Part shown: positions 1 through 64,000 of the stretch, one piece after another
How positions within the stretch are numbered: position 1 is the stretch's first letter
How the letters are laid out: the number at the start of each line of letters is the position of its first letter
Source: Legionella antarctica
Lineage (GTDB): Bacteria > Pseudomonadota > Gammaproteobacteria > Legionellales > Legionellaceae
Reading direction: 5' to 3'
Assembly (NCBI RefSeq): GCF_011764505.1
Contig: NZ_AP022839.1
Location: 3,447,001 to 3,511,000 of the forward strand
Length of the DNA: 64,000 nt
Notes under the pieces: model-generated
Databases searched by the model: none
The model's input: only the letters and a program-made list of their open reading frames with translations
Told to the model about the DNA's origin: nothing
Made by a program: the position numbers and the translations under genes

Positions 1-18
1 TGGGGTCAAACCGCATGC

Positions 19-177
19 TTATTTCTTTTTGTTTGATTTTGAATGCGACTCTTTGCCTTGAGTGTTTTCTATTTTATCCTCATGATTTCCAAATTTTTCC
101 TCTGGATGAGTTGCATTGTGTTTATCATGACGACGAGCATCTTGTGATTCATTTTTAAACTTTTTATGGTGGGTCAT
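19..177 (-). CDS. small basic hypothetical protein (52 aa)
   Basis: A 52-codon ORF starts with ATG and has a GGAG Shine-Dalgarno sequence 11 bases upstream. The product is extremely hydrophilic: it is rich in Lys, His, Asn and Glu, has almost no hydrophobic residues and ends in KSNKKK. I recognise no domain. It would be a soluble, probably disordered peptide, perhaps a nucleic-acid-binding or stress-type small protein, but that is only a guess from composition. It lies alone near the window edge, divergent from the DUF1810 gene. The good ribosome site and uninterrupted frame are the only support that it is real. Confidence 0.5.
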   Translation of the reverse strand: MTHHKKFKNESQDARRHDKHNATHPEEKFGNHEDKIENTQGKESHSKSNKKK

Positions 178-514
178 TTTAATATCTACTCCGTATGTAA
201 TCGTAAACGTATTTGTCTACGAGTCCTGTATTAAAGTTAGATTGGCTTTGCTTAAAAAGCAAATTTACCTATCAATCCTTACAGGAGAAATAGTGTTATT
301 AAATTTATAAAACCAGAAAAGGAATTTTTATAACTCAACAATAAATGATTATTAAGTCCATTTGTCACTAGTAACTCTCAAAATCAGCATTTGTTTTATA
401 AATGCGCCACAATGGCAAGATTTTCCTCTAAAATTAGGATATAATTGGCTAATTATATTTCATCTCGACCACAAATAGCCCACCAAAGATCCAGTTGATT
501 TACCGGAGAATAAG
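178..514. other. intergenic region, no gene seen
   Basis: This AT-rich stretch separates the divergent 52-aa ORF and the DUF1810 gene. The only structure I see is a perfect 7-base inverted repeat TTTGCTT/AAGCAAA at 247-263 with a three-base loop. It lacks the U-tract of a terminator and could be a small operator. Promoters for both flanking genes should lie here but no convincing -35/-10 pair stands out. Confidence 0.5.
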
Positions 515-1502
515 ATGACCCAGCTCAAACGTTTTCATGAAGCACAACAAAATAAAACGAGTGGCTATGCTCAGGCAAAGAAAGAAATAGCTGCCGGAAA
601 AAAAAACCAGCCATTGGATTTGGTACATTTTTCCACAACTGCAAATACTAGGTTACAGCACTAACGCTCAATACTATGGCATTGTAAATTTTGAAGAAGC
701 CTGTGATTATCTTCGCGATCCCATTCTTTTTGATCACTACCATGAAATGGTTCAGCTTATTGAACAACACCTTTCAAGCAAAAGTATTAATGTTCTGATG
801 GGTACTGAGATAGATGCTTCTAAGTTAACGTCCAGTTTGACCTTATTTCGTGAAGTAGCCTCATTTCTAGACTCAGAAACAGGAGCTCGTTTGCATAACT
901 TCACAGATCTTAAAAAGAGCTGCGACAATATCTTTGCTATGATTGCAAAACAAGGTTTCTTCCCTTGCGAGCAAACCCAATCTTATTTGGAATCGCATAT
1001 GAGACATGGGCTAGCACGGACAGTAATTACACCTAGTGTGGCTCAGACTTCTCTGTTTGAACCTCCTGTTATTCTTAAAACCAACCATGACGAACCTCCT
1101 GTTACCTCCGTTGAAAATAAAAGATCCGCTGAGGTTATTTCACCTCTGATTTCTCAACTTCAGGGATATATTGATATGAGACGAAATGAATGGTCTTTTC
1201 ATTATAATTTTTTAGGTGTTGTGTCGTTCATCTATTTAATTATGGATACCTTTTCAGGAACCGATCATTTCCATAAAAAAAGTCGTGACGTTAAGATAAA
1301 TGCTGCTACGAAATTACAACAGCTTCTTGACCCAACAGCCCCCGAACCAAACACGAACCTTACTGATGCTGAAGTGGCCGCCCTAAAAGAAGGACGATTA
1401 GGTGTTCTGGTGGCAGGCCATGGTGAACTGGAGTCACTCATAAAAAATGCACCGAAAAAACCGATAGTTGAGGACAGCTCTGCCATGCGCTTTGGCGTTT
1501 AA
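515..1502 (+). pseudogene. DUF1810-domain protein, frameshifted in a poly-A run
   Basis: Translation from ATG 515 (GGAG Shine-Dalgarno 7 bases upstream) begins like DUF1810 proteins (QLKRFHEAQQ, YAQAKKEIAAGKK) but runs out of frame after nine A's at 598-606. Removing one A joins it to the frame that continues SHWIWYIFPQL, LGYSTNAQYYG, FEEACDYLRDP, which are family hallmarks, and stays open to the stop at 1500-1502. The restored protein is 328 residues. DUF1810 covers about the first 140. The rest is an unrecognised C-terminal extension with a hydrophobic patch (FLGVVSFIYLIM). DUF1810 proteins are small alpha-helical proteins of unknown function. The ATG at 747 would start inside the domain. 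It could be a true pseudogene, a sequencing error, or a gene read by slippage on the A run. The extension is unusual for the family and might mark a secreted Legionella variant. Confidence 0.75.
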
Positions 1503-1684
1503 GCAAAATACAGTTTAAAAATAAAGGTTGGGCCAGGAACTATAACGTGAAGTAAAGTGAAACAAATCCCGCCATTGTGAGCTTAGTAACACAGGCCTAA
1601 TAGTTTCTCCTATCTTAATTTATACGATGCTTGGCTTATCCTCAACTTCCTAAATATGGCGACAATTGGAATTTCACAGTTGTT

Positions 1685-2950
1685 CTATTTTCTTTTCTTC
1701 CCTACTTTAATCATTTTTACCCCTTTAATCGTATTATCACTGATTTTCAAAATCTCAATACGATAATTTTCTATCATCAAACATGAATCTGCCGGAGGTA
1801 TGTATCCCAGATACTCTATAATCAATCCACTTAATGTTCTTGGTCCGATTGAGGGCAAACTCCAACTCATCATTCGATTTAAATGACGTAAAGTTAAACT
1901 GGCGTCCACAATGACTGAACCATCGTCCTGAGGAGTAATATCACGGCTTAGAGCCGCAATATCTGTGGTAAACTCACCGACTATCTCTTCGAGAATATCT
2001 TCCATGGTGACTAAACCCTGAATATCACCATACTCATCGACAACGAAACAACTCCGTCTTTTCATTTTCCTGAAATTCAAAATCTGAATATTTAAAGGAG
2101 TTGCTTCTGGAATAAAATAGGGAGGATCGGCTATTTTCAATAAACTATCCAGATCCAATTTTTGTTCTAAAGCCAGGTTTAATACATCCCGCGCATGAAT
2201 CATTCCAACCAAATTATCTATAGACCCACGATATAAAGGTAACCGTGTATGTTGGGCCGTCTCTAATTGCTCAAGTAGTTGCGACCAGGATTGCTCCAAA
2301 TCAATACCAACAATATCAGCTTTCGGAACCATGATGTCTTCAACTGTCGCCTGCTCCAGATCCAACAGGCTGATCAGCATACTTTTATGTTCTACGGGTA
2401 AAAGCCCTCCGGCCTCATGGACCACAGAACGCAACTCTTCGCCAGTTAATGCTTCTTTTTGGATGCGATTAATCGAAATGCCAAACAAACGTAGAATTCC
2501 ATTTGAAATTAAACTAATTAGATGTACCAAAGGGGCAAAAACCCACTGTAAAATTTTTAAAGGCAGTGAAGAGGCAAACGCAACTTGTTGCGGATAAATA
2601 GCCGCCAAAGTTTTGGGAGTCATTTCAGCAAATACCAATACCAGCAGGGTTAAAAGCACCGTGGCAATAGCTACCCCGGCATCGCCATAAAACCGCTGTC
2701 CAATTAAGGTGGCTATGGTAGATGCAACAATGTTGGCTAAAGTATTACCAATTAATACCACACTTAACAATCTGTCTGGTCGTGCCAGCATCTGGTTAAC
2801 CCGTATTGCTTGCTTGTTTTGCTTTTTTACCAGGTATCGCAATTTATATCGATTTATAGACATCATGCCTATCTCAGAGCCTGAAAAAAAAGCTGATAAT
2901 ATAATCAAAAAAATTAATAGAATTAGTAGCGTAGAAAGAGGGTATAGCAC
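1685..2950 (-). CDS. CNNM/CorC-HlyC family membrane protein with CBS domains
   Basis: A 421-residue protein with the YfjD/CorB layout. An N-terminal DUF21/CNNM membrane domain of about four helices (residues 5-190, with FFSGSEIGMMS near the start) is followed by two CBS domains (about 200-330; KADIVGIDLE, RLPLYRG, RSCFVVDEYGDIQGLVTMEDILEEIVGE) and a C-terminal CorC_HlyC domain. Family members act in the inner membrane in Mg2+/Co2+ homeostasis or efflux, with the CBS pair sensing nucleotide. Translation starts at GTG with AAGGA six bases upstream. It stands alone on this strand next to ppa. The exact ion is inferred from the family only. Confidence 0.85.
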   Translation of the reverse strand: MLYPLSTLLILLIFLIILSAFFSGSEIGMMSINRYKLRYLVKKQNKQAIRVNQMLARPDRLLSVVLIGNTLANIVASTIATLIGQRFYGDAGVAIATVLLTLLVLVFAEMTPKTLAAIYPQQVAFASSLPLKILQWVFAPLVHLISLISNGILRLFGISINRIQKEALTGEELRSVVHEAGGLLPVEHKSMLISLLDLEQATVEDIMVPKADIVGIDLEQSWSQLLEQLETAQHTRLPLYRGSIDNLVGMIHARDVLNLALEQKLDLDSLLKIADPPYFIPEATPLNIQILNFRKMKRRSCFVVDEYGDIQGLVTMEDILEEIVGEFTTDIAALSRDITPQDDGSVIVDASLTLRHLNRMMSWSLPSIGPRTLSGLIIEYLGYIPPADSCLMIENYRIEILKISDNTIKGVKMIKVGKKRK

Positions 2951-3105
2951 TTAATTTCCTTAAGCTTTATTGCTAAAAAATAAATTATCATAAGGTGATC
3001 AAGAAAGCGAGATTGATGAAGGTCACCGTGTACAACAGCCCTTCATCAATATTAAAATTATCGGACAATTTTTGGGCACTGTTTACCTATAAACTAAATT
3101 TAGAC

Positions 3106-3636
3106 TTAATTCTGATTGAAGCGCTTCACACTGGCCAGAATTTCTTTACGTGCCTCTTCAGGACCTACCCATCCTTCTATTTTGACCCATTTACCCTTTT
3201 CCAAGTCTTTATAATGACTAAAAAAGTGTTCTAAGGTTAACAATAAATGCTGTGGTAAATCCAAATGGGTTTGAACATCATGATACATTGTGCTTAATTT
3301 ATGAGTAGGAACAGCAAGTAATTTCGCATCTACTCCTGCTTCATCGGTCATTTTTAACATACCCACGGGACGACAGGCAATAACAGCACCGCTGATTAAA
3401 GGAACAGGGGTTACTACCAATACATCTACTGGATCACCATCTTCAGATAGAGTATTAGGAATATAGCCGTAATTCGCAGGATAAAACATGGCAGTAGCCA
3501 TAAATCGATCTACAAACAATGCGCCAGACTCTTTATCTACTTCATATTTTACTGGCTCACCATGCATAGGGATTTCAATAATAACGTTAATTTCATTTGG
3601 CACATCTTTGCCACTCTTAATTTCCATTAAACTCAT
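3106..3636 (-). CDS. ppa: inorganic pyrophosphatase, family I
   Basis: 176 residues, the usual size of bacterial family I soluble pyrophosphatases. It hydrolyses cytosolic pyrophosphate to phosphate and so drives biosynthetic reactions forward. The sequence shows [19 protein letters not shown] with the substrate-binding E and K, NYGYIPNT, and the signature DGDPVDVLV carrying the Mg2+-binding aspartates. The C-terminus is the expected helix ([16 protein letters not shown]). It is monocistronic and divergent from the HIT-folE pair, so both promoters must lie in the 127-base gap 3637-3763. Confidence 0.95.
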
Positions 3637-3763
3637 TTATTTACCCCTAAACTAAGAAAAAAGAGCTATTATGCGAAAATTTCCGATAAAAGGCAAAGAC
3701 AAGCTGTCGCTATCTAATGAAGGAAATGTATAATATCTTTTTAGTCGATTAATCAGGTTCCTT

Positions 3764-4105
3764 ATGACTTGTTTGTTTTGCAAAATTGCTCAGGGTGAAA
3801 TTCCTGCTACTGTGGTTTTTCAAGATAGTGATATAATGGCTTTTCGTGACATTAATCCACAAGCACCCACGCATGTGTTAATCATCCCCAAGCGACATAT
3901 AGCCACAATTAATGACGCCAATGATGAAGACGCACAACTCTTGGGAAATATGGTTTTGCGAGCAAAGAAATTAGCTCAGGCTGAGGGCTTTAGCGAGATA
4001 GGTTACCGGTTAATTTTTAACATTAATTCTGGTGGCGGGCAGGAAGTTTACCACATTCATTTACATTTACTTGGCGGACGTCAAATGACTTGGCCGCCAG
4101 GCTAG
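3764..4105 (+). CDS. HIT-family nucleotide hydrolase (HinT-like)
   Basis: 113 residues beginning [15 protein letters not shown], a typical HinT opening with the Cys zinc-like pair. The catalytic histidine-triad motif is HIHLHLLGG near residue 100. Bacterial HinT proteins are small cytosolic dimers that hydrolyse adenosine phosphoramidates; the physiological substrate is unclear. The gene ends 11 bases before the folE start, and the folE ribosome site overlaps its stop, so the two are probably co-transcribed. Confidence 0.93.
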
Positions 4106-4116
4106 GAGTTCTAACT

Positions 4117-4656
4117 ATGGAACAACTATACTCTAAACTGCTTAAAGAATTAGGTGAAGATATAACTCGAGAAGGATTAAAAGATACCCCTGCACGTGCA
4201 GCTAATGCAATGCGCTATTTAACAAAAGGTTATCTTGAAAATATTGATGACATTATTAATGACGCACTGTTTGATTCCGATATGAATGAACTGGTGATTG
4301 TAAAAGATATAGAGCTGTATTCGATGTGTGAACACCATTTATTACCATTTCTTGGCAAATGCCATGTAGGGTATTTACCTAACGGTAAAGTCATCGGGTT
4401 ATCTAAAATCGCTCGTATCGTTGATTTTTATGCTAGAAGATTGCAGATACAGGAGCGATTGACCAGTGAGATAGCCAATTGTATCGAATCAATAACCGGA
4501 GCCCGTGGTGTTTCCGTAGTTATTGAGGCCAAACATCTGTGTATGATGATGCGGGGAGTAGAAAAGCAAAATTCAGTCATGACAACTTCCGTAATGCTTG
4601 GAGAGATGCGTACTAACTCGAGTAGCCGCAGTGAGTTTTTGAATTTAATTCGTTAA
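4117..4656 (+). CDS. folE: GTP cyclohydrolase I
   Basis: Converts GTP to 7,8-dihydroneopterin triphosphate, the first step of folate/tetrahydropterin synthesis. Of the possible starts I choose ATG 4117 because it has AGGAG eight bases upstream; the in-frame TTG at 4090 would begin inside the HIT gene. The 179-residue product shows the family signatures: [16 protein letters not shown] near the N-terminus, the zinc-site CEHHLLPF, a second Cys in [10 protein letters not shown], and KQNSVMTTS at the end. It follows the HIT gene closely. Another folate gene, folP, lies elsewhere in the window. Confidence 0.95.
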
Positions 4657-4823
4657 TTAATGTTCCAAATTACAGTTCCCAAAGCGCTCTGTAATATGGA
4701 ACAGAATAAAAATATAGAGACATTCCTAAAGTCGACAAACCTTTTAATTGAATAAGGTAATTACCAGTATTTAATAGCGTGAAAGAAGTTCTACAAACTT
4801 GAGATATCGTTTTTAATAAGCAA

Positions 4824-4852
4824 AACCCGCAACAAATTGCTTCTTGCGGGTT
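4824..4852 (-). terminator. intrinsic terminator downstream of pnp
   Basis: Perfect 9-bp inverted repeat AACCCGCAA/TTGCGGGTT with an 11-base loop, 25 bases past the pnp stop. Read on the minus strand the stem runs into TTGCTTATT, an imperfect U-rich tract. Its position at the end of the rpsO-pnp unit, facing the convergent folE, fits transcription termination. Confidence 0.7.
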
Positions 4853-4876
4853 CAAATTTATGGATAATTTGACGTA

Positions 4877-7039
4877 TTATTCTTCTTCAGAACTATCGCC
4901 AGCGTTAGCAACTTCTTGATGTTCTTCGGCAGCAGGGGCAGCAGCTTTAGCTTCTGGAGCAGAAGGCTTATCTTTCCACTCTAATTTCACCCGACCTTGT
5001 TTATCAACACCTGCAACAAATACTTCAATATCCTGACCCTCCTTGAGAACATCTTCAACTTTTTGCGCTCTGTCATTACAAATTTGAGAGATGTGAAGCA
5101 ATCCGTCTTTACCTGGTAAAAGATTAATAAAAGCACCAAAGTCAACGATTTTACTAACTTTACCTTTGTACGTTTGCCCAACTTCAACTTCAGCAATTAA
5201 AGCTTTAATTTGTTTTTGAGCTTCTTCTAAAGCGTCAATATCTGGGGAAAACAACTGGATTACTCCGGCATCATCTATATCTATAGAAACCCCTGTACTT
5301 TCAATCAGTCCTTTTATTGTAGCGCCACCTTTACCAATGATCGTGCGAATTTTATCTTCAGCTACTTTCATCGTGGTGATTCTTGGAGCATGTTGTGATA
5401 ACTCAACTCTATGCTCTGCCAATGAATTATTCATTACCCCAAGAATATGTGTACGACCGGCTAAAGCTTGCTCTAAGGCCTGCTCCATAATTTGATTGGT
5501 AATACCCGTAATCTTAATATCCATTTGTAATGCAGTGATTCCGTTTTCTGTACCGGCAACTTTGAAATCCATGTCGCCCAAATGATCTTCATCACCCAAT
5601 ATATCAGTCAAGACTGCAAAACGATCACCTTCTTTGATTAAGCCCATCGCCACACCAGCAACTGGGGCTTTCAATGGAACTCCTGCATCCATAAGTGCCA
5701 AACTGCTCCCACAAACCGTTGCCATAGAACTTGAACCATTAGACTCAGTAATCTCAGAAACGATACGCAATACATAAGGAAAATCTGCCGTATCAGGAAG
5801 TACTGCCATTAAGGCACGTTTGGCCAGGCGACCGTGGCCAATCTCGCGGCGTTTAGGACTACCTACCATTCCTGTCTCGCCCACTGAGTAGGGAGGAAAG
5901 TTGTAATGCAGCATGAATCGATCCCGGTTCTCAACGTTGATTCCATCAAGAATTTGCGCATCTCGATCATTACCTAAGGTAGCTACGACAATCGCCTGAG
6001 TTTCCCCTCGGGTAAACAGACAAGAACCATGAGTTCGGTCCAAAAATTTGGTACGGATTGAAATAGGACGTACGGTTTTATGATCACGTCCATCAATACG
6101 AGGCTCGCCATCGAGAATACGATTACGGACTATGGAACGCTCCAAATCACCAAACATGTTGGCAATATCATCAGCCCTTAACTCACTGTTTTCTACCATC
6201 AAGGCAGCAATGGCTTGTTCTTTTAATTCACCTAGTCGTTGATAGCGTTGTTGTTTATCCCTTATCAGGTATGCCGCTTCAACTTCATGTTGCGACATAT
6301 CTGCAACCCTATCTTTCAGGTTGGTGTCGACAGCCGCTGCTTGCCAATTCCAACGGGCCTTACCTGATTCTCCAGTCATTTCTTCTATGGCTTTTATGAC
6401 GCTCTTCATCATTTCATGACCATACATTATCGCACCACGCATGATGTCTTCACTTAATTCTTTAGCTTCGGACTCAACCATCAAAATCGCGTCTTTAGTG
6501 CCGGCAACAACCAAATCAAGTCTTGATTGCTCGAGCTCTTTTCGACTAGGATTTAACAAATAAACACCTTCTTTATAACCTACACGGGCAGCACCAATTG
6601 GCCCATTGAAAGGAACACCAGAGATAGCAAGAGCGGCAGAAGCACCTATCATAGCGAGAATATCTGAAGAAACATCTGGATTTAAAGAAAGCACTGTAGC
6701 GATTACCTGTACTTCATTACGGAAATTTTCAGGAAATAAAGGTCGAATCGGCCTGTCTATTAAACGTGAAATGAGCGTTTCGTTATCACTCGGTCTTCCT
6801 TCACGCTTATTAAATCCACCGGGAATTTTTCCTACAGCGTAGAATTTTTCCTGATAATTTACTGTAAGGGGGAAAAAGCCATTGTTCTCACCACCCTCTT
6901 TCTTCGCAACAACAGTTACCAACACTTGAGTACCATTCATACTCACTAATACAGCACCATCAGCTTGTCTTGCCACTTCACCAGTTTCTAATACTAAGGT
7001 GTGGTCACCAAATGCTATTTCTTTTGTAATTTTAGCCAC
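4877..7039 (-). CDS. pnp: polynucleotide phosphorylase
   Basis: 720-residue 3'-to-5' exoribonuclease that phosphorolyses RNA to nucleoside diphosphates, normally a trimer and part of the RNA degradosome. It has two RNase PH-like domains (about 1-230 and 310-540; [39 protein letters not shown]), then KH ([15 protein letters not shown]) and S1 ([23 protein letters not shown]) domains and an acidic Ala/Glu-rich tail. The start is GTG with GGGGA about eight bases upstream. It follows rpsO, and a strong terminator lies between them, so much transcription may stop before pnp. Confidence 0.96.
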
Positions 7040-7070
7040 GTAATGTTCCCCATTAAGTAATCAACGAAAA

Positions 7071-7098
7071 AAAAGGCGCAGAAAAAACTGCGCCTTTT
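7071..7098 (-). terminator. intrinsic terminator between rpsO and pnp
   Basis: An 11-bp perfect stem AAAAGGCGCAG/CTGCGCCTTTT with a six-base loop. On the minus strand it is followed by an uninterrupted run of eight T. This is a textbook rho-independent terminator lying 54 bases after rpsO and 31 before the pnp start. An analogous rpsO-pnp terminator and RNase-processing site exists in E. coli. Confidence 0.88.
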
Positions 7099-7152
7099 AT
7101 TTAAACGACTGTATATGTTTAACTGTCTCTACAGAGACCATAACCTCAACAA

Positions 7153-7428
7153 TCAATAAGAATCTCTCAATCCTAAACTTTGAATTAATGTTTGATAGCG
7201 AGGAAGATCATTCCGCTTCAAATATTTTAATAACTTACGACGTTTATTAACCAGGCTTTGCAAGCCACGTCTGGAATGAAAATCTTTTTTATGTTCTTTA
7301 AAATGGTCAGTCAAATATTTGATTCGGCCAGTAATTAAAGAAACCTGAACTTCAGGCGAGCCAGTATCTTTATCGGCACGTTTGTATTCATTAACAATTT
7401 CTGCTTTTTCCGCGCTATTTAGCGACAT
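7153..7428 (-). CDS. rpsO: 30S ribosomal protein S15
   Basis: 91 residues, close to the normal 88-89. It binds the central domain of 16S rRNA early in 30S assembly. Recognisable parts are [25 protein letters not shown] in pieces, [18 protein letters not shown] and [13 protein letters not shown]. The start ATG has AGGAG eight bases upstream. It lies between truB and pnp, the standard order. Confidence 0.97.
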
Positions 7429-7575
7429 TATACACTCCTGGAACTAAGCTAAGTATTCATTTAAAGGGGGACATTCTACCAAGGCCTACAAAACGATACA
7501 AGTACTGGAAATTAATTTGTGCAAAAAATTTCATCTTTACTCCAAAATATAGATCAAATTAAACAATAATCCGTT

Positions 7576-8493
7576 TTAATCCTGGAATGCAAGCAATCGC
7601 TTTGCTTTTATATCTCCATTGGTTTGCCGCTCTCCTAATCCAATAAACTGTGACGCCTCATTATAGAGACGAACACAATCTGCTACTTCAACATTCATCT
7701 TATTTGCAATGACTTTGCCTTGACGAATAGTAAATACCTCATCTTCTGATAAGATAATCATTGTTAAATAATCAACTGCTCTGTCCATGGGGATCAAGCA
7801 ATCAAGTTTTTGTGCTAATGACATTTCTTGTATTTGATCAAGTGTATACATCGGCATTTGTTCAAATCCCGAGGTATAAAGCCTATGTAATCGTGTCACA
7901 TGTGCTCCAACATTCAGCTCATCGCCAATATCCTCAACCAAATTACGGATGTACGTTCCTTTACTGCATGTTACTGTTAATGAAAAATGCTTCCCATCAA
8001 ACTCTTCCAATTGCAGCTGACTGATCAATACTTCTCGGGCCTGTCGCTCTATTTCTATTCCTTTTCTAGCGTAGCGGTATAAAGGAGTACCGTTATGTTT
8101 CAACGCCGAAAACATTGAAGGAACCTGTCTAATATGCCCTTGATATTTCGCCAAAATTTTATTTATCTGTTCTTCCGAAATACAAAAAGAATCAACCTGT
8201 GACATAATCTCACCAGTGGAGTCTGACGTATTGGTTTTAATTCCTAATAAACCTGTGGCTTCGTAACATTTATCAGCATCAAGTAAATACTGACAAATTT
8301 TGGTTGCCTCGCCAAAGCAAACGGGTAGCATGCCAGTGGCTAACGGATCCAGGCTACCTGTATGGCCGGCTTTTTTTGCACCAAACAAGCGCTTTGCTTT
8401 TTGTAACGCAGCATTGGATGTGATTCCCTCCGGCTTATTTAGTAATAAAATTCCGTTTATTGATGATTTAGTTTCAATTATTTTCATTATCAT
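7576..8493 (-). CDS. truB: tRNA pseudouridine-55 synthase
   Basis: 305 residues. TruB makes pseudouridine at position 55 of the tRNA T-loop. It has [11 protein letters not shown] and the catalytic aspartate in [12 protein letters not shown] near residue 48, then [15 protein letters not shown] in the catalytic domain. The reading frame begins 20 bases inside the 3' end of rbfA. The first Met (8493) and the third residue, also Met (8487), are both possible starts; no clear Shine-Dalgarno separates them, which fits translational coupling to rbfA. Confidence 0.95.
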
Positions 8494-8845
8494 CAGAAGC
8501 AGGAGAATTTACTTCATCAATTAAACGACTCAAACGCTCGCCATATTCTATTGATTCGTCATAAATAAAATGCAGTTGTGGAACGGTGCGTAACGTGATG
8601 CTACGAGCCAAGGCGGTTCGTAAATAGCTTGCGGCAGCATTTAAGATATTAGCAGCCAGCTTTTTATCTTCATCAAATACAGTGAAGTACACTTTAGCAT
8701 GACCTAAATCAGCAGCCACCTTGACTGCTGAAATAGTAACTAATCCATTTAAACGGGGATCTTTTACTTCCTGGGGAATAATCTGAGCTAATTTTCTTTG
8801 AATCATCTCAGCAATTCTATCAGTACGCTTAAAATTATTACTCAT
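8474..8845 (-). CDS. rbfA: ribosome-binding factor A
   Basis: 123 residues with the single KH-like RbfA domain: [46 protein letters not shown] and [23 protein letters not shown]. RbfA helps mature the 16S rRNA 5' end in the 30S subunit and matters most in the cold. It starts two bases after the infB stop and overlaps truB by 20 bases, so infB-rbfA-truB are almost surely one transcript. Confidence 0.96.
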
Positions 8846-8847
8846 TT

Positions 8848-11424
8848 TTATAAATCACGCTTAATTTCAATTGTTTCATATACTTCTATTAAATCGCCAG
8901 GTTTAACATCGTTATAGTTTTTAACCCCAATTCCGCACTCAAATCCCTGACGCACTTCAAGAACATCATCTTTAAATCGTCTTAGAGACTCCAGAGTTCC
9001 TTCATAAATTACAACGTTAGAACGCAAGACACGAATAGGATTATTACGTTTAATTGAGCCTTCAACTACCATACAGCCAGCAATTGAACCAATTTTAGGA
9101 GATTTAAACACATCACGAACCTCAGCAATACCAATAATTTGCTCTTTAAATTGAGGCGCAAGCATACCGGTTAAAGCACCTTTAATTTGATCAACTATGT
9201 CATATATAACACTATAATAATGCAGTGATACCGACTCTTGTTCAGCCAGACGTTTAGCACCACCATCGGCTCTGACGTTAAAGCCTATTAAAATCGCACT
9301 TGATGCAATAGCCAGGTGAACATCAGATTCTGTAATGCCACCTACACCGTTCGAAATAACTTCAACATTAACTTCGTCGTTTGATAATTTGACTAATGCA
9401 TCAGAAATAGCTTCCAGAGAGCCTTGAACATCAGCTTTTAATACAATATTCAATACTTTAGACTCAGTGGCAGTCATGTTTTCCATAATGCCTTCTATAG
9501 ACGATTTTTGCCGTCGGGCTAATTTAACATCACGGAATTTGCCTTGACGGAATAAAGCCACTTCTCTTGCTTTCTTCTCATCAGGAACAACAACTGCTTC
9601 ATCCCCTGCGTGAGGTATAGCAGATAAACCAAGAACTTCTACAGGAATTGATGGACCAGCACTATCAACCAGATCTCCATTATCTCCAACTAAAGCCCGT
9701 ACCCGACCATATTGGAAACCAGCTAATAAAATATCACCTTTGCGTAAGGTTCCACTCTGCACTAATACAGTAGCAACTGGACCTCGACCTTTATCCAGAC
9801 GTGACTCAATTACCACACCCTTCGCTGCACCATCGGTTAATGCGGTTAATTCCAATACCTCTGACTGCAATAAAATGGCATCAAGAAGATCATCAATACC
9901 CATACCAGATTTTGCTGAAATATTGATAAACATGGTATCACCACCCCAACTTTCAGGGATCACTTCATGAACAGATAATTCATTCATGACTTTCTCAGGA
10001 TCCGCATCTGGTTTATCCATTTTATTAATTGCAACAATAATAGGTACTTTCGCTGCCTTAGCATGTTGTACTGCTTCAATTGTTTGTGGTTTGACCCCAT
10101 CGTCAGATGCTACTATCAATATAACAATATCAGTTGCCTGTGCTCCACGTGCCCTCATTGCGGTAAACGCAGCGTGTCCTGGAGTATCAAGAAAAGTAAT
10201 ATCCCCTTTTGGAGTACTCACATGATAGGCACCAATATGCTGGGTGATTCCACCAGCCTCGCCTGCGGCAACTTTGGTGCGACGAATATAGTCCAATAAA
10301 GAAGTTTTACCATGGTCAACATGCCCCATGATCGTGACCACAGGCGCCCTGGACTCTGTAGTACTTCCTTTAGAAATCGATTCCCCTAAGCCAACCTCTA
10401 TAGCATCGTCTTTTATAATAACTGCTTTATGACCCATTTCTTCGACAACAATTATAGCTGTTTCCTGATCAATAACCTGATTTATAGTTGCCATAGCACC
10501 TAAAGTCATCATTACCTTAATGACTTCAGCCACCTTCACTGACATACGTTTTGCAAGATCTGCAACTGTGATTGTCTCAGGAACAAGAACTTCTCTAATC
10601 ATTGGAGTAGTGGGTAAAGCGAAACCATGGGTTAGTGATTCCTCTGCCTCTCTGTACTTATCTGACTTGTCTGATCCTTTTCGTTTTTTAAATTTGCTGC
10701 GTCCACCACGACGATGGGCATCTTGTTCGTCTTCTTCACGATTAAAAGATTGATATTTGGGTTTTTTCTTGGCTTTTTTAAACTCAGTTGACTCAGCCTC
10801 TGGTTTAGCCTGCTCGGTATGTTTCTTTTTACCGGGTTTAGGATCTTCTTTGATTGAGCTTCCAGGAGCAGGCTCTGATGCCGAACTTTCTGGGCCCTTA
10901 TCAGAAAATATTGCTAATGGATCAACCGGCTCCCCTTCAGCTGCTGGACTATCCACAACTTCAGATATTATTTCATCAATGGGGGCTTTAGCCTCGGCAA
11001 TACTCTCCACTTGCTCCGTTGGAGATGTTTCAGAAATACTGTCAGTAAGATTGTGTTCCTCGTCAGCAAGAACATCTGCTGCGTCAGTTGTAACTTCTTT
11101 GACCTCAGTATGTTCTACAACCGTACTGCGTTTAACAAAGGTCTTTTTCTTGCGAACCTCAATATTAACTTTCTTACCGCTGTGAACATCATGACCAACA
11201 GTAACCTGAGATACTTTACGTCTTAAGGTTATTCTTCCAGGTGCATCGGTAATATCACGCGCAGAACTACCCTTTAAATGACTGAGTAAAATTCGCTTTT
11301 GATCTTCATTCACTGTCTGTTGATCATCAGTGAAAGACAACCCTGCTTCCTGTAACTGGTTCAATAAGCGTTCAACCGGAATACCAACGACTTGAGCTAA
11401 TTGTTTAACCGTCACATCCGCCAT
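8848..11424 (-). CDS. infB: translation initiation factor IF-2
   Basis: 858-residue GTPase that brings fMet-tRNA to the 30S subunit. It has an N-terminal IF2_N domain (1-50), a long low-complexity charged linker (about 100-260), a second IF2_N-like segment (about 280-330), and a G domain with GHVDHGKT (367-374), DTPGH (about 413) and NKMD (about 467). Domain II and the C-terminal fMet-tRNA-binding domains follow. It belongs to the rimP-nusA-infB-rbfA-truB operon; the gap to nusA is 94 bases. Confidence 0.97.
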
Positions 11425-11518
11425 ATTTTAATCCCCTTTCAGCAATTTCTTATAAAACTGCATATATTCTATTTCTACAAGCACCACATTGGTGTGTATA
11501 TTATCAAAAACCTAGGTT

Positions 11519-12997
11519 TTAAATAAACCAAGGCTCTCTTGCTTTCATAATTAAAGCACCGGCCCTTTCTTCAGTGATACCTTCAATTTCTAATAATTCA
11601 TCTACAGATTGCTCTGCTAACTCTTCCATCGAAGTAATGCCTTTACTTGCTAATTTATTAGCAAGATCATCAGTCATTCCTTCCATCGTCAGAAGTGAAT
11701 CATCTGGAGAACCGGATAATCCCTTTCCAGATGTAAGCGCCATGGTAAGCAAGGTATCATTCGCTCGGTTTCTCAGTTCTTCAATAATTTCTTCGTCAAA
11801 CTCTTCTATAGCGAGCAGCTCTTCTTTAGGCACATAAGCTACTTCTTCAAGAGTAGAAAATCCATGGGCTACTAGCAATGCTGCAATTTCTTCATCAATT
11901 TCAAGCGCCGAAGTAAACAGGTTCACTATTTTACCAGATTCTTCCTGATTTTTATTTTCAAACTCTTCAACGGTCATCACATTCAGAGTCCATCCGGTTA
12001 ACTGGCTGGCTAATCTTACATTTTGCCCATTTCGTCCAATAGCTTGAGATAGCTGATCTTTTTCAACAGCCAAATCCATTGTGTGACTGTCTTCGTCCAC
12101 AACGATAGATGATATGTCTGCTGGAGCCATAGCATTGATTACTAACTGTGCAGGATTATCATCCCACAAAATAATATCAACACGTTCCCCGCCAAGTTCG
12201 CTTGAAACTGCCTGCACACGTGCACCACGCATACCAACACAGGCACCGATAGGATCAATTCGTCCATCGTTAGTTTTAACGGCTATTTTTGCCCTGTTAC
12301 CAGGATCGCGAGCAGCTGCCTTCACATCGATAATATTTTCGCCAATTTCAGGAACCTCGATACGAAATAGCTCGATTAGCATCTCGTTTCGTGTACGGCT
12401 GACAAAAAGTTGAGGACCACGAGTCTGAGGTGAAATTTCATATAAATAAGCACGTACTCTATCATTTGGTCTAAACATTTCATGAGGCAGCATTTCAGAC
12501 CGAGGTAAAAATGCTTCTGCCTTTCCACCCAAATCAATAATTATATTATCTCGAGTTACTTTTTTAACTGTACCATATACCAATTGACACAGCTTGTTAC
12601 GGAACTGATCGATAACTAAATCACGCTCAGCTTCTCTGACTTTTTGCATAATGACTTGGCGAGCAGTTTGCGCTTCAATTCTGCCAAATTCTATAGAGGG
12701 AATAAGCTCTTCAATTCGCCCACCAATAGTTACCGATGGATTTCGCTCTTTAGCTTGTTCTAATGATAATTGCGCTTCTGAATTCTCCAGTTCCTCTTCA
12801 TCGACAACATCCCAGTATCTAAAAGTTTCATACTCTCCAGTACGAGGGTCGAGCTTGATCCTTACACCTATATCTAATCCAAACATCTTCCGGGTTGCAG
12901 ACTCCAATGCGGCCTGAATGGCAAGTATAATAACTTCTTTACTAACGCCTCTTTCGTTTGATAACGCTTCAGCAACTAATAACAATTCTTTGGTCAT
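11519..12997 (-). CDS. nusA: transcription termination/antitermination factor NusA
   Basis: 492 residues with the full proteobacterial architecture: N-terminal RNA-polymerase-binding domain (1-135), S1 domain (about 137-200), two KH domains (about 230-345; [31 protein letters not shown]), and two C-terminal acidic repeats (about 365-425 and 440-490). NusA modulates pausing, termination and antitermination. It sits 11 bases after rimP. In E. coli the homologous operon is controlled by NusA itself through leader terminators, and similar hairpins are seen upstream here. Confidence 0.97.
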
Positions 12998-13008
12998 TGT
13001 TCGCCTCT

Positions 13009-13452
13009 CTAGACTGTCAAATTTGCTTTCACAATATTTGAAAAAAGTAGTTCATGATGTTCATTATTTATATCCAGTACAACCGCACTCTCTGTTGCTG
13101 ATACAATAATACCATACACTTTTCGTTTACCATTTACTGGTTTAAAAGTTTTCACCTGAATGGAATCCCCTACATAACGTTGATACTGCAAATAGCTAAA
13201 CAAGGGCCTGGGTATACCTGGAGATGATATTTCTAAACTATAGTTACCTGGAATTGGATCTTCTACATCGAGTAAGGCACTGACTGCTTTGCTCACTTCT
13301 TGACAGTCTTCAATCCCGATTCCATCTGCTTTATCTATATAGATTCTTAATAGCGAGTGCTTACCCTGGGAAAGATATTCACACCCCCAGAGTTCATATC
13401 CCATATCAATAATAGTGGGAGAAAGTAATTGTACTAGTTCATCTTGCATCAT
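13009..13452 (-). CDS. rimP: ribosome maturation factor RimP
   Basis: I take the start at the Met-Met pair (13452), giving 147 residues ([21 protein letters not shown]), because the longer frame to 13488 would add twelve hydrophobic residues and run into a terminator hairpin. The protein shows [28 protein letters not shown] and [14 protein letters not shown], typical of RimP, which assists 30S maturation. No obvious Shine-Dalgarno precedes the start. It is first in the rimP-nusA-infB operon and follows the initiator tRNA gene. Confidence 0.93.
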
Positions 13453-13465
13453 AATAATAACAAAC

Positions 13466-13486
13466 AAAAAAAGGGCGTACACGCCC
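13466..13486 (-). terminator. terminator/attenuator hairpin just before rimP
   Basis: On the minus strand a GGGCG/CGCCC stem with a four-base loop runs into seven consecutive T's and ends 13 bases before the rimP start. It is a second intrinsic-terminator-like element in the tRNA-fMet to rimP interval, placed where an attenuator would act. Confidence 0.65.
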
Positions 13487-13534
13487 AAGTCTGTTAACTG
13501 ACTTAGATTAGCACAATACCCTATTAAACATAAT

Positions 13535-13556
13535 AAAAAACCCCATAAATGGGGTT
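13535..13556 (-). terminator. terminator after tRNA-fMet
   Basis: Perfect inverted repeat AACCCCAT/ATGGGGTT with a two-base loop, followed on the minus strand by six T's. It begins ten bases after the tRNA 3' CCA. It would end the tRNA transcript or partially attenuate readthrough into rimP-nusA. Confidence 0.8.
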
Positions 13557-13565
13557 CTAATAAAG

Positions 13566-13642
<77 letters not shown>

Positions 13643-13707
13643 TCAACTGAGAGGAAGTATACTGGGACTTGTTGATCTTAGCAAGCACTTTTGACAAAGT
13701 TTATGAA

Positions 13708-15150
13708 TTAATTAACAAAAGCATTAATACAGGTAGCAATTAAAGCACCAGGAAAAAGTCCTAAGTACAGTAATGAAAGGCAGTTAAGTGAATAGAACAA
13801 ATTATTACCCTTGCCAATAACAACCGGATCTGAATTCATAGGTTGGTCAAAATACATTATTTTTACTAATCGTAAATAATAATACGCACCTACAACAGTA
13901 AATAATAATCCCAAAATTGCCACCCATGTCATCTGAACATCAACCAATGCCTTAAGTACCAATAGTTTGGTAAAAAATCCAACCGTTGGTGGAACACCGG
14001 CCATAGAAAACATCACAACGAGCATTAGAAAAGCCAACCAGGGACTTCTCTTGTTAAGGCCTTTCAAATCGTCAACACTGTCTATTTCCATACCATGATT
14101 TGACATTAAAACTATCAGTCCAAAACCCGCAGCAGACATAAGGGAATAGACTACAATATAATATAAGGCAGCAGAATATCCTTCAGGAGTAGCCGCTAAA
14201 ATTCCAAACAATGCATAACCCATGTGGGCGATTGCTGAATAAGCAAATAGACGCTTAATTTTGGATTGAATCACAGCGAGCAGATTACCAATACCGGCAG
14301 ACAGTAGAGCCATAATTAGAATGATTTGTTGCCACTGCACATTTATATCTATCAAACCAATGGTGAGCAGCCTCAATGCCATTGCTAAAGCTGCAATTTT
14401 AGGTGCAGTACTAATAAATAACGTAACGGAGTTTGGTGCGCCTTGGTATACATCAGGCGCCCACATGTGAAAAGGAACAGCGGCTAATTTGAATCCAACG
14501 CCGGCGAGAATAAATACAACGGCAAAGGCCAACAGTAAATTTTGTTGTTGACCAGTAGTTGCAATGACATTCGCAATATCTAATAAATTAAGTTTTCCAG
14601 TAGCACCATATACCAATGACATGCCATACAGAAGCATACCTGAAGCGATAGCACCCATAACAAAATACTTCATTGCAGCTTCCGATGCGTCACTATCTGT
14701 GCGCCTGATTGCAGTCATAGCATATAGAGGTAATGACATTAGCTCCAAACCAAGATACACCGTTAACAAAGAATGTGCAGAGATGAGAATCATCATACCT
14801 AATGTAGAAAAAAGACCAAGAACATAGTAATCACCACTTGGCATTTGACGCTCGTCTATGTAATTCCGTGAATAGATAAAACTGAGCAGCACCGTAATAT
14901 AAACAAAGAACTTCATTAGATGTGCTACATCATCACTAATAAATAAACCGCTAAAAATAATTACTTTAAAACTACCTATATATAAATAACTCACACAGGC
15001 AGCTAAAATCAGACCAATACATGCTACAAAAAAAGGTAAAGATTTATATTTGTGACGGAAAAACAAATCCGTAAGCAATGCAAGGCATGCCGTGGCAAGC
15101 ACAATCATTTCAGGAAATGCTAAGTGTATGTTTTCAAGTAATGCGATCAT
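13708..15150 (-). CDS. nuoN: NADH-quinone oxidoreductase subunit N
   Basis: 480-residue, almost wholly hydrophobic membrane protein with about 14 helices. It is one of the three antiporter-like proton-pumping subunits of complex I. The Proton_antipo_M domain is recognisable ([51 protein letters not shown]). It is the last gene of the nuo operon, 19 bases after nuoM, and precedes tRNA-fMet. Confidence 0.96.
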
Positions 15151-15169
15151 AATGATTAACCTTGCAATG

Positions 15170-16675
15170 TTACAATTTTGATTTATCAGCTAATGCTAAT
15201 GTATGACTTACTGTTTGATGAACATACTCAAGCATTGGCTTTGGATAAACACCCATAGCGATGACCATCAGGGCAAGCAATACATAAGCACTTAACTCAA
15301 AACCCGAGATATCTTTTAAGTCAGCCACTTTATCATTGGCAATTGGTCCGAAAATTACGCGCTTGTACATCCAAAGCGTATAAGCTGCGCCGATAATTAA
15401 GGTTGAAGCTGCCCAAAAAGCTATCCAGAACCCGGCCTTGATACTCCCCAAAATAACCATAAACTCACCAACAAACCCTGAAGTGCCAGGTAAACCGGCG
15501 TTCGCCATAGCAAACAACATAAAAAAGGAAGCAAATATTGGCATGGTATTCACAATTCCACCAAAATCTGCTAGCCGGCGGGTGTGCATGCGATCATAAA
15601 TAAAACCAACCCCGGCAAACATGGCGCTGGACACAAAGGCATGGGAGATCATAACCACGATAGCACCTTCCAATACCAACCCGGCACTACTTAAACCGCT
15701 TTGCTTTGCGATGGCAAATATCGCAAAGCAACCTAAGGTTACAAAACCCATATGTGAAATTGAAGAGTACGCAATCAACCTTTTCATATCTTTCTGAATA
15801 ATTGCTATTAAGCCAATATAGACTACTGCAATTAACGATAAGGCAACCATTAACACCGCATATTTACTACACGCATCAGGAACAATGGGAAGCGAAAAGC
15901 GAATAAATCCGTACGCTCCAAGCTTTAGCAAAATTGCAGCAAGAATAACTGAGCCTCCCGCCGGAGCTTCGGTGTGAGCATCGGGCAACCATGTATGTAC
16001 GGGAAACATAGGAATTTTTATCGCGAATCCAAGGAAAAATGCAATAAAAATCAATGTTTGTGCCGTCATAGTCAATTTAATAGCGTAAAATGTTTCAATT
16101 TTAAATGATCCTGCGATATACCCCATATAAAGGAAACTTGCCAACATCAAAACAGAACCTAAAAATGTATAAAGGAAAAATTTTATTGCAGCATAAACAC
16201 GATTTTCTGATCCCCAAATACCAATGATTAGGTACATTGGAATTAAGGTGGCCTCCCAGAAGATATAAAACAAAATTGCGTCCATAGCGGAGAATACGCC
16301 TACCAATAGTCCCTGCATGATTAAAAATGCAGACAGATATTGGGCAACCCTGTTGTTTATACTGTCCCAGGTTGAAAGGATTACGATCAAGTTAGTAAAA
16401 ATACTTAAAACAATGAGTAACAGCGATAACCCATCAATCCCAAGACTGTAATTAATACCCAGCGCTGGCATCCAGGGAATCTCTTCTAAATATTGCATGC
16501 TGAATGTTTGGAGATCAAAACCCCCGATCAGTGGAACGCAAAGTAATAAACAGAGTAATACCGTAAATAATGATAAGTAACGCGAAATATTAGGATTGCT
16601 ATCGTCTCCAGTCAGGAGTACAAAAACACCACCTATAATTGGCAACCAAATTAACAAATTGAGCAAATGATGCAT
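15170..16675 (-). CDS. nuoM: NADH-quinone oxidoreductase subunit M
   Basis: 501 residues, about 14 transmembrane helices, an antiporter-like proton-translocating subunit of the complex I membrane arm. Seen are [16 protein letters not shown], the conserved FFWE-type motif as [32 protein letters not shown] and [11 protein letters not shown]. The protonatable Glu and Lys are present. It lies 15 bases after nuoL. Confidence 0.96.
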
Positions 16676-16690
16676 AACCTCACCTTATCT

Positions 16691-18664
16691 TTAGCCCAGT
16701 ATCAACCAGCACAGAAAACCTAATAATCCAAATATCATTACTGTCGCATAATGATATAGATAGCCACTTTGTATGGTACGACCCTTTGATGAAAACCATC
16801 TAACCAGACGCCCACTACCATTTACTACAAAGCCATCAATTAATTTTTGATCGCCGATATTGTAAAAAAATCGACCCATACCTTTGAGCCCTTTTACGAA
16901 AACCAAATTATTAAAACGATCGAATCCATATTTGTTGATCAAAATACTATAAATTAATGAGAAGTAACGAACTAAATACGAAGGGATTGTTGGGATGGCA
17001 ATATAACAAATCCAGGCTATAACCGCACCAGCAATAGTAACCCATAGAGTTAATGAATATATAGAATGAATCATGGTTGCGAATGGAGAGGTCACTTCAT
17101 GAGCAAGTTCAGCCAGGACATTATGTTCAGGAAGGATAAACAGTGATGAGCTCAGCAAACTGGGGGTGTCAAACAAGATAGGCATATAAAGTATGTACCC
17201 TAGAATAACAGAAGGAATGGCAAGTAGCACCAAAGGAAGCCACACTACCCATGGAGACTCGTGAACATGGCTTAGAGTATGCTCATCCATACGAGGTTTA
17301 CCATGAAAAGTCATGAATAAAGATCTGAATGTATATAGTGCGGTAACCATAGCACCAGCAGTAACACAAAAATAGGCATAACTGCTACCGGGAATCTGGG
17401 ACAATTGAGTTGCCTCGATAATAGTATCTTTAGAATAAAATCCGGCAAACGGCGGGAATGCACATAGAGCTAAACTACCAATAACAAAGGTTATGTAGGT
17501 AATTGGCATTTTATTCCATAAGCCACCCATTTTGCGCATATCCTGTTCATGATGCATACCGATGATAACAGAGCCGGCTCCAAGGAATAATAAAGCTTTA
17601 AAACAAGCGTGCGTCAGCAGATGAAACATTCCTGCACTATACGCTGATGCGCCCATCGCAACCATCATATAGCCTAATTGAGATAATGTGGAATATGCAA
17701 CTACCCTTTTTATATCATTCATTACCAGAGCTAAAATACCAGTGAATAGCGCTCCCGTTGCTCCTATGACCAATACAACTGTCAGAGCAGTAGTTGACAG
17801 CTCTATTAATGGAGAAATACGAGCAATCATGAAAACACCTGCTGTAACCATCGTAGCTGCATGGATTAAAGCCGAGATAGGTGTGGGACCTTCCATTGAC
17901 TCAGGCAACCACACGTGCAAAGGAATTTGTGCTGACTTGCCCATTGCGCCAACATAGAGTAGCAGGCAGGTGACTGTAATCACTGACCAGGGATGACCTG
18001 AGAATAACTCTATATTTTGACTGGCAAGATAACTTGCACTTTTAAATACAGTCGCATAGTCAAGACTACCGGTGTATGCAAAAACTAAAGCTATTCCTAA
18101 AACGAAACCAAAATCACCGACTCTATTAACCAAAAATGCTTTTAAACTTCCCTCAAGTGCAGACTCTTTTTGAAACCAGAATCCGATGAGCAAGTATGAT
18201 ACGAGACCAACACCTTCCCACCCAAAAAATAATTGCAGAAAATTATTAGCGGTGACAAGCATAAGCATCATGAAGGTAAATAAAGAAATATAGCTAAAGA
18301 AACGTTGATAGCCATCATCATCCGCCATATAGCCAATACTGTATATGTGTACCAACAAGGATACGAAATTTACTGTAATGAGCATGACGACACTTAGAGG
18401 ATCAATTAAAAAACCTAAATTAAACTCATAAGGAATCAATAATCCCCCAGTAGCCCATTGGTAAAACAATACGCTTGTTGATGAAATTGAGCCTGAAAAT
18501 AACTCATAAGCAATATAGACTGATAGCATTAAAGAGATAGCAACCCCAGTAATGGTTACCGAATGGGCCCCAACCCGACCTATTTGATTGCGAAAAAAAC
18601 CAGCAATAACTGATCCAATCAAGGGAGCTAAAACAATTATTAGACAAAGTTGTAATATACTCAC
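16691..18664 (-). CDS. nuoL: NADH-quinone oxidoreductase subunit L
   Basis: 657 residues with about 16 helices, including the long C-terminal lateral helix that distinguishes NuoL from M and N. It is the distal proton pump of complex I. Motifs include FNLGFLIDPLSVVML, FGWEGVGLVSYLLIGFW, KSAQIPLHVWLPESMEGPTP and HACFKALLFLGAGSVI. It starts four bases after nuoK. Confidence 0.97.
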   Translation of the reverse strand: MSILQLCLIIVLAPLIGSVIAGFFRNQIGRVGAHSVTITGVAISLMLSVYIAYELFSGSISSTSVLFYQWATGGLLIPYEFNLGFLIDPLSVVMLITVNFVSLLVHIYSIGYMADDDGYQRFFSYISLFTFMMLMLVTANNFLQLFFGWEGVGLVSYLLIGFWFQKESALEGSLKAFLVNRVGDFGFVLGIALVFAYTGSLDYATVFKSASYLASQNIELFSGHPWSVITVTCLLLYVGAMGKSAQIPLHVWLPESMEGPTPISALIHAATMVTAGVFMIARISPLIELSTTALTVVLVIGATGALFTGILALVMNDIKRVVAYSTLSQLGYMMVAMGASAYSAGMFHLLTHACFKALLFLGAGSVIIGMHHEQDMRKMGGLWNKMPITYITFVIGSLALCAFPPFAGFYSKDTIIEATQLSQIPGSSYAYFCVTAGAMVTALYTFRSLFMTFHGKPRMDEHTLSHVHESPWVVWLPLVLLAIPSVILGYILYMPILFDTPSLLSSSLFILPEHNVLAELAHEVTSPFATMIHSIYSLTLWVTIAGAVIAWICYIAIPTIPSYLVRYFSLIYSILINKYGFDRFNNLVFVKGLKGMGRFFYNIGDQKLIDGFVVNGSGRLVRWFSSKGRTIQSGYLYHYATVMIFGLLGFLCWLILG

Positions 18665-18668
18665 GATT

Positions 18669-18974
18669 TTAACCTTTTAAATGATTCATCTTATCTACAT
18701 CAATATTGCCACGATTTCTGTATAGCAACATAACTATGGCCAAACCTATTGCTGCCTCAGCGGCAGCAACTGTTAAAATATAAAAAACAAAAACCTGCCC
18801 ACTCAGATCATTGTAATAATGTGAAAAGGTCACGAAATTTGTGTTAACTGCCAACAGCATTAATTCCACGCACACCAGAAGTAAAATGATATTTTTGCGA
18901 TTTAGCATAATTCCTACAAGGCTCAAACCAAATAGAATCGCACCTAATATCAGATAGTCAGTAACAGGTATCAT
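18669..18974 (-). CDS. nuoK: NADH-quinone oxidoreductase subunit K
   Basis: 101 residues with three transmembrane helices and the conserved buried glutamates ([24 protein letters not shown]). A small membrane-arm subunit on the proton path between NuoJ and NuoN. It lies between nuoJ and nuoL at the expected place. Confidence 0.96.
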
Positions 18975-18991
18975 ACAGAATTCCCCAATTG

Positions 18992-19663
18992 TTATTTCTC
19001 TGATTTCATTTTGATTAATTGAACTCGATCTTGGCTTCGAGTCATAATTTGTTTCGTAATATCTTGTCGTTTGGAGCGAACTGAGCCACGATGAGCCAAC
19101 GTTATTGCAGCTACTATAGAAACCAGCAAAATAACAGCCGCCAATTCGAATGCTAATAAATAATCTGTATAAAGTACCAAACCTAAAGCTTCAGTGTTCG
19201 AAACCTGGGGCTCTGAAATGGCTGGATATTTATTCGCTGGGGTATCTAACAATTGGGAGTTCGCTAAAAGTGATACGTTATTCTCTTGTTGCATAGCTGA
19301 AACATTAGACTTAAACGAATCCGCAGGAATGGCGACTAATAGCAAACCCGTCAATAAAGCAACCAGAATCAAACCAAAAGGCAAATAGCGTATCAAGTGC
19401 ATTTTAATGCTTTCTGTATCAATATCCAGCATCATGACCACGAAAAGAAATAATGTCATTACTGCGCCAACGTAAACCAGGACAAGGATTAAAGCGAGAA
19501 ACTCAGCTTCAATCAATAACCATAATACGGCACTGGCAAAAAAAGTAAGCACCAGAAATAGTACACAGCGAACTGGATTATTTTGGCTTATGACCATCAG
19601 AGCAGAGCCGACTGCCAGTGCTGCAAAAATGTAAAAAATCACCTGAATTAATAATTCATGCAT
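18992..19663 (-). CDS. nuoJ: NADH-quinone oxidoreductase subunit J
   Basis: 223 residues. Five predicted helices: the first four are packed in the first 110 residues ([28 protein letters not shown] in part), then a soluble loop (about 120-160) and a fifth helix near 170. The charged C-terminal tail is long. A membrane-arm subunit linking the quinone site to the pumps. It follows nuoI by 11 bases. Confidence 0.95.
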
Positions 19664-19674
19664 AGCTCACCCCG

Positions 19675-20175
19675 TTATCGGTATTTTTCATCGGCAGCGC
19701 GATCTGCTGCTAGTTTTGGTTCCATCATATCACCAATGGCCAGTAGTTTTTCTTTGGTCATTATATTCTGGCCACGTTCACTGATATGGTAATGATGTAT
19801 TGGGGTTACCACGATGGAATCTACAGGGCAAGACTCTTCGCATAAACCACAATTGATACATTTAAACATATCAATATCATACCGGGTAGTTCGTCTGGAT
19901 CCATCCTCCCTTTCATCAGATTCGATGGTAATCGCTAATGCCGGACAAACAGCCTCACATAATTTGCAGGCTATACAACGCTCTTCACCATTTGGATATC
20001 TTCGTAATGCCAACAAACCTCTAAAGCGTGGTGAGAGAGGAGTCTGCTCTTCTGGAAACTGTACTGTTATCTTTTTTCTAAAAAAGTAACGACCTGTTAC
20101 TCTTAAGCCAGCTAACAGTTCCAGCAGTAAAAAACTGCGTACATAATGCTTTATATATTGATATACTTTTTTCAT
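19675..20175 (-). CDS. nuoI: NADH-quinone oxidoreductase subunit I
   Basis: 166 residues. Two 4Fe-4S ferredoxin motifs are clear, [16 protein letters not shown] and [17 protein letters not shown], which carry clusters N6a and N6b relaying electrons to NuoB. It is in the peripheral arm, anchored by an amphipathic N-terminal helix. Confidence 0.97.
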
Positions 20176-20193
20176 CGGCTTCTCTATTAACCA

Positions 20194-21216
20194 TCAAAAC
20201 CAGGGTTTCAGGTGAGCTACAACCATTAAGGCTGTTACTATAACCCAAACTATGGTGACTGGGATAAGTACTTTCCAACCCAAACGCATCAGTTGGTCAT
20301 AACGATAGCGGGGAAAAGTCGCTCTTACCCACAAATAAACAAAAAGAAAGAAAGTAATTTTTATAAGTAACCACACAAAGCCCGGTACTACGAAAAATAT
20401 ACTCTCCAGGAAAGGCATTCCTTCAAAAGGTGACATCCACCCGCCCAGGAACAAGATACTTATCAGAGTAGAGATAAGCGCCATGCTCGCGTATTCGGAC
20501 ATGAAAAACACCATAAAACCGATTCCTGAGTATTCAACATGAAATCCAGCTACAATTTCTGACTCACCTTCGGCTAAATCAAAAGGAGCTCTATTCGTTT
20601 CAGCGATACCAGCAATCCAAAATACTAAAAATAAGGGAAACAGAGGAACAAACCACCAATGTAGTATTCCACCTTTTTGTGACATGACAATGTCGGTTAA
20701 GTTCATGCTCCCAGCCGCTAGTAGGACACCTACAAAAGCAAAACCCATTGCAATTTCATAAGATACCGTTTGAGCTGCACTTCTAAGCGCACCAAACATG
20801 GCGTACTTTGAATTAGATGCCCATCCTGCAATCAAGACGCCATAGACACCTAGAGAACTCATAGCAAATGCATACAAAACACCGGCGTTAATGTTGGCCA
20901 GTACCAAGCCTTCATCGAAGGGAATCACTGCCCAACCTGCCAATGAGGGCGCTAAAGCGCAAAGGGGCGCTATAACAAAAAGGTACTTGTTTGATTTGGT
21001 TGGAATTATTATTTCTTTAGAAATTAATTTAATCAAATCTGCAAAAGGCTGGAGTAAACCTTTAAAGCCAACTCGATTTGGCCCAATTCGAACTTGAATG
21101 TATCCAATAACTTTTCGTTCTGCATAAGTTAGATAAGCAACGCAAAGCAGTAATGGAACTACTATCGCGAGTATCTTAAGGATAATCCAAACTAATATGC
21201 TAATATTTTGAAGCAT
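20194..21216 (-). CDS. nuoH: NADH-quinone oxidoreductase subunit H
   Basis: 340 residues with eight or nine helices. Contains [20 protein letters not shown], the acidic quinone-cavity loop [20 protein letters not shown] and the [13 protein letters not shown] end. NuoH forms the quinone-binding cavity at the membrane/peripheral arm junction. It lies 12 bases after nuoG and 18 before nuoI. Confidence 0.97.
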
Positions 21217-21228
21217 TTCTTTACCTGT

Positions 21229-23580
21229 CTAGCGCTTAATAGTTATTGCAGCAAATGAATGGCCTAAGTCAACTGTCTCCGGCATTGCATTTGCTACCCA
21301 GACCACATCAGCCGCAATGCGCTCGTCACGTTTAAGCGGCAATGTTATCTCAATATCACCCTGAGATACAGTGGCAATTTCTTCTAATTTCAATCTATCT
21401 GCAGTTGCAGGATGAATACGTATACATGCTGATTCAGAAGCAGCACATAACTGCAACTCCATAGCATTTCTTACAATAGCATCGATACGGTACAGCGGCC
21501 ACTCGCCAACTCGAACTAATGATTGATTTATAACGGGTAGAGACTCTGGATAGTAAGGCGTGTATTCCTGTTCCATATTCATAGAAGCACTGGTTTTGAC
21601 TTCTGCCAGAATTTCTTCAGTTGATGTATATTCAAAATTTTTACAATGTAATAAATTACCCAGAACCCTTAATATTTTCCATGCAGGACGAGCTTCTTCA
21701 TATGGCAATAATGCACCTTTTACGGTTTGCCAGGTATTATCTACATTAATATAGGTACCTGAGGTTTCTGCATATGGGGCTATTGGTAAAATGACATCGG
21801 CGTAATCCAGGATTGATTCATGATTATAAGCAGATAGCATCACTACAAACTCTGCTGCAAGCATAGACTGTCGAGCACCGTAGGGATTAGCAAAGTCATA
21901 CCCTGGCTCTACTGCCATTAACAAATAGCCTTTCAGTTTTGCATCTAGCGATTCCTGGACATCAAGACCTGGCTCTGAAACAGATTTACCTGCAGCAGTT
22001 CGGTGAGGTAACATTCCAGCCATCCATGCACCAGCTGTATTTGAACCATTTGTTAGCCTGAGCACTTTTGCGCCACTTAATTTTTGAATCAAAAACACTA
22101 AAGTTCTCATTAAAGAAGCTTCGGGATGGTTCTCGCAGAGTGCACCCGTAATGAGGCAAGCCTTATCTTCTTTTAGTGCTTTAGCTGCATGCTTTGTTGT
22201 ATTATCTACTTCGAGTCCCACCAGCAACTTTTGAACATCTTCTGGCAATTTATTAACATCATTTGCTAATGCTAAAGTCAATTTGGCTAACTGCATCGGC
22301 ATTTCCAAAGGGGATACAATACTATTTCCTGTAAGTTCAAATCGATAATCAAAATCAACTGGATTTACAGCATATATTTTTGCTCCATTACGGAACGCTT
22401 TGCGTACTCTCACGCCCGCCAGAGGTACTTCTCTATCAATGTTACAGCCTATAAGGACAATTGAATTTTGATGTTCTATTTCAGCATATGCCAGAGAACT
22501 TTCAGGAGTTGTCGTTTGATTGTGTTGATCCCTGAAATCAGTTTGATGCAATCGATGATCCAGGTTCTGTACCCCAATTTCACGCATTAATTTTTGTAAT
22601 AAATACAGTTCTTCTAAAGTCGAAGAGCTTGAGGCAAAAGCGGCCATTTGATCCGGACCATTTTGCTTAATAATTCGACTCATTCCTTCTGCAGCAAACT
22701 TTAATGCAGTTTCCCAATCAACAGTCTCCCATTGACCATCACGCTTAATTTTTGGCTTGCCTGCGCGAGATGGACTTTTTAGTCCGAGATAGCTGAATCT
22801 GTCTCGATCAGATATCCAGGTTTCATTAATAGACTCGTTTTCTTTGGGTACAGCCCTCATCAATTCATTATTTCTAGTATGTAAATAAATGTTTGATCCC
22901 AAACAATCATGGGGAGCCACACCATCATGCTGGGTCATTTCCCATGATCGGGCGGTAAATCGATAGGGTTTTGATGTCAATGCACCTACAGGGCATAGGT
23001 CAATAATGTTTCCTGAAACTTCTGAAGTCATACTGTGTTTAACAAAGGTGCCAATCTGCATGTGCTCGCCACGACCAGTTGCACCTAACTCTCTGACACC
23101 GGCAACCTCTTCGCCAAAACGAACACAACGTGTACAGTGAATGCATCGGGTCATCTCAGTAGATATCAGAACACCCAAATCATCATCTTCGACAGAACGT
23201 TTGGCCTCTGTGTACTCTGATTGATCCGCTCCAAAACCCATAGAAATATCTTGTAACTCACACTCACCGCCCTGATCGCATATAGGACAATCCAGGGGGT
23301 GATTAATCAGTAAAAACTCCATAACGACTTTTTGAGAGTGCAAAGCCTCTTCCGATTTGGTAAATACCTTCATCCCATTAGTTATTGGTGTTGCACAAGC
23401 TGGAACAGGCTTTCTACCATTTTCTACTTCAACCAAGCACATCCGACAGTTTGCCGCAACAGACAGTTTTTTATGGTAACAAAAGCGAGGGATGTATATA
23501 CCTGCCTCATCCGCAACCTCAATAATCATTTTACCGTTTTCTACTTCAAATGTTTTACCGTCGATTTCAATAGTAGCCAT
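21229..23580 (-). CDS. nuoG: NADH-quinone oxidoreductase subunit G
   Basis: 783 residues, the largest peripheral-arm subunit. An N-terminal 2Fe-2S ferredoxin fold (RFCYHKKLSVAANCRMCLVE) precedes HPLDCPICDQGGECELQD and CIHCTRCVRFGEEVAG for 4Fe-4S clusters. A molybdopterin-oxidoreductase-like domain without cofactor fills the rest. It passes electrons from NuoE/F towards NuoI. It follows nuoF by 16 bases. Confidence 0.97.
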   Translation of the reverse strand: MATIEIDGKTFEVENGKMIIEVADEAGIYIPRFCYHKKLSVAANCRMCLVEVENGRKPVPACATPITNGMKVFTKSEEALHSQKVVMEFLLINHPLDCPICDQGGECELQDISMGFGADQSEYTEAKRSVEDDDLGVLISTEMTRCIHCTRCVRFGEEVAGVRELGATGRGEHMQIGTFVKHSMTSEVSGNIIDLCPVGALTSKPYRFTARSWEMTQHDGVAPHDCLGSNIYLHTRNNELMRAVPKENESINETWISDRDRFSYLGLKSPSRAGKPKIKRDGQWETVDWETALKFAAEGMSRIIKQNGPDQMAAFASSSSTLEELYLLQKLMREIGVQNLDHRLHQTDFRDQHNQTTTPESSLAYAEIEHQNSIVLIGCNIDREVPLAGVRVRKAFRNGAKIYAVNPVDFDYRFELTGNSIVSPLEMPMQLAKLTLALANDVNKLPEDVQKLLVGLEVDNTTKHAAKALKEDKACLITGALCENHPEASLMRTLVFLIQKLSGAKVLRLTNGSNTAGAWMAGMLPHRTAAGKSVSEPGLDVQESLDAKLKGYLLMAVEPGYDFANPYGARQSMLAAEFVVMLSAYNHESILDYADVILPIAPYAETSGTYINVDNTWQTVKGALLPYEEARPAWKILRVLGNLLHCKNFEYTSTEEILAEVKTSASMNMEQEYTPYYPESLPVINQSLVRVGEWPLYRIDAIVRNAMELQLCAASESACIRIHPATADRLKLEEIATVSQGDIEITLPLKRDERIAADVVWVANAMPETVDLGHSFAAITIKR

Positions 23581-23596
23581 GGTCTAACCTTCTAAA

Positions 23597-24874
23597 TTAT
23601 GCTGCAACGACCGAGCGTTTATGCGTAATAAAATAATCAAATTCATTATAAAAATGCTTCACGAAACTTTGCACAGGCCAAGCGGCTGCTTCTCCTAATG
23701 CGCATATCGTACGCCCTTCGATATTATCAGCGACATTGACTAACTTTTCTATATCTCCAGGCTCTCCATGGCCATGTATAATCCGATGCAATAGCTTTAC
23801 CATCCAGCCAGTACCTTCACGGCATGGAGTGCATTGACCGCAAGATTCGTCCATATAAAACTCGGAAATACGATGTAAGGCAGTGACCATACACGTGGTT
23901 TCATCCATAATAATTACGGCTCCAGAACCAAGGCCTGATCCTGCTTTCTGGATGCTGTCATAATCCATATCTAATCCCATCATTACCTCACCAGGCAATA
24001 CAGGCATCGATGTTCCACCTGGAATTACAGCTTTTATTTTTCGATTTTGCGTCACCCCACCTGCTAATTCGAGCAATGTTTTAAAGGGTGTACCTAATGG
24101 AATTTCAAAGTTACCGGGTTTATTGATATGACCGCTCACACTAAAACACTTGGTGCCACCATTATTCGGCTTTCCTAACTTTAAAAACCACTCGCCACCC
24201 TTTTCCAGAATGACAGGAACAGAGGCAAAAGTTTCGGTATTATTGATGGTGGTAGGCTTCCCATATAAGCCATAATTAGCGGGAAACGGTGGTTTAAATC
24301 GTGGCTGTCCTTTTTTACCTTCCAGGGAGTTAAGAAGTGCTGTCTCTTCTCCACAAATATAGGCCCCTGCACCCAAGTGGTTGTATAGATCAAAATCAAT
24401 ACCCGATTTTAGTATATCTTTACCCAGGAGTCCTGCTTGATATGCTTCTTTCAAAGCAGCTTCAGTACGTTCAAATGGCAACCAAAATTCACCACGGATG
24501 TAGTTGTATCCAACATTTGCCCCCATTACATATCCAGCTATAGCCATACCCTCAATAAGCTGGTGCGGGTTAATAGTCAATATTTCTCTGTCTTTGCAAG
24601 TACCTGGCTCACCCTCATCTGAATTGCACACTACATATTTCTGTACGGGAGAATTACGATTCATAAAACTCCATTTAAGACCGGTAGGAAATCCTGCTCC
24701 ACCCCGCCCCCGTAAAGCAGATGTTTTCAATTCGTCGATAATGTGCTGGGGCGATGTTTGCTCTCCTAGTATTTTACGCCAGGCGCTATATCCACCAATA
24801 CTTTCATAAGCAGATAGAGTCCAGGGCTCGGATAAATGAGCCGTGCGGTAACAAACTTGATTTAATTCAACCAT
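23597..24874 (-). CDS. nuoF: NADH-quinone oxidoreductase subunit F
   Basis: 425 residues. The FMN- and NADH-binding subunit where NADH enters complex [14 protein letters not shown] near residue 58 is the glycine-rich nucleotide site; [13 protein letters not shown] follows, and [16 protein letters not shown] supplies three of the Cys ligands of cluster N3. It lies 16 bases after nuoE. Confidence 0.98.
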
Positions 24875-24890
24875 GGCAACTACCTCTATC

Positions 24891-25394
24891 TTATTCGTAC
24901 TGTTCTAATACCGTATCTATTGATTCGGCAGTAAGATTTTCATGATAATCCTTATCCACCTGCATCATTGGCGCGTTGGCACAGGCACCTAAACACTCAA
25001 CGGATCTTAAAGTAAAGCGACCATCATTGGTTGTTTCACCTAATTTAATACCTAATTTTTTCTCTAGATGAGTTACCACGCCTGCAGAATTCCTTAAAAG
25101 ACAGGAAATATTGGTGCAGACGTTAACTAAATGTTTACCAATAGGCTTATGCTCATACATTGTATAAAAGCTGGCTACTTCATAAACCGCAATTGGGGCC
25201 ATATCCAAATATTCAGCTACTGCATCCATTAATACTGTTGTCAAATGACCATGTTCTTCCTGGACAATTCGTAGCGCACTCATTACCGCTGATTGTTTTT
25301 GATCGGCGGGATATTTGGCTATCCACTGATTAATCTCGTGCATTCTTTTTACAGACACGAATTGATGTAATATTTTCGCTGAATTCTCAGACAT
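24891..25394 (-). CDS. nuoE: NADH-quinone oxidoreductase subunit E
   Basis: 167-residue thioredoxin-like 2Fe-2S protein. Cluster N1a ligands are seen in [11 protein letters not shown] and [14 protein letters not shown]. It forms the NADH-dehydrogenase tip with NuoF and NuoG. Confidence 0.97.
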
Positions 25395-25450
25395 TTCTTA
25401 ACCTTTATCTCGTTATTATTAGCGCAGTTAATCGCACTAGATTGATTAAA

Positions 25451-26704
25451 TTAACGATCTATCTCACCAAACACGATATCCTGACTTGCTAAAATTGCTA
25501 CTCCATCAGCGAGCATATGACCTTTTACCATTTCATCAAAGCTGGACAAGTGGGCAAATCCTGGGGCACGAATTTTCAGTCGATATGGTTTATTTGCACC
25601 GTCTGAAATCATGTAAATACCGAATTCACCTTTAGGCGCTTCTACAGCAGCGTATACATCCCCACGTGGCAAACAAAACCCTTCTGTAAATAATTTAAAA
25701 TGATGGATTAATGCTTCCATATCATGTTTCATAACTACCCGACGTGGTGGGGTAATTTTATTATCATCAACCCGTACTGGGCCAGGATTATTTCTTAACC
25801 ACTCGATACATTGTTTGATGATGCGATTTGATTGCCTGAGCTCTTCTACTCGAACCAGGTAGCGATCATAACAATCTCCAGTTTTACCAACAGGAACATC
25901 AAACTCAACTTTATCATAGGCAGCATAGCTTTGTTTTTTGCGTAAGTCCCATGCGATACCAGAACCTCTAAGCATGGGGCCTGTAAATCCCCATTGCAAA
26001 GCATCTTCAGGAGATACTATACCGATATCAACAGTTCGTTGTTTCCAAATTCTATTATCCGTTAGGAGTGCTTCGTACTCATCCACACAGTGTGGAAATC
26101 GATCTGTAAATGCAGAAAGAAAATCCAGTAAGCTACCTTGTCTGGTGGAGTTCATATTCTCGACTTCACGATCGCTATGCCATCTGGATGCCTTATATTG
26201 AGGCATGGTGTCCGGAAGATCTCTTGCTACTCCGCCAGGCCTGTAATAGGTGGCATGCATGCGAGCACCTGATACAGCTTCATAACAATCGAACAAGTCC
26301 TCTCTTTCTCTGAAACAATATAAAAAAACAGTCATAGCACCTATATCAAGAGCTATGGCTCCTAGCCAAAGCAGATGATTAAGGATGCGGGTTACTTCAT
26401 CAAACATGGTACGAATATACTGGGCACGCAGCGGTACTTCAACATCTAGAAACTTTTCAATAGCTCTTACATAAGCATGTTCATTACACATCATGGATAC
26501 GTAATCCAATCGGTCCATATAACCAATACTTTGTATGTATGGTTTTGTTTCAGCTAATTTTTCTGTAGCTCTATGAAGCAGACCTATATGAGGATCAGCA
26601 CGAACTATTGTTTCCCCTTCAAGTTCCAATACTAATCGCAACACGCCATGCGCAGCAGGATGTTGAGGTCCAAAATTTAAAGTATAATTCTTTAATTCAA
26701 TCAT
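25451..26704 (-). CDS. nuoD: NADH-quinone oxidoreductase subunit D
   Basis: 417-residue 49-kDa-type subunit that lines the quinone pocket, related to the large subunit of NiFe hydrogenases. It opens [19 protein letters not shown] (the quinone-site His) and ends with the characteristic FGEIDR. Its start overlaps the nuoC stop by one base (TAATG), showing tight translational coupling. Unlike E. coli, nuoC and nuoD are separate genes. Confidence 0.98.
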
Positions 26705-27381
26705 TATTCGCCACCCTCATTACCTATATAGCGGTTATCATTACGAATAACCTTGGGTACAAGTATTCTGGGCACAATGTCTACGGGTACATAAATTACT
26801 TTTTGTAATTTTGCATCGTAGCGCATTTCAACGTGACCGCTGAGAGGAAAGTCTTTTCGAAATGGATGCCCTATAAAGCCATAATCAGTTAAGATGCGTC
26901 TTAAATCAGGATGTCCATTAAACAGGATGCCATATAAATCGTAAGCCTCTCGTTCGAACCAATTAGCACCTTTCCATAAATCATGCACAGATGGAACAAT
27001 TAGATGTGCTTCATCAATAAATAACTTAACCCGTAACCGGTGATTTTTTTTAGTCGAAAGTAAATGATAGACCACTGCAAAACGAGGTTTATCCATAGCA
27101 TAAGCTTTTGCTTGTTGACGCTCTACACCGCGGGAAAAACCGCTCTCGGTCGCAGACTCCGTTTCCCAGTCATACTCACCATAGGAGAAGTAATCCACGC
27201 CACAAAGGTCTATAAGCTGATCGAAGGAAAATAATTCCTGATCGCGCAATTCAAGCATTAGTGATTTAAGGTTTTGGGCCTGACATTCTATCGTCAACTC
27301 ACCGTAAGCCAAGTTCAGATCAGTAATATGACTTGCTAATTCAGACTTGAGCTGTTCAACCAAATGATCGTTTTTAGTCAT
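26704..27381 (-). CDS. nuoC: NADH-quinone oxidoreductase subunit C
   Basis: 225-residue 30-kDa-type subunit of the peripheral arm. The diagnostic block is [31 protein letters not shown], here quoted in two parts: [12 protein letters not shown] and [13 protein letters not shown], followed by [11 protein letters not shown]. An insertion of about 25 residues around 65-90 ([16 protein letters not shown]) is longer than in many relatives. It lies between nuoB and nuoD. Confidence 0.97.
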
Positions 27382-27489
27382 CTAATTTTTACCTTTCATG
27401 ACCCTATAACACTTAAGCCGTAAATTGACTCATTGATCCCATGCATTATATCCAAGACTCAATGAATCTACCCTCTTAATTTAAGCGCA

Positions 27490-27966
27490 CTAGGCTTCTA
27501 ATATATTTTTACGCTTGATTTTATTCTGCAACTGAATGATACCATAGAGTAACGCTTCAGCCGTCGGAGGACAGCCTGGCACATAGATATCTACCGGTAC
27601 GATACGATCACAGCCCCTAACAACTGAATAGGAGTAATGATAATATCCACCGCCGTTGGCGCAAGATCCCATAGAAATAACCCAGCGTGGTTCAGGCATC
27701 TGATCGTATACTTTACGCAATGGTGGAGCCATTTTGTTGCATAAAGTGCCCGCAACAATCATCACATCAGATTGACGTGGGCTAGGACGAAAAATAATGC
27801 CAAATCTATCCAAATCATAACGCGCAGCACCAACATGCATCATTTCTACTGCACAACATGCTAAACCAAAGGTCATAGGCCACATAGAACCACTACGTGC
27901 CCATCCAACAAGTTTATCGACCGTAGTCGTTAAAAAACCATTTTCTTGCAATTCTGCAACCGCCAT
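27490..27966 (-). CDS. nuoB: NADH-quinone oxidoreductase subunit B
   Basis: 158 residues. It carries the last iron-sulfur cluster (N2) that reduces quinone: the tandem cysteines in [10 protein letters not shown], plus GSCANGGG and [16 protein letters not shown] 108-base gap to nuoC is the largest inside the operon and shows no obvious hairpin. Confidence 0.97.
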
Positions 27967-28036
27967 AGCAAGCCTCTATGCAGTTAAATATTAATAAAAG
28001 AAACCCCATGGGATTTCTTGACTATAACGAGATGGA

Positions 28037-28393
28037 TTATTCCCACTCCAATGCGCCTCGTTTCCATTCATAAATAAAACCGATAACCAATAATCCAAGA
28101 AATAACATCATGGCGGAAAAACCAAACCAGCCGATTTTGCGTAATGCTAAAGCCCATGGAAAAAAGAAAGCCGTTTCCAAATCAAAAATAATAAATAATA
28201 TCGCAACCAAATAAAATCGAACATCAAAAGGCATACGCGAACTTTCAAACGCGCCGAAGCCACATTCGTAAGGTGCGTTCTTAGCACTGTCTGGACTGTG
28301 CTTCGAAAATAACGAGCCTGCGCCCAGCATAACCATGCCTATAATCAGTCCAATGATAATGAAAACGAGAATGGGTAAATATTGAGATAGCAT
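28037..28393 (-). CDS. nuoA: NADH-quinone oxidoreductase subunit A
   Basis: 118 residues with three helices; the conserved acidic loop reads [35 protein letters not shown] in sequence and I rely on its parts YECGF and FDVRFY. First gene of the nuo operon, located 23 bases downstream of tRNA-Leu. The nuo promoter is therefore either in that short gap or upstream of the tRNA; readthrough from tRNA-Leu is plausible. Confidence 0.97.
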
Positions 28394-28416
28394 CAGTTCA
28401 CCTTGCTCGGATTAAA

Positions 28417-28502
28417 TGGTGCCGAAGGCCGGACTCGAACCGGCACAGCTTTACGCCACCGGCCCCTCAAGACGGCGTGTCTACCAATTCCACCACTTCG
28501 GC
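28417..28502 (-). tRNA. tRNA-Leu (GAG)
   Basis: 86-nt cloverleaf with encoded CCA and a long variable arm typical of class II Leu tRNAs. The acceptor stem GCCGAAG/CTTCGGC is perfect and the T-arm GCCGG-TTCGAGT-CCGGC is standard. The anticodon GAG is at 28468-28466. In my fold the anticodon stem has one U:C mismatch (30:40). It corresponds to leuU, which follows secG in E. coli. Confidence 0.93.
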
Positions 28503-28569
28503 ATATTTTTATAAACAATATTTTTTCTACATCTTGAGAAAATGCACAAAATCTAATGCTTATTTACAT

Positions 28570-28899
28570 TTATTGCTTTTCACTTTTACTATTTTCAACC
28601 GGTACCGGAACAGAGTTCACAGGAACATTGGTTTGCTGAGGTATAGCATGTTGCTCTGTTTTTTGATACTGGATCGAGACCAAGTAAGACAGCATTAAAC
28701 TCGTGACAAAAAATGTCATCGCCAAACCACCGGTTAATTTAAATAAAAAGCCTCCTGTTCCCTGACTGCCAAATAAAGTATTTGAAGCACCCGAACCAAA
28801 GGCTGCGCCAATATCAGCGCCTTTACCATGCTGCATGAGCACCAGTCCGATTAAGACCACGGCGATCACCACATGAATCATTAATATCAATTGATACAT
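28570..28899 (-). CDS. secG: protein-export membrane protein SecG
   Basis: 109 residues with two transmembrane helices (about 3-22 and 53-73) joined by the conserved loop [19 protein letters not shown] and [14 protein letters not shown], then a hydrophilic tail. SecG is the auxiliary subunit of the SecYEG translocon. Its start lies 13 bases inside the tpiA end, so the two are coupled. tRNA-Leu follows. Confidence 0.96.
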
Positions 28900-29636
28900 T
28901 TCACAATTTCCACAAACTGTTTAGCGTTCAACGATGCGCCCCCTACCAAACCACCATCAATATCCGGCATGGCAAATAATGCCCTGGCATTATTTTCGTT
29001 TACACTGCCTCCATAAAGAAGTGGTAAACGCTCAGCATCACTATTATTTATATCAGCTACCAGCTCTCTAATGAACTGATGTACTTCTTGTGCTTGTTCT
29101 GGTGAGGCGGTTTTTCCAGTACCTATTGCCCAAACAGGCTCATATGCAACAACACATTTGTGAAAACATTCTTTACTTTTTTCACTCACTGCGAGTAGCT
29201 GCTTGGCAATTACTTGCTCTGTTTGTCTTTTTTCTCGCTCAATAAGTGTTTCACCAACACATAGAACGGGTATCATACCATGATCTTTTACATGGTGGAA
29301 TTTTTGTGCGACAAAATTTTCATCTTCATGAAAATATTGTCTCCGTTCAGAATGTCCTACCAAAACATAAGAACAATTAAACTCTTTTAGCATAAGTCCA
29401 GAAAGCTCTCCTGTATAAGCTCCCTCATCTTTTGGAAACACATTTTGTGCGCCCAAAGCTATTCTGCTGTTACTTAACAACTCAACGGCTAAAGGGAGAT
29501 AGATAGCAGGTGGCATCACTACAACCTGAGTAGTTGTATCTACGTCAATTAACTCTTTTAACTGATTGGTTAAATGAATCACTTGCTGAGTTTGGCCATT
29601 CATTTTCCAATTACCAGCAACTATTTTTTGTCTCAT
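28887..29636 (-). CDS. tpiA: triosephosphate isomerase
   Basis: Interconverts dihydroxyacetone phosphate and glyceraldehyde 3-phosphate. I use the start at 29636, giving the standard 249 residues ([14 protein letters not shown]), because GGGAG lies seven bases upstream; a longer frame to 29693 has no such support. The active-site Lys is in GNWKMNG, the His in VGHSERR and the Glu in [11 protein letters not shown]; the phosphate loop is LYGGSVN. The 3' end overlaps secG by 13 bases. Confidence 0.97.
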
Positions 29637-29808
29637 AGTATCTCCCACTGTCTGGAAGCGACTATACCCAAACTTATCTCGGATGTGTAGCACTATTATC
29701 TTTTTATTATAAGTAAAGCGATGTACGAAATTATTATTCTTTATTGCCTCTTGCTTAGCGCCTTGATTTAGTTAGAATCGAATAAGGACTATAGAAGGAG
29801 TATACACG

Positions 29809-32800
29809 ATGAAACGGATCATACTGCAGTTAATGAGCGAGCTTTCTAATCTAACTTCCCCTTTTAATCCAGTTGATATAAACAAAATATTTGCCAAATA
29901 CCCTTCTCTTGATGCAACCCAGGTACAACCAGAGTTACAAAATCATCTCGAACAGTTGCTTGCCTTGAATACTTTAACAAAACAATGCTTTGATTTAGCC
30001 AATCAAAAGCATTGTTTGAGCTCACAACAAGAACATTTAACTGCACTGAGTGAAGAGCTATATATAACGCAAGAAAATATTGATACTCTTTTGGGGCAGA
30101 TGCAACTATGTATGAAGTCAGTAAATACATCGTTCCACAATCTCATGCCACAAATTAATGAAAATTTACTCAAGGTTGATAAAATAACCCCTCCTTATAG
30201 TGCTACTGTAGATAACAAAACCCAAAAAATAGCAGTAGAGGAATATAGTTTACAACTATCAACAAGGCTTGGTGAAATAGATACTCGTGCTGCCAGACTT
30301 AAATTCCTACAGCTAAAAAAGGCCATACATGACCTGCTTGATGAATTACGTACTGATGGGATCAATCTCTCTACCAGGGATGATAAGAATAGTCTTAAAA
30401 AATTAATCGCTTCAGTAGCCCTATCTTTGAGCCAGTTAAAAGAAATCAAACCTAAAATGACTGAGCTGCATCAATTATTTTCCAGACAAATATCGGGAAT
30501 TGATATTCAGGCTAAAGTTCAAGAACTGAAACGGCAAACTGCACATGTAGAAAAACTGCTGGAACCTATTGAATTAGAGCTTTCTATCAATACCTTGGAC
30601 CCGAAAATAAAGGAACGATTATCAGAAGAATTTCAGTTAAGTTCCAAAAAGTCTGATTTAATTAAAGCGTATCAAAATAAACTTCCGAGTGCTTTAACTT
30701 ACATTGATCCTTACGCATGGAAGTCATGGGTTCAAGATCAACACCAATATGAGATAGCTCAGCTTAAGGCTGAAAACTCTGTTAGTTATTTGCTGTTACT
30801 GGAGCAGGAGCACAAGCTGACATTAGATAAAATCCGTCTGGTTAATGAAATTAAGATACTTGGTTCATTGCTCTCAACAGCTCAGAGTTTCCCTGGCAGC
30901 GACTCGGGGATACCTCTGCTGATTAAACAAGCCAACATGTTATTTAGCGAATGCATTTTGCTGCTGCCCCCCCTTGGTGTTTCCTCGATTGCTTCTCCCG
31001 CTGATTACTACCTTGCAATATTTTCCTATATACCAGTTATTGAACAAAAGCTGGAGCAAATGGCGGTAATTTTAAATAGACTTCAAACAGTGGATAATTT
31101 GCAGATTGAAATAATTCAATTAGAAACTCAACATAAATTTGAGTCAAATATTAACTCTCTGCCTGTAACTCAAAAAGATTTTGAACGATTAACACAGCAC
31201 ATTGAGTCTGAAAAACCTGAGAAAGAACTATTAATGCAACAGTACGAATTATGTAAGTCCTTTCTCGTAAAGGCTAGAAACCTGGAAGAGATAAAGAGGC
31301 AACTGCAAGCTTCCATAGTTCGAAAAAAAGATATCGAGAAAACACTGAGTGTTGCAAATCTAGGGGATCCAATTCAAGATCAAATGAGTATTATATCAGG
31401 ACAATTAGCTGATCTGCGTGTTTTAATTGCCGCAGGTATAAAGCAAATTAGCCTTTTACCGTTACCGATAGAGCAATCTAAAGAACAGCAGGATTCTGCT
31501 CTTGAAGTGGTGCAGGAAGCAAAATCAGCTACGCTGGCTCACGAGCAATTAGAACAGGCTGCTCAAGAGAGCTTAAACTTGGATCAATTATCCATGTTGA
31601 CACCAGAGTGTCAAACAGGACCAATCCTCTCCCCAGATCAAACTGTTTCACTCTCAAAACACCCCATACCCAACGAAGTAATGGATTGTAGCTCATCAAC
31701 ATCTACCTTCTCTTTTCCTGACTACAATGAACCTGATACCCGATTCGATTCTCCTGAATCACTAGATACAAGTTTTATAGTCGAACAACCATTCCGAGAA
31801 AGTCTCCCCGATCCAGAAGATACTTCTAACAGGGTGCTCCTTGCTCCAGTAAAGCCAAGATCAATGCAACCTGATGAGCAGTTGGTCTATTTTGTTGCAA
31901 CCAGTTTGAATTCTGATCCGGCATTACGACCTACAGAGGAGAAGCGCGGAGATCCATTGACAGCCCCAGAAATGATTGTCCTTGCTTCCAAACCACCTTT
32001 GCTCTCTGAAGAATCACAAAATGCGATAACGTCTCCCGCTGTTCCGTTAAGCTTAAAATCTGATCAAATAGTCATTATAAATGAATCCCCCTACGAATTA
32101 ACGTCTTCTGATAACATTGCCTCAACGTCAACCGAGACGTTACTAGCCGCAACTCCTGAACTTGATAAGCAATCAACTTCTCCCTTTCTATCTAAGCTAA
32201 AACAGATTAAATTACCTATAACTGCACAAGAGAAGCCCGTCGAACAATTAGCCTCCTCTGGCGAAATTGTTCTGATTATAAAAAAAGCATCTCTTACTCA
32301 ACCAGTATCCAATCAACAGTCTGCTTCTTCTGTTCCAACAGATTTAAATCCAGATCAACCGTTGACCCCAATACAGGATAACACTGTAAGACAATTATTA
32401 TCTCTTGATAAAATAGTTATTACTCCAAACTCCTTGTCCACTAAAGCTGCAGGAGATGAGCAGTCTTTTCCTATTATTCCAACAGAATTATTGCCAGACG
32501 AAGCATTACCTTGTGCGCATGAAAAACTCGAAACAGATTTGCTTTCATCGAATAAAATTGTTCTTAACCTACAACAGGCATTAACAGTTAAAAATATACC
32601 CGAGGAACAATCAATTTCAATTTCCCTACCAGATTTAAAAGTCAGGCAACTAGCAACAGAGGCTTCGGAGGAACTATTAATATCCTCATCACCTCGTACT
32701 CAAAAATTCTTTGTTAAATCATTGTATAATGCTGATGGTTTTATACTGGCACCCTCGTCACTAAATCATCCTGAGCTTCAGAAGTGGCAAGACTGTTATC

Positions 32801-33474
32801 AACAAAGTCTTAACTACCTAAAATATCATTCCATTGACATTCAGCAATGGTACATGGATTTATACAAAGCAATTGAAGCATACTCAAATGATGAAGATAC
32901 TTATAAAAAATCTCATCTGATAAGAGATATTTTATTTGAATTACAATATAAAAAGGATTTAGGTGTTATTAAGGCCTATATGCGCCTTTGTCCTCATCCT
33001 GAAAAAGACCTACACCTACTCTTGTCTTTAAAACCTAATCTGCCATTGGTCGATGAGTCTTTTGGTGACGTATCTGAGCTACAAGATAAGCCGGCTGAGT
33101 TAACGTCACTTTATGCTCAATATACCAAATTAAAAAAAGATCATCCCGTTGAAGGTAAATTATTATTACAAGCCATACATTCATTACAAATGGCTAAAAT
33201 CTTTATAGATACCCATGACTCTAATATTTCAGTAACCCAGATTCCCCATCTTTCCAAGGATCCCCGATATGAGCCATTGAAGAGGCATAGAGGATTTTTT
33301 AAACTTTGGGAGGCTATTGAAGACTTCTTTAGAATGCTCATAGGTAAAATTACGGGTCAAGTAGAATTTGAATACACCAATAGACCCTGTTTTTTTAGGA
33401 CTAAATCAGCACAGTTGGTTGAGGAAGCTGATCTAATAATTCAAAACGATCTGCTGCCTCAAAGCGCAACTTAA
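29809..33474 (+). CDS. lepA: Dot/Icm effector LepA (coiled-coil protein)
   Basis: 1,221 residues, transcribed against all its neighbours and inserted between glmM and tpiA. GAAGGAG lies eight bases before the ATG. The protein has no recognisable enzyme domain. The first ~590 residues are rich in Leu, Gln, Glu and Lys heptad-like stretches predicted to be coiled coil. A Ser/Pro/Asp-rich linker of ~380 residues with imperfect tandem repeats follows, then a compact helical end (about 990-1221). Its position and character match Legionella effector LepA, reported to help non-lytic release from protozoa; it is unrelated to elongation factor 4, which shares the name. From memory the reference protein is somewhat shorter (about 1,150), so repeat-number difference is possible. 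The gene overlaps convergent glmM by four bases, leaving no room for a terminator. Confidence 0.85.
32239..32673 (+). repeat. imperfect 48-49-residue tandem repeats inside lepA
   Basis: Three units begin at about residues 811, 860 and 908. Each opens with a QLL/DLL-S-x-x-KIV-type segment ([36 protein letters not shown]) and carries EQS or QQS and then PTxLxPDxxL-like segments at the same spacing. Further weak copies seem to lie upstream ([18 protein letters not shown]). The DNA is not obviously repeated, so the duplication is old. Confidence 0.7.
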
Positions 33475-34838
33475 GCCGACTCTTTTGTCTCATTTATTTT
33501 TGCGTCAATGAGACTGATATCATCGCATAATTGTTGAGCTTGCTGTCTGACAGCAGACTCATTGATTCCCTCGACCATGACTCTTAGTAAGGGTTCCGTG
33601 CCAGAAGGTCTGAGTAACACACGGCCTTCGCCTTTCAAACTTTCTTCTAACATTCTCACGGCATGAACTACTAAAGGATTAGTTGCTAATAAAGCAGCGC
33701 GATCGGTTTTAAGATTGACCAAAGATTGAGGTAAAAGAGTAATTCCTTCGGTTAATTGCTGCAAGGTCTTATCCTGTTTTACCATTATTGACAATACTTG
33801 AAGCGCGGCAACAATACCATCGCCTGTCGTTGTTTTATCTAAACAAACGATATGACCTGAAGCTTCTCCGCCTATTTTCCAGTCCTTGTCGCGAAGGGTT
33901 TCTAATACATACCTGTCTCCAACTCTAGAACGTAGAAAAGGGATGCCTAAAGATGAAATTGCTAACTCCAAACCGTAATTACTCATCAAAGTACCTACCA
34001 CGCCTCCATGTAATACACCTCTTTGATGTCTGTCTTTAGCAATAATATATATAATTTGATCCCCATCTACTATATTACCCTGAGAATCAACTAAAACCAG
34101 CCTGTCGCCATCACCATCCAAACCAATACCAATATCCGCACCTGTATTTATTACCTTGTTTTTCAGGTGTTCAGGAGAAGTTGAGCCACACTCTTTATTA
34201 ATATTAAATCCATTGGGTTTATCTCCTATGGACGTAACATCTGCACCTAATTCAGCAAATACATTAGGCGCTACATGATAAGTAGCTCCATTAGCACAAT
34301 CCACTACAATTTTCAGGCCAGATAAACGAGACATTGAAGGAATAGTAGATTTACAAAACTCTATATAACGGCCTGTTGCGTCACCAATACGGGTCGCTTT
34401 GCCTAATTTTTCAGAAGATACTGTTTCTAATTTTTTTTCCAGCTCCGCTTCTATTGCCAGCTCTACGCTGTCGGGTAACTTTCCACCATCTGCAGAGAAA
34501 AATTTAATGCCATTATCTTCAAATAAGTTATGTGAGGCACTAATCACTATACCTGCATTAGCTCTAAGTGTTTGAGTTAGATAGGCTATACCAGGTGTTG
34601 GCATTGGGCCAAGCAAGGCCACATCGACACCAGCAGCAGATAAACCTGCTTCCAAAGCAGATTCCAACATATATCCAGATACCCGTGTGTCTTTACCTAT
34701 TACAACTTTTTTTCTATGCCCATTTGCTAATACCCGCCCAACGGCCCAACCCAATTTTAAAACAAACTCAGGGTTAATGCTTGATAGACCAACATGACCG
34801 CGTATGCCATCAGTACCAAAATATTTACGTTGACTCAT
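33471..34838 (-). CDS. glmM: phosphoglucosamine mutase
   Basis: 455 residues. Converts glucosamine-6-phosphate to glucosamine-1-phosphate for peptidoglycan and LPS precursors. It has the opening [10 protein letters not shown], the phosphoserine site [18 protein letters not shown] (Ser near 103), the metal loop GLDGDGDRL, the sugar loop GGEASGHIV and [12 protein letters not shown]. Order ftsH-folP-glmM is the standard one. The C-terminal codons overlap lepA. Confidence 0.97.
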
Positions 34839-34889
34839 CCTTACCTACCCCTTTATTAATCATCCAGAAACCACTCTCAAATTATTGTT

Positions 34890-35753
34890 TCAACCAGCCT
34901 GACAAATCGCATCAATCATTTGCAAAGCCTGATTCGTTTCAGTTACATCATGTGTTCTGAGAATCCCCACGCCCTTTAGAGCAGCATATACTGAAACGCC
35001 TATGCTTCCAATTAAGCGCTCACTCACCTTTTTATTCAACACCGCTCCAATAGTACTTTTACGAGAAACACCCAAAAGAACAGGTAAATTAAAATGGTTC
35101 AAATCATCCAGATGGCAGATTAAATGCAGATTATCGTTTACCAACTTTCCAAAACCAAAACCCGGGTCCAAAATTAGATGTTTTTTTTCAATACCAACCT
35201 TAATACAAGCGTTAATACGTTCTACAAAAAACTGCGTCAGCTCCGCCATTACCCCATTTGGATATTGAGGATTTTGTTGCATATCCTGTGGCCGGCCTAA
35301 CATGTGCATTAAACAGACGGGAACCGCCAATTTTGCAGCCATAGCCAACGATCCTTCTTTGCGCAACGCATAAATATCGTTAATGATATTAGCGCCCGCT
35401 TGAACAGCTGCTTTCATTGTTTCAGGTTTATAGGTGTCAATGGAAATACAAATGTCTGAATGGAACCGAATTTGCTCAATAACGGGGATTATTCTACCCA
35501 ATTCAATATCTAAAGGAATTTGGCTTGCCCCTGGTTTCGTTGACTCACCGCCGATATCAATTATATCAGCCCCTTGAGCGATTAAGTGAAACGCATGTTC
35601 GCAGGCTCTGTCAATAGACAGAAATTTACCACCATCAAAAAAAGAGTCTGAAGTGATATTCAGCACGCCCATAATTAACGGTTTTTCAAAGGAATTTTGT
35701 ATTGTAGGCTGACTTTTTCGTTCTAGCCAGCCGGCAAATAGATCGGGGGTCAC
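34890..35753 (-). CDS. folP: dihydropteroate synthase
   Basis: 287 residues. Condenses p-aminobenzoate with hydroxymethyldihydropterin diphosphate in folate synthesis; it is the sulfonamide target. Motifs are MGVLNITSDSFFDGGKF, IDIGGESTKPGA, SIDTYKPETMKAA and LDPGFGFGK, with SRKSTIG near the C-terminus. It follows ftsH by 32 bases and precedes glmM by 51. Confidence 0.97.
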   Translation of the reverse strand: MTPDLFAGWLERKSQPTIQNSFEKPLIMGVLNITSDSFFDGGKFLSIDRACEHAFHLIAQGADIIDIGGESTKPGASQIPLDIELGRIIPVIEQIRFHSDICISIDTYKPETMKAAVQAGANIINDIYALRKEGSLAMAAKLAVPVCLMHMLGRPQDMQQNPQYPNGVMAELTQFFVERINACIKVGIEKKHLILDPGFGFGKLVNDNLHLICHLDDLNHFNLPVLLGVSRKSTIGAVLNKKVSERLIGSIGVSVYAALKGVGILRTHDVTETNQALQMIDAICQAG

Positions 35754-35785
35754 CTGGTTCTCTCTGATAACAACTTAATATAAAA

Positions 35786-37705
35786 TCAATGCTCTTCAGC
35801 AGGCTTCTCTATCGTCTCGCCATTAACTATTTTGGCAGGTGGTTCTTTAGGGACATCCGTCTTTTCCAAAGGCTTGGAAGAACCCCAATCTTCAGGCGGT
35901 GTAGGTTCATTTCCAGACATAATTTCCTGTATTTGTTTGCTATCAATAGTCTCATACTTTATCAGGCTTTCAGCCATCAGATGTAATTTATCCATATTGA
36001 TAACCAGAATTTCTTTAGCTCTTTGATAATTTCTATCTATAATTGCTCGTACTTCTTCATCAATTTGTTGCGCTGTTCTGTCAGACATTTCCTTATGCTT
36101 ATTCATCGAACGTCCTATAAATACCTCTTCTTCCTCATCACCAAAAGTAAGGGGGCCTAAAGCAGATAAGCCCCAAGAAGTTACCATCTTACGAGCAATC
36201 TCGGTAGATCGCATGATGTCATTCGATGCGCCAGTAGTGACACTTTCAAGGCCGAAAATAAGCTCCTCAGCAATTCGCCCACCGAACAAACTGGATAACT
36301 GGCTTTCCAAACGGCGCTTACTATGGCTGTATCTATCTTGTTCTGGCAAGAACATTGTCACACCAAGTGCTCGTCCACGAGGAATAATTGACACTTTATA
36401 TACCGGGTCATGTTCTGGCACAGACAATCCAACAATTGCATGCCCCGCCTCATGATAAGCAGTCAGTTTTTTCTCATCTTCATCCATCACCATGGAACGT
36501 CTTTCAGCCCCCATCATGATCTTATCTTTGGCTTTATCCAGCTCTTGCATGCTTACTTTTCGTTTATTTGCTCTGGCGGCGAATAAAGCAGCTTCATTTA
36601 CCAAGTTAGACAAGTCAGCACCAGAGAATCCTGGGGTACCTCGAGCAATATCCATCACCTGAACATTAGTATCAACAGGAACTTTCTGCAAATGGACTCT
36701 TAAGATTTGTTCCCGACCTCTAATATCCGGCAAAGGAACTACCACTTGACGGTCAAAACGACCAGGACGTAACAAGGCAGGATCTAAAACATCAGGGCGG
36801 TTAGTTGCCGCCACAACGATAACCCCTTCACTGCCTTCAAAACCATCCATTTCAACCAATAGTTGGTTAAGCGTTTGTTCACGTTCATCGTGACCACCAC
36901 CAAGACCCGCGCCACGATGCCTACCTACAGCATCAATTTCATCTATAAAAATGATACATGGTGCATGTTTCTTTGCTTGTTCAAACATATCACGGACCCG
37001 TGATGCGCCTACCCCCACAAACATTTCGACAAAATCAGAACCAGAAATAGTGAAAAAAGGTACTTTCGCCTCACCAGCAACCGCTCTGGCTAACAAGGTT
37101 TTACCAGTTCCAGGGGAGCCGACCAATAACACGCCACGCGGAATACGCCCCCCCAAACTTTGGAACTTGGTTGGGTCACGCAAAAAGTCAACCAGTTCCT
37201 TTACCTCTTCTTTAGCCTCATCAACACCAGCTACATCGGCAAAAGTAACCTTCACTTGATCTTCACCCAACAACCGTGCACGCGAACGACCAAAGGACAT
37301 TGCTCCTCTGCCACCACCGCCTTGCATTTGACGCATGAAGAATACCCAGACGCCAATTAACAGTAACATGGGGAACCAGTTGATGAATAAATGCAAGAGG
37401 AAACTCTCTTGTTGTTTTTCCTGCCCACTGACATCCACTTTGCCTTTGAGCAATTCACCTAATAAGGCATTGTCCTGCATAGGCATGTAGGTGACAAAAC
37501 GTTTGTTGTTTTTTGTCATCCCTTTGATGATTTTGCTATCCTCAATTGTAACTGAGTTCACCATGCCTTGATCTACGTCTTTCAGAAACTGGCTGTAGGA
37601 AACTTTCTCAGCAACAGAGTTACGAGGGCCAAAATTACTGAAAACAGAGACCAGAACAATCGCTATAATCAGCCATAAAAATAAATTCTTAACCATATCG
37701 TTCAA
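35786..37705 (-). CDS. ftsH: ATP-dependent zinc metalloprotease FtsH
   Basis: 639 residues. Membrane-anchored AAA+ protease that degrades misfolded membrane proteins and regulators such as LpxC. Two transmembrane helices (about 5-25 and 103-124) flank a periplasmic domain. Walker A GSPGTGKT is at 196-203, DEID at 255-258 and the zinc motif HEAGH at 418-422. A Glu/Pro-rich tail ends the protein. TTG 37705 is preferred as start because GAGG lies eight bases upstream; ATG four codons in is possible. It follows rlmE. Confidence 0.97.
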
Positions 37706-37821
37706 AGTATTAACCTCGTTAGTTACTTACAGCCTTGTTGTGAGAACCATAACTACAGCTCTTGTGAATTAAATCACCGAAAACACTGCATATTCATCCA
37801 AAAGAGATATCTCTAAAGCTA

Positions 37822-38442
37822 CTATAAATTATAGCCCTTTGCCAGCAAATAGGTTTCTTTTGAACGAGATCGTGAGGCGGATGGTTTACGTATCACCACT
37901 TTCTCAAAGGATGCTCGCGCCTGTTTTACCAAATCATCAAAACCAGAGCCATGAAAAATTTTTACTAACATAGTGCCCCCAGGTTTTAACATTTTTTCTG
38001 CAAAATCAAAAGCTAACTCTACCAAGTACATGGCTCTTGGTATATCTATTGCGGTACTTCCACTCATATTTGGGGCCATATCTGATAATAACAAGTCCAA
38101 GCTTCGCTCAGGAATTAAATTCATTAGTTCTTGCAGAACGTTATCTTCCCTAAAATCCCCATGAATGAACGATACATCCGGCAAAGCATCCATGGGTAAA
38201 ATATCTAAAGCCACGATAAGCCCTTTGCCTTGAAGTTTTTCAGAAACATATTGCGTCCATCCCCCCGGTGCAGCCCCTAAATCGACCACGGTCATCCCAG
38301 GTTTAAGGAGCGACTCTTTGTCGTCCACCTCTTTTAACTTATAAATTGCTCGACTTCTATAGCCTTCAGCTTGTGCTTTTTTTACATAAACGTCATTAAA
38401 ATGCTCATCTAACCAACGTTTACTACTTTTAGTACGCCTCAT
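37822..38442 (-). CDS. rlmE: 23S rRNA 2'-O-ribose U2552 methyltransferase
   Basis: About 206 residues from ATG 38442 (MRRTKSSKRWLDEHFND); ATG 38448 and TTG 38451 are alternative starts and no ribosome site decides. It has the RrmJ SAM-binding fold: VVDLGAAPGGWTQYVSEKL, the catalytic tetrad residues in SRAIYKLKE, LSDMAPNMSG and LVKIFHGSGFD. The enzyme methylates U2552 of the 50S A-loop. It is divergent from yhbY and leads the rlmE-ftsH-folP-glmM block. Confidence 0.95.
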   Translation of the reverse strand: MRRTKSSKRWLDEHFNDVYVKKAQAEGYRSRAIYKLKEVDDKESLLKPGMTVVDLGAAPGGWTQYVSEKLQGKGLIVALDILPMDALPDVSFIHGDFREDNVLQELMNLIPERSLDLLLSDMAPNMSGSTAIDIPRAMYLVELAFDFAEKMLKPGGTMLVKIFHGSGFDDLVKQARASFEKVVIRKPSASRSRSKETYLLAKGYNL

Positions 38443-38544
38443 AACCATCAAATTTTATAGATTTTTCTTATGATACTGAATTTTACTACCTTTTCCCAGC
38501 AAAACGTGCAATAATTTGCCATTTTATCAATCAGGAACCTGAAA

Positions 38545-38817
38545 TTGGATACTTCGTTCAAACAATCACTTAAAGCTCAAGCTCATCATTTAAAACCAGT
38601 AATCCTTCTTGGTTCCAAAGGACTCACTGAAGCGGTTGTTGCTGAAACTAACATTGCATTGCTCTCCCATGAGTTAATCAAGGTTAAAATCAACGGTGCA
38701 GAAAAGGAAGACCGCTTGGCAATGACAAACGAATTATGTCAACAGGTACAAGCAGAGCTGGTGCAACTGATTGGTAATACAGTAATTTTGTATCGCAAAA
38801 ATGAAGAAAAACGTTAA
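38545..38817 (+). CDS. yhbY: YhbY/CRS1-YhbY RNA-binding protein
   Basis: 90-residue KH-like CRM-domain protein: LKAQAHHLKPVILLGSKGLTE, the GxxG loop in LLGSKG, HELIKVKINGAEKEDR and IGNTVILYRKNEE. YhbY associates with pre-50S particles. No ATG is available; it starts at TTG with AGGAA seven bases upstream. Divergence from rlmE is the same as in E. coli. Confidence 0.92.
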   Translation: MDTSFKQSLKAQAHHLKPVILLGSKGLTEAVVAETNIALLSHELIKVKINGAEKEDRLAMTNELCQQVQAELVQLIGNTVILYRKNEEKR

Positions 38818-38920
38818 TCAGTTAATAGCTACATCCTCTCTTTTAAGGACAGGAAACGTCTCTCTATAGGGTCAAGATCCACTTTTTTTAAAATTCTTCA
38901 TCCAACGATACTACCATTTA

Positions 38921-38995
38921 CCTACGTCCCGTGACTTGCCGATGAAATTCAGAGAGGCTTGTGATTCCTCTGGAAGACAAGCCGAGGGACGTAAG
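38921..38995. repeat. palindromic intergenic element (REP-like)
   Basis: Outer arms TACGTCCC (38923-38930) and GGGACGTA (38986-38993) are exact inverted copies. Inside them CTTG/CAAG and CAGAGAGG/CCTCTG segments also pair, giving an interrupted stem of about 75 bases. It lies between the convergent yhbY and acyltransferase genes. It looks like a decayed dispersed palindrome of the kind common between Legionella genes; it could also act as a bidirectional terminator. Confidence 0.5.
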
Positions 38996-39062
38996 TCAGT
39001 GCGTTTAAAGCCTTAGAGTATGGTGTCATTAGGGATTTACTGCCCACTTGTATCTTAAAAAT

Positions 39063-41039
39063 CTAGGTTAATGGATTAGCAAATTTTTGTAAGTATAAAA
39101 CCCCAAACTGATAGGATGCGTAATCAGTAATATGACCTGCATCACGATATACTGGAACTCCATTGATATCCGCTCTGCAAATATTGTTCTGACATTGCAC
39201 CTTTTTAGGATCCATTACTATCAACATCGGATATTTAACTTTCATTTTATTAAATAAATATTCAAACCATTTATCTCCCTCTGATGGTGTCAAGTGAAAG
39301 CTGCACTGTTTTGAACTATAAGGTTGTCGTAATTTAATATGTTTAAAAAAACAATCATGAAAGTTATCCTGCATCAATGCTGTTGACTTAATCAATATCG
39401 GTTTTGCACCAGATTCGCTTATGATGTTTAGCGCGTTATCCAGAGCGATCTCTATCCTTTTTTTTGTTAATGGTAATGAACGCTCATCTCCTAAATAATT
39501 TATTATATTTTCAGATAAATAGTTAGTCCAAACCTGTCCAATAATCACATAATTATAATGATTATCTTTTATCATTCGATAATATTTTGCAGTTTGATCG
39601 TGACATTCCCCATAAATTTGATTTTTGAAATGCCACCAGTCATAAAGATCAATCCCGGGCAGGGTAAGACAAGATGAAGTCCCTTGGGCTAACATGGAAA
39701 CATTGGCAGCTTGACCCAGGATATCCATAAACCCCCAATAATGATTTGAAAAAGAATCCCCAATCATCAAACCTGTTTTACTATTCAATTTTTTAGCGCC
39801 TATTTTACATTGTGTATCAATATCAGTTTTTTTATTACCAATACACAAAGGTCTTTGCCAACTACTGAATTGGTCCAATTGCTGATAGATGTTAACTAAC
39901 TCATGATTAAAGCGCTGGGGAAATCCCAAGTTTGCCTTGATAAAATAATCTGCTGTATAGACCGTCAATATGGGTAGCAACAATAAACTACAGACTGTGT
40001 ATTGGAACTTAATCTGCTTCATCCGTCTTGATGGTATTTCAATGTATTTCCAGGAAAAATAGGCCAAAATAAAAGCAAACACATAAGCCACTATCAAAAT
40101 TACGGGGGTTTCTACTATGCTTTGGTACCTTAAGGTTGAGAATACAGCCCAATGCCAAATATAGAGTGAATAGGACAGGAGCCCGATAAACACCATTGGA
40201 CGAAAAGAGAGTAGTCTGATTACCGGCTCGGCTGGATAAAGGTCTCCTAAAACGATTAAAAATCCGGTGGCAGCACAGACAGCAAATGCGTACAAATTGG
40301 GATAGCCAAGAAGAATATGATCCAGACTGGCTATGTAAAAAATCGTTATCAGTGCACCTCCTCCGATTCCATTTAAAATATATTTATTAATTGAAATGGG
40401 GCGCAATGAAATCAAAGCGATGCTTGCTCCTATTAAAAACTCAAAAATTCGACTGGAAAATTGATAATAAGTTTGTTCTGGAAGGGTTTTTGAATAGTGT
40501 AACGAGAACAATAAACTGACAAAGGTAAGAAAATAAATTACTCCAATCAGGTTCCTTCGACTAAAAATCCGGTCTAAACAATACAGGACCAGAGGTAAAA
40601 TCAAATAACATTGCCATTCTATCGAAAGAGACCAGGTATGTAATAACGGGAGCTGGTGAGTATCAGGGGAAAAATATCCCGTTGTTGTCTGATTAAAAAA
40701 AAGATTGGAGATAAATAAACACGTTTTACGTGCACTTCGACTGTATTGAATTAAATCATCTGGTAAATAAAATAATAAGGTAACCAGCATCGTGAAAAAA
40801 ATCAGGCATATCAACACGGGTTGCAATCGCCATAACCTGCGATTATAAAAATCTATGAAGGAAAAAAAATTATTATTCAAGGAATTATGAATAATACCAG
40901 TAATGAGAAATCCGGATATAACAAAAAATATATCTACCCCTATAAATCCGGAGGGGAAAAGTGAAAGACCACCATGATAAATAAGGACCAGTAAAATAGC
41001 GATTGCTCTTAATCCATCAATATCAGGTCTGTACGTCAT
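39063..41039 (-). CDS. membrane O-acyltransferase with SGNH domain (OafA type)
   Basis: 658 residues. An N-terminal acyltransferase-3 domain of about ten helices (1-370) opens YRPDIDGLRAIAILLVLIYH with the conserved Arg and His, and has GFIGVDIFFVISGFLITGII in part. A periplasmic SGNH-hydrolase-like domain follows (about 400-658) with the nucleophile block MIGDSFSNHYWGF and the C-terminal DxxH as RDAGHITDYA. Such two-domain proteins acetylate surface polysaccharides, LPS or peptidoglycan. In Legionella, O-acetylation of LPS is a known serogroup trait, but the substrate here cannot be read from sequence. It stands alone between unrelated genes. Confidence 0.9.
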   Translation of the reverse strand: MTYRPDIDGLRAIAILLVLIYHGGLSLFPSGFIGVDIFFVISGFLITGIIHNSLNNNFFSFIDFYNRRLWRLQPVLICLIFFTMLVTLLFYLPDDLIQYSRSARKTCLFISNLFFNQTTTGYFSPDTHQLPLLHTWSLSIEWQCYLILPLVLYCLDRIFSRRNLIGVIYFLTFVSLLFSLHYSKTLPEQTYYQFSSRIFEFLIGASIALISLRPISINKYILNGIGGGALITIFYIASLDHILLGYPNLYAFAVCAATGFLIVLGDLYPAEPVIRLLSFRPMVFIGLLSYSLYIWHWAVFSTLRYQSIVETPVILIVAYVFAFILAYFSWKYIEIPSRRMKQIKFQYTVCSLLLLPILTVYTADYFIKANLGFPQRFNHELVNIYQQLDQFSSWQRPLCIGNKKTDIDTQCKIGAKKLNSKTGLMIGDSFSNHYWGFMDILGQAANVSMLAQGTSSCLTLPGIDLYDWWHFKNQIYGECHDQTAKYYRMIKDNHYNYVIIGQVWTNYLSENIINYLGDERSLPLTKKRIEIALDNALNIISESGAKPILIKSTALMQDNFHDCFFKHIKLRQPYSSKQCSFHLTPSEGDKWFEYLFNKMKVKYPMLIVMDPKKVQCQNNICRADINGVPVYRDAGHITDYASYQFGVLYLQKFANPLT

Positions 41040-41187
41040 TGAGATAATTTTCGTTTAAAAAGGGAGCTATCTTATCATCTTGCCTCTAGTTCATGAACTG
41101 TTTTCATATTAATCTACACATTGCTTTTGCAAGCTGGTTATTATTGCCAGGCTGTTAAAATTATTATCATATCAATCAAAATAAAAG

Positions 41188-41832
41188 TTAATTTTCATTC
41201 GGCAACGTTATACTTTGATGTGTTAAGCCTGGTTGAGAATTTATCCCCGGATTAAAAAATTGATTAGTATTCTTTTTTGAAAGTTCGTCAAGAAATTCGT
41301 TCATTAAGGTCAGTTTATTCTTAAATTCAGTATATAAATCTGGATATTGATCTCGTTTTAGTTCGAACATCTCTATGACTTTTTTTAGCGATGCAGCAGG
41401 GCTTAAGTCCCCATTATTGTCTAAATAATCGTTAAACTCCGAGCTAATTTCAGTTTCGATCTTAATAAACTCTTTGTGCTTATCAATAGATGATATAACA
41501 AGAGAGTTAAAATCTTCTCTAATAATATTTTCGCGTGCCGCATCATTTTGACCAAACTCCTTTACCAGCGCACTTTGCACAGCAGTCAATCCGGCATAAT
41601 GTTGACCAAGGGAATGATGTATCGATATGAGAGGTCGATGTAAAAATTTACTCTGGCATTCTTTTACAAAAGCATAATAGTCAACCGCCTGACCTTTACG
41701 CAACTCATTGACGCCCTCCCCATAAAACCAGTTAGTCAATTCTTCCTTATCAAGAGCAATGTGTGATCTTAGCGTTCTAATGTACTTGCGTACTTCATCT
41801 TCATAAATGCTAAAGGTTGAAAATTTTGGCAT
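41188..41832 (-). CDS. hypothetical protein, possible effector
   Basis: 214 residues, soluble, mostly helical by composition, with no signal peptide and no family I recognise. The start ATG has AGGA seven bases upstream. The C-terminus is polar (NPGINSQPGLTHQSITLPNEN). It is divergent from another unknown gene at 42196. An exact tandem TATTGACT duplication at 41854-41869 lies about 22 bases before the start. Orphan soluble proteins beside accessory genes in Legionella are often Dot/Icm substrates, but nothing in the sequence proves that. Confidence 0.65.
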   Translation of the reverse strand: MPKFSTFSIYEDEVRKYIRTLRSHIALDKEELTNWFYGEGVNELRKGQAVDYYAFVKECQSKFLHRPLISIHHSLGQHYAGLTAVQSALVKEFGQNDAARENIIREDFNSLVISSIDKHKEFIKIETEISSEFNDYLDNNGDLSPAASLKKVIEMFELKRDQYPDLYTEFKNKLTLMNEFLDELSKKNTNQFFNPGINSQPGLTHQSITLPNEN

Positions 41833-42195
41833 AAAAATATCCTTTTATAAATCTATTGACTTATTGACTAAGTTGGATCTGGAGCCTTAAAAAACACATG
41901 ACTGTAATCCATCCTTTTTTCCCCAGTCACACAATTGTATTTTTTTTAGGAGGGTTGTCATTAATACGGTTTATATAACGAGTGACATGGTCAAGACAAA
42001 TTAAAGTCCAGTTAAATTGACAAGGGCTAAAAATCTCTTTGCCGATCAAAATATCGGGACCACTCAAAGAAAGTGATAACAATTGTTCTGTAAATTGGAG
42101 GAAATCGCTCGAGTCTATTAAGCAAAAAAAAATCTTTTAATATAACATTAAGTTTATTTGTGTAGAATGAGGACACTAATTGCCTGGAACTATTT
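41833..42195. promoter_or_regulatory. divergent intergenic region of two unknown genes
   Basis: No ORF. It contains two adjacent copies of TATTGACT (41854-41869) near the minus-strand gene and the PmrA-box-like repeat at 42137-42154 near the plus-strand gene. The middle is AT-rich with no convincing hairpin. Confidence 0.5.
42137..42154 (+). promoter_or_regulatory. PmrA-box-like direct repeat
   Basis: TTAATAT (42137) and TTAAGTT (42148) are spaced 11 bases apart, similar to the tandem TTAAT-type half-sites of the PmrA response regulator that controls many Legionella effectors. A TAGAAT -10-like hexamer lies at 42163, just downstream, and the gene starts at 42196. AT-rich chance similarity is possible. 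Confidence 0.35.
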
Positions 42196-42990
42196 ATGCT
42201 TGAAAAATATTTAAAACAACTATTGAAAACAGACCTCTGCAGTGAAGATGAATTAGATAACCTTGATGAGTATATTCAAAAAGAGTCGACCTCGTTATTA
42301 TTGGATTTAATTACTGACGTAGATTTTAGTGGGGTTTTATTTCAATCTACTACTAAAATAATTTATGACGCCTCAACAGTTCCCTTAAGTTTTTATTTTC
42401 TTATGATGCTAATAAATTTTGACCCAACCTATTTTAAAAAAATAATAGAAATACCGGATCTTAAAAACATATTTTTAAAAGCCACAGAGGAATATCGAAA
42501 AGAACATGATGAAAATCCATTTTTCGAACCTATTTTAACTAACAAATCTGCCGATGAAAATTTAGTTGCTATTTTAGCTGATGGGGCGCTTAATAGGTGT
42601 TTTTATACAAGCCGTCACGCAGGAAGAGATCTAACTGCTTTTACCAGAAATCATCCTTCAAAAATAGAGCAAATATTATCTCATCCGGTACTTAAAATAG
42701 CAATTATGAATGATAAAGATCATCGCTCCGCAATTGGTGATATTTTATCTTTCAGTCAGAGCAAAAAGGATGCAGATTTGGTGTTTTCTAATCCATTTTT
42801 TGGAGCATGGCGTGAGCAGTTGAAAATAGAAATCTATAATAAGATTGCTGAAAACTATCGCGCAAACCTTCCTAACTCACTGGTTAAATGCTGTTTATTT
42901 AGTATTAGTGAAAATAAACAGACCCTTTCTGCAATTGATAATTTAACAGAAGAACTACAGGAAGCTATTTACAACTTTTCTAAAACCTGA
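42196..42990 (+). CDS. hypothetical protein, possible Dot/Icm effector
   Basis: 264 residues with no recognised domain. It begins MLEKYLKQLLKTDLCSEDE and is acidic and helical; residues 40-120 read like helical repeats (FYFLMMLINFDPTYFKKI). The C-terminus has an acidic patch followed by small and hydrophobic residues (TEELQEAIYNFSKT), reminiscent of the E-block translocation signal. Together with the PmrA-like repeat upstream this makes an effector plausible. Codon use and AT content are on the high side of the window, which suggests acquisition. No transmembrane segment is seen. Confidence 0.6.
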   Translation: MLEKYLKQLLKTDLCSEDELDNLDEYIQKESTSLLLDLITDVDFSGVLFQSTTKIIYDASTVPLSFYFLMMLINFDPTYFKKIIEIPDLKNIFLKATEEYRKEHDENPFFEPILTNKSADENLVAILADGALNRCFYTSRHAGRDLTAFTRNHPSKIEQILSHPVLKIAIMNDKDHRSAIGDILSFSQSKKDADLVFSNPFFGAWREQLKIEIYNKIAENYRANLPNSLVKCCLFSISENKQTLSAIDNLTEELQEAIYNFSKT

Positions 42991-43236
42991 TCACCAATAT
43001 AGTTAATTTTAACGTAATACTATTTCATCAAATAACAGCACCTCTTGTTCTGTCTAGCAAGCTTTTGCCCAATGTTTTTTGTTGGATACCCGGCTATTTT
43101 TATTGCAAAGAATGCAATTAAATCAGTATGTTCCAGTTGAATAAACTTCTTCAGATTTTAAATTGAATGATAGGTTAGAATTACCAGTTACAGTTAAGAT
43201 GTCGAGTTTTGAAGAGAGATGATAGCGGTTCTTAAT

Positions 43237-43254
43237 GGAATAATTAATTATTCC
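43237..43254. promoter_or_regulatory. 18-bp perfect palindrome upstream of frgA
   Basis: GGAATAATTAATTATTCC is identical to its reverse complement. It lies 11 bases before the putative -35 of frgA. It has no U-tract and is spaced like an activator or second repressor site, though it could also be a chance AT-rich palindrome. Confidence 0.45.
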
Positions 43255-43269
43255 GCTTTCCTGCTTGCA

Positions 43270-43288
43270 AATGAGAATCATTATCATT
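43270..43288 (+). promoter_or_regulatory. Fur box of frgA
   Basis: Within AATGAGAATCATTATCATT the core TGAGAATCATTATCA differs from the 7-1-7 Fur consensus TGATAATNATTATCA at one position. It overlaps the spacer and -10 of the likely promoter, so iron-loaded Fur would block transcription. frgA was named as a Fur-regulated gene, which agrees. Confidence 0.9.
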
Positions 43289-43326
43289 TATATTGATAAC
43301 ATAATTGTTCTTATTTGGGGATCAGC

Positions 43327-45066
43327 ATGGCTTTGGCGTATGGAAATTTTCATGAACTTAGTCACCAATTACGTTTTTTATTATTTGAAATCGGCATAGG
43401 GTTGCCGCAAAGCAGCATTGATTATTTTATCGCTCAGGCGCATAAAAATGCCTTGGATCGCCTGCAGCACTCAGCTGTTGCGGAAGGAATAATTACCGCA
43501 CCTATAGCCAGCCACCATGTCCATGACTTTATCGATCAATTACAGATTACTTTAAAGCACTCAAATCCAGAAAGTCAATTTTATCAATGGAGTAGCATTC
43601 GCGATGAATTGGATGAATCAATTGCTAATGATGCTCTAGCCCAAGCCTATAAACAACGCTGGAACGTTCAGATTTGTAATGAAGCATATCAGTATGACAG
43701 CCTTTGGTCATGGATAAACAATAACCAGACAGCACACCAGGCGTTTCTATTTCTCGAACAATGGGGAGATCAAGGCCATCCAGATTACCCAGGTTTTCGG
43801 GCCAAGATGGGATTCACGCGGCGAGAAGTGTTACAAAAATCTCCTGAATTTCAGGCAAAAATCAGCCTCCACTGGTGTGCTTTAAGTAAACATAAAATCA
43901 ACACCGCTCCTGACTCAACTAATTTTAATGCTTTGATTGCCCGTGAATTTCCAAATGAACATAAGCTATGGCAAGAAAAGTTACAATTTAACCATTTAAA
44001 TCCACAAGAATATGTCCCTGTTCCTGTCCATCCCTGGCAATGGCGCAATAAATTACAAATCATGTGCAGTCAACTAACCGATTGCAAATCGCTTATCTTG
44101 TTTCCCCATCACCAAACAGTAATGCCATCTATGTCTTTGGACACAATGATGCCAATAGATCATTCAAACACACTCATTAAACTTGCTGTTAATGTATCTA
44201 CACCTGATCCCTCCAAAACAGCCACATCAGAAGAAGAACAATACAACTGCGCCATGGTGGATTGGATAAATTCTTTATTAACTAAATCAGACCACTATCA
44301 GAATACTTTATTTTTAGCCCACGATTTAGCTCGATTGAGAGTAAATAGCTCATCTGTTTCTAATTACTTTCAGAAGGAGCTATCGGTTAACCTTCTTCAA
44401 CACCCATCAAGTGTAATAAAAGCGGAACAAAAAATAGTCCCATTGATGAGTTTATTTGCTAACTCGCCCTTATCAAATAAACCATTACTTGTTGAAATTA
44501 TTATGGAGAGTGGCTTAACTCCAATTAATTATTTCAGCCAGTATTGCCATACGGTTTTATTAGGACAACTGCATTTATTATTGAAATACGGGGTCTCGTT
44601 AAAAGCAAAGCCTCACAACACTCTGATCATATTTAGTGACCATAGACCTCAAGGTTTAATTCTACAAAGTCTCGAAAAAATTAAAGTTGATTATTCTCCG
44701 TCCTTTGAGGAGAGCAAAAAACCTGATTTGCCCGCTACTTCAAGCATAAAATCAACCAGTCTCGATGCAATAAGAACCGTTTTTACTCATGGAACCTTGC
44801 AAAATAATCTGGGTCACTGGATAAATTGTCTAAAACAGCAGTACTCACTAGGTGCCAATCAATTATGGCATATTGTATACGATGTGATGCAAACTGTGTT
44901 AAATGATCTTTCTATGGAAATTCATCCTCGCCTTTTTTGCTGGCAAAAACATCAATTATTACACGACATATGGCAACATCAATGCCTATTAACTATGCGT
45001 TTGAAAGGTGATCTCAGTAAGGATATCTATAGAGCCAAACTCAACCCTCTTAATCCCTGTTATTAG
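43327..45066 (+). CDS. frgA: NIS siderophore synthetase FrgA (IucA/IucC family)
   Basis: 579 residues from ATG 43327, chosen over TTG 43315 because GGGGA lies six bases before it. It belongs to the NRPS-independent siderophore synthetases, which use ATP to join carboxylic acids such as citrate to amines or alcohols. Visible are QGHPDYPGFRAKMGF, the VHPWQWRNKL block, LIKLAVNVSTP and the C-terminal FhuF-like part ending HPRLFCWQKHQ. The gene is iron-repressed through the Fur box. It is apart from the legiobactin genes as far as the window shows; the exact product is not readable from sequence. Confidence 0.9.
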   Translation: MALAYGNFHELSHQLRFLLFEIGIGLPQSSIDYFIAQAHKNALDRLQHSAVAEGIITAPIASHHVHDFIDQLQITLKHSNPESQFYQWSSIRDELDESIANDALAQAYKQRWNVQICNEAYQYDSLWSWINNNQTAHQAFLFLEQWGDQGHPDYPGFRAKMGFTRREVLQKSPEFQAKISLHWCALSKHKINTAPDSTNFNALIAREFPNEHKLWQEKLQFNHLNPQEYVPVPVHPWQWRNKLQIMCSQLTDCKSLILFPHHQTVMPSMSLDTMMPIDHSNTLIKLAVNVSTPDPSKTATSEEEQYNCAMVDWINSLLTKSDHYQNTLFLAHDLARLRVNSSSVSNYFQKELSVNLLQHPSSVIKAEQKIVPLMSLFANSPLSNKPLLVEIIMESGLTPINYFSQYCHTVLLGQLHLLLKYGVSLKAKPHNTLIIFSDHRPQGLILQSLEKIKVDYSPSFEESKKPDLPATSSIKSTSLDAIRTVFTHGTLQNNLGHWINCLKQQYSLGANQLWHIVYDVMQTVLNDLSMEIHPRLFCWQKHQLLHDIWQHQCLLTMRLKGDLSKDIYRAKLNPLNPCY

Positions 45067-45115
45067 AATACAAATCATTACAAGGCTAACAAACAATCGT
45101 CTAATGGAATGCTGC

Positions 45116-45265
45116 TTAAGGGAAGCGCCCATGGTATTCAGCATCAGATAGCTGACTCAATAGCGTGACAGCGGCAACGGTATTGTATAAACTAGCTCTA
45201 TCACTGCCACTTGAAACATCCAGGATTGTGGGTGTAACTTTTGGTGCAATATATTCCCTTAACAA
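45116..45265 (-). pseudogene. antisense coding-like remnant
   Basis: On the minus strand a 50-codon frame between frgA and the phosphatidyltransferase gene reads like real protein (REYIAPKVTPTILDVSSGS, AAVTLLSQLSDAEYHGRFP). It has no ATG and no ribosome site; an in-frame stop lies a few codons upstream of TTG 45265. I read it as the surviving 3' end of a lost gene. I do not recognise the family. Confidence 0.35.
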
Positions 45266-45303
45266 TTTTTTAAAATTGGGGGATTAAAATTATCGCATGC
45301 CAC

Positions 45304-45864
45304 ATGATATTAAAACACATACCCAATGCATTAACCTTGATTCGATTAGGACTGATTGTCCCATTTCTGATGTTTCTTTATCATCATGAATACGTCTATG
45401 CATTTTACCTTTTTATTATAGCCGGATTTACTGATGGGTTAGATGGCTGGTTGGCCAGATATTTTCATTGGCAAAGCACTTTTGGTTCTTTTGTCGACCC
45501 TATGGCCGATAAATTATTAGTTGCTTCCAGCTTTATCTCCTTAGCATTAATAGGATCATTGCCATGGTGGTTGGTAATTCTTGTCTTTCTTAGAGATTTA
45601 AGTATTTCTATTGGAGTATTAGTCTGGTATTGGTGTATTCAACGTAAATTGGATTTTGTACCCACTTTATTGAGCAAGCTCAATACTACCTTCCAACTGG
45701 TGCTGGTCACTTTATGCTTATTTGAACTAGCCTACTTTCAATTTCCACAATATATAGTTAACGTACTAATCTACTTGACCGCATTTACCACGGCCACCAC
45801 TTATATCGATTACTTTTGGACTTGGGGCAGAAAAGCATGGCCCAAAAAAGATTTACCCCAATGA
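45304..45864 (+). CDS. CDP-alcohol phosphatidyltransferase (PgsA-like)
   Basis: 186 residues, four to six transmembrane helices. The CDP-OH-P signature D-x2-DG-x2-AR-x8-G-x3-D-x3-D is complete (TDGLDGWLARYFHWQSTFG followed by SFVDPMADK). The start MILKHIPNALTLIRLGLIVP is typical of PgsA-type enzymes, which make phosphatidylglycerophosphate from CDP-diacylglycerol. The substrate alcohol is inferred. Its stop overlaps the hda start (ATGA), so both are coupled. Confidence 0.88.
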   Translation: MILKHIPNALTLIRLGLIVPFLMFLYHHEYVYAFYLFIIAGFTDGLDGWLARYFHWQSTFGSFVDPMADKLLVASSFISLALIGSLPWWLVILVFLRDLSISIGVLVWYWCIQRKLDFVPTLLSKLNTTFQLVLVTLCLFELAYFQFPQYIVNVLIYLTAFTTATTYIDYFWTWGRKAWPKKDLPQ

Positions 45865-46553
45865 ACACTCAGTTGGCTTTAACAATAAAACTTAATGATG
45901 AAGCAACTCTTTCTGACTTTAACTGGGAAAATAATACGCTTCTACAACAACAACTGCAGAACATGCTCACCCTGAAAGAAGATAGGCTACTTTATTTATG
46001 GGGGCATAAGGGCAGTGGAAAATCTCATATATTACAAGCCTGCTGCCAAGCAGTCAATTTAACTCAATCTGCAATCTATCTACCCTTAATCCTTCTTAAG
46101 GAATGGGGGCCTCAAACTGTAGAGGGAATAGAAGATCAAACGTTAATTTGTATCGATGATGTCCATGCTATAGGCAATGATTCGGCTTGGGAAGAAGCAC
46201 TATTTCATTTGTATAACAAAATCAAAGATGAGGAAAAAAGTCTTTTAATTATCTCCGGAAATCAACCGCCAGCAATGCTTGCGATCAATCTTGCTGATTT
46301 ACGTTCTAGACTTGCCTGGGGATTGGTAATCCAATTGAATGAGTTAAGTGATGAAGAAAAAATTAATACTTTAAAACTGCATGCGTTTAAACGTGGGTTT
46401 GATTTGCCTGAAAGTGTTGCTCAATTTTTACTAAACCGCTGTTCGCGAAATATGCATGACTTACATCAACTGCTCAACCGATTGGATGATGCCTCTTTGG
46501 CAGCCCATCGTAAAATTACAATCCCATTTGTTAAGGATATCTTAAATATATAA
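45861..46553 (+). CDS. hda: DnaA-homologous regulator Hda
   Basis: 230 residues from ATG 45861 (MNTQLALTIKLNDEATLSDFNW), overlapping the upstream stop by four bases. It is a short AAA+ protein: Walker A GHKGSGKSH, Walker B LICIDDVHAI and the sensor LRSRLAWG, without a DnaA DNA-binding domain. With the beta clamp, Hda stimulates ATP hydrolysis by DnaA after initiation. The N-terminal QLALTIKL is a plausible clamp-binding motif (QL-x-L-x-I/L form). Confidence 0.9.
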   Translation: MNTQLALTIKLNDEATLSDFNWENNTLLQQQLQNMLTLKEDRLLYLWGHKGSGKSHILQACCQAVNLTQSAIYLPLILLKEWGPQTVEGIEDQTLICIDDVHAIGNDSAWEEALFHLYNKIKDEEKSLLIISGNQPPAMLAINLADLRSRLAWGLVIQLNELSDEEKINTLKLHAFKRGFDLPESVAQFLLNRCSRNMHDLHQLLNRLDDASLAAHRKITIPFVKDILNI

Positions 46554-46688
46554 TTCTGCTTAAGGTGCTTTGGATGAGCCTCCATTACTAACTGAAGCAC
46601 AAGGAGATCTGCATATATGAATTGCTGTAAAAAGTGCAAACTGAGAATGCTGGCCTATCACGCTTAACAACTTATTATTTAATACAAA

Positions 46689-47140
46689 ATGAATTTTCTG
46701 ATGAATAAATCAATGTTTAAAGAGATCGAGATTAATAAAATTCCAATCCATGAAAATAATGAACCTCTAATAGATTTAAAGGATCAACAGCATTTGTTAT
46801 ATGGCTCTTCTCCTGACACGCCATTAACATATAATGATTACACAAAAATGCGAAAATCCGTTTACGAAAAACTGCTTACCGCTCAATACACGAGGAAGCT
46901 TTAATAATATCTGATGAAATATCTGCTCGTAGATTTCTGGAATACGTTAATGAACGACCAGAATTAATGATCGTATATGGCCTCATTGGCAGCAATCATC
47001 TCAATATGCTCAATCAACTTGGAAAAGTAGTGTCAGAAGATGGTGATTACAAATTAATTACAGTCCAACTGCAAGACAGAACCATCCAGGTACACTTATG
47101 TGGTGGTCTTCATGGCGACATAGCTCATTATGAGCTATGA
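46689..47140 (+). pseudogene. small hypothetical gene, frameshifted
   Basis: A 71-codon frame (MNFLMNKSMFKEIEINK ... YEKLLTAQYTRKL) stops at 46904, but a second frame continues with coding character to 47138 (IHEEALIISDEISARRF, YVNERPELMIVYGLIG, VHLCGGLHGDIAHYEL). Adding one A to the five-A run at 46867-46871 joins them as YEKTAYRSIHEE and gives 150 residues. I recognise no domain. The intact form may be a small secreted or effector-type protein as is common here, but nothing shows it. The lesion could be a real mutation or a homopolymer sequencing error. Confidence 0.65.
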
Positions 47141-47443
47141 AAAATTAAATACATCAAAGTAAATAATATTAGTGATTCGGGTTCCAATAGAAAGATTTTT
47201 TCGTCAAGTTCATTTTAAAAGTTAAGTGTATTTTTCTATCACAATGAATTAGTGTGCACCCTGGATAATGGCATTAAAGGGCTTCTCCCAACGACTAAAT
47301 CATCAGAGCAATAAAAGTAGGGTTTTCTTTACTGCTCTGCTTTTGCAATCAACAGAAAATCAAGGCAAAATCGGTTAAGAAGTCTGGTTAAGTTTTCAAA
47401 ATTAATAAATTATCGAGTTTGACGAGATTAATTAACTTTTAAA
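47141..47443. other. intergenic region with one hairpin
   Basis: No ORF on either strand. An imperfect hairpin, CAGAGCA ... TGCTCTG (47304-47339) with further A-rich/T-rich pairing inside, sits about 105 bases past the mazF stop. It has no proper U-tract in either direction. Confidence 0.4.
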
Positions 47444-47776
47444 TCAATGAGCAAACATGATGGATAAAATATTTAGAGCTTCATCAGATGATTTGGATTC
47501 TAATTTCCCAAGTTTTTTTACAATCCTAGAGCGATCGATTGAACGCAACTGATCCAAAGCAATCTGCCCCTCTTTGCCCTTAAAATCTGTCCTAACTCTC
47601 GTTGGAAATGACTCGCGAATAGTACTGGTTAGGGGAGCGATGATAACTGTTTTAAGACGACTTAAATTCATTGAATCAGGCGATATAATTACCACTGGTC
47701 TTGTTTTCCTTATTTCAGATCCAATTGTTGGATCTAAATTTACCAAGCAAACATCGAACCTTTTTATATTTACCAT
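47444..47776 (-). CDS. MazF/PemK-family toxin
   Basis: 110 residues of the PemK-like fold: IKRFDVCLVNLDPTIGSEIRKTRPVVIIS carries the loop and catalytic Arg of MazF endoribonucleases, followed by IIAPLTSTIRESFPTRV and GQIALDQLRSIDRSRI. Such toxins cut mRNA at short motifs when the antitoxin is degraded. It overlaps the upstream antitoxin gene by seven bases and is translated after it. Confidence 0.92.
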   Translation of the reverse strand: MVNIKRFDVCLVNLDPTIGSEIRKTRPVVIISPDSMNLSRLKTVIIAPLTSTIRESFPTRVRTDFKGKEGQIALDQLRSIDRSRIVKKLGKLESKSSDEALNILSIMFAH

Positions 47777-48027
47777 GTCCAGTCATCTTCGTCGAATTGA
47801 TTAGATAAATCGATTATTTCGCCTTCCTGTTCAGCATCAGCAATCGCATTAAATTTTTCCATCCAGCCTTCCTGCTTACGTTTAGATGGTGTTAATAGAA
47901 TAGCCCCATCTTCATTAACAGTAATTTCCATTACTTCCCCTGGCTCTAAATGAGCGTCTTTTAACAGCGTCGAAGGTATACGAATTCCAACGGAATTTCC
48001 CCATTTTTTTAGTGAGACTGTTGACAT
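47770..48027 (-). CDS. MazE-type AbrB-fold antitoxin
   Basis: 85 residues. The N-terminal swapped-hairpin AbrB/SpoVT DNA-binding domain is clear (VSLKKWGNSVGIRIPSTLLKDA, PGEVMEITV). The acidic C-terminus (DLSNQFDEDDWTW) is the toxin-neutralising tail with aromatic anchors. The pair would autoregulate through the AT-rich palindrome before the gene. Confidence 0.92.
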   Translation of the reverse strand: MSTVSLKKWGNSVGIRIPSTLLKDAHLEPGEVMEITVNEDGAILLTPSKRKQEGWMEKFNAIADAEQEGEIIDLSNQFDEDDWTW

Positions 48028-48054
48028 AATAATTCAACCATAGTTCATACACAC

Positions 48055-48064
48055 TATAATTATA
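48055..48064 (-). promoter_or_regulatory. mazEF promoter/operator palindrome
   Basis: TATAATTATA is a perfect palindrome 28 bases before the mazE start and contains a consensus TATAAT -10 in the right orientation. ATAGT/ACTAT elements flank it. A MazE-MazF complex bound here would cover the -10. Confidence 0.55.
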
Positions 48065-48305
48065 CTATGTATAAACATAAATTTCAAGTAAAGAGAAAAC
48101 CGTCTACTAAATCACTTCAAAGGAGGATTAAAACAATACTTTTATTAATCGGTTTAATAGACTTAACAACCAAGCTATGTTGTAAAGTTAGATAACCTCA
48201 TTAAGAACAAAATTGGTTTCTATTAGGACTTACGAAAAACCCCTTGCTTAGGTAAATAGATCAATCATACAGGAGAAATTTCTCAAATAGCGGAGGTCGA
48301 TTAGA

Positions 48306-48521
48306 TTACCGCCAATATCTGTGTAGTAGTTCAAATGTGATCTGACAGTTCTCTGTTTTTTTAAAGGTATTAATTTGTAAAACACATTCTAATTTTAAAC
48401 AGAATTCGCTACATAATTTTAAATGATATGCAATAACAGTAGTCGTTATTCCTACCAAGGTGGCCCCAGGTGAAGCAATGAACAAAGATAGCGCCTCTTC
48501 AGGGATAAACTTCAGGGACAA
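48306..48521 (-). other. doubtful small ORF after the APC exporter gene; otherwise empty gap
   Basis: The 518 bases between mazE and the permease hold one open frame of 71 codons on the permease strand. It has a TTG start, no Shine-Dalgarno, and a hydrophobic middle (LSLFIASPGATLVGITTTVIAY). It begins 24 bases after the permease stop, so it could be a tiny co-transcribed membrane protein, but I rate it below even odds. I see nothing in 48065-48305. Confidence 0.25.
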
Positions 48522-48545
48522 GGAAATTAGTTTTTTGCCAACATG

Positions 48546-49808
48546 TTACCGTTTGAGATGCTGTTGCTTATGAATTATCTGAGAGTTAAAAAAAACCACA
48601 CTGGAACAAAAAAGAACCAAGGGGTATAACAAAGCCCATCCTGATGAAAACAGTAGTAACGTAAATAGCAACAGCATACCTGCTGCTAAAATTCTTGGAA
48701 AGCCATTTTTTTTAAATCGTATGTATGAAGATAAACATAATGCGTAGATAAATACAAAATTAGTGCTTACCAAAGTGACTATTGATTCAAAATGTCTTTG
48801 AATACAAGATAACACGATTAAAGCTAACGTAAATAGTATCATCAATAACAGGATAGCTCTTGCTGGTATTTGCTGATTATTTAATTCTGAAAAAAACAAA
48901 GGGAGCTTTCTCTGTTTAGCACTTGAATAAATCAACCTGGATATTCCCCAAATCCAGCTATTAAAATTAATTTGAACTGCAAAGTAGGCAAAAAGAGTAA
49001 TGATTAATGTAGGTAAAAAATGATTACCCAAGGTCTCAACCAACTGATATAAGCCAGACATCCCATTAATTTCTTCACGCGGAATAACAGATAAACAACT
49101 CAATGATAGTAACAGATACAATAAGCCACATAATACTAGTGCAATGATCATACTCAATTTAAAATCTTTGGCTGGATTTTTAAATTCACAAGCTATAAAA
49201 GTTAAATTTTCAAAGCCTGCATAGGCCCAAAATGCAACTATAATTCCAGGAAAAAAAGTAGCTGCTGACGCAACAGAGAAAGAAAAAGAACTATGCCAGG
49301 GAATTTGAGCAGGAATAAGAAAATACAGAAACAAACCCACCAAAAAAGTTAAAAAAGCAATAGAAAGCTGTACCAACGCTCCTATTTTGATACCGACGAA
49401 ATTGATTAAAATACCCGTATAAACAAGACTAAGAGCAGTAATAAATTGTGTTAGTTCACCGCCACCTAAAAAATTTTTAACGTACTCCCCCACAATAAGG
49501 GCTGAAATCGGCATTCCAATAGTTACTGTTCCAAGAAATATAATTGGGATAGATGCGCCAATACTTTCACCCAAACCCAATGAGACGAAACCCTCAATTC
49601 CACTTTCTGTTGCTACACTAACAACCATATCATTAAACAGATATAAAAGAGGAAAACAAAGTAGAGTTGTAGCAATCCATACCCAAGCAGTATTAGGTCC
49701 ACTCACTGCTGCAGTCAAAGACGGCAAAAACAATAATCCTGAGCCCATAATTGAGCCCAGCGCTAAAGAAACTCCATCTTTTAGAGTGAGTTGACGTTTT
49801 AGTGACAT
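48546..49808 (-). CDS. APC-family amino-acid transporter, YjeH-like exporter
   Basis: 420 residues with about 12 transmembrane helices. The first helix carries the APC unwound motif (SLALGSIMGSGLLFLPSL). The ACEFKNPAKDF block after helix six, and the overall length, resemble E. coli YjeH, an exporter of methionine and branched-chain amino acids. It lies 15 bases downstream of the diiron-enzyme gene on the same strand, so the two are probably an operon; an exporter beside a biosynthetic enzyme suggests it removes the product. Export direction is inferred from the YjeH likeness. Confidence 0.82.
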   Translation of the reverse strand: MSLKRQLTLKDGVSLALGSIMGSGLLFLPSLTAAVSGPNTAWVWIATTLLCFPLLYLFNDMVVSVATESGIEGFVSLGLGESIGASIPIIFLGTVTIGMPISALIVGEYVKNFLGGGELTQFITALSLVYTGILINFVGIKIGALVQLSIAFLTFLVGLFLYFLIPAQIPWHSSFSFSVASAATFFPGIIVAFWAYAGFENLTFIACEFKNPAKDFKLSMIIALVLCGLLYLLLSLSCLSVIPREEINGMSGLYQLVETLGNHFLPTLIITLFAYFAVQINFNSWIWGISRLIYSSAKQRKLPLFFSELNNQQIPARAILLLMILFTLALIVLSCIQRHFESIVTLVSTNFVFIYALCLSSYIRFKKNGFPRILAAGMLLLFTLLLFSSGWALLYPLVLFCSSVVFFNSQIIHKQQHLKR

Positions 49809-49823
49809 AATAACTTTATATCC

Positions 49824-50639
49824 TTAGTTACTAGAAGCTCTTAATTTTAAAGTTAATTGAGCAAGTCCACTCCAAAACTCAACCCAAAATTGAATACCTT
49901 GATCGAAACCTTTAATAAAGTCTTTTTTGGACACTTCATCGCTATTAAATCTTAAGAAATTAGATACAGCAAGGCGTATATGCTCACATTCGATAGCTCG
50001 ATGAATTCTAAAAAAAATAGACTTAAGTAATTGAGCCTTGATTTCCGGAGTCAGAGCCAGACCTAGAAAAAGCGTCTCAACGTTTTCTTCTGCTGGACAT
50101 TCAAGGCCTAGGAGAATACCCATAACTTCTGCGTCAGTTTTGCTTGTTGTTAGACTTTTTACAAGCTTATCTAAACTATCATTTACGCGAGAAAAGCCTT
50201 GATGCTTTTCAAAAAGACTTTCATCTACTCCTGCATCAATAGCTGCTTCACGAAATCGCTCCGGATGGATTTCATTAACATCACGCATCCCTAACTCTTC
50301 ATAAGCACCTTGAATGACATAATGTCGCTTGATGTTGTTGGAAACAACAGTTGCTGCTTTGCAGAGAATCCAAGGCATAATACTGGAAAATCGATACCAT
50401 TGAGTGGCTATAGCAACCGCCTTATGGATATCATTTCCACTAGTTTGTTCTTCAAATTGCTCAAAAATTTTTCGTTCTTTGAAACGATTTTGGAAAAAAC
50501 CAGTCCAGAAAACAACCTCTGGATGATCAGAGGTATAAAGAGCTTCTTTTACTCCTGTATAACCATACTGATTTGCAAATTTAAGCTCGTCTTTTTTTGA
50601 ATCATTAACTATTTTGCTTACCGCTGATTGCATAAACAC
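49824..50639 (-). CDS. heme-oxygenase-like diiron oxidase (HDO family)
   Basis: 271 residues, all-helical. The pattern of metal ligands of heme-oxygenase-like diiron oxidases is visible: a Glu and His in AYEELGMRDVNEIHPERF (about 113-130), a Glu in GILLGLECPAEE (about 185), and His-x3-Glu-x2-His in IHRAIECEHIRLA (about 225). Relatives such as UndA, BesC and SznF use O2 to cleave or oxidise amino or fatty acids. It has no signal peptide. It starts the two-gene unit with the APC exporter and diverges from an ATP-grasp ligase across 233 bases. The substrate cannot be told; an amino acid is likely from the neighbours. Confidence 0.72.
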   Translation of the reverse strand: MFMQSAVSKIVNDSKKDELKFANQYGYTGVKEALYTSDHPEVVFWTGFFQNRFKERKIFEQFEEQTSGNDIHKAVAIATQWYRFSSIMPWILCKAATVVSNNIKRHYVIQGAYEELGMRDVNEIHPERFREAAIDAGVDESLFEKHQGFSRVNDSLDKLVKSLTTSKTDAEVMGILLGLECPAEENVETLFLGLALTPEIKAQLLKSIFFRIHRAIECEHIRLAVSNFLRFNSDEVSKKDFIKGFDQGIQFWVEFWSGLAQLTLKLRASSN

Positions 50640-50707
50640 TCCTCAAAACTCCATGTTTAAAATTATGTTTCAGTTATATGGCTCTTATCTTACTACCTGA
50701 TTTTTCT

Positions 50708-50722
50708 ACACATAAAATGTGT
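50708..50722. promoter_or_regulatory. inverted repeat, possible operator
   Basis: ACACAT-AAA-ATGTGT, a perfect 6-bp inverted repeat with a three-base centre, 68 bases before the diiron-enzyme start and on its promoter side. It resembles a dimeric repressor site. Confidence 0.4.
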
Positions 50723-50753
50723 AAAAACAGATATGTTATATTCATTTTGCATT

Positions 50754-50788
50754 TTATCAACATGTTTTTTATATTGTCATGTTGATAA
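50754..50788. promoter_or_regulatory. 11-bp inverted repeat in divergent promoter region
   Basis: TTATCAACATG (50754-50764) and CATGTTGATAA (50778-50788) are perfect inverted copies separated by 13 AT-rich bases. Centre-to-centre spacing of 24 bases is typical of two half-sites on one DNA face. It lies between the HDO and ATP-grasp genes and could control both. A terminator is unlikely because neither flanking gene ends here. Confidence 0.5.
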
Positions 50789-50872
50789 TAATATTTTTTA
50801 TGATAAATTTCATGCCTGTATTTTTTCGAGAACTTTGAATCATCTGGATGAAAGACTCAACTGGAGGGAACT

Positions 50873-52174
50873 ATGGGAAAACATATACACAGCACTGATT
50901 TTCAGCGCAAAGAAGTATTCGTAGTCGTTGATGGGATATCGACGGGGAGACATATTGCCCCCTCCCTAAGAGGAAACGGGTATAGCGTAGTGCATGTTTG
51001 TTCTAAAAATGCCCAATCTCTTGGCATAGAACACAATCAGCACGACTATATTGCTAATCTGAAGGAAACAGACTCTATTCATGACCTCGTAGGAAGTTTT
51101 TCGGCTTTTCACGTTCGAGCTGTTATTCCAGGTGCTGAGGCAGGTGTGGAGTTAGCGGATCAATTGGGTGAGGCATTAGAACTGCCAACACGTAATGATT
51201 TTAGTAAAACAAAGGCAAGGAAAAGTAAATTTTTAATGCAGGAAACTATTCGTGAGAAAGGCTTACTTGCAGCCAATCAAACTAAAACAGATAACCTGTT
51301 TGCTTTGCTTGATTGGGTTAATAAAAACGGATTGCCAGTTGTACTAAAACCAGAAGAAAGTGCAGGTACTGACGGCGTACATTTTTGTTATAAATTGAAT
51401 GATGTCATTGATGCCTTTGGAGTCATTATGGGAAGTGACAATATTTTTAAAGCAAAAAACAAAAATGTTGTAGCCCAAGAAATGTTAGTGGGTGATGAAT
51501 TTATGGTAAATACTGTATCTTTCGGAGAAGCCATTTCAATTACTGATATTATTTTTGTACACAAGAAGGTTATTAACGGTTCACCTTTGTATGATTACTC
51601 TACAATTATTGGTCCTGAGGATAAGAGGTTCCAACTTATTTCCGATTATGTGAAGCAAGTATTACCCATACTTGGACTCAATTATGGAGCTGCTCATACT
51701 GAAGTTATTTTAACTCAGAAAGGACCTACTCTTGTGGAGGTTAATCCCAGACTAACAGGTGCTTTTGATATGTCAGCTACAAATGATGCAGTCGGTGTAA
51801 ACCATGTTTCAGTTTTAGTTCGTGCATATACTCGAAACGGTTACCTGGAAAAAAGGGCAGGTATGGATAAACCCCACCAAAAACATACCTTAACTTCCTT
51901 TTTTATTGCAGAAAAAGAGGGCATATTAATCAACGATCCGGATTTGGCACCCTTTCGCAATATTCCAGGATTTCATAGTATAAAATTTGGATATGGAAAG
52001 GGAGGAGACCTCCCAAAAACTACTAATTTGATGAATTCACCAGGTATGGTAAATTTTGTTAGTAAAAGTATGGATAAATTATTAAGCGCACATGGTATTT
52101 TTCGAAAACAAGAAAAGCAGTTTTTTGAAGAAGTATTGCCAGCAGAAGAAAGCGTGGCAAATTATAAACTTTAA
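50873..52174 (+). CDS. ATP-grasp carboxylate-amine ligase
   Basis: 433 residues with GGAGG five bases upstream. An N-terminal pre-ATP-grasp fold (VFVVVDGISTGRHIAPSL, AVIPGAEAGVELADQL) is followed by the ATP-grasp domain: VVLKPEESAGTDGVHF, VAQEMLVGDEFMVN and the Mg2+ loop PTLVEVNPRLTGAFD. Enzymes of this type (BacD, carnosine-synthase-like, BesA) join amino acids through acyl phosphates to give dipeptides or amides. It is divergent from the HDO-exporter pair. The substrates are unknown. Confidence 0.85.
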   Translation: MGKHIHSTDFQRKEVFVVVDGISTGRHIAPSLRGNGYSVVHVCSKNAQSLGIEHNQHDYIANLKETDSIHDLVGSFSAFHVRAVIPGAEAGVELADQLGEALELPTRNDFSKTKARKSKFLMQETIREKGLLAANQTKTDNLFALLDWVNKNGLPVVLKPEESAGTDGVHFCYKLNDVIDAFGVIMGSDNIFKAKNKNVVAQEMLVGDEFMVNTVSFGEAISITDIIFVHKKVINGSPLYDYSTIIGPEDKRFQLISDYVKQVLPILGLNYGAAHTEVILTQKGPTLVEVNPRLTGAFDMSATNDAVGVNHVSVLVRAYTRNGYLEKRAGMDKPHQKHTLTSFFIAEKEGILINDPDLAPFRNIPGFHSIKFGYGKGGDLPKTTNLMNSPGMVNFVSKSMDKLLSAHGIFRKQEKQFFEEVLPAEESVANYKL

Positions 52175-52522
52175 TTAGCTCTCATAATCTAGTTGATCAA
52201 GCTCATCAACACGATAGTAAACGTGCGAGCTTGGTTTCTGGTAAACCATATAAGATAGTTTTCATCATTACAGGTATTGCTCCACTATCAAACATCACAG
52301 AAATTCCACGACTCGTATTTATTTCTTCAGTTTGCTCAATTTATTGCAGGTGCTTTCATCTATCTTAGGACCATCCTGGAACTAGACAAACATGATTTTA
52401 ACAGATTACCAAGGCGATAACAGCATATAGTTTTATTGTGACAAATAGCAAAATGCATCATTATGTAGCATAACATATTAAAACGTAGTATTATGCCCAA
52501 AAATCACTTCAGGGCTTATTTC
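52175..52522. other. intergenic region with a coding-like remnant
   Basis: No intact gene. On the minus strand about 52,216-52,345 shows short runs with protein character (TSRGISVMFDSGAIPVMM, LYGLPETKLARLL) that end in stops, with a second frame (HVYYRVDELDQLDYES) taking over. This looks like the frameshifted end of a lost gene. The promoter for the ParD-like gene should be in the last 80 bases. Confidence 0.35.
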
Positions 52523-52735
52523 ATGGGTATTGTTAAAATTTCGGATGAATTGCATGATGCGGCTAAAATTATGGCTAAAGCAATGAGCCGATCCGTTAAT
52601 TCGCAAGCAGAGTATTGGCTACGCATTGGAAAAGTAATTGAAGAAAATCCAACGTTTACTTACGCCGATGCAATTATTTTTTTGGTTAATCAAGCAGCAA
52701 TGGAGACAAATGACGATGTTTGCGAAAACTCATGA
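52523..52735 (+). CDS. ParD-like antitoxin/DNA-binding protein
   Basis: 70 residues from ATG 52523 (AGGG nine bases upstream; an ATG at 52493 would add ten residues). VKISDELHDAAKIMAKAMSR and SVNSQAEYWLRIGKVIEENP form the ribbon-helix-helix ParD_like family. Its 3' end overlaps the methionine aminopeptidase gene by 26 bases. No toxin of the ParE type is present; the partner in this operon is map. Confidence 0.75.
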   Translation: MGIVKISDELHDAAKIMAKAMSRSVNSQAEYWLRIGKVIEENPTFTYADAIIFLVNQAAMETNDDVCENS

Positions 52736-53483
52736 TGAAATTCAAAAAATGAGGGTTGCTGGACGCCTCGCCTCCTCCGTATTAGAAATGATCAAAGCTT
52801 TTGTTCTTCCTGGAATAACTACTGGAGAACTGGAACAAATCTGTAGAAGATATATAGTTGACAATTTACAGGCTATTCCCTCTTCATTAAATCATCATGG
52901 ATTTCCAGGTTGCATTTGCACGTCTTTAAATCATGTAGTATGTCATGGTATTCCTTCGAATAAGAAAAAATTAAATGACGGCGATATTCTTAATATTGAT
53001 GTCACGGTAAAAAAAGACGGCTTTATCGCGGATACCAGTAAAATGTTTTTTGTTGGTAAAACCAAACCTTTTGCCGAACGACTGGTAAACGTAGCTCAAG
53101 AATGTCTTTACAAAGCAATCCATATTGTTCGTCCAGGAGTGCACCTTGGAAATATTGGACATATTATCCAGCAACATGCTGAATTACATAATTACTCTGT
53201 AGTTCGTGAATTTGGTGGCCATGGAATAGGTCGCGAAATGTGGGAAGAGCCTTATGTTTCTCACTTTGGTAAATCTGATTCAGGATTGCAACTATGCGCT
53301 GGAATGACCTTCACAATAGAGCCTATGATTAACCAGGGTAAAAAAGAGGTCCGCACTTTGTCGGATAATTGGACCGTGGTCACGAAAGATCATCAATTGT
53401 CTGCTCAGTGGGAGCACACTATACTAGTGACTGAAACAGGTTTTGAGGTTCTGACCGCCAGGCAAGAAGAGTTTTTCCTCTAA
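52710..53483 (+). CDS. map: methionine aminopeptidase type I
   Basis: 257 residues from ATG 52710, with GGAG four bases upstream; another Met is two codons in. The five metal ligands are all present: Asp in LNIDVTV, Asp in IADTSKMF, His in GGHGIGREM, Glu in TIEPMI and Glu in QWEHTILV; HGIP supplies the extra His. It removes the N-terminal Met of nascent proteins. Since it is coupled to a ParD-like gene and is far from rpsB/tsf in this window, it is probably an additional copy rather than the sole housekeeping map. It ends four bases inside the convergent POT gene. Confidence 0.92.
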   Translation: MTMFAKTHDEIQKMRVAGRLASSVLEMIKAFVLPGITTGELEQICRRYIVDNLQAIPSSLNHHGFPGCICTSLNHVVCHGIPSNKKKLNDGDILNIDVTVKKDGFIADTSKMFFVGKTKPFAERLVNVAQECLYKAIHIVRPGVHLGNIGHIIQQHAELHNYSVVREFGGHGIGREMWEEPYVSHFGKSDSGLQLCAGMTFTIEPMINQGKKEVRTLSDNWTVVTKDHQLSAQWEHTILVTETGFEVLTARQEEFFL

Positions 53484-54982
53484 TGGCTGGGAATATAAGT
53501 AGTAGAGTATTCAACTGCTTCTATTTTATGTTCGTCCTTAGCAGTATTGGAACAAATATAGCGACTCAAGCGTGGTGAGAGAAGCCACATACACAAAGCA
53601 ATAATCAGAGTCACAATACCTATCCAGGCAAACACATCAGTATAAATCAGCAGTGATTCAACTCCAGGTTTGATGTTGGTGGGCAGAGCGGTATAAGACG
53701 CTACTGTGGCTCCGATAAAACCAGCAACCGCTGAAGTTAAAAACCACATACCCATTACGAAGCCAGCAATTCGCTGTGGAACCAACTCAGCAACCATTGC
53801 CACGCCCAAAGCAGAGACTAGTAACTCACCAAGACTTTGAAATAAATAACTGGAGATTAGCCACCATGATGAAACCATCCCATTTCCTGTATAAAAATAA
53901 CGGGCAAAATAGAGCATGAGAAAACTCACGGCACACATGGTCATACCTAAAGCAAATTTATATGGAATAGAAAATAAAATACCTTTTTGATTAAGCTTGC
54001 CGTAAACATAAGCCAAGACCGGACTCATCAAAATGATCCAGATTGGATTTAAAGCCTGAAAACTCTGAGCATCAATAGTAATGCCAAAAAAAGTCGGTAT
54101 TACATTATTTACTGCAAATAAATTAATTGAAGTAGGCATCTGTTGATATAAGGTGAAAAAGATGACCGCCTCTAGCATTAGAGCAAAAGCAACCAACATC
54201 CGCATATAGGATGCCTTACATTCCTTACGCATCAAATAAGCGTAAATACTAACTACAATGAATGTAATAACCCATAATAAATTTTTAGCGAGCATGACGT
54301 GTTGTAATAAATAGGCAGCCAATTCCGTAAAAACAAACACCCCAGCCAAAACAACAATCCAATAAGGCAAACTAATAATTCGCTTATCCGCCAAGGTGTT
54401 GATATGAGCAACATGTTGATGTTGAAACCAATAATTGGCAAGGCCGATAACGAGGCCCACTGCACTAATGAAATAGGCATAAGAATAGCCGTAGCGGCTC
54501 GAAATAGCTGGACCTACAAATAAAGCCACCATACTCCCTAAATTAATTGCCATATAATACAGAGTAAATCCACCATGCAAGCGAGGATCATGTGCTTCAT
54601 AACATTTAGACAATAAATTTGATGGATTCGCTTTAAACAAACCATTACCAACACATATTAATCCCAATGCAAAAAAAACATGTTGTTTGTCAGTCAACGC
54701 CAGTGAACAATAGCCCACCGCTAGTACAATCAGTCCTAAAACTATAGTCCGCTTCGTACCAAGTACCCTGTCCCCCAAATAACCACCAATGACCACCATA
54801 CCATAAACCAAGGCCGAATAAGCACCAAAAGTGTAGTAAGATGCCACATCACTGTAACCCAGAAAGCGAATAAAATAGAGAGCCAGAACTCCTTGCACCG
54901 TATAAAAACCAAACCGCTCCCATAGTTCTAACATAAAAATCATCTGAAATGCGCGTGGTTGCTCACGGAAAAGGGTCAGCAT
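53480..54982 (-). CDS. POT/PTR-family proton-dependent oligopeptide transporter
   Basis: 500 residues with 12-14 transmembrane helices. The proton-coupling ExxER motif is LELWERFGFYTVQGVLALY near residue 20. The second signature is GGYLGDRVLGTKRTI, and GNGLFKANPSNLLSK matches the PTR2 loop. It would take up di- and tripeptides with protons, fitting a bacterium that lives on amino acids. Monocistronic; convergent with map. Confidence 0.92.
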   Translation of the reverse strand: MLTLFREQPRAFQMIFMLELWERFGFYTVQGVLALYFIRFLGYSDVASYYTFGAYSALVYGMVVIGGYLGDRVLGTKRTIVLGLIVLAVGYCSLALTDKQHVFFALGLICVGNGLFKANPSNLLSKCYEAHDPRLHGGFTLYYMAINLGSMVALFVGPAISSRYGYSYAYFISAVGLVIGLANYWFQHQHVAHINTLADKRIISLPYWIVVLAGVFVFTELAAYLLQHVMLAKNLLWVITFIVVSIYAYLMRKECKASYMRMLVAFALMLEAVIFFTLYQQMPTSINLFAVNNVIPTFFGITIDAQSFQALNPIWIILMSPVLAYVYGKLNQKGILFSIPYKFALGMTMCAVSFLMLYFARYFYTGNGMVSSWWLISSYLFQSLGELLVSALGVAMVAELVPQRIAGFVMGMWFLTSAVAGFIGATVASYTALPTNIKPGVESLLIYTDVFAWIGIVTLIIALCMWLLSPRLSRYICSNTAKDEHKIEAVEYSTTYIPSH

Positions 54983-55099
54983 GAGTTTTATCCTTGGAGG
55001 CTAAATTTTTAAATTAAAGGAATTTGTTATTTTTTGCAATGAGCTTTTAAATATATGATGCTGACCTTACAGACCTGCCACTCAGTTAAGAACCGCATC

Positions 55100-55167
55100 C
55101 CGAACAAAGTGAGAAATCTCTATGATGTTGTACAATACCATGCAAGAGAGAGTGCTCACTTGTTCGG
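55100..55167. repeat. inverted-repeat intergenic element
   Basis: CCGAACAAAGTGAG (55100-55113) and CTCACTTGTTCGG (55155-55167) are inverted copies differing by one inserted A, with 41 bases between. CAT-C and G-ATG bases extend the symmetry outward. It lies between the POT gene and an unknown gene. The CCGAAC-AAGTGAG sequence recalls dispersed palindromes found between genes of many gammaproteobacteria. Confidence 0.55.
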
Positions 55168-55210
55168 CATGGGGTGTTAAGGGGAACGAGTTAACTTCAG
55201 CCATTAGGCC

Positions 55211-56572
55211 TTAAGGAGGACTTTCTTGCTCAGCATTGTCGTTATTTTCTTTTTTAGCATCTTTTTCACCATTAGGAAGTGACTTGATAAAAAGATGAGT
55301 TATTCTACTTAACTCCTTCTCTTTCACCTCAACCTCATTTCCGGGTTGCACCCTTTCAGCCAAAACCTTATCCCCCATTAAACCTGTCAATACCCCCACG
55401 GTTGAATTAAACTTCTGCTCTACAGTTCTTTTTTGGGAGTCCGGAGAACGTTCTTTATCAGTAACCTTCACATTACTTTCCACTGCCGCTGCATCTGGGC
55501 CCAACGATGAGTCATGCTGCTGTTCTTTAGAATTTGTAAGACTTTTTTTATTTTCCGGGCTTTCAATGTCTGTGTTGTTTCCTGGAAATCTCTTTATTTT
55601 ATTAGTAAGCCAATTACCAAAAAGCTTGAATAAAGGAGCGGTGAGTCTTGCCGCTAAATAGACACCACCGGTGACGGCAACTCCGGTTAATATTCCTAAA
55701 CCTACAGCCGGAAAAAACAATGCCAAAATCATACCCAGGATGGTAATTGATGACAAACAAACCCCTATTCCTCTATCAAGGACTTGCATCACACCTGCTT
55801 CGGCCATTTTTTGTTCTAAATGTAATTCTTTATTTTTTAACTGTTCCAACTTTGCGTATTGTACATCATAACGCTCACCTAATAATGCAATATCTTTATA
55901 GATTTCTATTAACTCATCTTCTTGTGTAGCCTTGTTGATACGTTCTTCTAAATACTTTGCTTGTTGCTGAATCGAAAGCATTTCCTCTTCTTCCAGGTCT
56001 ATCATTTTTCTTGTTTTTTTATATTCTTTTCCTAACTGATAGCGCTCATAGAGGGTTCTCCCCAATAAAAACAAACCAGCAGTAAGACCAATACTGGCAG
56101 CTACAAACCCAATTACAGTCGCAGCCACAGGAACCGTTATTGCAGTAATTGCAAGGGCTAATAAGACCCCTGAATACAACCATCTGGCATTATTATCCAG
56201 AGTAATTGGAATTTTCTCGTTCAACATATAAGCAGCGATATAAATAGTGGGTATACGGATAAAATAAAAAGCAGCCATTGCAACCGCACCAAAGTGAAAT
56301 GCATGCCCAATGGTTTGATTGCTTGGAGTATCGTGTAAGCTGTCTTGTAAGCTACTAATTCGATCGCCTATCTTAAAGAATGCATCACCTGTATCATCAA
56401 CACTTTCTAAAAATCTTGAGAGCCAGGGAATTTTTTTTGCTGCAGCACGTAACAACGTCTGTTGAGTTAAAGCGGTTAATTTATACTCAACAGGGTCCTT
56501 TATCTTGCTTAATAACGCTAAAGCATATTCCTTTGTATGTTTTGCAGTAATTTCATCCTGATTAAAGGTCAT
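55211..56572 (-). CDS. membrane and coiled-coil protein of unknown function
   Basis: 453 residues. The layout is a soluble helical start (1-85), hydrophobic hairpins at about 88-115 and 131-171, a charged coiled coil (about 175-260; LEEEEMLSIQQQAKYLEER), another hydrophobic hairpin (about 268-310), and a long hydrophilic tail (322-453) rich in Lys, Glu and Asn that ends ENNDNAEQESPP. No signal peptide. I recognise no family. Hydrophobic hairpins around a coiled coil are typical of some Legionella effectors that insert in host membranes, but bacterial inner-membrane proteins can look the same. Confidence 0.7.
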   Translation of the reverse strand: MTFNQDEITAKHTKEYALALLSKIKDPVEYKLTALTQQTLLRAAAKKIPWLSRFLESVDDTGDAFFKIGDRISSLQDSLHDTPSNQTIGHAFHFGAVAMAAFYFIRIPTIYIAAYMLNEKIPITLDNNARWLYSGVLLALAITAITVPVAATVIGFVAASIGLTAGLFLLGRTLYERYQLGKEYKKTRKMIDLEEEEMLSIQQQAKYLEERINKATQEDELIEIYKDIALLGERYDVQYAKLEQLKNKELHLEQKMAEAGVMQVLDRGIGVCLSSITILGMILALFFPAVGLGILTGVAVTGGVYLAARLTAPLFKLFGNWLTNKIKRFPGNNTDIESPENKKSLTNSKEQQHDSSLGPDAAAVESNVKVTDKERSPDSQKRTVEQKFNSTVGVLTGLMGDKVLAERVQPGNEVEVKEKELSRITHLFIKSLPNGEKDAKKENNDNAEQESPP

Positions 56573-56711
56573 TATTGCTGCTCAAAAAATAGGGGTTACT
56601 ATAACTATATCAATTAAATATTAAGAAAATATGATGCGCCCATTGCTTTCTTGCTAATTAGCCCCATATTCAGCTATATTTTCTTATATAAGCATTAAAA
56701 ATTAGGTCATC

Positions 56712-57821
56712 ATGGTTAAAAAAGCTCTATATCTGGCAGGTGGTGGTGCTCGAGGCGCATATCAAGCGGGTGTCTTAAAAGCAATTGGCCACATTTTACA
56801 AACAAAAACACTCCCTTTTAATATGGTGAGCGGCGTGAGTGTCGGCAGTATCAACGCAGCCATCCTTGCGGAAAATGCCAATGATTTCCCTGCTGCTCTG
56901 GATAAACTGGAGTCTATGTGGGGAGAAATTCATTGCCATCAAATTTATAAAGCAAGTAATTATGAGTTAGGCAAATCAGTGATGAGAAATTTGAGCACCC
57001 TGATTATTAAACAACGTCAATCAGGCCATTTGCTTGACACCTCTCCGCTGAGACAGTTTCTTGATGAGAATATTGATTTTTCACGCATTCAAGAAAATAT
57101 AAACACAGGCCACCTCAATACACTGGAAATAATAAGTCTTTGTTACGAAACCCATCAAACTGTCTCTTTCTATAATCACAATAACTCTGAGTTTCAAGAT
57201 TGGAATTACCCGCGTCATGGTAGTCAACGGGCCAATATCAGTGCAGAACATGTATTAGCTTCCAGTGCCCTACCGTTATTCTTCCCTACCATTCCAGTGG
57301 ATGGTTTTCATTATGGGGACGGCAGTATTGGTTTAGTCGCTCCCTTGCGAGGGGCCATACGCTTTGAAGTTGATAAAATTCTAATTTTAGGAACACGCGA
57401 ACTGCCAGAGTTTACTGATTATGAAAACTTGCGTAATGGAGAAGTTCCATTTGCTAGCATTTTAGGCAATATGATGAATGGCTTATTTCTAGATAATCTT
57501 GACAGAGACATCGAAATGGTCAATCGCATGAACGAAATAGCCACTCTTCTCTCAATGTGGAAAAAACGCCGCTCTCCATGGCGTCCCATAACCACACTCC
57601 ATTTGCGCCCAAGCAGAGGCATGGCGTTTCTGGCTCAAAATCATTATAAAACGATGTCGGCTTTACTAAGATACTTATTAAATATTCTAGGAGCTAAAAG
57701 CCATTCGGGGGATCTTTTGAGCTTTTTAATGTTTGAAAAAGAGTTTACTCGAGAACTCCTCGATCTGGGCTTTCAAGACACCATCGCCAGGGCCAAGGAA
57801 GTAACTGCATTCTTTTCTTAA
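56712..57821 (+). CDS. patatin-like phospholipase
   Basis: 369 residues. The patatin catalytic dyad is present: the oxyanion loop [13 protein letters not shown] at residues 9-21, the nucleophile Ser in [10 protein letters not shown] (GxSxG), and Asp in YGDGSIG. Patatins hydrolyse acyl chains from phospholipids. Legionella has several, some secreted (VipD, the Vpd group); this one lacks a long C-terminal extension and looks like a general cytosolic or membrane-associated member. Its last four bases overlap the convergent aroE. Confidence 0.88.
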
Positions 57822-58615
57822 TTTTGCCGCAACAATTTCAATACAGGCTCTGTTTCAGGCATTGCTCCATTCCAGATGAAGAAAGCCTCGGCAGCTTGCT
57901 CGACCAGCATACCCATGCCGTCAATTGCATCACATCCCCAGTTTTTAGCATAGTTAACAAAGGGCGTTGCTTCTTTTTTCTTATAAGCCAAATCATAGCA
58001 GACTGGTTTAGGGGACATTACATATTTAGGTAAAGAAATATTTTTTCCATCCAAACTAGCAGAGGTAGCATTGATTATTAAATCAAAGTCCCCAGATAAA
58101 TTATCGAGTCCAGAGCATTTTATCTGGGGAAAACTGCCCAGAAGCTCGGTGACTTTTTCAACAGTACGATTGGCAACGGTCAGGGAGGATGGATTCGCTT
58201 CCAGCAAGGGATGAATAATACCTCGCGCAGCCCCCCCAGCACCCAATATCAAAATATTTTTTCCCTGAAGTTCAATGTAGCGGTTCAAATCACGAATCAA
58301 TCCAATACCATCAGTATTGTCAGCATTTATTTGCTTCTCATCCAGCCACAAAGTATTAGCCGCTCCCGCTAACTGACAGCGAAAAGTCTTCTTTTGAGCG
58401 AGGGCAAAGGCTCTTTGTTTGAATGGTAAAGTAACATTTAGCCCCTTGCCATCCTGGATAAAAAAATCAGATACTTGCTGTTCAAATCGGTGTTCATTGC
58501 CGCGAATTTTTTTATACTCTAATTCGACATTCATTTGATGGGCAAAATACTGATGAATAACAGGAGATAGGCTATGTGTTATTGGACTGCCGATAACCGC
58601 AAATTGTTTCAACAT
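57818..58615 (-). CDS. aroE: shikimate dehydrogenase
   Basis: 265 residues. Reduces 3-dehydroshikimate with NADPH in aromatic amino-acid synthesis. [18 protein letters not shown] is the shikimate-binding start, the catalytic Lys is in [12 protein letters not shown], Asp in NTDGIGL, and GAGGAARGI binds the cofactor. GAGGAG six bases upstream supports the start; that site lies within the first codons of the divergent 2H gene. Confidence 0.96.
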
Positions 58616-58618
58616 CGT

Positions 58619-59626
58619 ATGCTCCTCTATTTCACAGGTTTAATAGCGTATCTTATTACATATTCAACTCAGGCAAACACTTTATCGATTAACGTTTATC
58701 TTAAATTAAAATCTGAGAATCAAGTTGTTTTTTTAATCAAGGATTTTAACCAATTCTTACAGCAAAAAGGACTATTTCATACTTATAACATTAGCCCTTT
58801 TATCTACGAGCATCCGCTGCATATTACTTTATATCTGGCAACATATAAAAAACAACACCTTCTAGAGATCATGAAACAAACTCAATTGATAGCCAAACAA
58901 CAAAAACAAGTAATTATATCAACCCGTCTATTTCTGGCCAGCCCAAATGGTTATGTCATGTTATCAGTAAAGCGTACCAATAAATTACAAGAATTAAGTA
59001 ACAAAATATTAAACTCCCTGGCTGGATTACGCGATCCGACAGCACTTGTTCCAGAATGGGCTGCTGCAGATACAAAACGGGTTGCACTCTTTACCCAATC
59101 GATAGTGTCGCTAAGCTCGTGATTGATTTTAGCCATCCATGGCTGAAATCGACTCGCAAACGCGACAAGTATGCCTCCGGCGGCCCTGGCCGTCCTGTGT
59201 CCGCTTGTTTTTTCACCCCATTCGGGGTTCAAAAACAACGCTACCCCAATGACTGACGCCTTTTCGGATGCCTTATATTTTGCCTGCGGCAAAACATCCG
59301 GCTCTAAGGCTACCAGGGACTACCAGCCTCGCTCGTTCCTCGCTTCCTTGGCTGGCAGCGGGGGTAGTACTAGCGTTAAGAGCTTTTTCAAACCTCACTT
59401 TTCTCTCTTTGATCCAGAACATCTAACCTCAGAACAACATATTCAGTTATATAAAAGACTGCAGCTATTGCTCGTTCAATTCAGCAAGACTCATCAAATT
59501 AAGGTTAAAGCAACAGCATACGCTATAGGCGTTGGTATTGCAGATAAACAAGGACAAATTGTAAAAGAGCTAGACACCTTTGAGTTAACTGAGGGCTATC
59601 GACAACCCTCAAAATTATTAAACTAA
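58619..59626 (+). pseudogene. 2H phosphoesterase-like (2'-5' RNA ligase-like) gene, interrupted
   Basis: A protein with an N-terminal signal peptide ([19 protein letters not shown]) runs to EWAAADTKRVALFTQ and is then broken by foreign sequence; the rest (GSTSVKSFFKPHFSLFDP ... GYRQPSKLLN) resumes at about 59,363 in a different ORF. The two halves carry the two H-x-S/T-x motifs of the 2H phosphoesterase superfamily: HITLYL before and HFSLF after the insertion. Neither half has both, so the enzyme should be inactive. It begins only three bases from the aroE start codon and has no Shine-Dalgarno. Intact relatives would be periplasmic proteins of about 245 residues. Confidence 0.72.
59099..59362. 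mobile_element. GC-rich inserted repeat, about 260 bp
   Basis: The interrupting segment is clearly richer in G and C than its surroundings and has many small hairpins: AGCCAT/ATGGCT, CCCC/GGGG, TGCC/GGCA and CCAGCC ... GGCTGG. It has short ORFs on both strands without known domains and no transposase. No terminal inverted repeats or target duplication are obvious, so the ends are set only by where the host protein resumes. It looks like a dispersed non-autonomous repeat. Confidence 0.55.
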
Positions 59627-59640
59627 AATAAAGATGACTT

Positions 59641-62232
59641 TCACTCCATCTGACCGGTTAAACTTTTGAAGACTACCTCGCTTAAATCTCGCGATAACTT
59701 CAGTTTAGCAAGCTGCTCCAACTGTTGTTTCATCAAAACCTGGCGAGGTTTATCATAACTCTGCCAGCGGGTAAACGGTGTTGCCAGGCGTGCAGCAATT
59801 TGTGAGTTCAATGTATCTACCTTCGCCAACATCTCACCTAAAAATACATAGCCACTTCCATCTATGGCATGAAAATTACGTGGATTACCAAGGCAAAAGG
59901 CCCCGACAATAGCACGAACTTTATTAGGATTTTTGATATTAAATGCTGGATGTTGTAATAAGTGTTTCACATGATTTAAAGTTCCAGGCAGTTCAGAAGC
60001 GGCCTGTATTGCAAACCACTTGTCAACCACCAACTCGTCTTTGGACCATTGCTGGTAAAACTCTTTAATTGATTGCTCCCGGCTCCCACTATCGGTGCAA
60101 TCAACCAATAAGCCGAAACTGGCAAGTTGATCAGTCATCGTCCTCCCGGCGGCAAATTGCTGTTTACAGGTTTCTATAGTTGCAGCCTCGTTTGCCTTCA
60201 TCATCAAACGCAAACAGACGTTACGTAATTCCCGATGCTCATAATCCTGATAGTTCTTAATGCTACTCTCTTCTTGCCATAGTTTTTTATACACTTGCGA
60301 CAACTCTGAAAACAAATTTAAACCCAACTGCTCGCGAAAATAATCTCGAGCTGCTTCAACACGTGCTACATCCACTAAATCGATGGTTGCCGCGACTTCT
60401 TCAAAACCGGGGGGAGAAAGCAATTTAGCACGCAAGTCCGTGTCCAAAGACTCATCCAGCAACACGTGTTTAAAAGCGGCGATTAGCGCAGCTGGTATCT
60501 GCCAATCATCAGAAGATGATTTTAAACAATTCGTTAAACAATTAAGTACTATCCGCTGAGCAGCGTCCCATTTAGCGTAGCCATCCGTTTCATAGCGTAA
60601 TAAAAATAATAAATCATCCTGACTGAGCTCGTCTTTAATGCGAACAGGAGCGGAAAACTCTCGTAATACAGAAACAACTGGCTTCTCACTTAGTCCTTCA
60701 AAAACAAAATTTTGCTCACTTTGTCTTAACTGCAAAATATCCTTATCTACAGGCATCATTTGACCTTTTGAGTCAAATAAGGCAATGCGAACAGGAATAT
60801 GAAATGGTTGTTTAGCTTCGCCATCGGGAGTAATGGGGCAGCTTTGTTGTAAAGTCAGTGTTAAACGACCTGGTGAATAGGCGCTTTTAACATGCACTAC
60901 AGGTGTACCGGCCTGACTATACCACAATTTAAATTGAGTTAAATCAGCGCTATTGGCATCCTCCATAGCCGCAACGAAATCATCTATAGTTACTGCCTGA
61001 CCATCGTGGCGGTCAAAATACAAATCCATACCACGTCTAAATCCTTCCTTGCCAAGCAAGGTGTGTTGCATGCGAATAACTTCCGCACCTTTGTTATAAA
61101 TGGTTGCAGTATAAAAATTATTAATCTCCTGATAGGATTCGGGTCTTACTGGATGCGCCATGGCTCCAGAGTCTTCTGGAAATTGCGAACTGCGTAATCC
61201 ATCCACATCAACAATCCGAAAGACATCCCGCGAATTCATATCGCGAGAAAACTCCTGATCACGAAATACCGTTAATCCTTCTTTCAGACTTAGTTGAAAC
61301 CAATCGCGACAGGTTACTCGGTTGCCTGTCCAATTATGAAAATATTCATGAGCCACCACACTCTCAACACCAACGAAATCAGCATCGGTTGCTGTATCAG
61401 GTCGTGCAAGAATGTATTTGGAATTAAAAATATTTAATCCTTTGTTTTCCATAGCCCCCATATTAAAGTCACTTACTGCTACTATCATAAATACATCCAA
61501 ATCATATTCTCGGCCATAAACTTCCTCATCCCACCGCATAGCCTTTTTCAATGACTCCATGGCATACAAACATTTATCTTCATTGCCAGGTTCAACATAA
61601 ATTCGCAAAGCAACGGTCCGTCCAGAACAGGTAGTGAACTCATCACTGACACAAGCCAAATTACCAGCCACTAAAGCAAACAAATACGAAGGCTTTTTAA
61701 AAGGGTCTTGCCAAACTGCCCAGTGACGGCCATCAGATGTGGATCCTGAATCCATTAAATTTCCATTGGATAAAAGAACAGGGTAGTGTTTTTTTTCAGC
61801 AGAAATACGCGTGGTATAAGTCCCTAATACATCGGGTCTATCGAGAAAATAGGTAATTCGCCTGAAACCCTCGGCTTCACATTGAGTACAAAATAAATGA
61901 TTGGAGCGATAAAGTCCTGATAATTTGGTATTATCTTGCGGGCGAATGCGGGTAACAAGTTCAAGCGTCATTGCATCAGGACAATTTTCAATAATGAGAT
62001 CGCCCTGTTCGAGTTTGTATGCAGAAAGCCCCAGTTTCGAGCCATTCAGATGCACACTGATAAGCTCCAACTCATCCCCATACAAATGCAAAGCCCCTTC
62101 ATGCTGACGATTTAATTTAATTTTACTGTGAACCAATGCATGATCATCATACAAGTCAAAACTTAAATCTACGGTATCCACTGTAAACGACGGGGGTTGG
62201 TAATTTTTCAAGTAAATGGTAGTGTCTGGCAT
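59641..62232 (-). CDS. pepN: aminopeptidase N (M1 family)
   Basis: 863 residues, the size of gammaproteobacterial PepN. A zinc metallopeptidase that removes N-terminal residues from peptides in the cytosol. GAMEN is at 259-263, the zinc motif HEYFH at 295-299 and the third ligand Glu at 318 (LKEGL). The C-terminal DUF3458 Ig and superhelical domains follow. It has no signal peptide. Divergent from prkA across about 200 bases. Confidence 0.97.
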   Translation of the reverse strand: MPDTTIYLKNYQPPSFTVDTVDLSFDLYDDHALVHSKIKLNRQHEGALHLYGDELELISVHLNGSKLGLSAYKLEQGDLIIENCPDAMTLELVTRIRPQDNTKLSGLYRSNHLFCTQCEAEGFRRITYFLDRPDVLGTYTTRISAEKKHYPVLLSNGNLMDSGSTSDGRHWAVWQDPFKKPSYLFALVAGNLACVSDEFTTCSGRTVALRIYVEPGNEDKCLYAMESLKKAMRWDEEVYGREYDLDVFMIVAVSDFNMGAMENKGLNIFNSKYILARPDTATDADFVGVESVVAHEYFHNWTGNRVTCRDWFQLSLKEGLTVFRDQEFSRDMNSRDVFRIVDVDGLRSSQFPEDSGAMAHPVRPESYQEINNFYTATIYNKGAEVIRMQHTLLGKEGFRRGMDLYFDRHDGQAVTIDDFVAAMEDANSADLTQFKLWYSQAGTPVVHVKSAYSPGRLTLTLQQSCPITPDGEAKQPFHIPVRIALFDSKGQMMPVDKDILQLRQSEQNFVFEGLSEKPVVSVLREFSAPVRIKDELSQDDLLFLLRYETDGYAKWDAAQRIVLNCLTNCLKSSSDDWQIPAALIAAFKHVLLDESLDTDLRAKLLSPPGFEEVAATIDLVDVARVEAARDYFREQLGLNLFSELSQVYKKLWQEESSIKNYQDYEHRELRNVCLRLMMKANEAATIETCKQQFAAGRTMTDQLASFGLLVDCTDSGSREQSIKEFYQQWSKDELVVDKWFAIQAASELPGTLNHVKHLLQHPAFNIKNPNKVRAIVGAFCLGNPRNFHAIDGSGYVFLGEMLAKVDTLNSQIAARLATPFTRWQSYDKPRQVLMKQQLEQLAKLKLSRDLSEVVFKSLTGQME

Positions 62233-62323
62233 AATCGATGCATTCCTTAAAAAAACAATTAAATTTATTGAGTTAAATATAAAATTAATTTGTGAAGATA
62301 CTATTTAGCTACTAGTTTAACTA

Positions 62324-62332
62324 CTATACTAA
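62324..62332 (+). promoter_or_regulatory. possible RpoS-type -10 of prkA
   Basis: CTATACTAA matches the extended -10 favoured by the stationary-phase sigma factor, about 100 bases before the prkA start. No clear -35 is seen, as is usual for such promoters. prkA (yeaG) in E. coli is RpoS-dependent. Confidence 0.35.
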
Positions 62333-62433
62333 GAAATAAAAGATGTAATTTGTCGCTTTTCCCATGAAAAGCAAGAAATAAAAAAAAGAATCACGTTATA
62401 TCCTTCTCAGGGATAAGTAAAAGGGGATGACAC

Positions 62434-64000
62434 ATGAATACACAAGATTTTTTAACCAGTTATACCAAACGCTTTGTGGAGAACAAAGAAGAGGATTTGA
62501 GTTTGGATGAGTATCTGGAGCTATGTAAAACTGACCCTTCAGCTTATGCTAATCCAGCAGAGCGTCTATTAATGGCTATAGGCGAACCTGAAATGATAGA
62601 TACCCGTCATGACCCGGTTTTGTCCCGTATATTCTCCAATAAAGTTATTCAGCACTATTCGGTATTCAAAGATTTTTACGGCATGGAAGAGCCCATTGAA
62701 CAGATCGTCGGCTTTTTAAAGCATGCCGCTCAGGGATTAGAAGAAACAAAACAAGTGCTTTACCTCTTGGGGCCCGTAGGCGGAGGTAAATCATCTGTTG
62801 CTGAAAAATTAAAAGACTTAATGGAAAAAGTGCCCTTCTATGCAATCAAAGGTTCCCCGGTATTTGAATCGCCATTGTCTTTATTTAATCCTGATGAAGA
62901 CGGAGAGTTACTTCAGGAGCGTTTTGGCATTCCCACTCGTTACCTACGTTATTTAATGTCACCATGGGCAGTCAAACGATTACAGGAATTTAACGGCGAT
63001 ATCAGCAAATTCAGAGTCATAAAGATCAAACCTTCTCGCTTAAAACAAATTGCTATTGCGAAAACTGAACCCGGCGATGAAAACAATCAGGATATTTCTT
63101 CACTGGTCGGCAAGGTGGATATTCGTAAATTAGAGGAATTTTCTCAAGATGATCCTGATGCTTATAGCTTTTCAGGGGGTCTTTGCCGTGCCAACCGTGG
63201 TCTTTTAGAGTTTGTGGAAATGTTTAAAGCCCCAATTAAGGTGCTTCATCCATTGCTCACCGCCACTCAAGAGGGCAATTATAATGCTACTGAAGGATTA
63301 TCCGCCATCCCATTTGAGGGAATCATTTTAGCTCACTCAAACGAGTCTGAATGGCAAACATTCAGAAACAATAAAAATAATGAGGCCTTTATTGACAGGA
63401 TTAATATAGTAAAAGTCCCCTATTGTCTGCGAGTTTCGGAAGAGTTAAAAATTTATCAAAAATTGATCGATAACAGCTCTTTAGCTAAAGCTCATTGCGC
63501 ACCAGGAACGCTCGATATGCTGGCGCAATTTTCTGTGTTAACACGTTTAAAAGAACCTCAAAACTCAAGTATTTATTCTAAAATGCGCGTATACAACGGT
63601 GAAAGCTTAAAAGATACCGATCCTAAAGCTAAATCCTATCAGGAATATCGAGATTTTGCCGGTGTTGATGAAGGAATGAGCGGGGTTTCAACGCGTTTTG
63701 CCTTTAAAATCCTATCCAAGGTATTCAACTTTGATCACAGTGAAATCGCGGCTAATCCCGTTCATTTGATGTATGTTCTGGAGCGACAAATTGAACAAGA
63801 GCAATTTCCTCAGGAACTACATGAAAATTATCTGGCGTTCATCAAAGAATACTTATCAGCAAAATATGTCGAATTTATCGGCAAAGAAATTCAAACCGCT
63901 TATCTGGAGTCCTACTCTGAGTATGGACAAAATATTTTTGACCGGTACATCACTTATGCAGATTTCTGGATTCAGGATCAAGACTATCGTGATCCAGATA
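62434..64000 (+). CDS. prkA: PrkA-family serine protein kinase/AAA ATPase, 3' end missing
   Basis: The frame is open from ATG 62434 (AGGGGA seven bases upstream) to the window end, 522 residues of an expected ~640. The N-terminal PrkA AAA domain has FKDFYGMEEPIEQIVGFLK and the P-loop GPVGGGKS (113-120), and DEGMSGVSTRFAFKILSK belongs to the conserved C-terminal half. PrkA proteins act in stationary-phase and nutrient-stress responses, usually with yeaH and spoVR-type genes downstream, which would lie beyond the window. Confidence 0.95.
   Translation, partial: MNTQDFLTSYTKRFVENKEEDLSLDEYLELCKTDPSAYANPAERLLMAIGEPEMIDTRHDPVLSRIFSNKVIQHYSVFKDFYGMEEPIEQIVGFLKHAAQGLEETKQVLYLLGPVGGGKSSVAEKLKDLMEKVPFYAIKGSPVFESPLSLFNPDEDGELLQERFGIPTRYLRYLMSPWAVKRLQEFNGDISKFRVIKIKPSRLKQIAIAKTEPGDENNQDISSLVGKVDIRKLEEFSQDDPDAYSFSGGLCRANRGLLEFVEMFKAPIKVLHPLLTATQEGNYNATEGLSAIPFEGIILAHSNESEWQTFRNNKNNEAFIDRINIVKVPYCLRVSEELKIYQKLIDNSSLAKAHCAPGTLDMLAQFSVLTRLKEPQNSSIYSKMRVYNGESLKDTDPKAKSYQEYRDFAGVDEGMSGVSTRFAFKILSKVFNFDHSEIAANPVHLMYVLERQIEQEQFPQELHENYLAFIKEYLSAKYVEFIGKEIQTAYLESYSEYGQNIFDRYITYADFWIQDQDYRDPD

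What the first reader, a model, noticed from the sequence alone, without database searches (positions are those of the whole stretch)
48546..52174. HDO enzyme, ATP-grasp ligase and amino-acid exporter: candidate small-molecule pathway
Seen: a heme-oxygenase-like protein with the full E/H ... E ... HxxxExxH ligand pattern, 15 bases upstream of a YjeH-like exporter, divergent from an ATP-grasp ligase. Known: in the Streptomyces bes cluster an HDO (BesC) makes a terminal alkene from an amino acid, an ATP-grasp enzyme (BesA) conjugates the product and a transporter exports it. Inference: this trio may make and export an unsaturated amino acid or a dipeptide. No halogenase or PLP enzyme is present, so the product would differ from that of Bes. 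I know of no described product for this locus.
Basis: partly seen in the sequence, partly recalled or inferred. Interest (0 to 1): 0.75.

Follow-up and report, generated by a model that had tools for sequence, protein, structure and literature searches.

The report
Acquired amino-acid oxidase, ligase, exporter cluster
A small block of foreign genes in a Legionella-like bacterium appears to encode an iron enzyme that oxidises an amino acid, a ligase that joins it to another one, and a transporter that may pump the product out; the product is unknown.

Summary
Three intact genes lie where stated: an APC/YjeH-like transporter, an HDO 15 nt upstream of it, and a divergent free-standing ATP-grasp ligase. 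The HDO has one clear relative in the other 142 genomes searched in the order (35% identity, another genus); there too an ATP-grasp ligase follows, overlapping by 14 nt, from another branch of that family. All six proposed iron ligands (E115, H125, E180, H213, E217, H220) are among 14 invariant columns of an alignment with that relative, BesC and a Pantoea plasmid HDO. A ligase of the window's own group (31% identity) sits with an MFS-like transporter and an SznF-like HDO in a third genome of the family. The cluster lies in a roughly 5.9-kb segment absent at this site from three other species, with low GC3. It is not a BesC or CADD by model or motif, the ligase is DdaF-like rather than bes-like, and the transporter family differs from bes. 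HDO plus ATP-grasp is a known recurring pairing (1,447 HDOs, PMC13185094). I read this as a new minimal variant making an oxidised amino acid or dipeptide; the chemistry is inferred.

The parts
49824..50639 (-). heme-oxygenase-like (HDO) di-metal oxidase; candidate ligands E115, H125, E180, H213, E217, H220; likely start ATG at 50633
48546..49808 (-). APC-family amino-acid transporter, YjeH-like, probably the same operon as the HDO (15-nt gap)
   Evidence: (PRK11021 176.8 bits, under its cut-off 284)
50873..52174 (+). free-standing ATP-grasp L-amino-acid ligase of the PRK07206/DdaF-like group, divergent
50640..50872 (.). 233-bp divergent intergenic region holding promoter-like sites for both directions
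   Evidence: the promoter-like count in 46500-52700, 20, is not above the shuffle mean 23.7
50754..50788 (.). perfect 11-bp inverted repeat with a 13-nt spacer, overlapping promoter-like hexamers of both directions; candidate shared operator
   Evidence: 13 of 2000 shuffles reach an arm of 11 or more; one copy in the window
46554..52449 (.). segment without counterpart at the same site in three other species of the genus: acquired or variable insert
47444..47776 (-). MazF/PemK-like toxin gene in the same insert
47770..48027 (-). MazE-like antitoxin gene in the same insert

Best explanation
A minimal, horizontally acquired specialised-metabolite cluster. The HDO binds two iron ions (or Fe/Mn) in an E-H-E-H-E-H site, activates O2, and oxidises (desaturates, cleaves or N-oxygenates) an aliphatic amino acid, or that residue in a dipeptide. 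The ATP-grasp enzyme activates a carboxylate as acyl phosphate and joins it to an amino acid, giving a modified dipeptide. The YjeH-like carrier, probably made from the same transcript as the HDO, moves the modified amino acid or dipeptide out and so also protects the producer. Shown by sequence: gene identities, conserved ligands, recurring HDO/ligase pairing, insertion as a block. Inferred: metal content, reaction, substrate class (a Met/Leu/Ile/Val-like side chain is my guess from YjeH's known cargo), order of steps, export direction, and shared control through the palindrome.
For: All six ligands are among the 14 invariant columns of 288 in the four-way alignment; with an SznF-like HDO added, five stay invariant and the place of E217 holds Asp, the other usual ligand. 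Profile A1 against ten other HDOs of the genus: 95.2% probability, E 2.6e-8. HDO subfamily members lie next to an ATP-grasp ligase in 2 of 2 genomes, out of 143 searched in the order. In L096 (same family, another genus) a ligase 31% identical over 339 columns, itself PRK07206 at 511.8 bits, lies with an MFS-like transporter and an SznF-like HDO, all on one strand. Baseline: an ATP-grasp of this type appears in 6 of 20 fetched stretches around other genus HDOs, the six looking like one orthologous operon. Nothing in 46554-52449 matches L101, L102 or L103 by blastn at E 1e-5. GC3 is 0.25-0.27 against 0.33-0.36 in five flanking genes. In 7 opened of 73 plasmid records with related ligases, 6 show an MFS/DMT transporter and 5 a Fe/2OG-type oxygenase in the stretch. 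HDO near ATP-grasp: 1,447 of at least 19,778 HDOs (PMC13185094).
Against: Only one relative of this HDO was found in what I searched, and its ligase is a different branch (24% identity over 267 columns). The window ligase's closest relatives by identity (35-37%: L003, L004, L092) show no HDO in the stretches read, 4.3 kb for the first two. Of 12 ligase-centred stretches fetched, only L096 has an HDO. None of the 7 plasmid neighbourhoods has an annotated HDO (the gene tables there are incomplete). Divergent genes need not share a pathway. No transporter could be seen in G801, whose contig is 4,021 bp. The transporter falls under the YjeH model cut-off. No structure was obtained.
Confidence: 0.65

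Rival explanations
1. Bes-like chemistry proper: the HDO is functionally a BesC, fragmenting lysine (or a substituted lysine) to an allylglycine-type terminal alkene, which the ligase conjugates and the carrier exports.
For: BesC was the only HDO hit in the PDB by the two-member profile (E 0.004); shared HxxxExxH in the last helix; BesC-like HDOs on Pantoea and Burkholderia plasmids also pair with ATP-grasp genes.
Against: No hit to the BesC equivalog model NF042919, which the Pantoea HDO does hit at 73 bits; E-x9-H against E-x6-H spacing; no halogenase or PLP enzyme in the insert; no significant similarity between the ligases (E 1.0).
Confidence: 0.12
2. Mangotoxin-like order: the ligase first makes a dipeptide and the HDO then desaturates a residue inside it (a version of the best explanation, so the odds overlap).
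For: MboA acts on a tripeptide made by two ATP-grasp ligases (PMC13185094); the ligase resembles the dipeptide-forming DdaF (its activity recalled).
Against: Only one ligase here; no reductase partner like MboB seen in the insert; MboA spacing E86-H89 differs from E115-H125.
Confidence: 0.25
3. Unrelated cargo: HDO and transporter form one function, the divergent ligase another, put together by chance at a site that collects genes.
For: Divergent orientation; the same site holds other genes in three other species; most ligase kin examined are not beside an HDO.
Against: HDO and ligase adjacent again in G801 with a 14-nt overlap; HDO, transporter and a ligase of the window's group together in L096; palindrome between the divergent genes; known recurrence of the pairing.
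Confidence: 0.15
4. CADD/PabS-type self-sacrificing p-aminobenzoate synthase, with transporter and ligase incidental.
For: Nine-HDO profile A2 matches CADD (E 9e-13); known from another intracellular bacterium.
Against: No hit to the CADD model TIGR04305; the sacrificial Tyr27 aligns to Phe59, and the relative has Phe as well.
Confidence: 0.03

Closest known systems
BesC and the bes cluster (Streptomyces cattleya)
   Same: HDO with an E-H-E-H-E-H ligand set including HxxxExxH; HDO, ATP-grasp and transporter genes together
   Different: E-x9-H spacing; DdaF-like rather than bes ligase; APC rather than EamA carrier; no halogenase or PLP enzyme
SznF-like HDO/transporter/ligase operon of L096 (same bacterial family)
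   Same: HDO with E-x9-H spacing, a transporter and a PRK07206 ligase 31% identical to the window's
   Different: HDO is a 453-aa SznF homologue (E 7.9e-91, aligned through the cupin part); carrier MFS-like; window HDO has no cupin domain
MboA and the mangotoxin operon (Pseudomonas syringae)
   Same: HDO working with free-standing ATP-grasp amino-acid ligases
   Different: two ligases, a dedicated reductase and a deiminase there; the last two were not seen here
Dapdiamide A synthase DdaF / PRK07206 ligases
   Same: ligase passes the PRK07206 subfamily cut-off; 238 bits to DdaF
   Different: far under the DdaF equivalog cut-off of 840; partner enzymes of dapdiamide not seen
YjeH, methionine and branched-chain amino-acid exporter (E. 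coli)
   Same: APC family, full-length match, same size
   Different: 176.8 bits against a cut-off of 284; lies beside an HDO gene
Pantoea sp. CCBC3-3-1 and Burkholderia glumae plasmid operons (L107, L114)
   Same: EamA transporter, HDO and ATP-grasp in one operon
   Different: also PLP enzyme, FAD oxidoreductase and TauD dioxygenase; Pantoea HDO 24% and ligase 21% identical to the window's

Membership tests
HDO superfamily | 3 His / 3 carboxylate ligand set E-H-E-H-(D/E)-H | tested here: met
   E115 H125 E180 H213 E217 H220 invariant in the four-way alignment; motif definition from PMC11363339 passages
HDO superfamily | profile membership (PF14518) | tested here: inconclusive
   28.1 bits against cut-off 28.9, 29.0 and over the cut-off in the genome search; relative 33.7 bits
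HDO superfamily | seven-helix fold with ligands converging | not testable with these tools
BesC (4-chloro-allylglycine synthase) | equivalog model NF042919 (cut-off 500 bits) | tested here: not met
   no NCBIfam hit at E 0.1; BesC itself 554 bits
BesC (4-chloro-allylglycine synthase) | E-x6-H spacing of the first two ligands | tested here: not met
   E-x9-H in the window HDO
bes-type cluster | halogenase and PLP enzyme beside the HDO | tested here: not met
   not among the ORFs of the insert
SznF | HDO fused to a C-terminal cupin | tested here: not met
   271 aa, PF14518 match ends at residue 252; L096 shows the fused form
CADD/PabS p-aminobenzoate synthase | sacrificial Tyr27 | tested here: not met
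   Phe59 at that place
CADD/PabS p-aminobenzoate synthase | model TIGR04305 | tested here: not met
   no hit
ATP-grasp L-amino-acid ligase, PRK07206 | subfamily cut-off 302 bits | tested here: met
   316.9 bits
ATP-grasp L-amino-acid ligase, PRK07206 | nucleotide- and Mg-binding motifs (KP..SAGTDGV; E289, N291, R293) | tested here: met
   present; KP..SAGTD.V, E289 and R293 shared with solved ligase 30vh, where N291 is Ala; the assignment of these roles is recalled
Dapdiamide A synthase (DdaF) | equivalog cut-off 840 bits | tested here: not met
   238 bits
YjeH exporter | equivalog PRK11021 cut-off 284 bits | tested here: not met
   176.8 bits
APC amino-acid permeases | PF13520 cut-off 27 bits | tested here: met
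   123.5 bits

The most novel reading that the evidence does not exclude
One of the smallest HDO pathways: one HDO of an undescribed subfamily and one ligase, with no other tailoring enzyme or dedicated reductase gene, suffice to place a reactive group (alkene, alkyne, azetidine, nitro or nitrile) on an aliphatic amino acid inside a dipeptide, exported by an APC carrier recruited for the purpose, as a weapon or signal of an amoeba-dwelling bacterium.
Probability: 0.2. Interest if true: 0.7.

Novelty: new variant of a known kind. Interest (0 to 1): 0.5.

Why it matters
HDOs perform an unusual range of O2 chemistry on amino acids and only about a dozen had been validated by early 2026 (PMC13108848). 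A three-gene cluster with a single tailoring enzyme would be among the easier ones in which to read the chemistry from the product. It also shows that a Legionella-like family carries several small, NRPS-free HDO/ligase clusters; the survey of Legionella secondary metabolism PMC5126622, built on antiSMASH classes, does not contain the word ATP-grasp in its main text.

Tried and rejected
Relatives of the HDO were sought and not found in 44 other genomes of the genus (E 1e-5), 368 others of the class (E 1e-4), 397 others of the phylum except one weak hit (G751, E 0.008; none at E 0.001 with profile A1), 72,556 plasmid records, 50,697 phage records, viral contigs and GTDB contigs. The contig scans use short peptide patterns, mostly exact. 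The same kind of scan found no ligase relative in GTDB contigs, although 30% relatives exist in plasmids, so these nulls mean little.

A degenerate DNA pattern for the last helix was uninformative: 9 matches in the genome against 10 for its control, none at the HDO. BesC identity was rejected on model and spacing, CADD identity on the missing tyrosine, SznF identity on the missing cupin. No PADLOC hit for the five proteins scanned, no Rfam hit over the gathering scores in 46500-52700, no PHROGs hit for the HDO, its relative or the ligase. The ATP-grasp tree leaves the window ligase on a long branch, joined to L105/L088/L089 with 89/84 support only; L096 is unresolved in it, and the tool flags L074 and L107 as long. 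The palindrome is suggestive, not proof.

It favours the unit reading, so I raised the best explanation from 0.60 to 0.65 and lowered unrelated cargo from 0.20 to 0.15.

No paper describing this locus was found in searches of the held open-access library (of I saw only the listed 15 of 46 and 25 of 92). The supplement of PMC13185094, which may contain this locus, could not be read. Papers: PMC13185094 text parts 1-3 of 6 and reference parts 1-2 of 3; PMC13108848 parts 1-3 of 6 and passages; PMC11363339, PMC5126622 and PMC8140960 passages only; PMC12335807 and PMC7848743 not held.
Full report
WHAT IS THERE. One search confirms the three ORFs at the stated coordinates, orientation and 15-nt spacing. 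Gene content in the window (a FslA/IucA-type siderophore synthetase, hda and others) reads as a Legionella species or close kin; this is my recall and no call names the organism. Pfam and NCBIfam give an APC amino-acid permease, a borderline PF14518 HDO and an ATP-grasp ligase that passes the PRK07206 subfamily cut-off. The ligase matches a solved L-amino-acid ligase (30vh, E 2.6e-57).

IS THE HDO REAL. A single-sequence search of the PDB finds nothing up to E 1, but the protein has one clear relative, in genome G801 of another genus of the same family: 35% identity, E 1.2e-38, the only other match at E 0.01 in the 143 genomes of the order. The profile of the two hits BesC, weakly (E 0.004), and no other HDO; the only other hit up to E 5 is an ankyrin protein at 0.12. 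The relative alone hits no HDO in the PDB. Compared profile to profile with ten other HDOs of the genus, none from the window, it gives 95.2% probability and E 2.6e-8. In the alignment of the window HDO, its relative, a Pantoea plasmid HDO and BesC, 14 columns are invariant and all six expected ligands are among them: E115, H125, E180, H213, E217, H220. With the SznF-like HDO of L096 added, five of the six stay invariant and the place of E217 holds Asp. The E-x9-H spacing is that of FlcD (E181, H191; PMC11363339 passages) and of L096, not of BesC (E-x6-H). Convergence in a model could not be tested because structure prediction failed once and was then off.

DO THE GENES BELONG TOGETHER. In G801 the HDO gene is followed, with a 14-nt overlap, by an ATP-grasp ligase with an L-amino-acid-ligase C-terminal domain; it is only 24% identical to the window's ligase over 267 columns. 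So both members of this HDO subfamily that I found sit beside a ligase, but ligases of different branches. A third genome of the family, G865 (L096), has in one direction a 453-aa SznF homologue (E 7.9e-91, aligned through the cupin part), an MFS-like transporter (MFS_1 E 0.0013, under its cut-off; an H+ antiporter model E 1.3e-9, also under its cut-off) and a ligase of the window's group (31% identity over 339 columns; PRK07206 511.8 bits). That is the same three-part logic with a different HDO.

BASELINE AND COUNTER-EVIDENCE. PF14518 hits occur in 27 of 45 genus genomes, at 42 places, the window's own among them. I fetched 20 stretches around them, holding 22 of the 41 other places. An ATP-grasp of this type was seen in six stretches, L053-L058, which look like one orthologous operon of HDO, methyltransferase-like protein and ligase, with a hydrolase and an EamA-type exporter in the five whose contigs reach that far (only one member of each gene type was scanned, apart from the HDO). 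Some of the contigs are short. Of 12 ligase-centred stretches fetched (of 31 places listed), only L096 has an HDO. The window ligase's nearest relatives (35-37% identity) lie with a chorismate mutase, aminotransferase, SDR and DMT exporter. Of 73 plasmid records with a related ligase I opened seven among the best-ranked: six show an MFS or DMT transporter and five a Fe/2OG-type oxygenase in the stretch, but none an annotated HDO. The ligase family thus often lies near an oxygenase and a transporter; here an HDO and an APC carrier would fill those places (inference).

ACQUISITION. hda and the MetAP/peptide-transporter flank are conserved. In sister species G013 the flanks match at 81-85% nucleotide identity (44006-46553 and 52450-55053) and nothing between 46554 and 52449 does; G007 and G014 likewise lack it, and the MetAP gene at this site too, and hold other genes there. 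The HDO and the transporter have no match in the other 44 genomes of the genus (E 1e-5, E 1e-20); the ligase has only relatives of 36% identity or less there. GC3 of the three genes is 0.25-0.27 against 0.33-0.36 in the five flanking genes measured. A MazEF pair lies in the same insert.

CONTROL REGION. The 233-bp divergent region holds a perfect 11-bp inverted repeat (50754-50788) overlapping promoter-like hexamers in both directions. Thirteen of 2000 dinucleotide shuffles reach an arm of 11 or more. That fits a shared operator but does not prove one, and promoter-like sites in 46500-52700 are no more frequent than in shuffles.

HOW IT MOST LIKELY WORKS. O2 activation at a di-metal site of the HDO oxidises an amino acid or a residue in a dipeptide; the ligase makes the peptide bond at the cost of ATP; the carrier exports the product. 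YjeH exports Met, Leu, Ile and Val in E. coli (PMC8140960 passages), which makes an aliphatic hydrophobic product my preferred guess, with low confidence because the protein is under the YjeH cut-off. Whether the HDO acts before or after ligation is open: BesC acts on 4-chloro-lysine, MboA on a ligase-made tripeptide.

COMPARISON. The pairing of HDO and ATP-grasp is already recognised: 1,447 such HDOs and at least 25 cluster types (PMC13185094). Bes-like relatives on Pantoea and Burkholderia plasmids pair too, each with an EamA transporter, while a Scytonema one sits by an NRPS instead. The window cluster differs from bes in HDO subfamily, ligase branch, transporter family and absence of a halogenase and PLP enzyme, and from mbo in showing no reductase, second ligase or deiminase. 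I therefore call it a new variant of a known kind.

Noticed in passing
L096:8716-12875 (G865, same family, another genus): An operon of an SznF-like HDO-cupin protein (E 7.9e-91 to SznF), an MFS-like transporter and a PRK07206 ATP-grasp ligase: a candidate N-nitroso peptide cluster in a Legionella-like genome.
   Followed up: partly
L053-L058 (six genomes of the genus): A different HDO (308-309 aa), methyltransferase-like protein and ATP-grasp ligase, followed by a serine hydrolase and an EamA-type exporter where the contig reaches: a second HDO/ligase cluster. A flavin reductase-like gene precedes it in L053-L055, a class II DAHP synthase in L056-L058 (one of each scanned).
   Followed up: partly
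L003, L004, L092: SDR, DMT exporter, ATP-grasp ligase, chorismate mutase and aminotransferase in one operon, with a class II DAHP synthase upstream in L092: a shikimate-derived dipeptide cluster, in logic like bacilysin (recalled).
   Followed up: partly
L107 (Pantoea sp. CCBC3-3-1, 96-kb plasmid): BesC-like operon with EamA, HDO, PLP enzyme, FAD oxidoreductase, TauD dioxygenase and ATP-grasp, close to phage portal and head genes: a specialised-metabolite operon on what looks like a phage-plasmid. A 61% identical HDO in a like operon sits near transposases in L114.
   Followed up: partly
L074:299-1513: A protein with two DUF2000 domains directly upstream of the HDO/ligase pair in G801.
   Followed up: no
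L059:1733-8276: HDO gene near a nitronate monooxygenase and an enoyl-CoA hydratase family gene.
   Followed up: no
window 46689-47140: Two short ORFs (71 and 57 aa) without Pfam hits, possibly gene remnants at the edge of the insert.
   Followed up: partly
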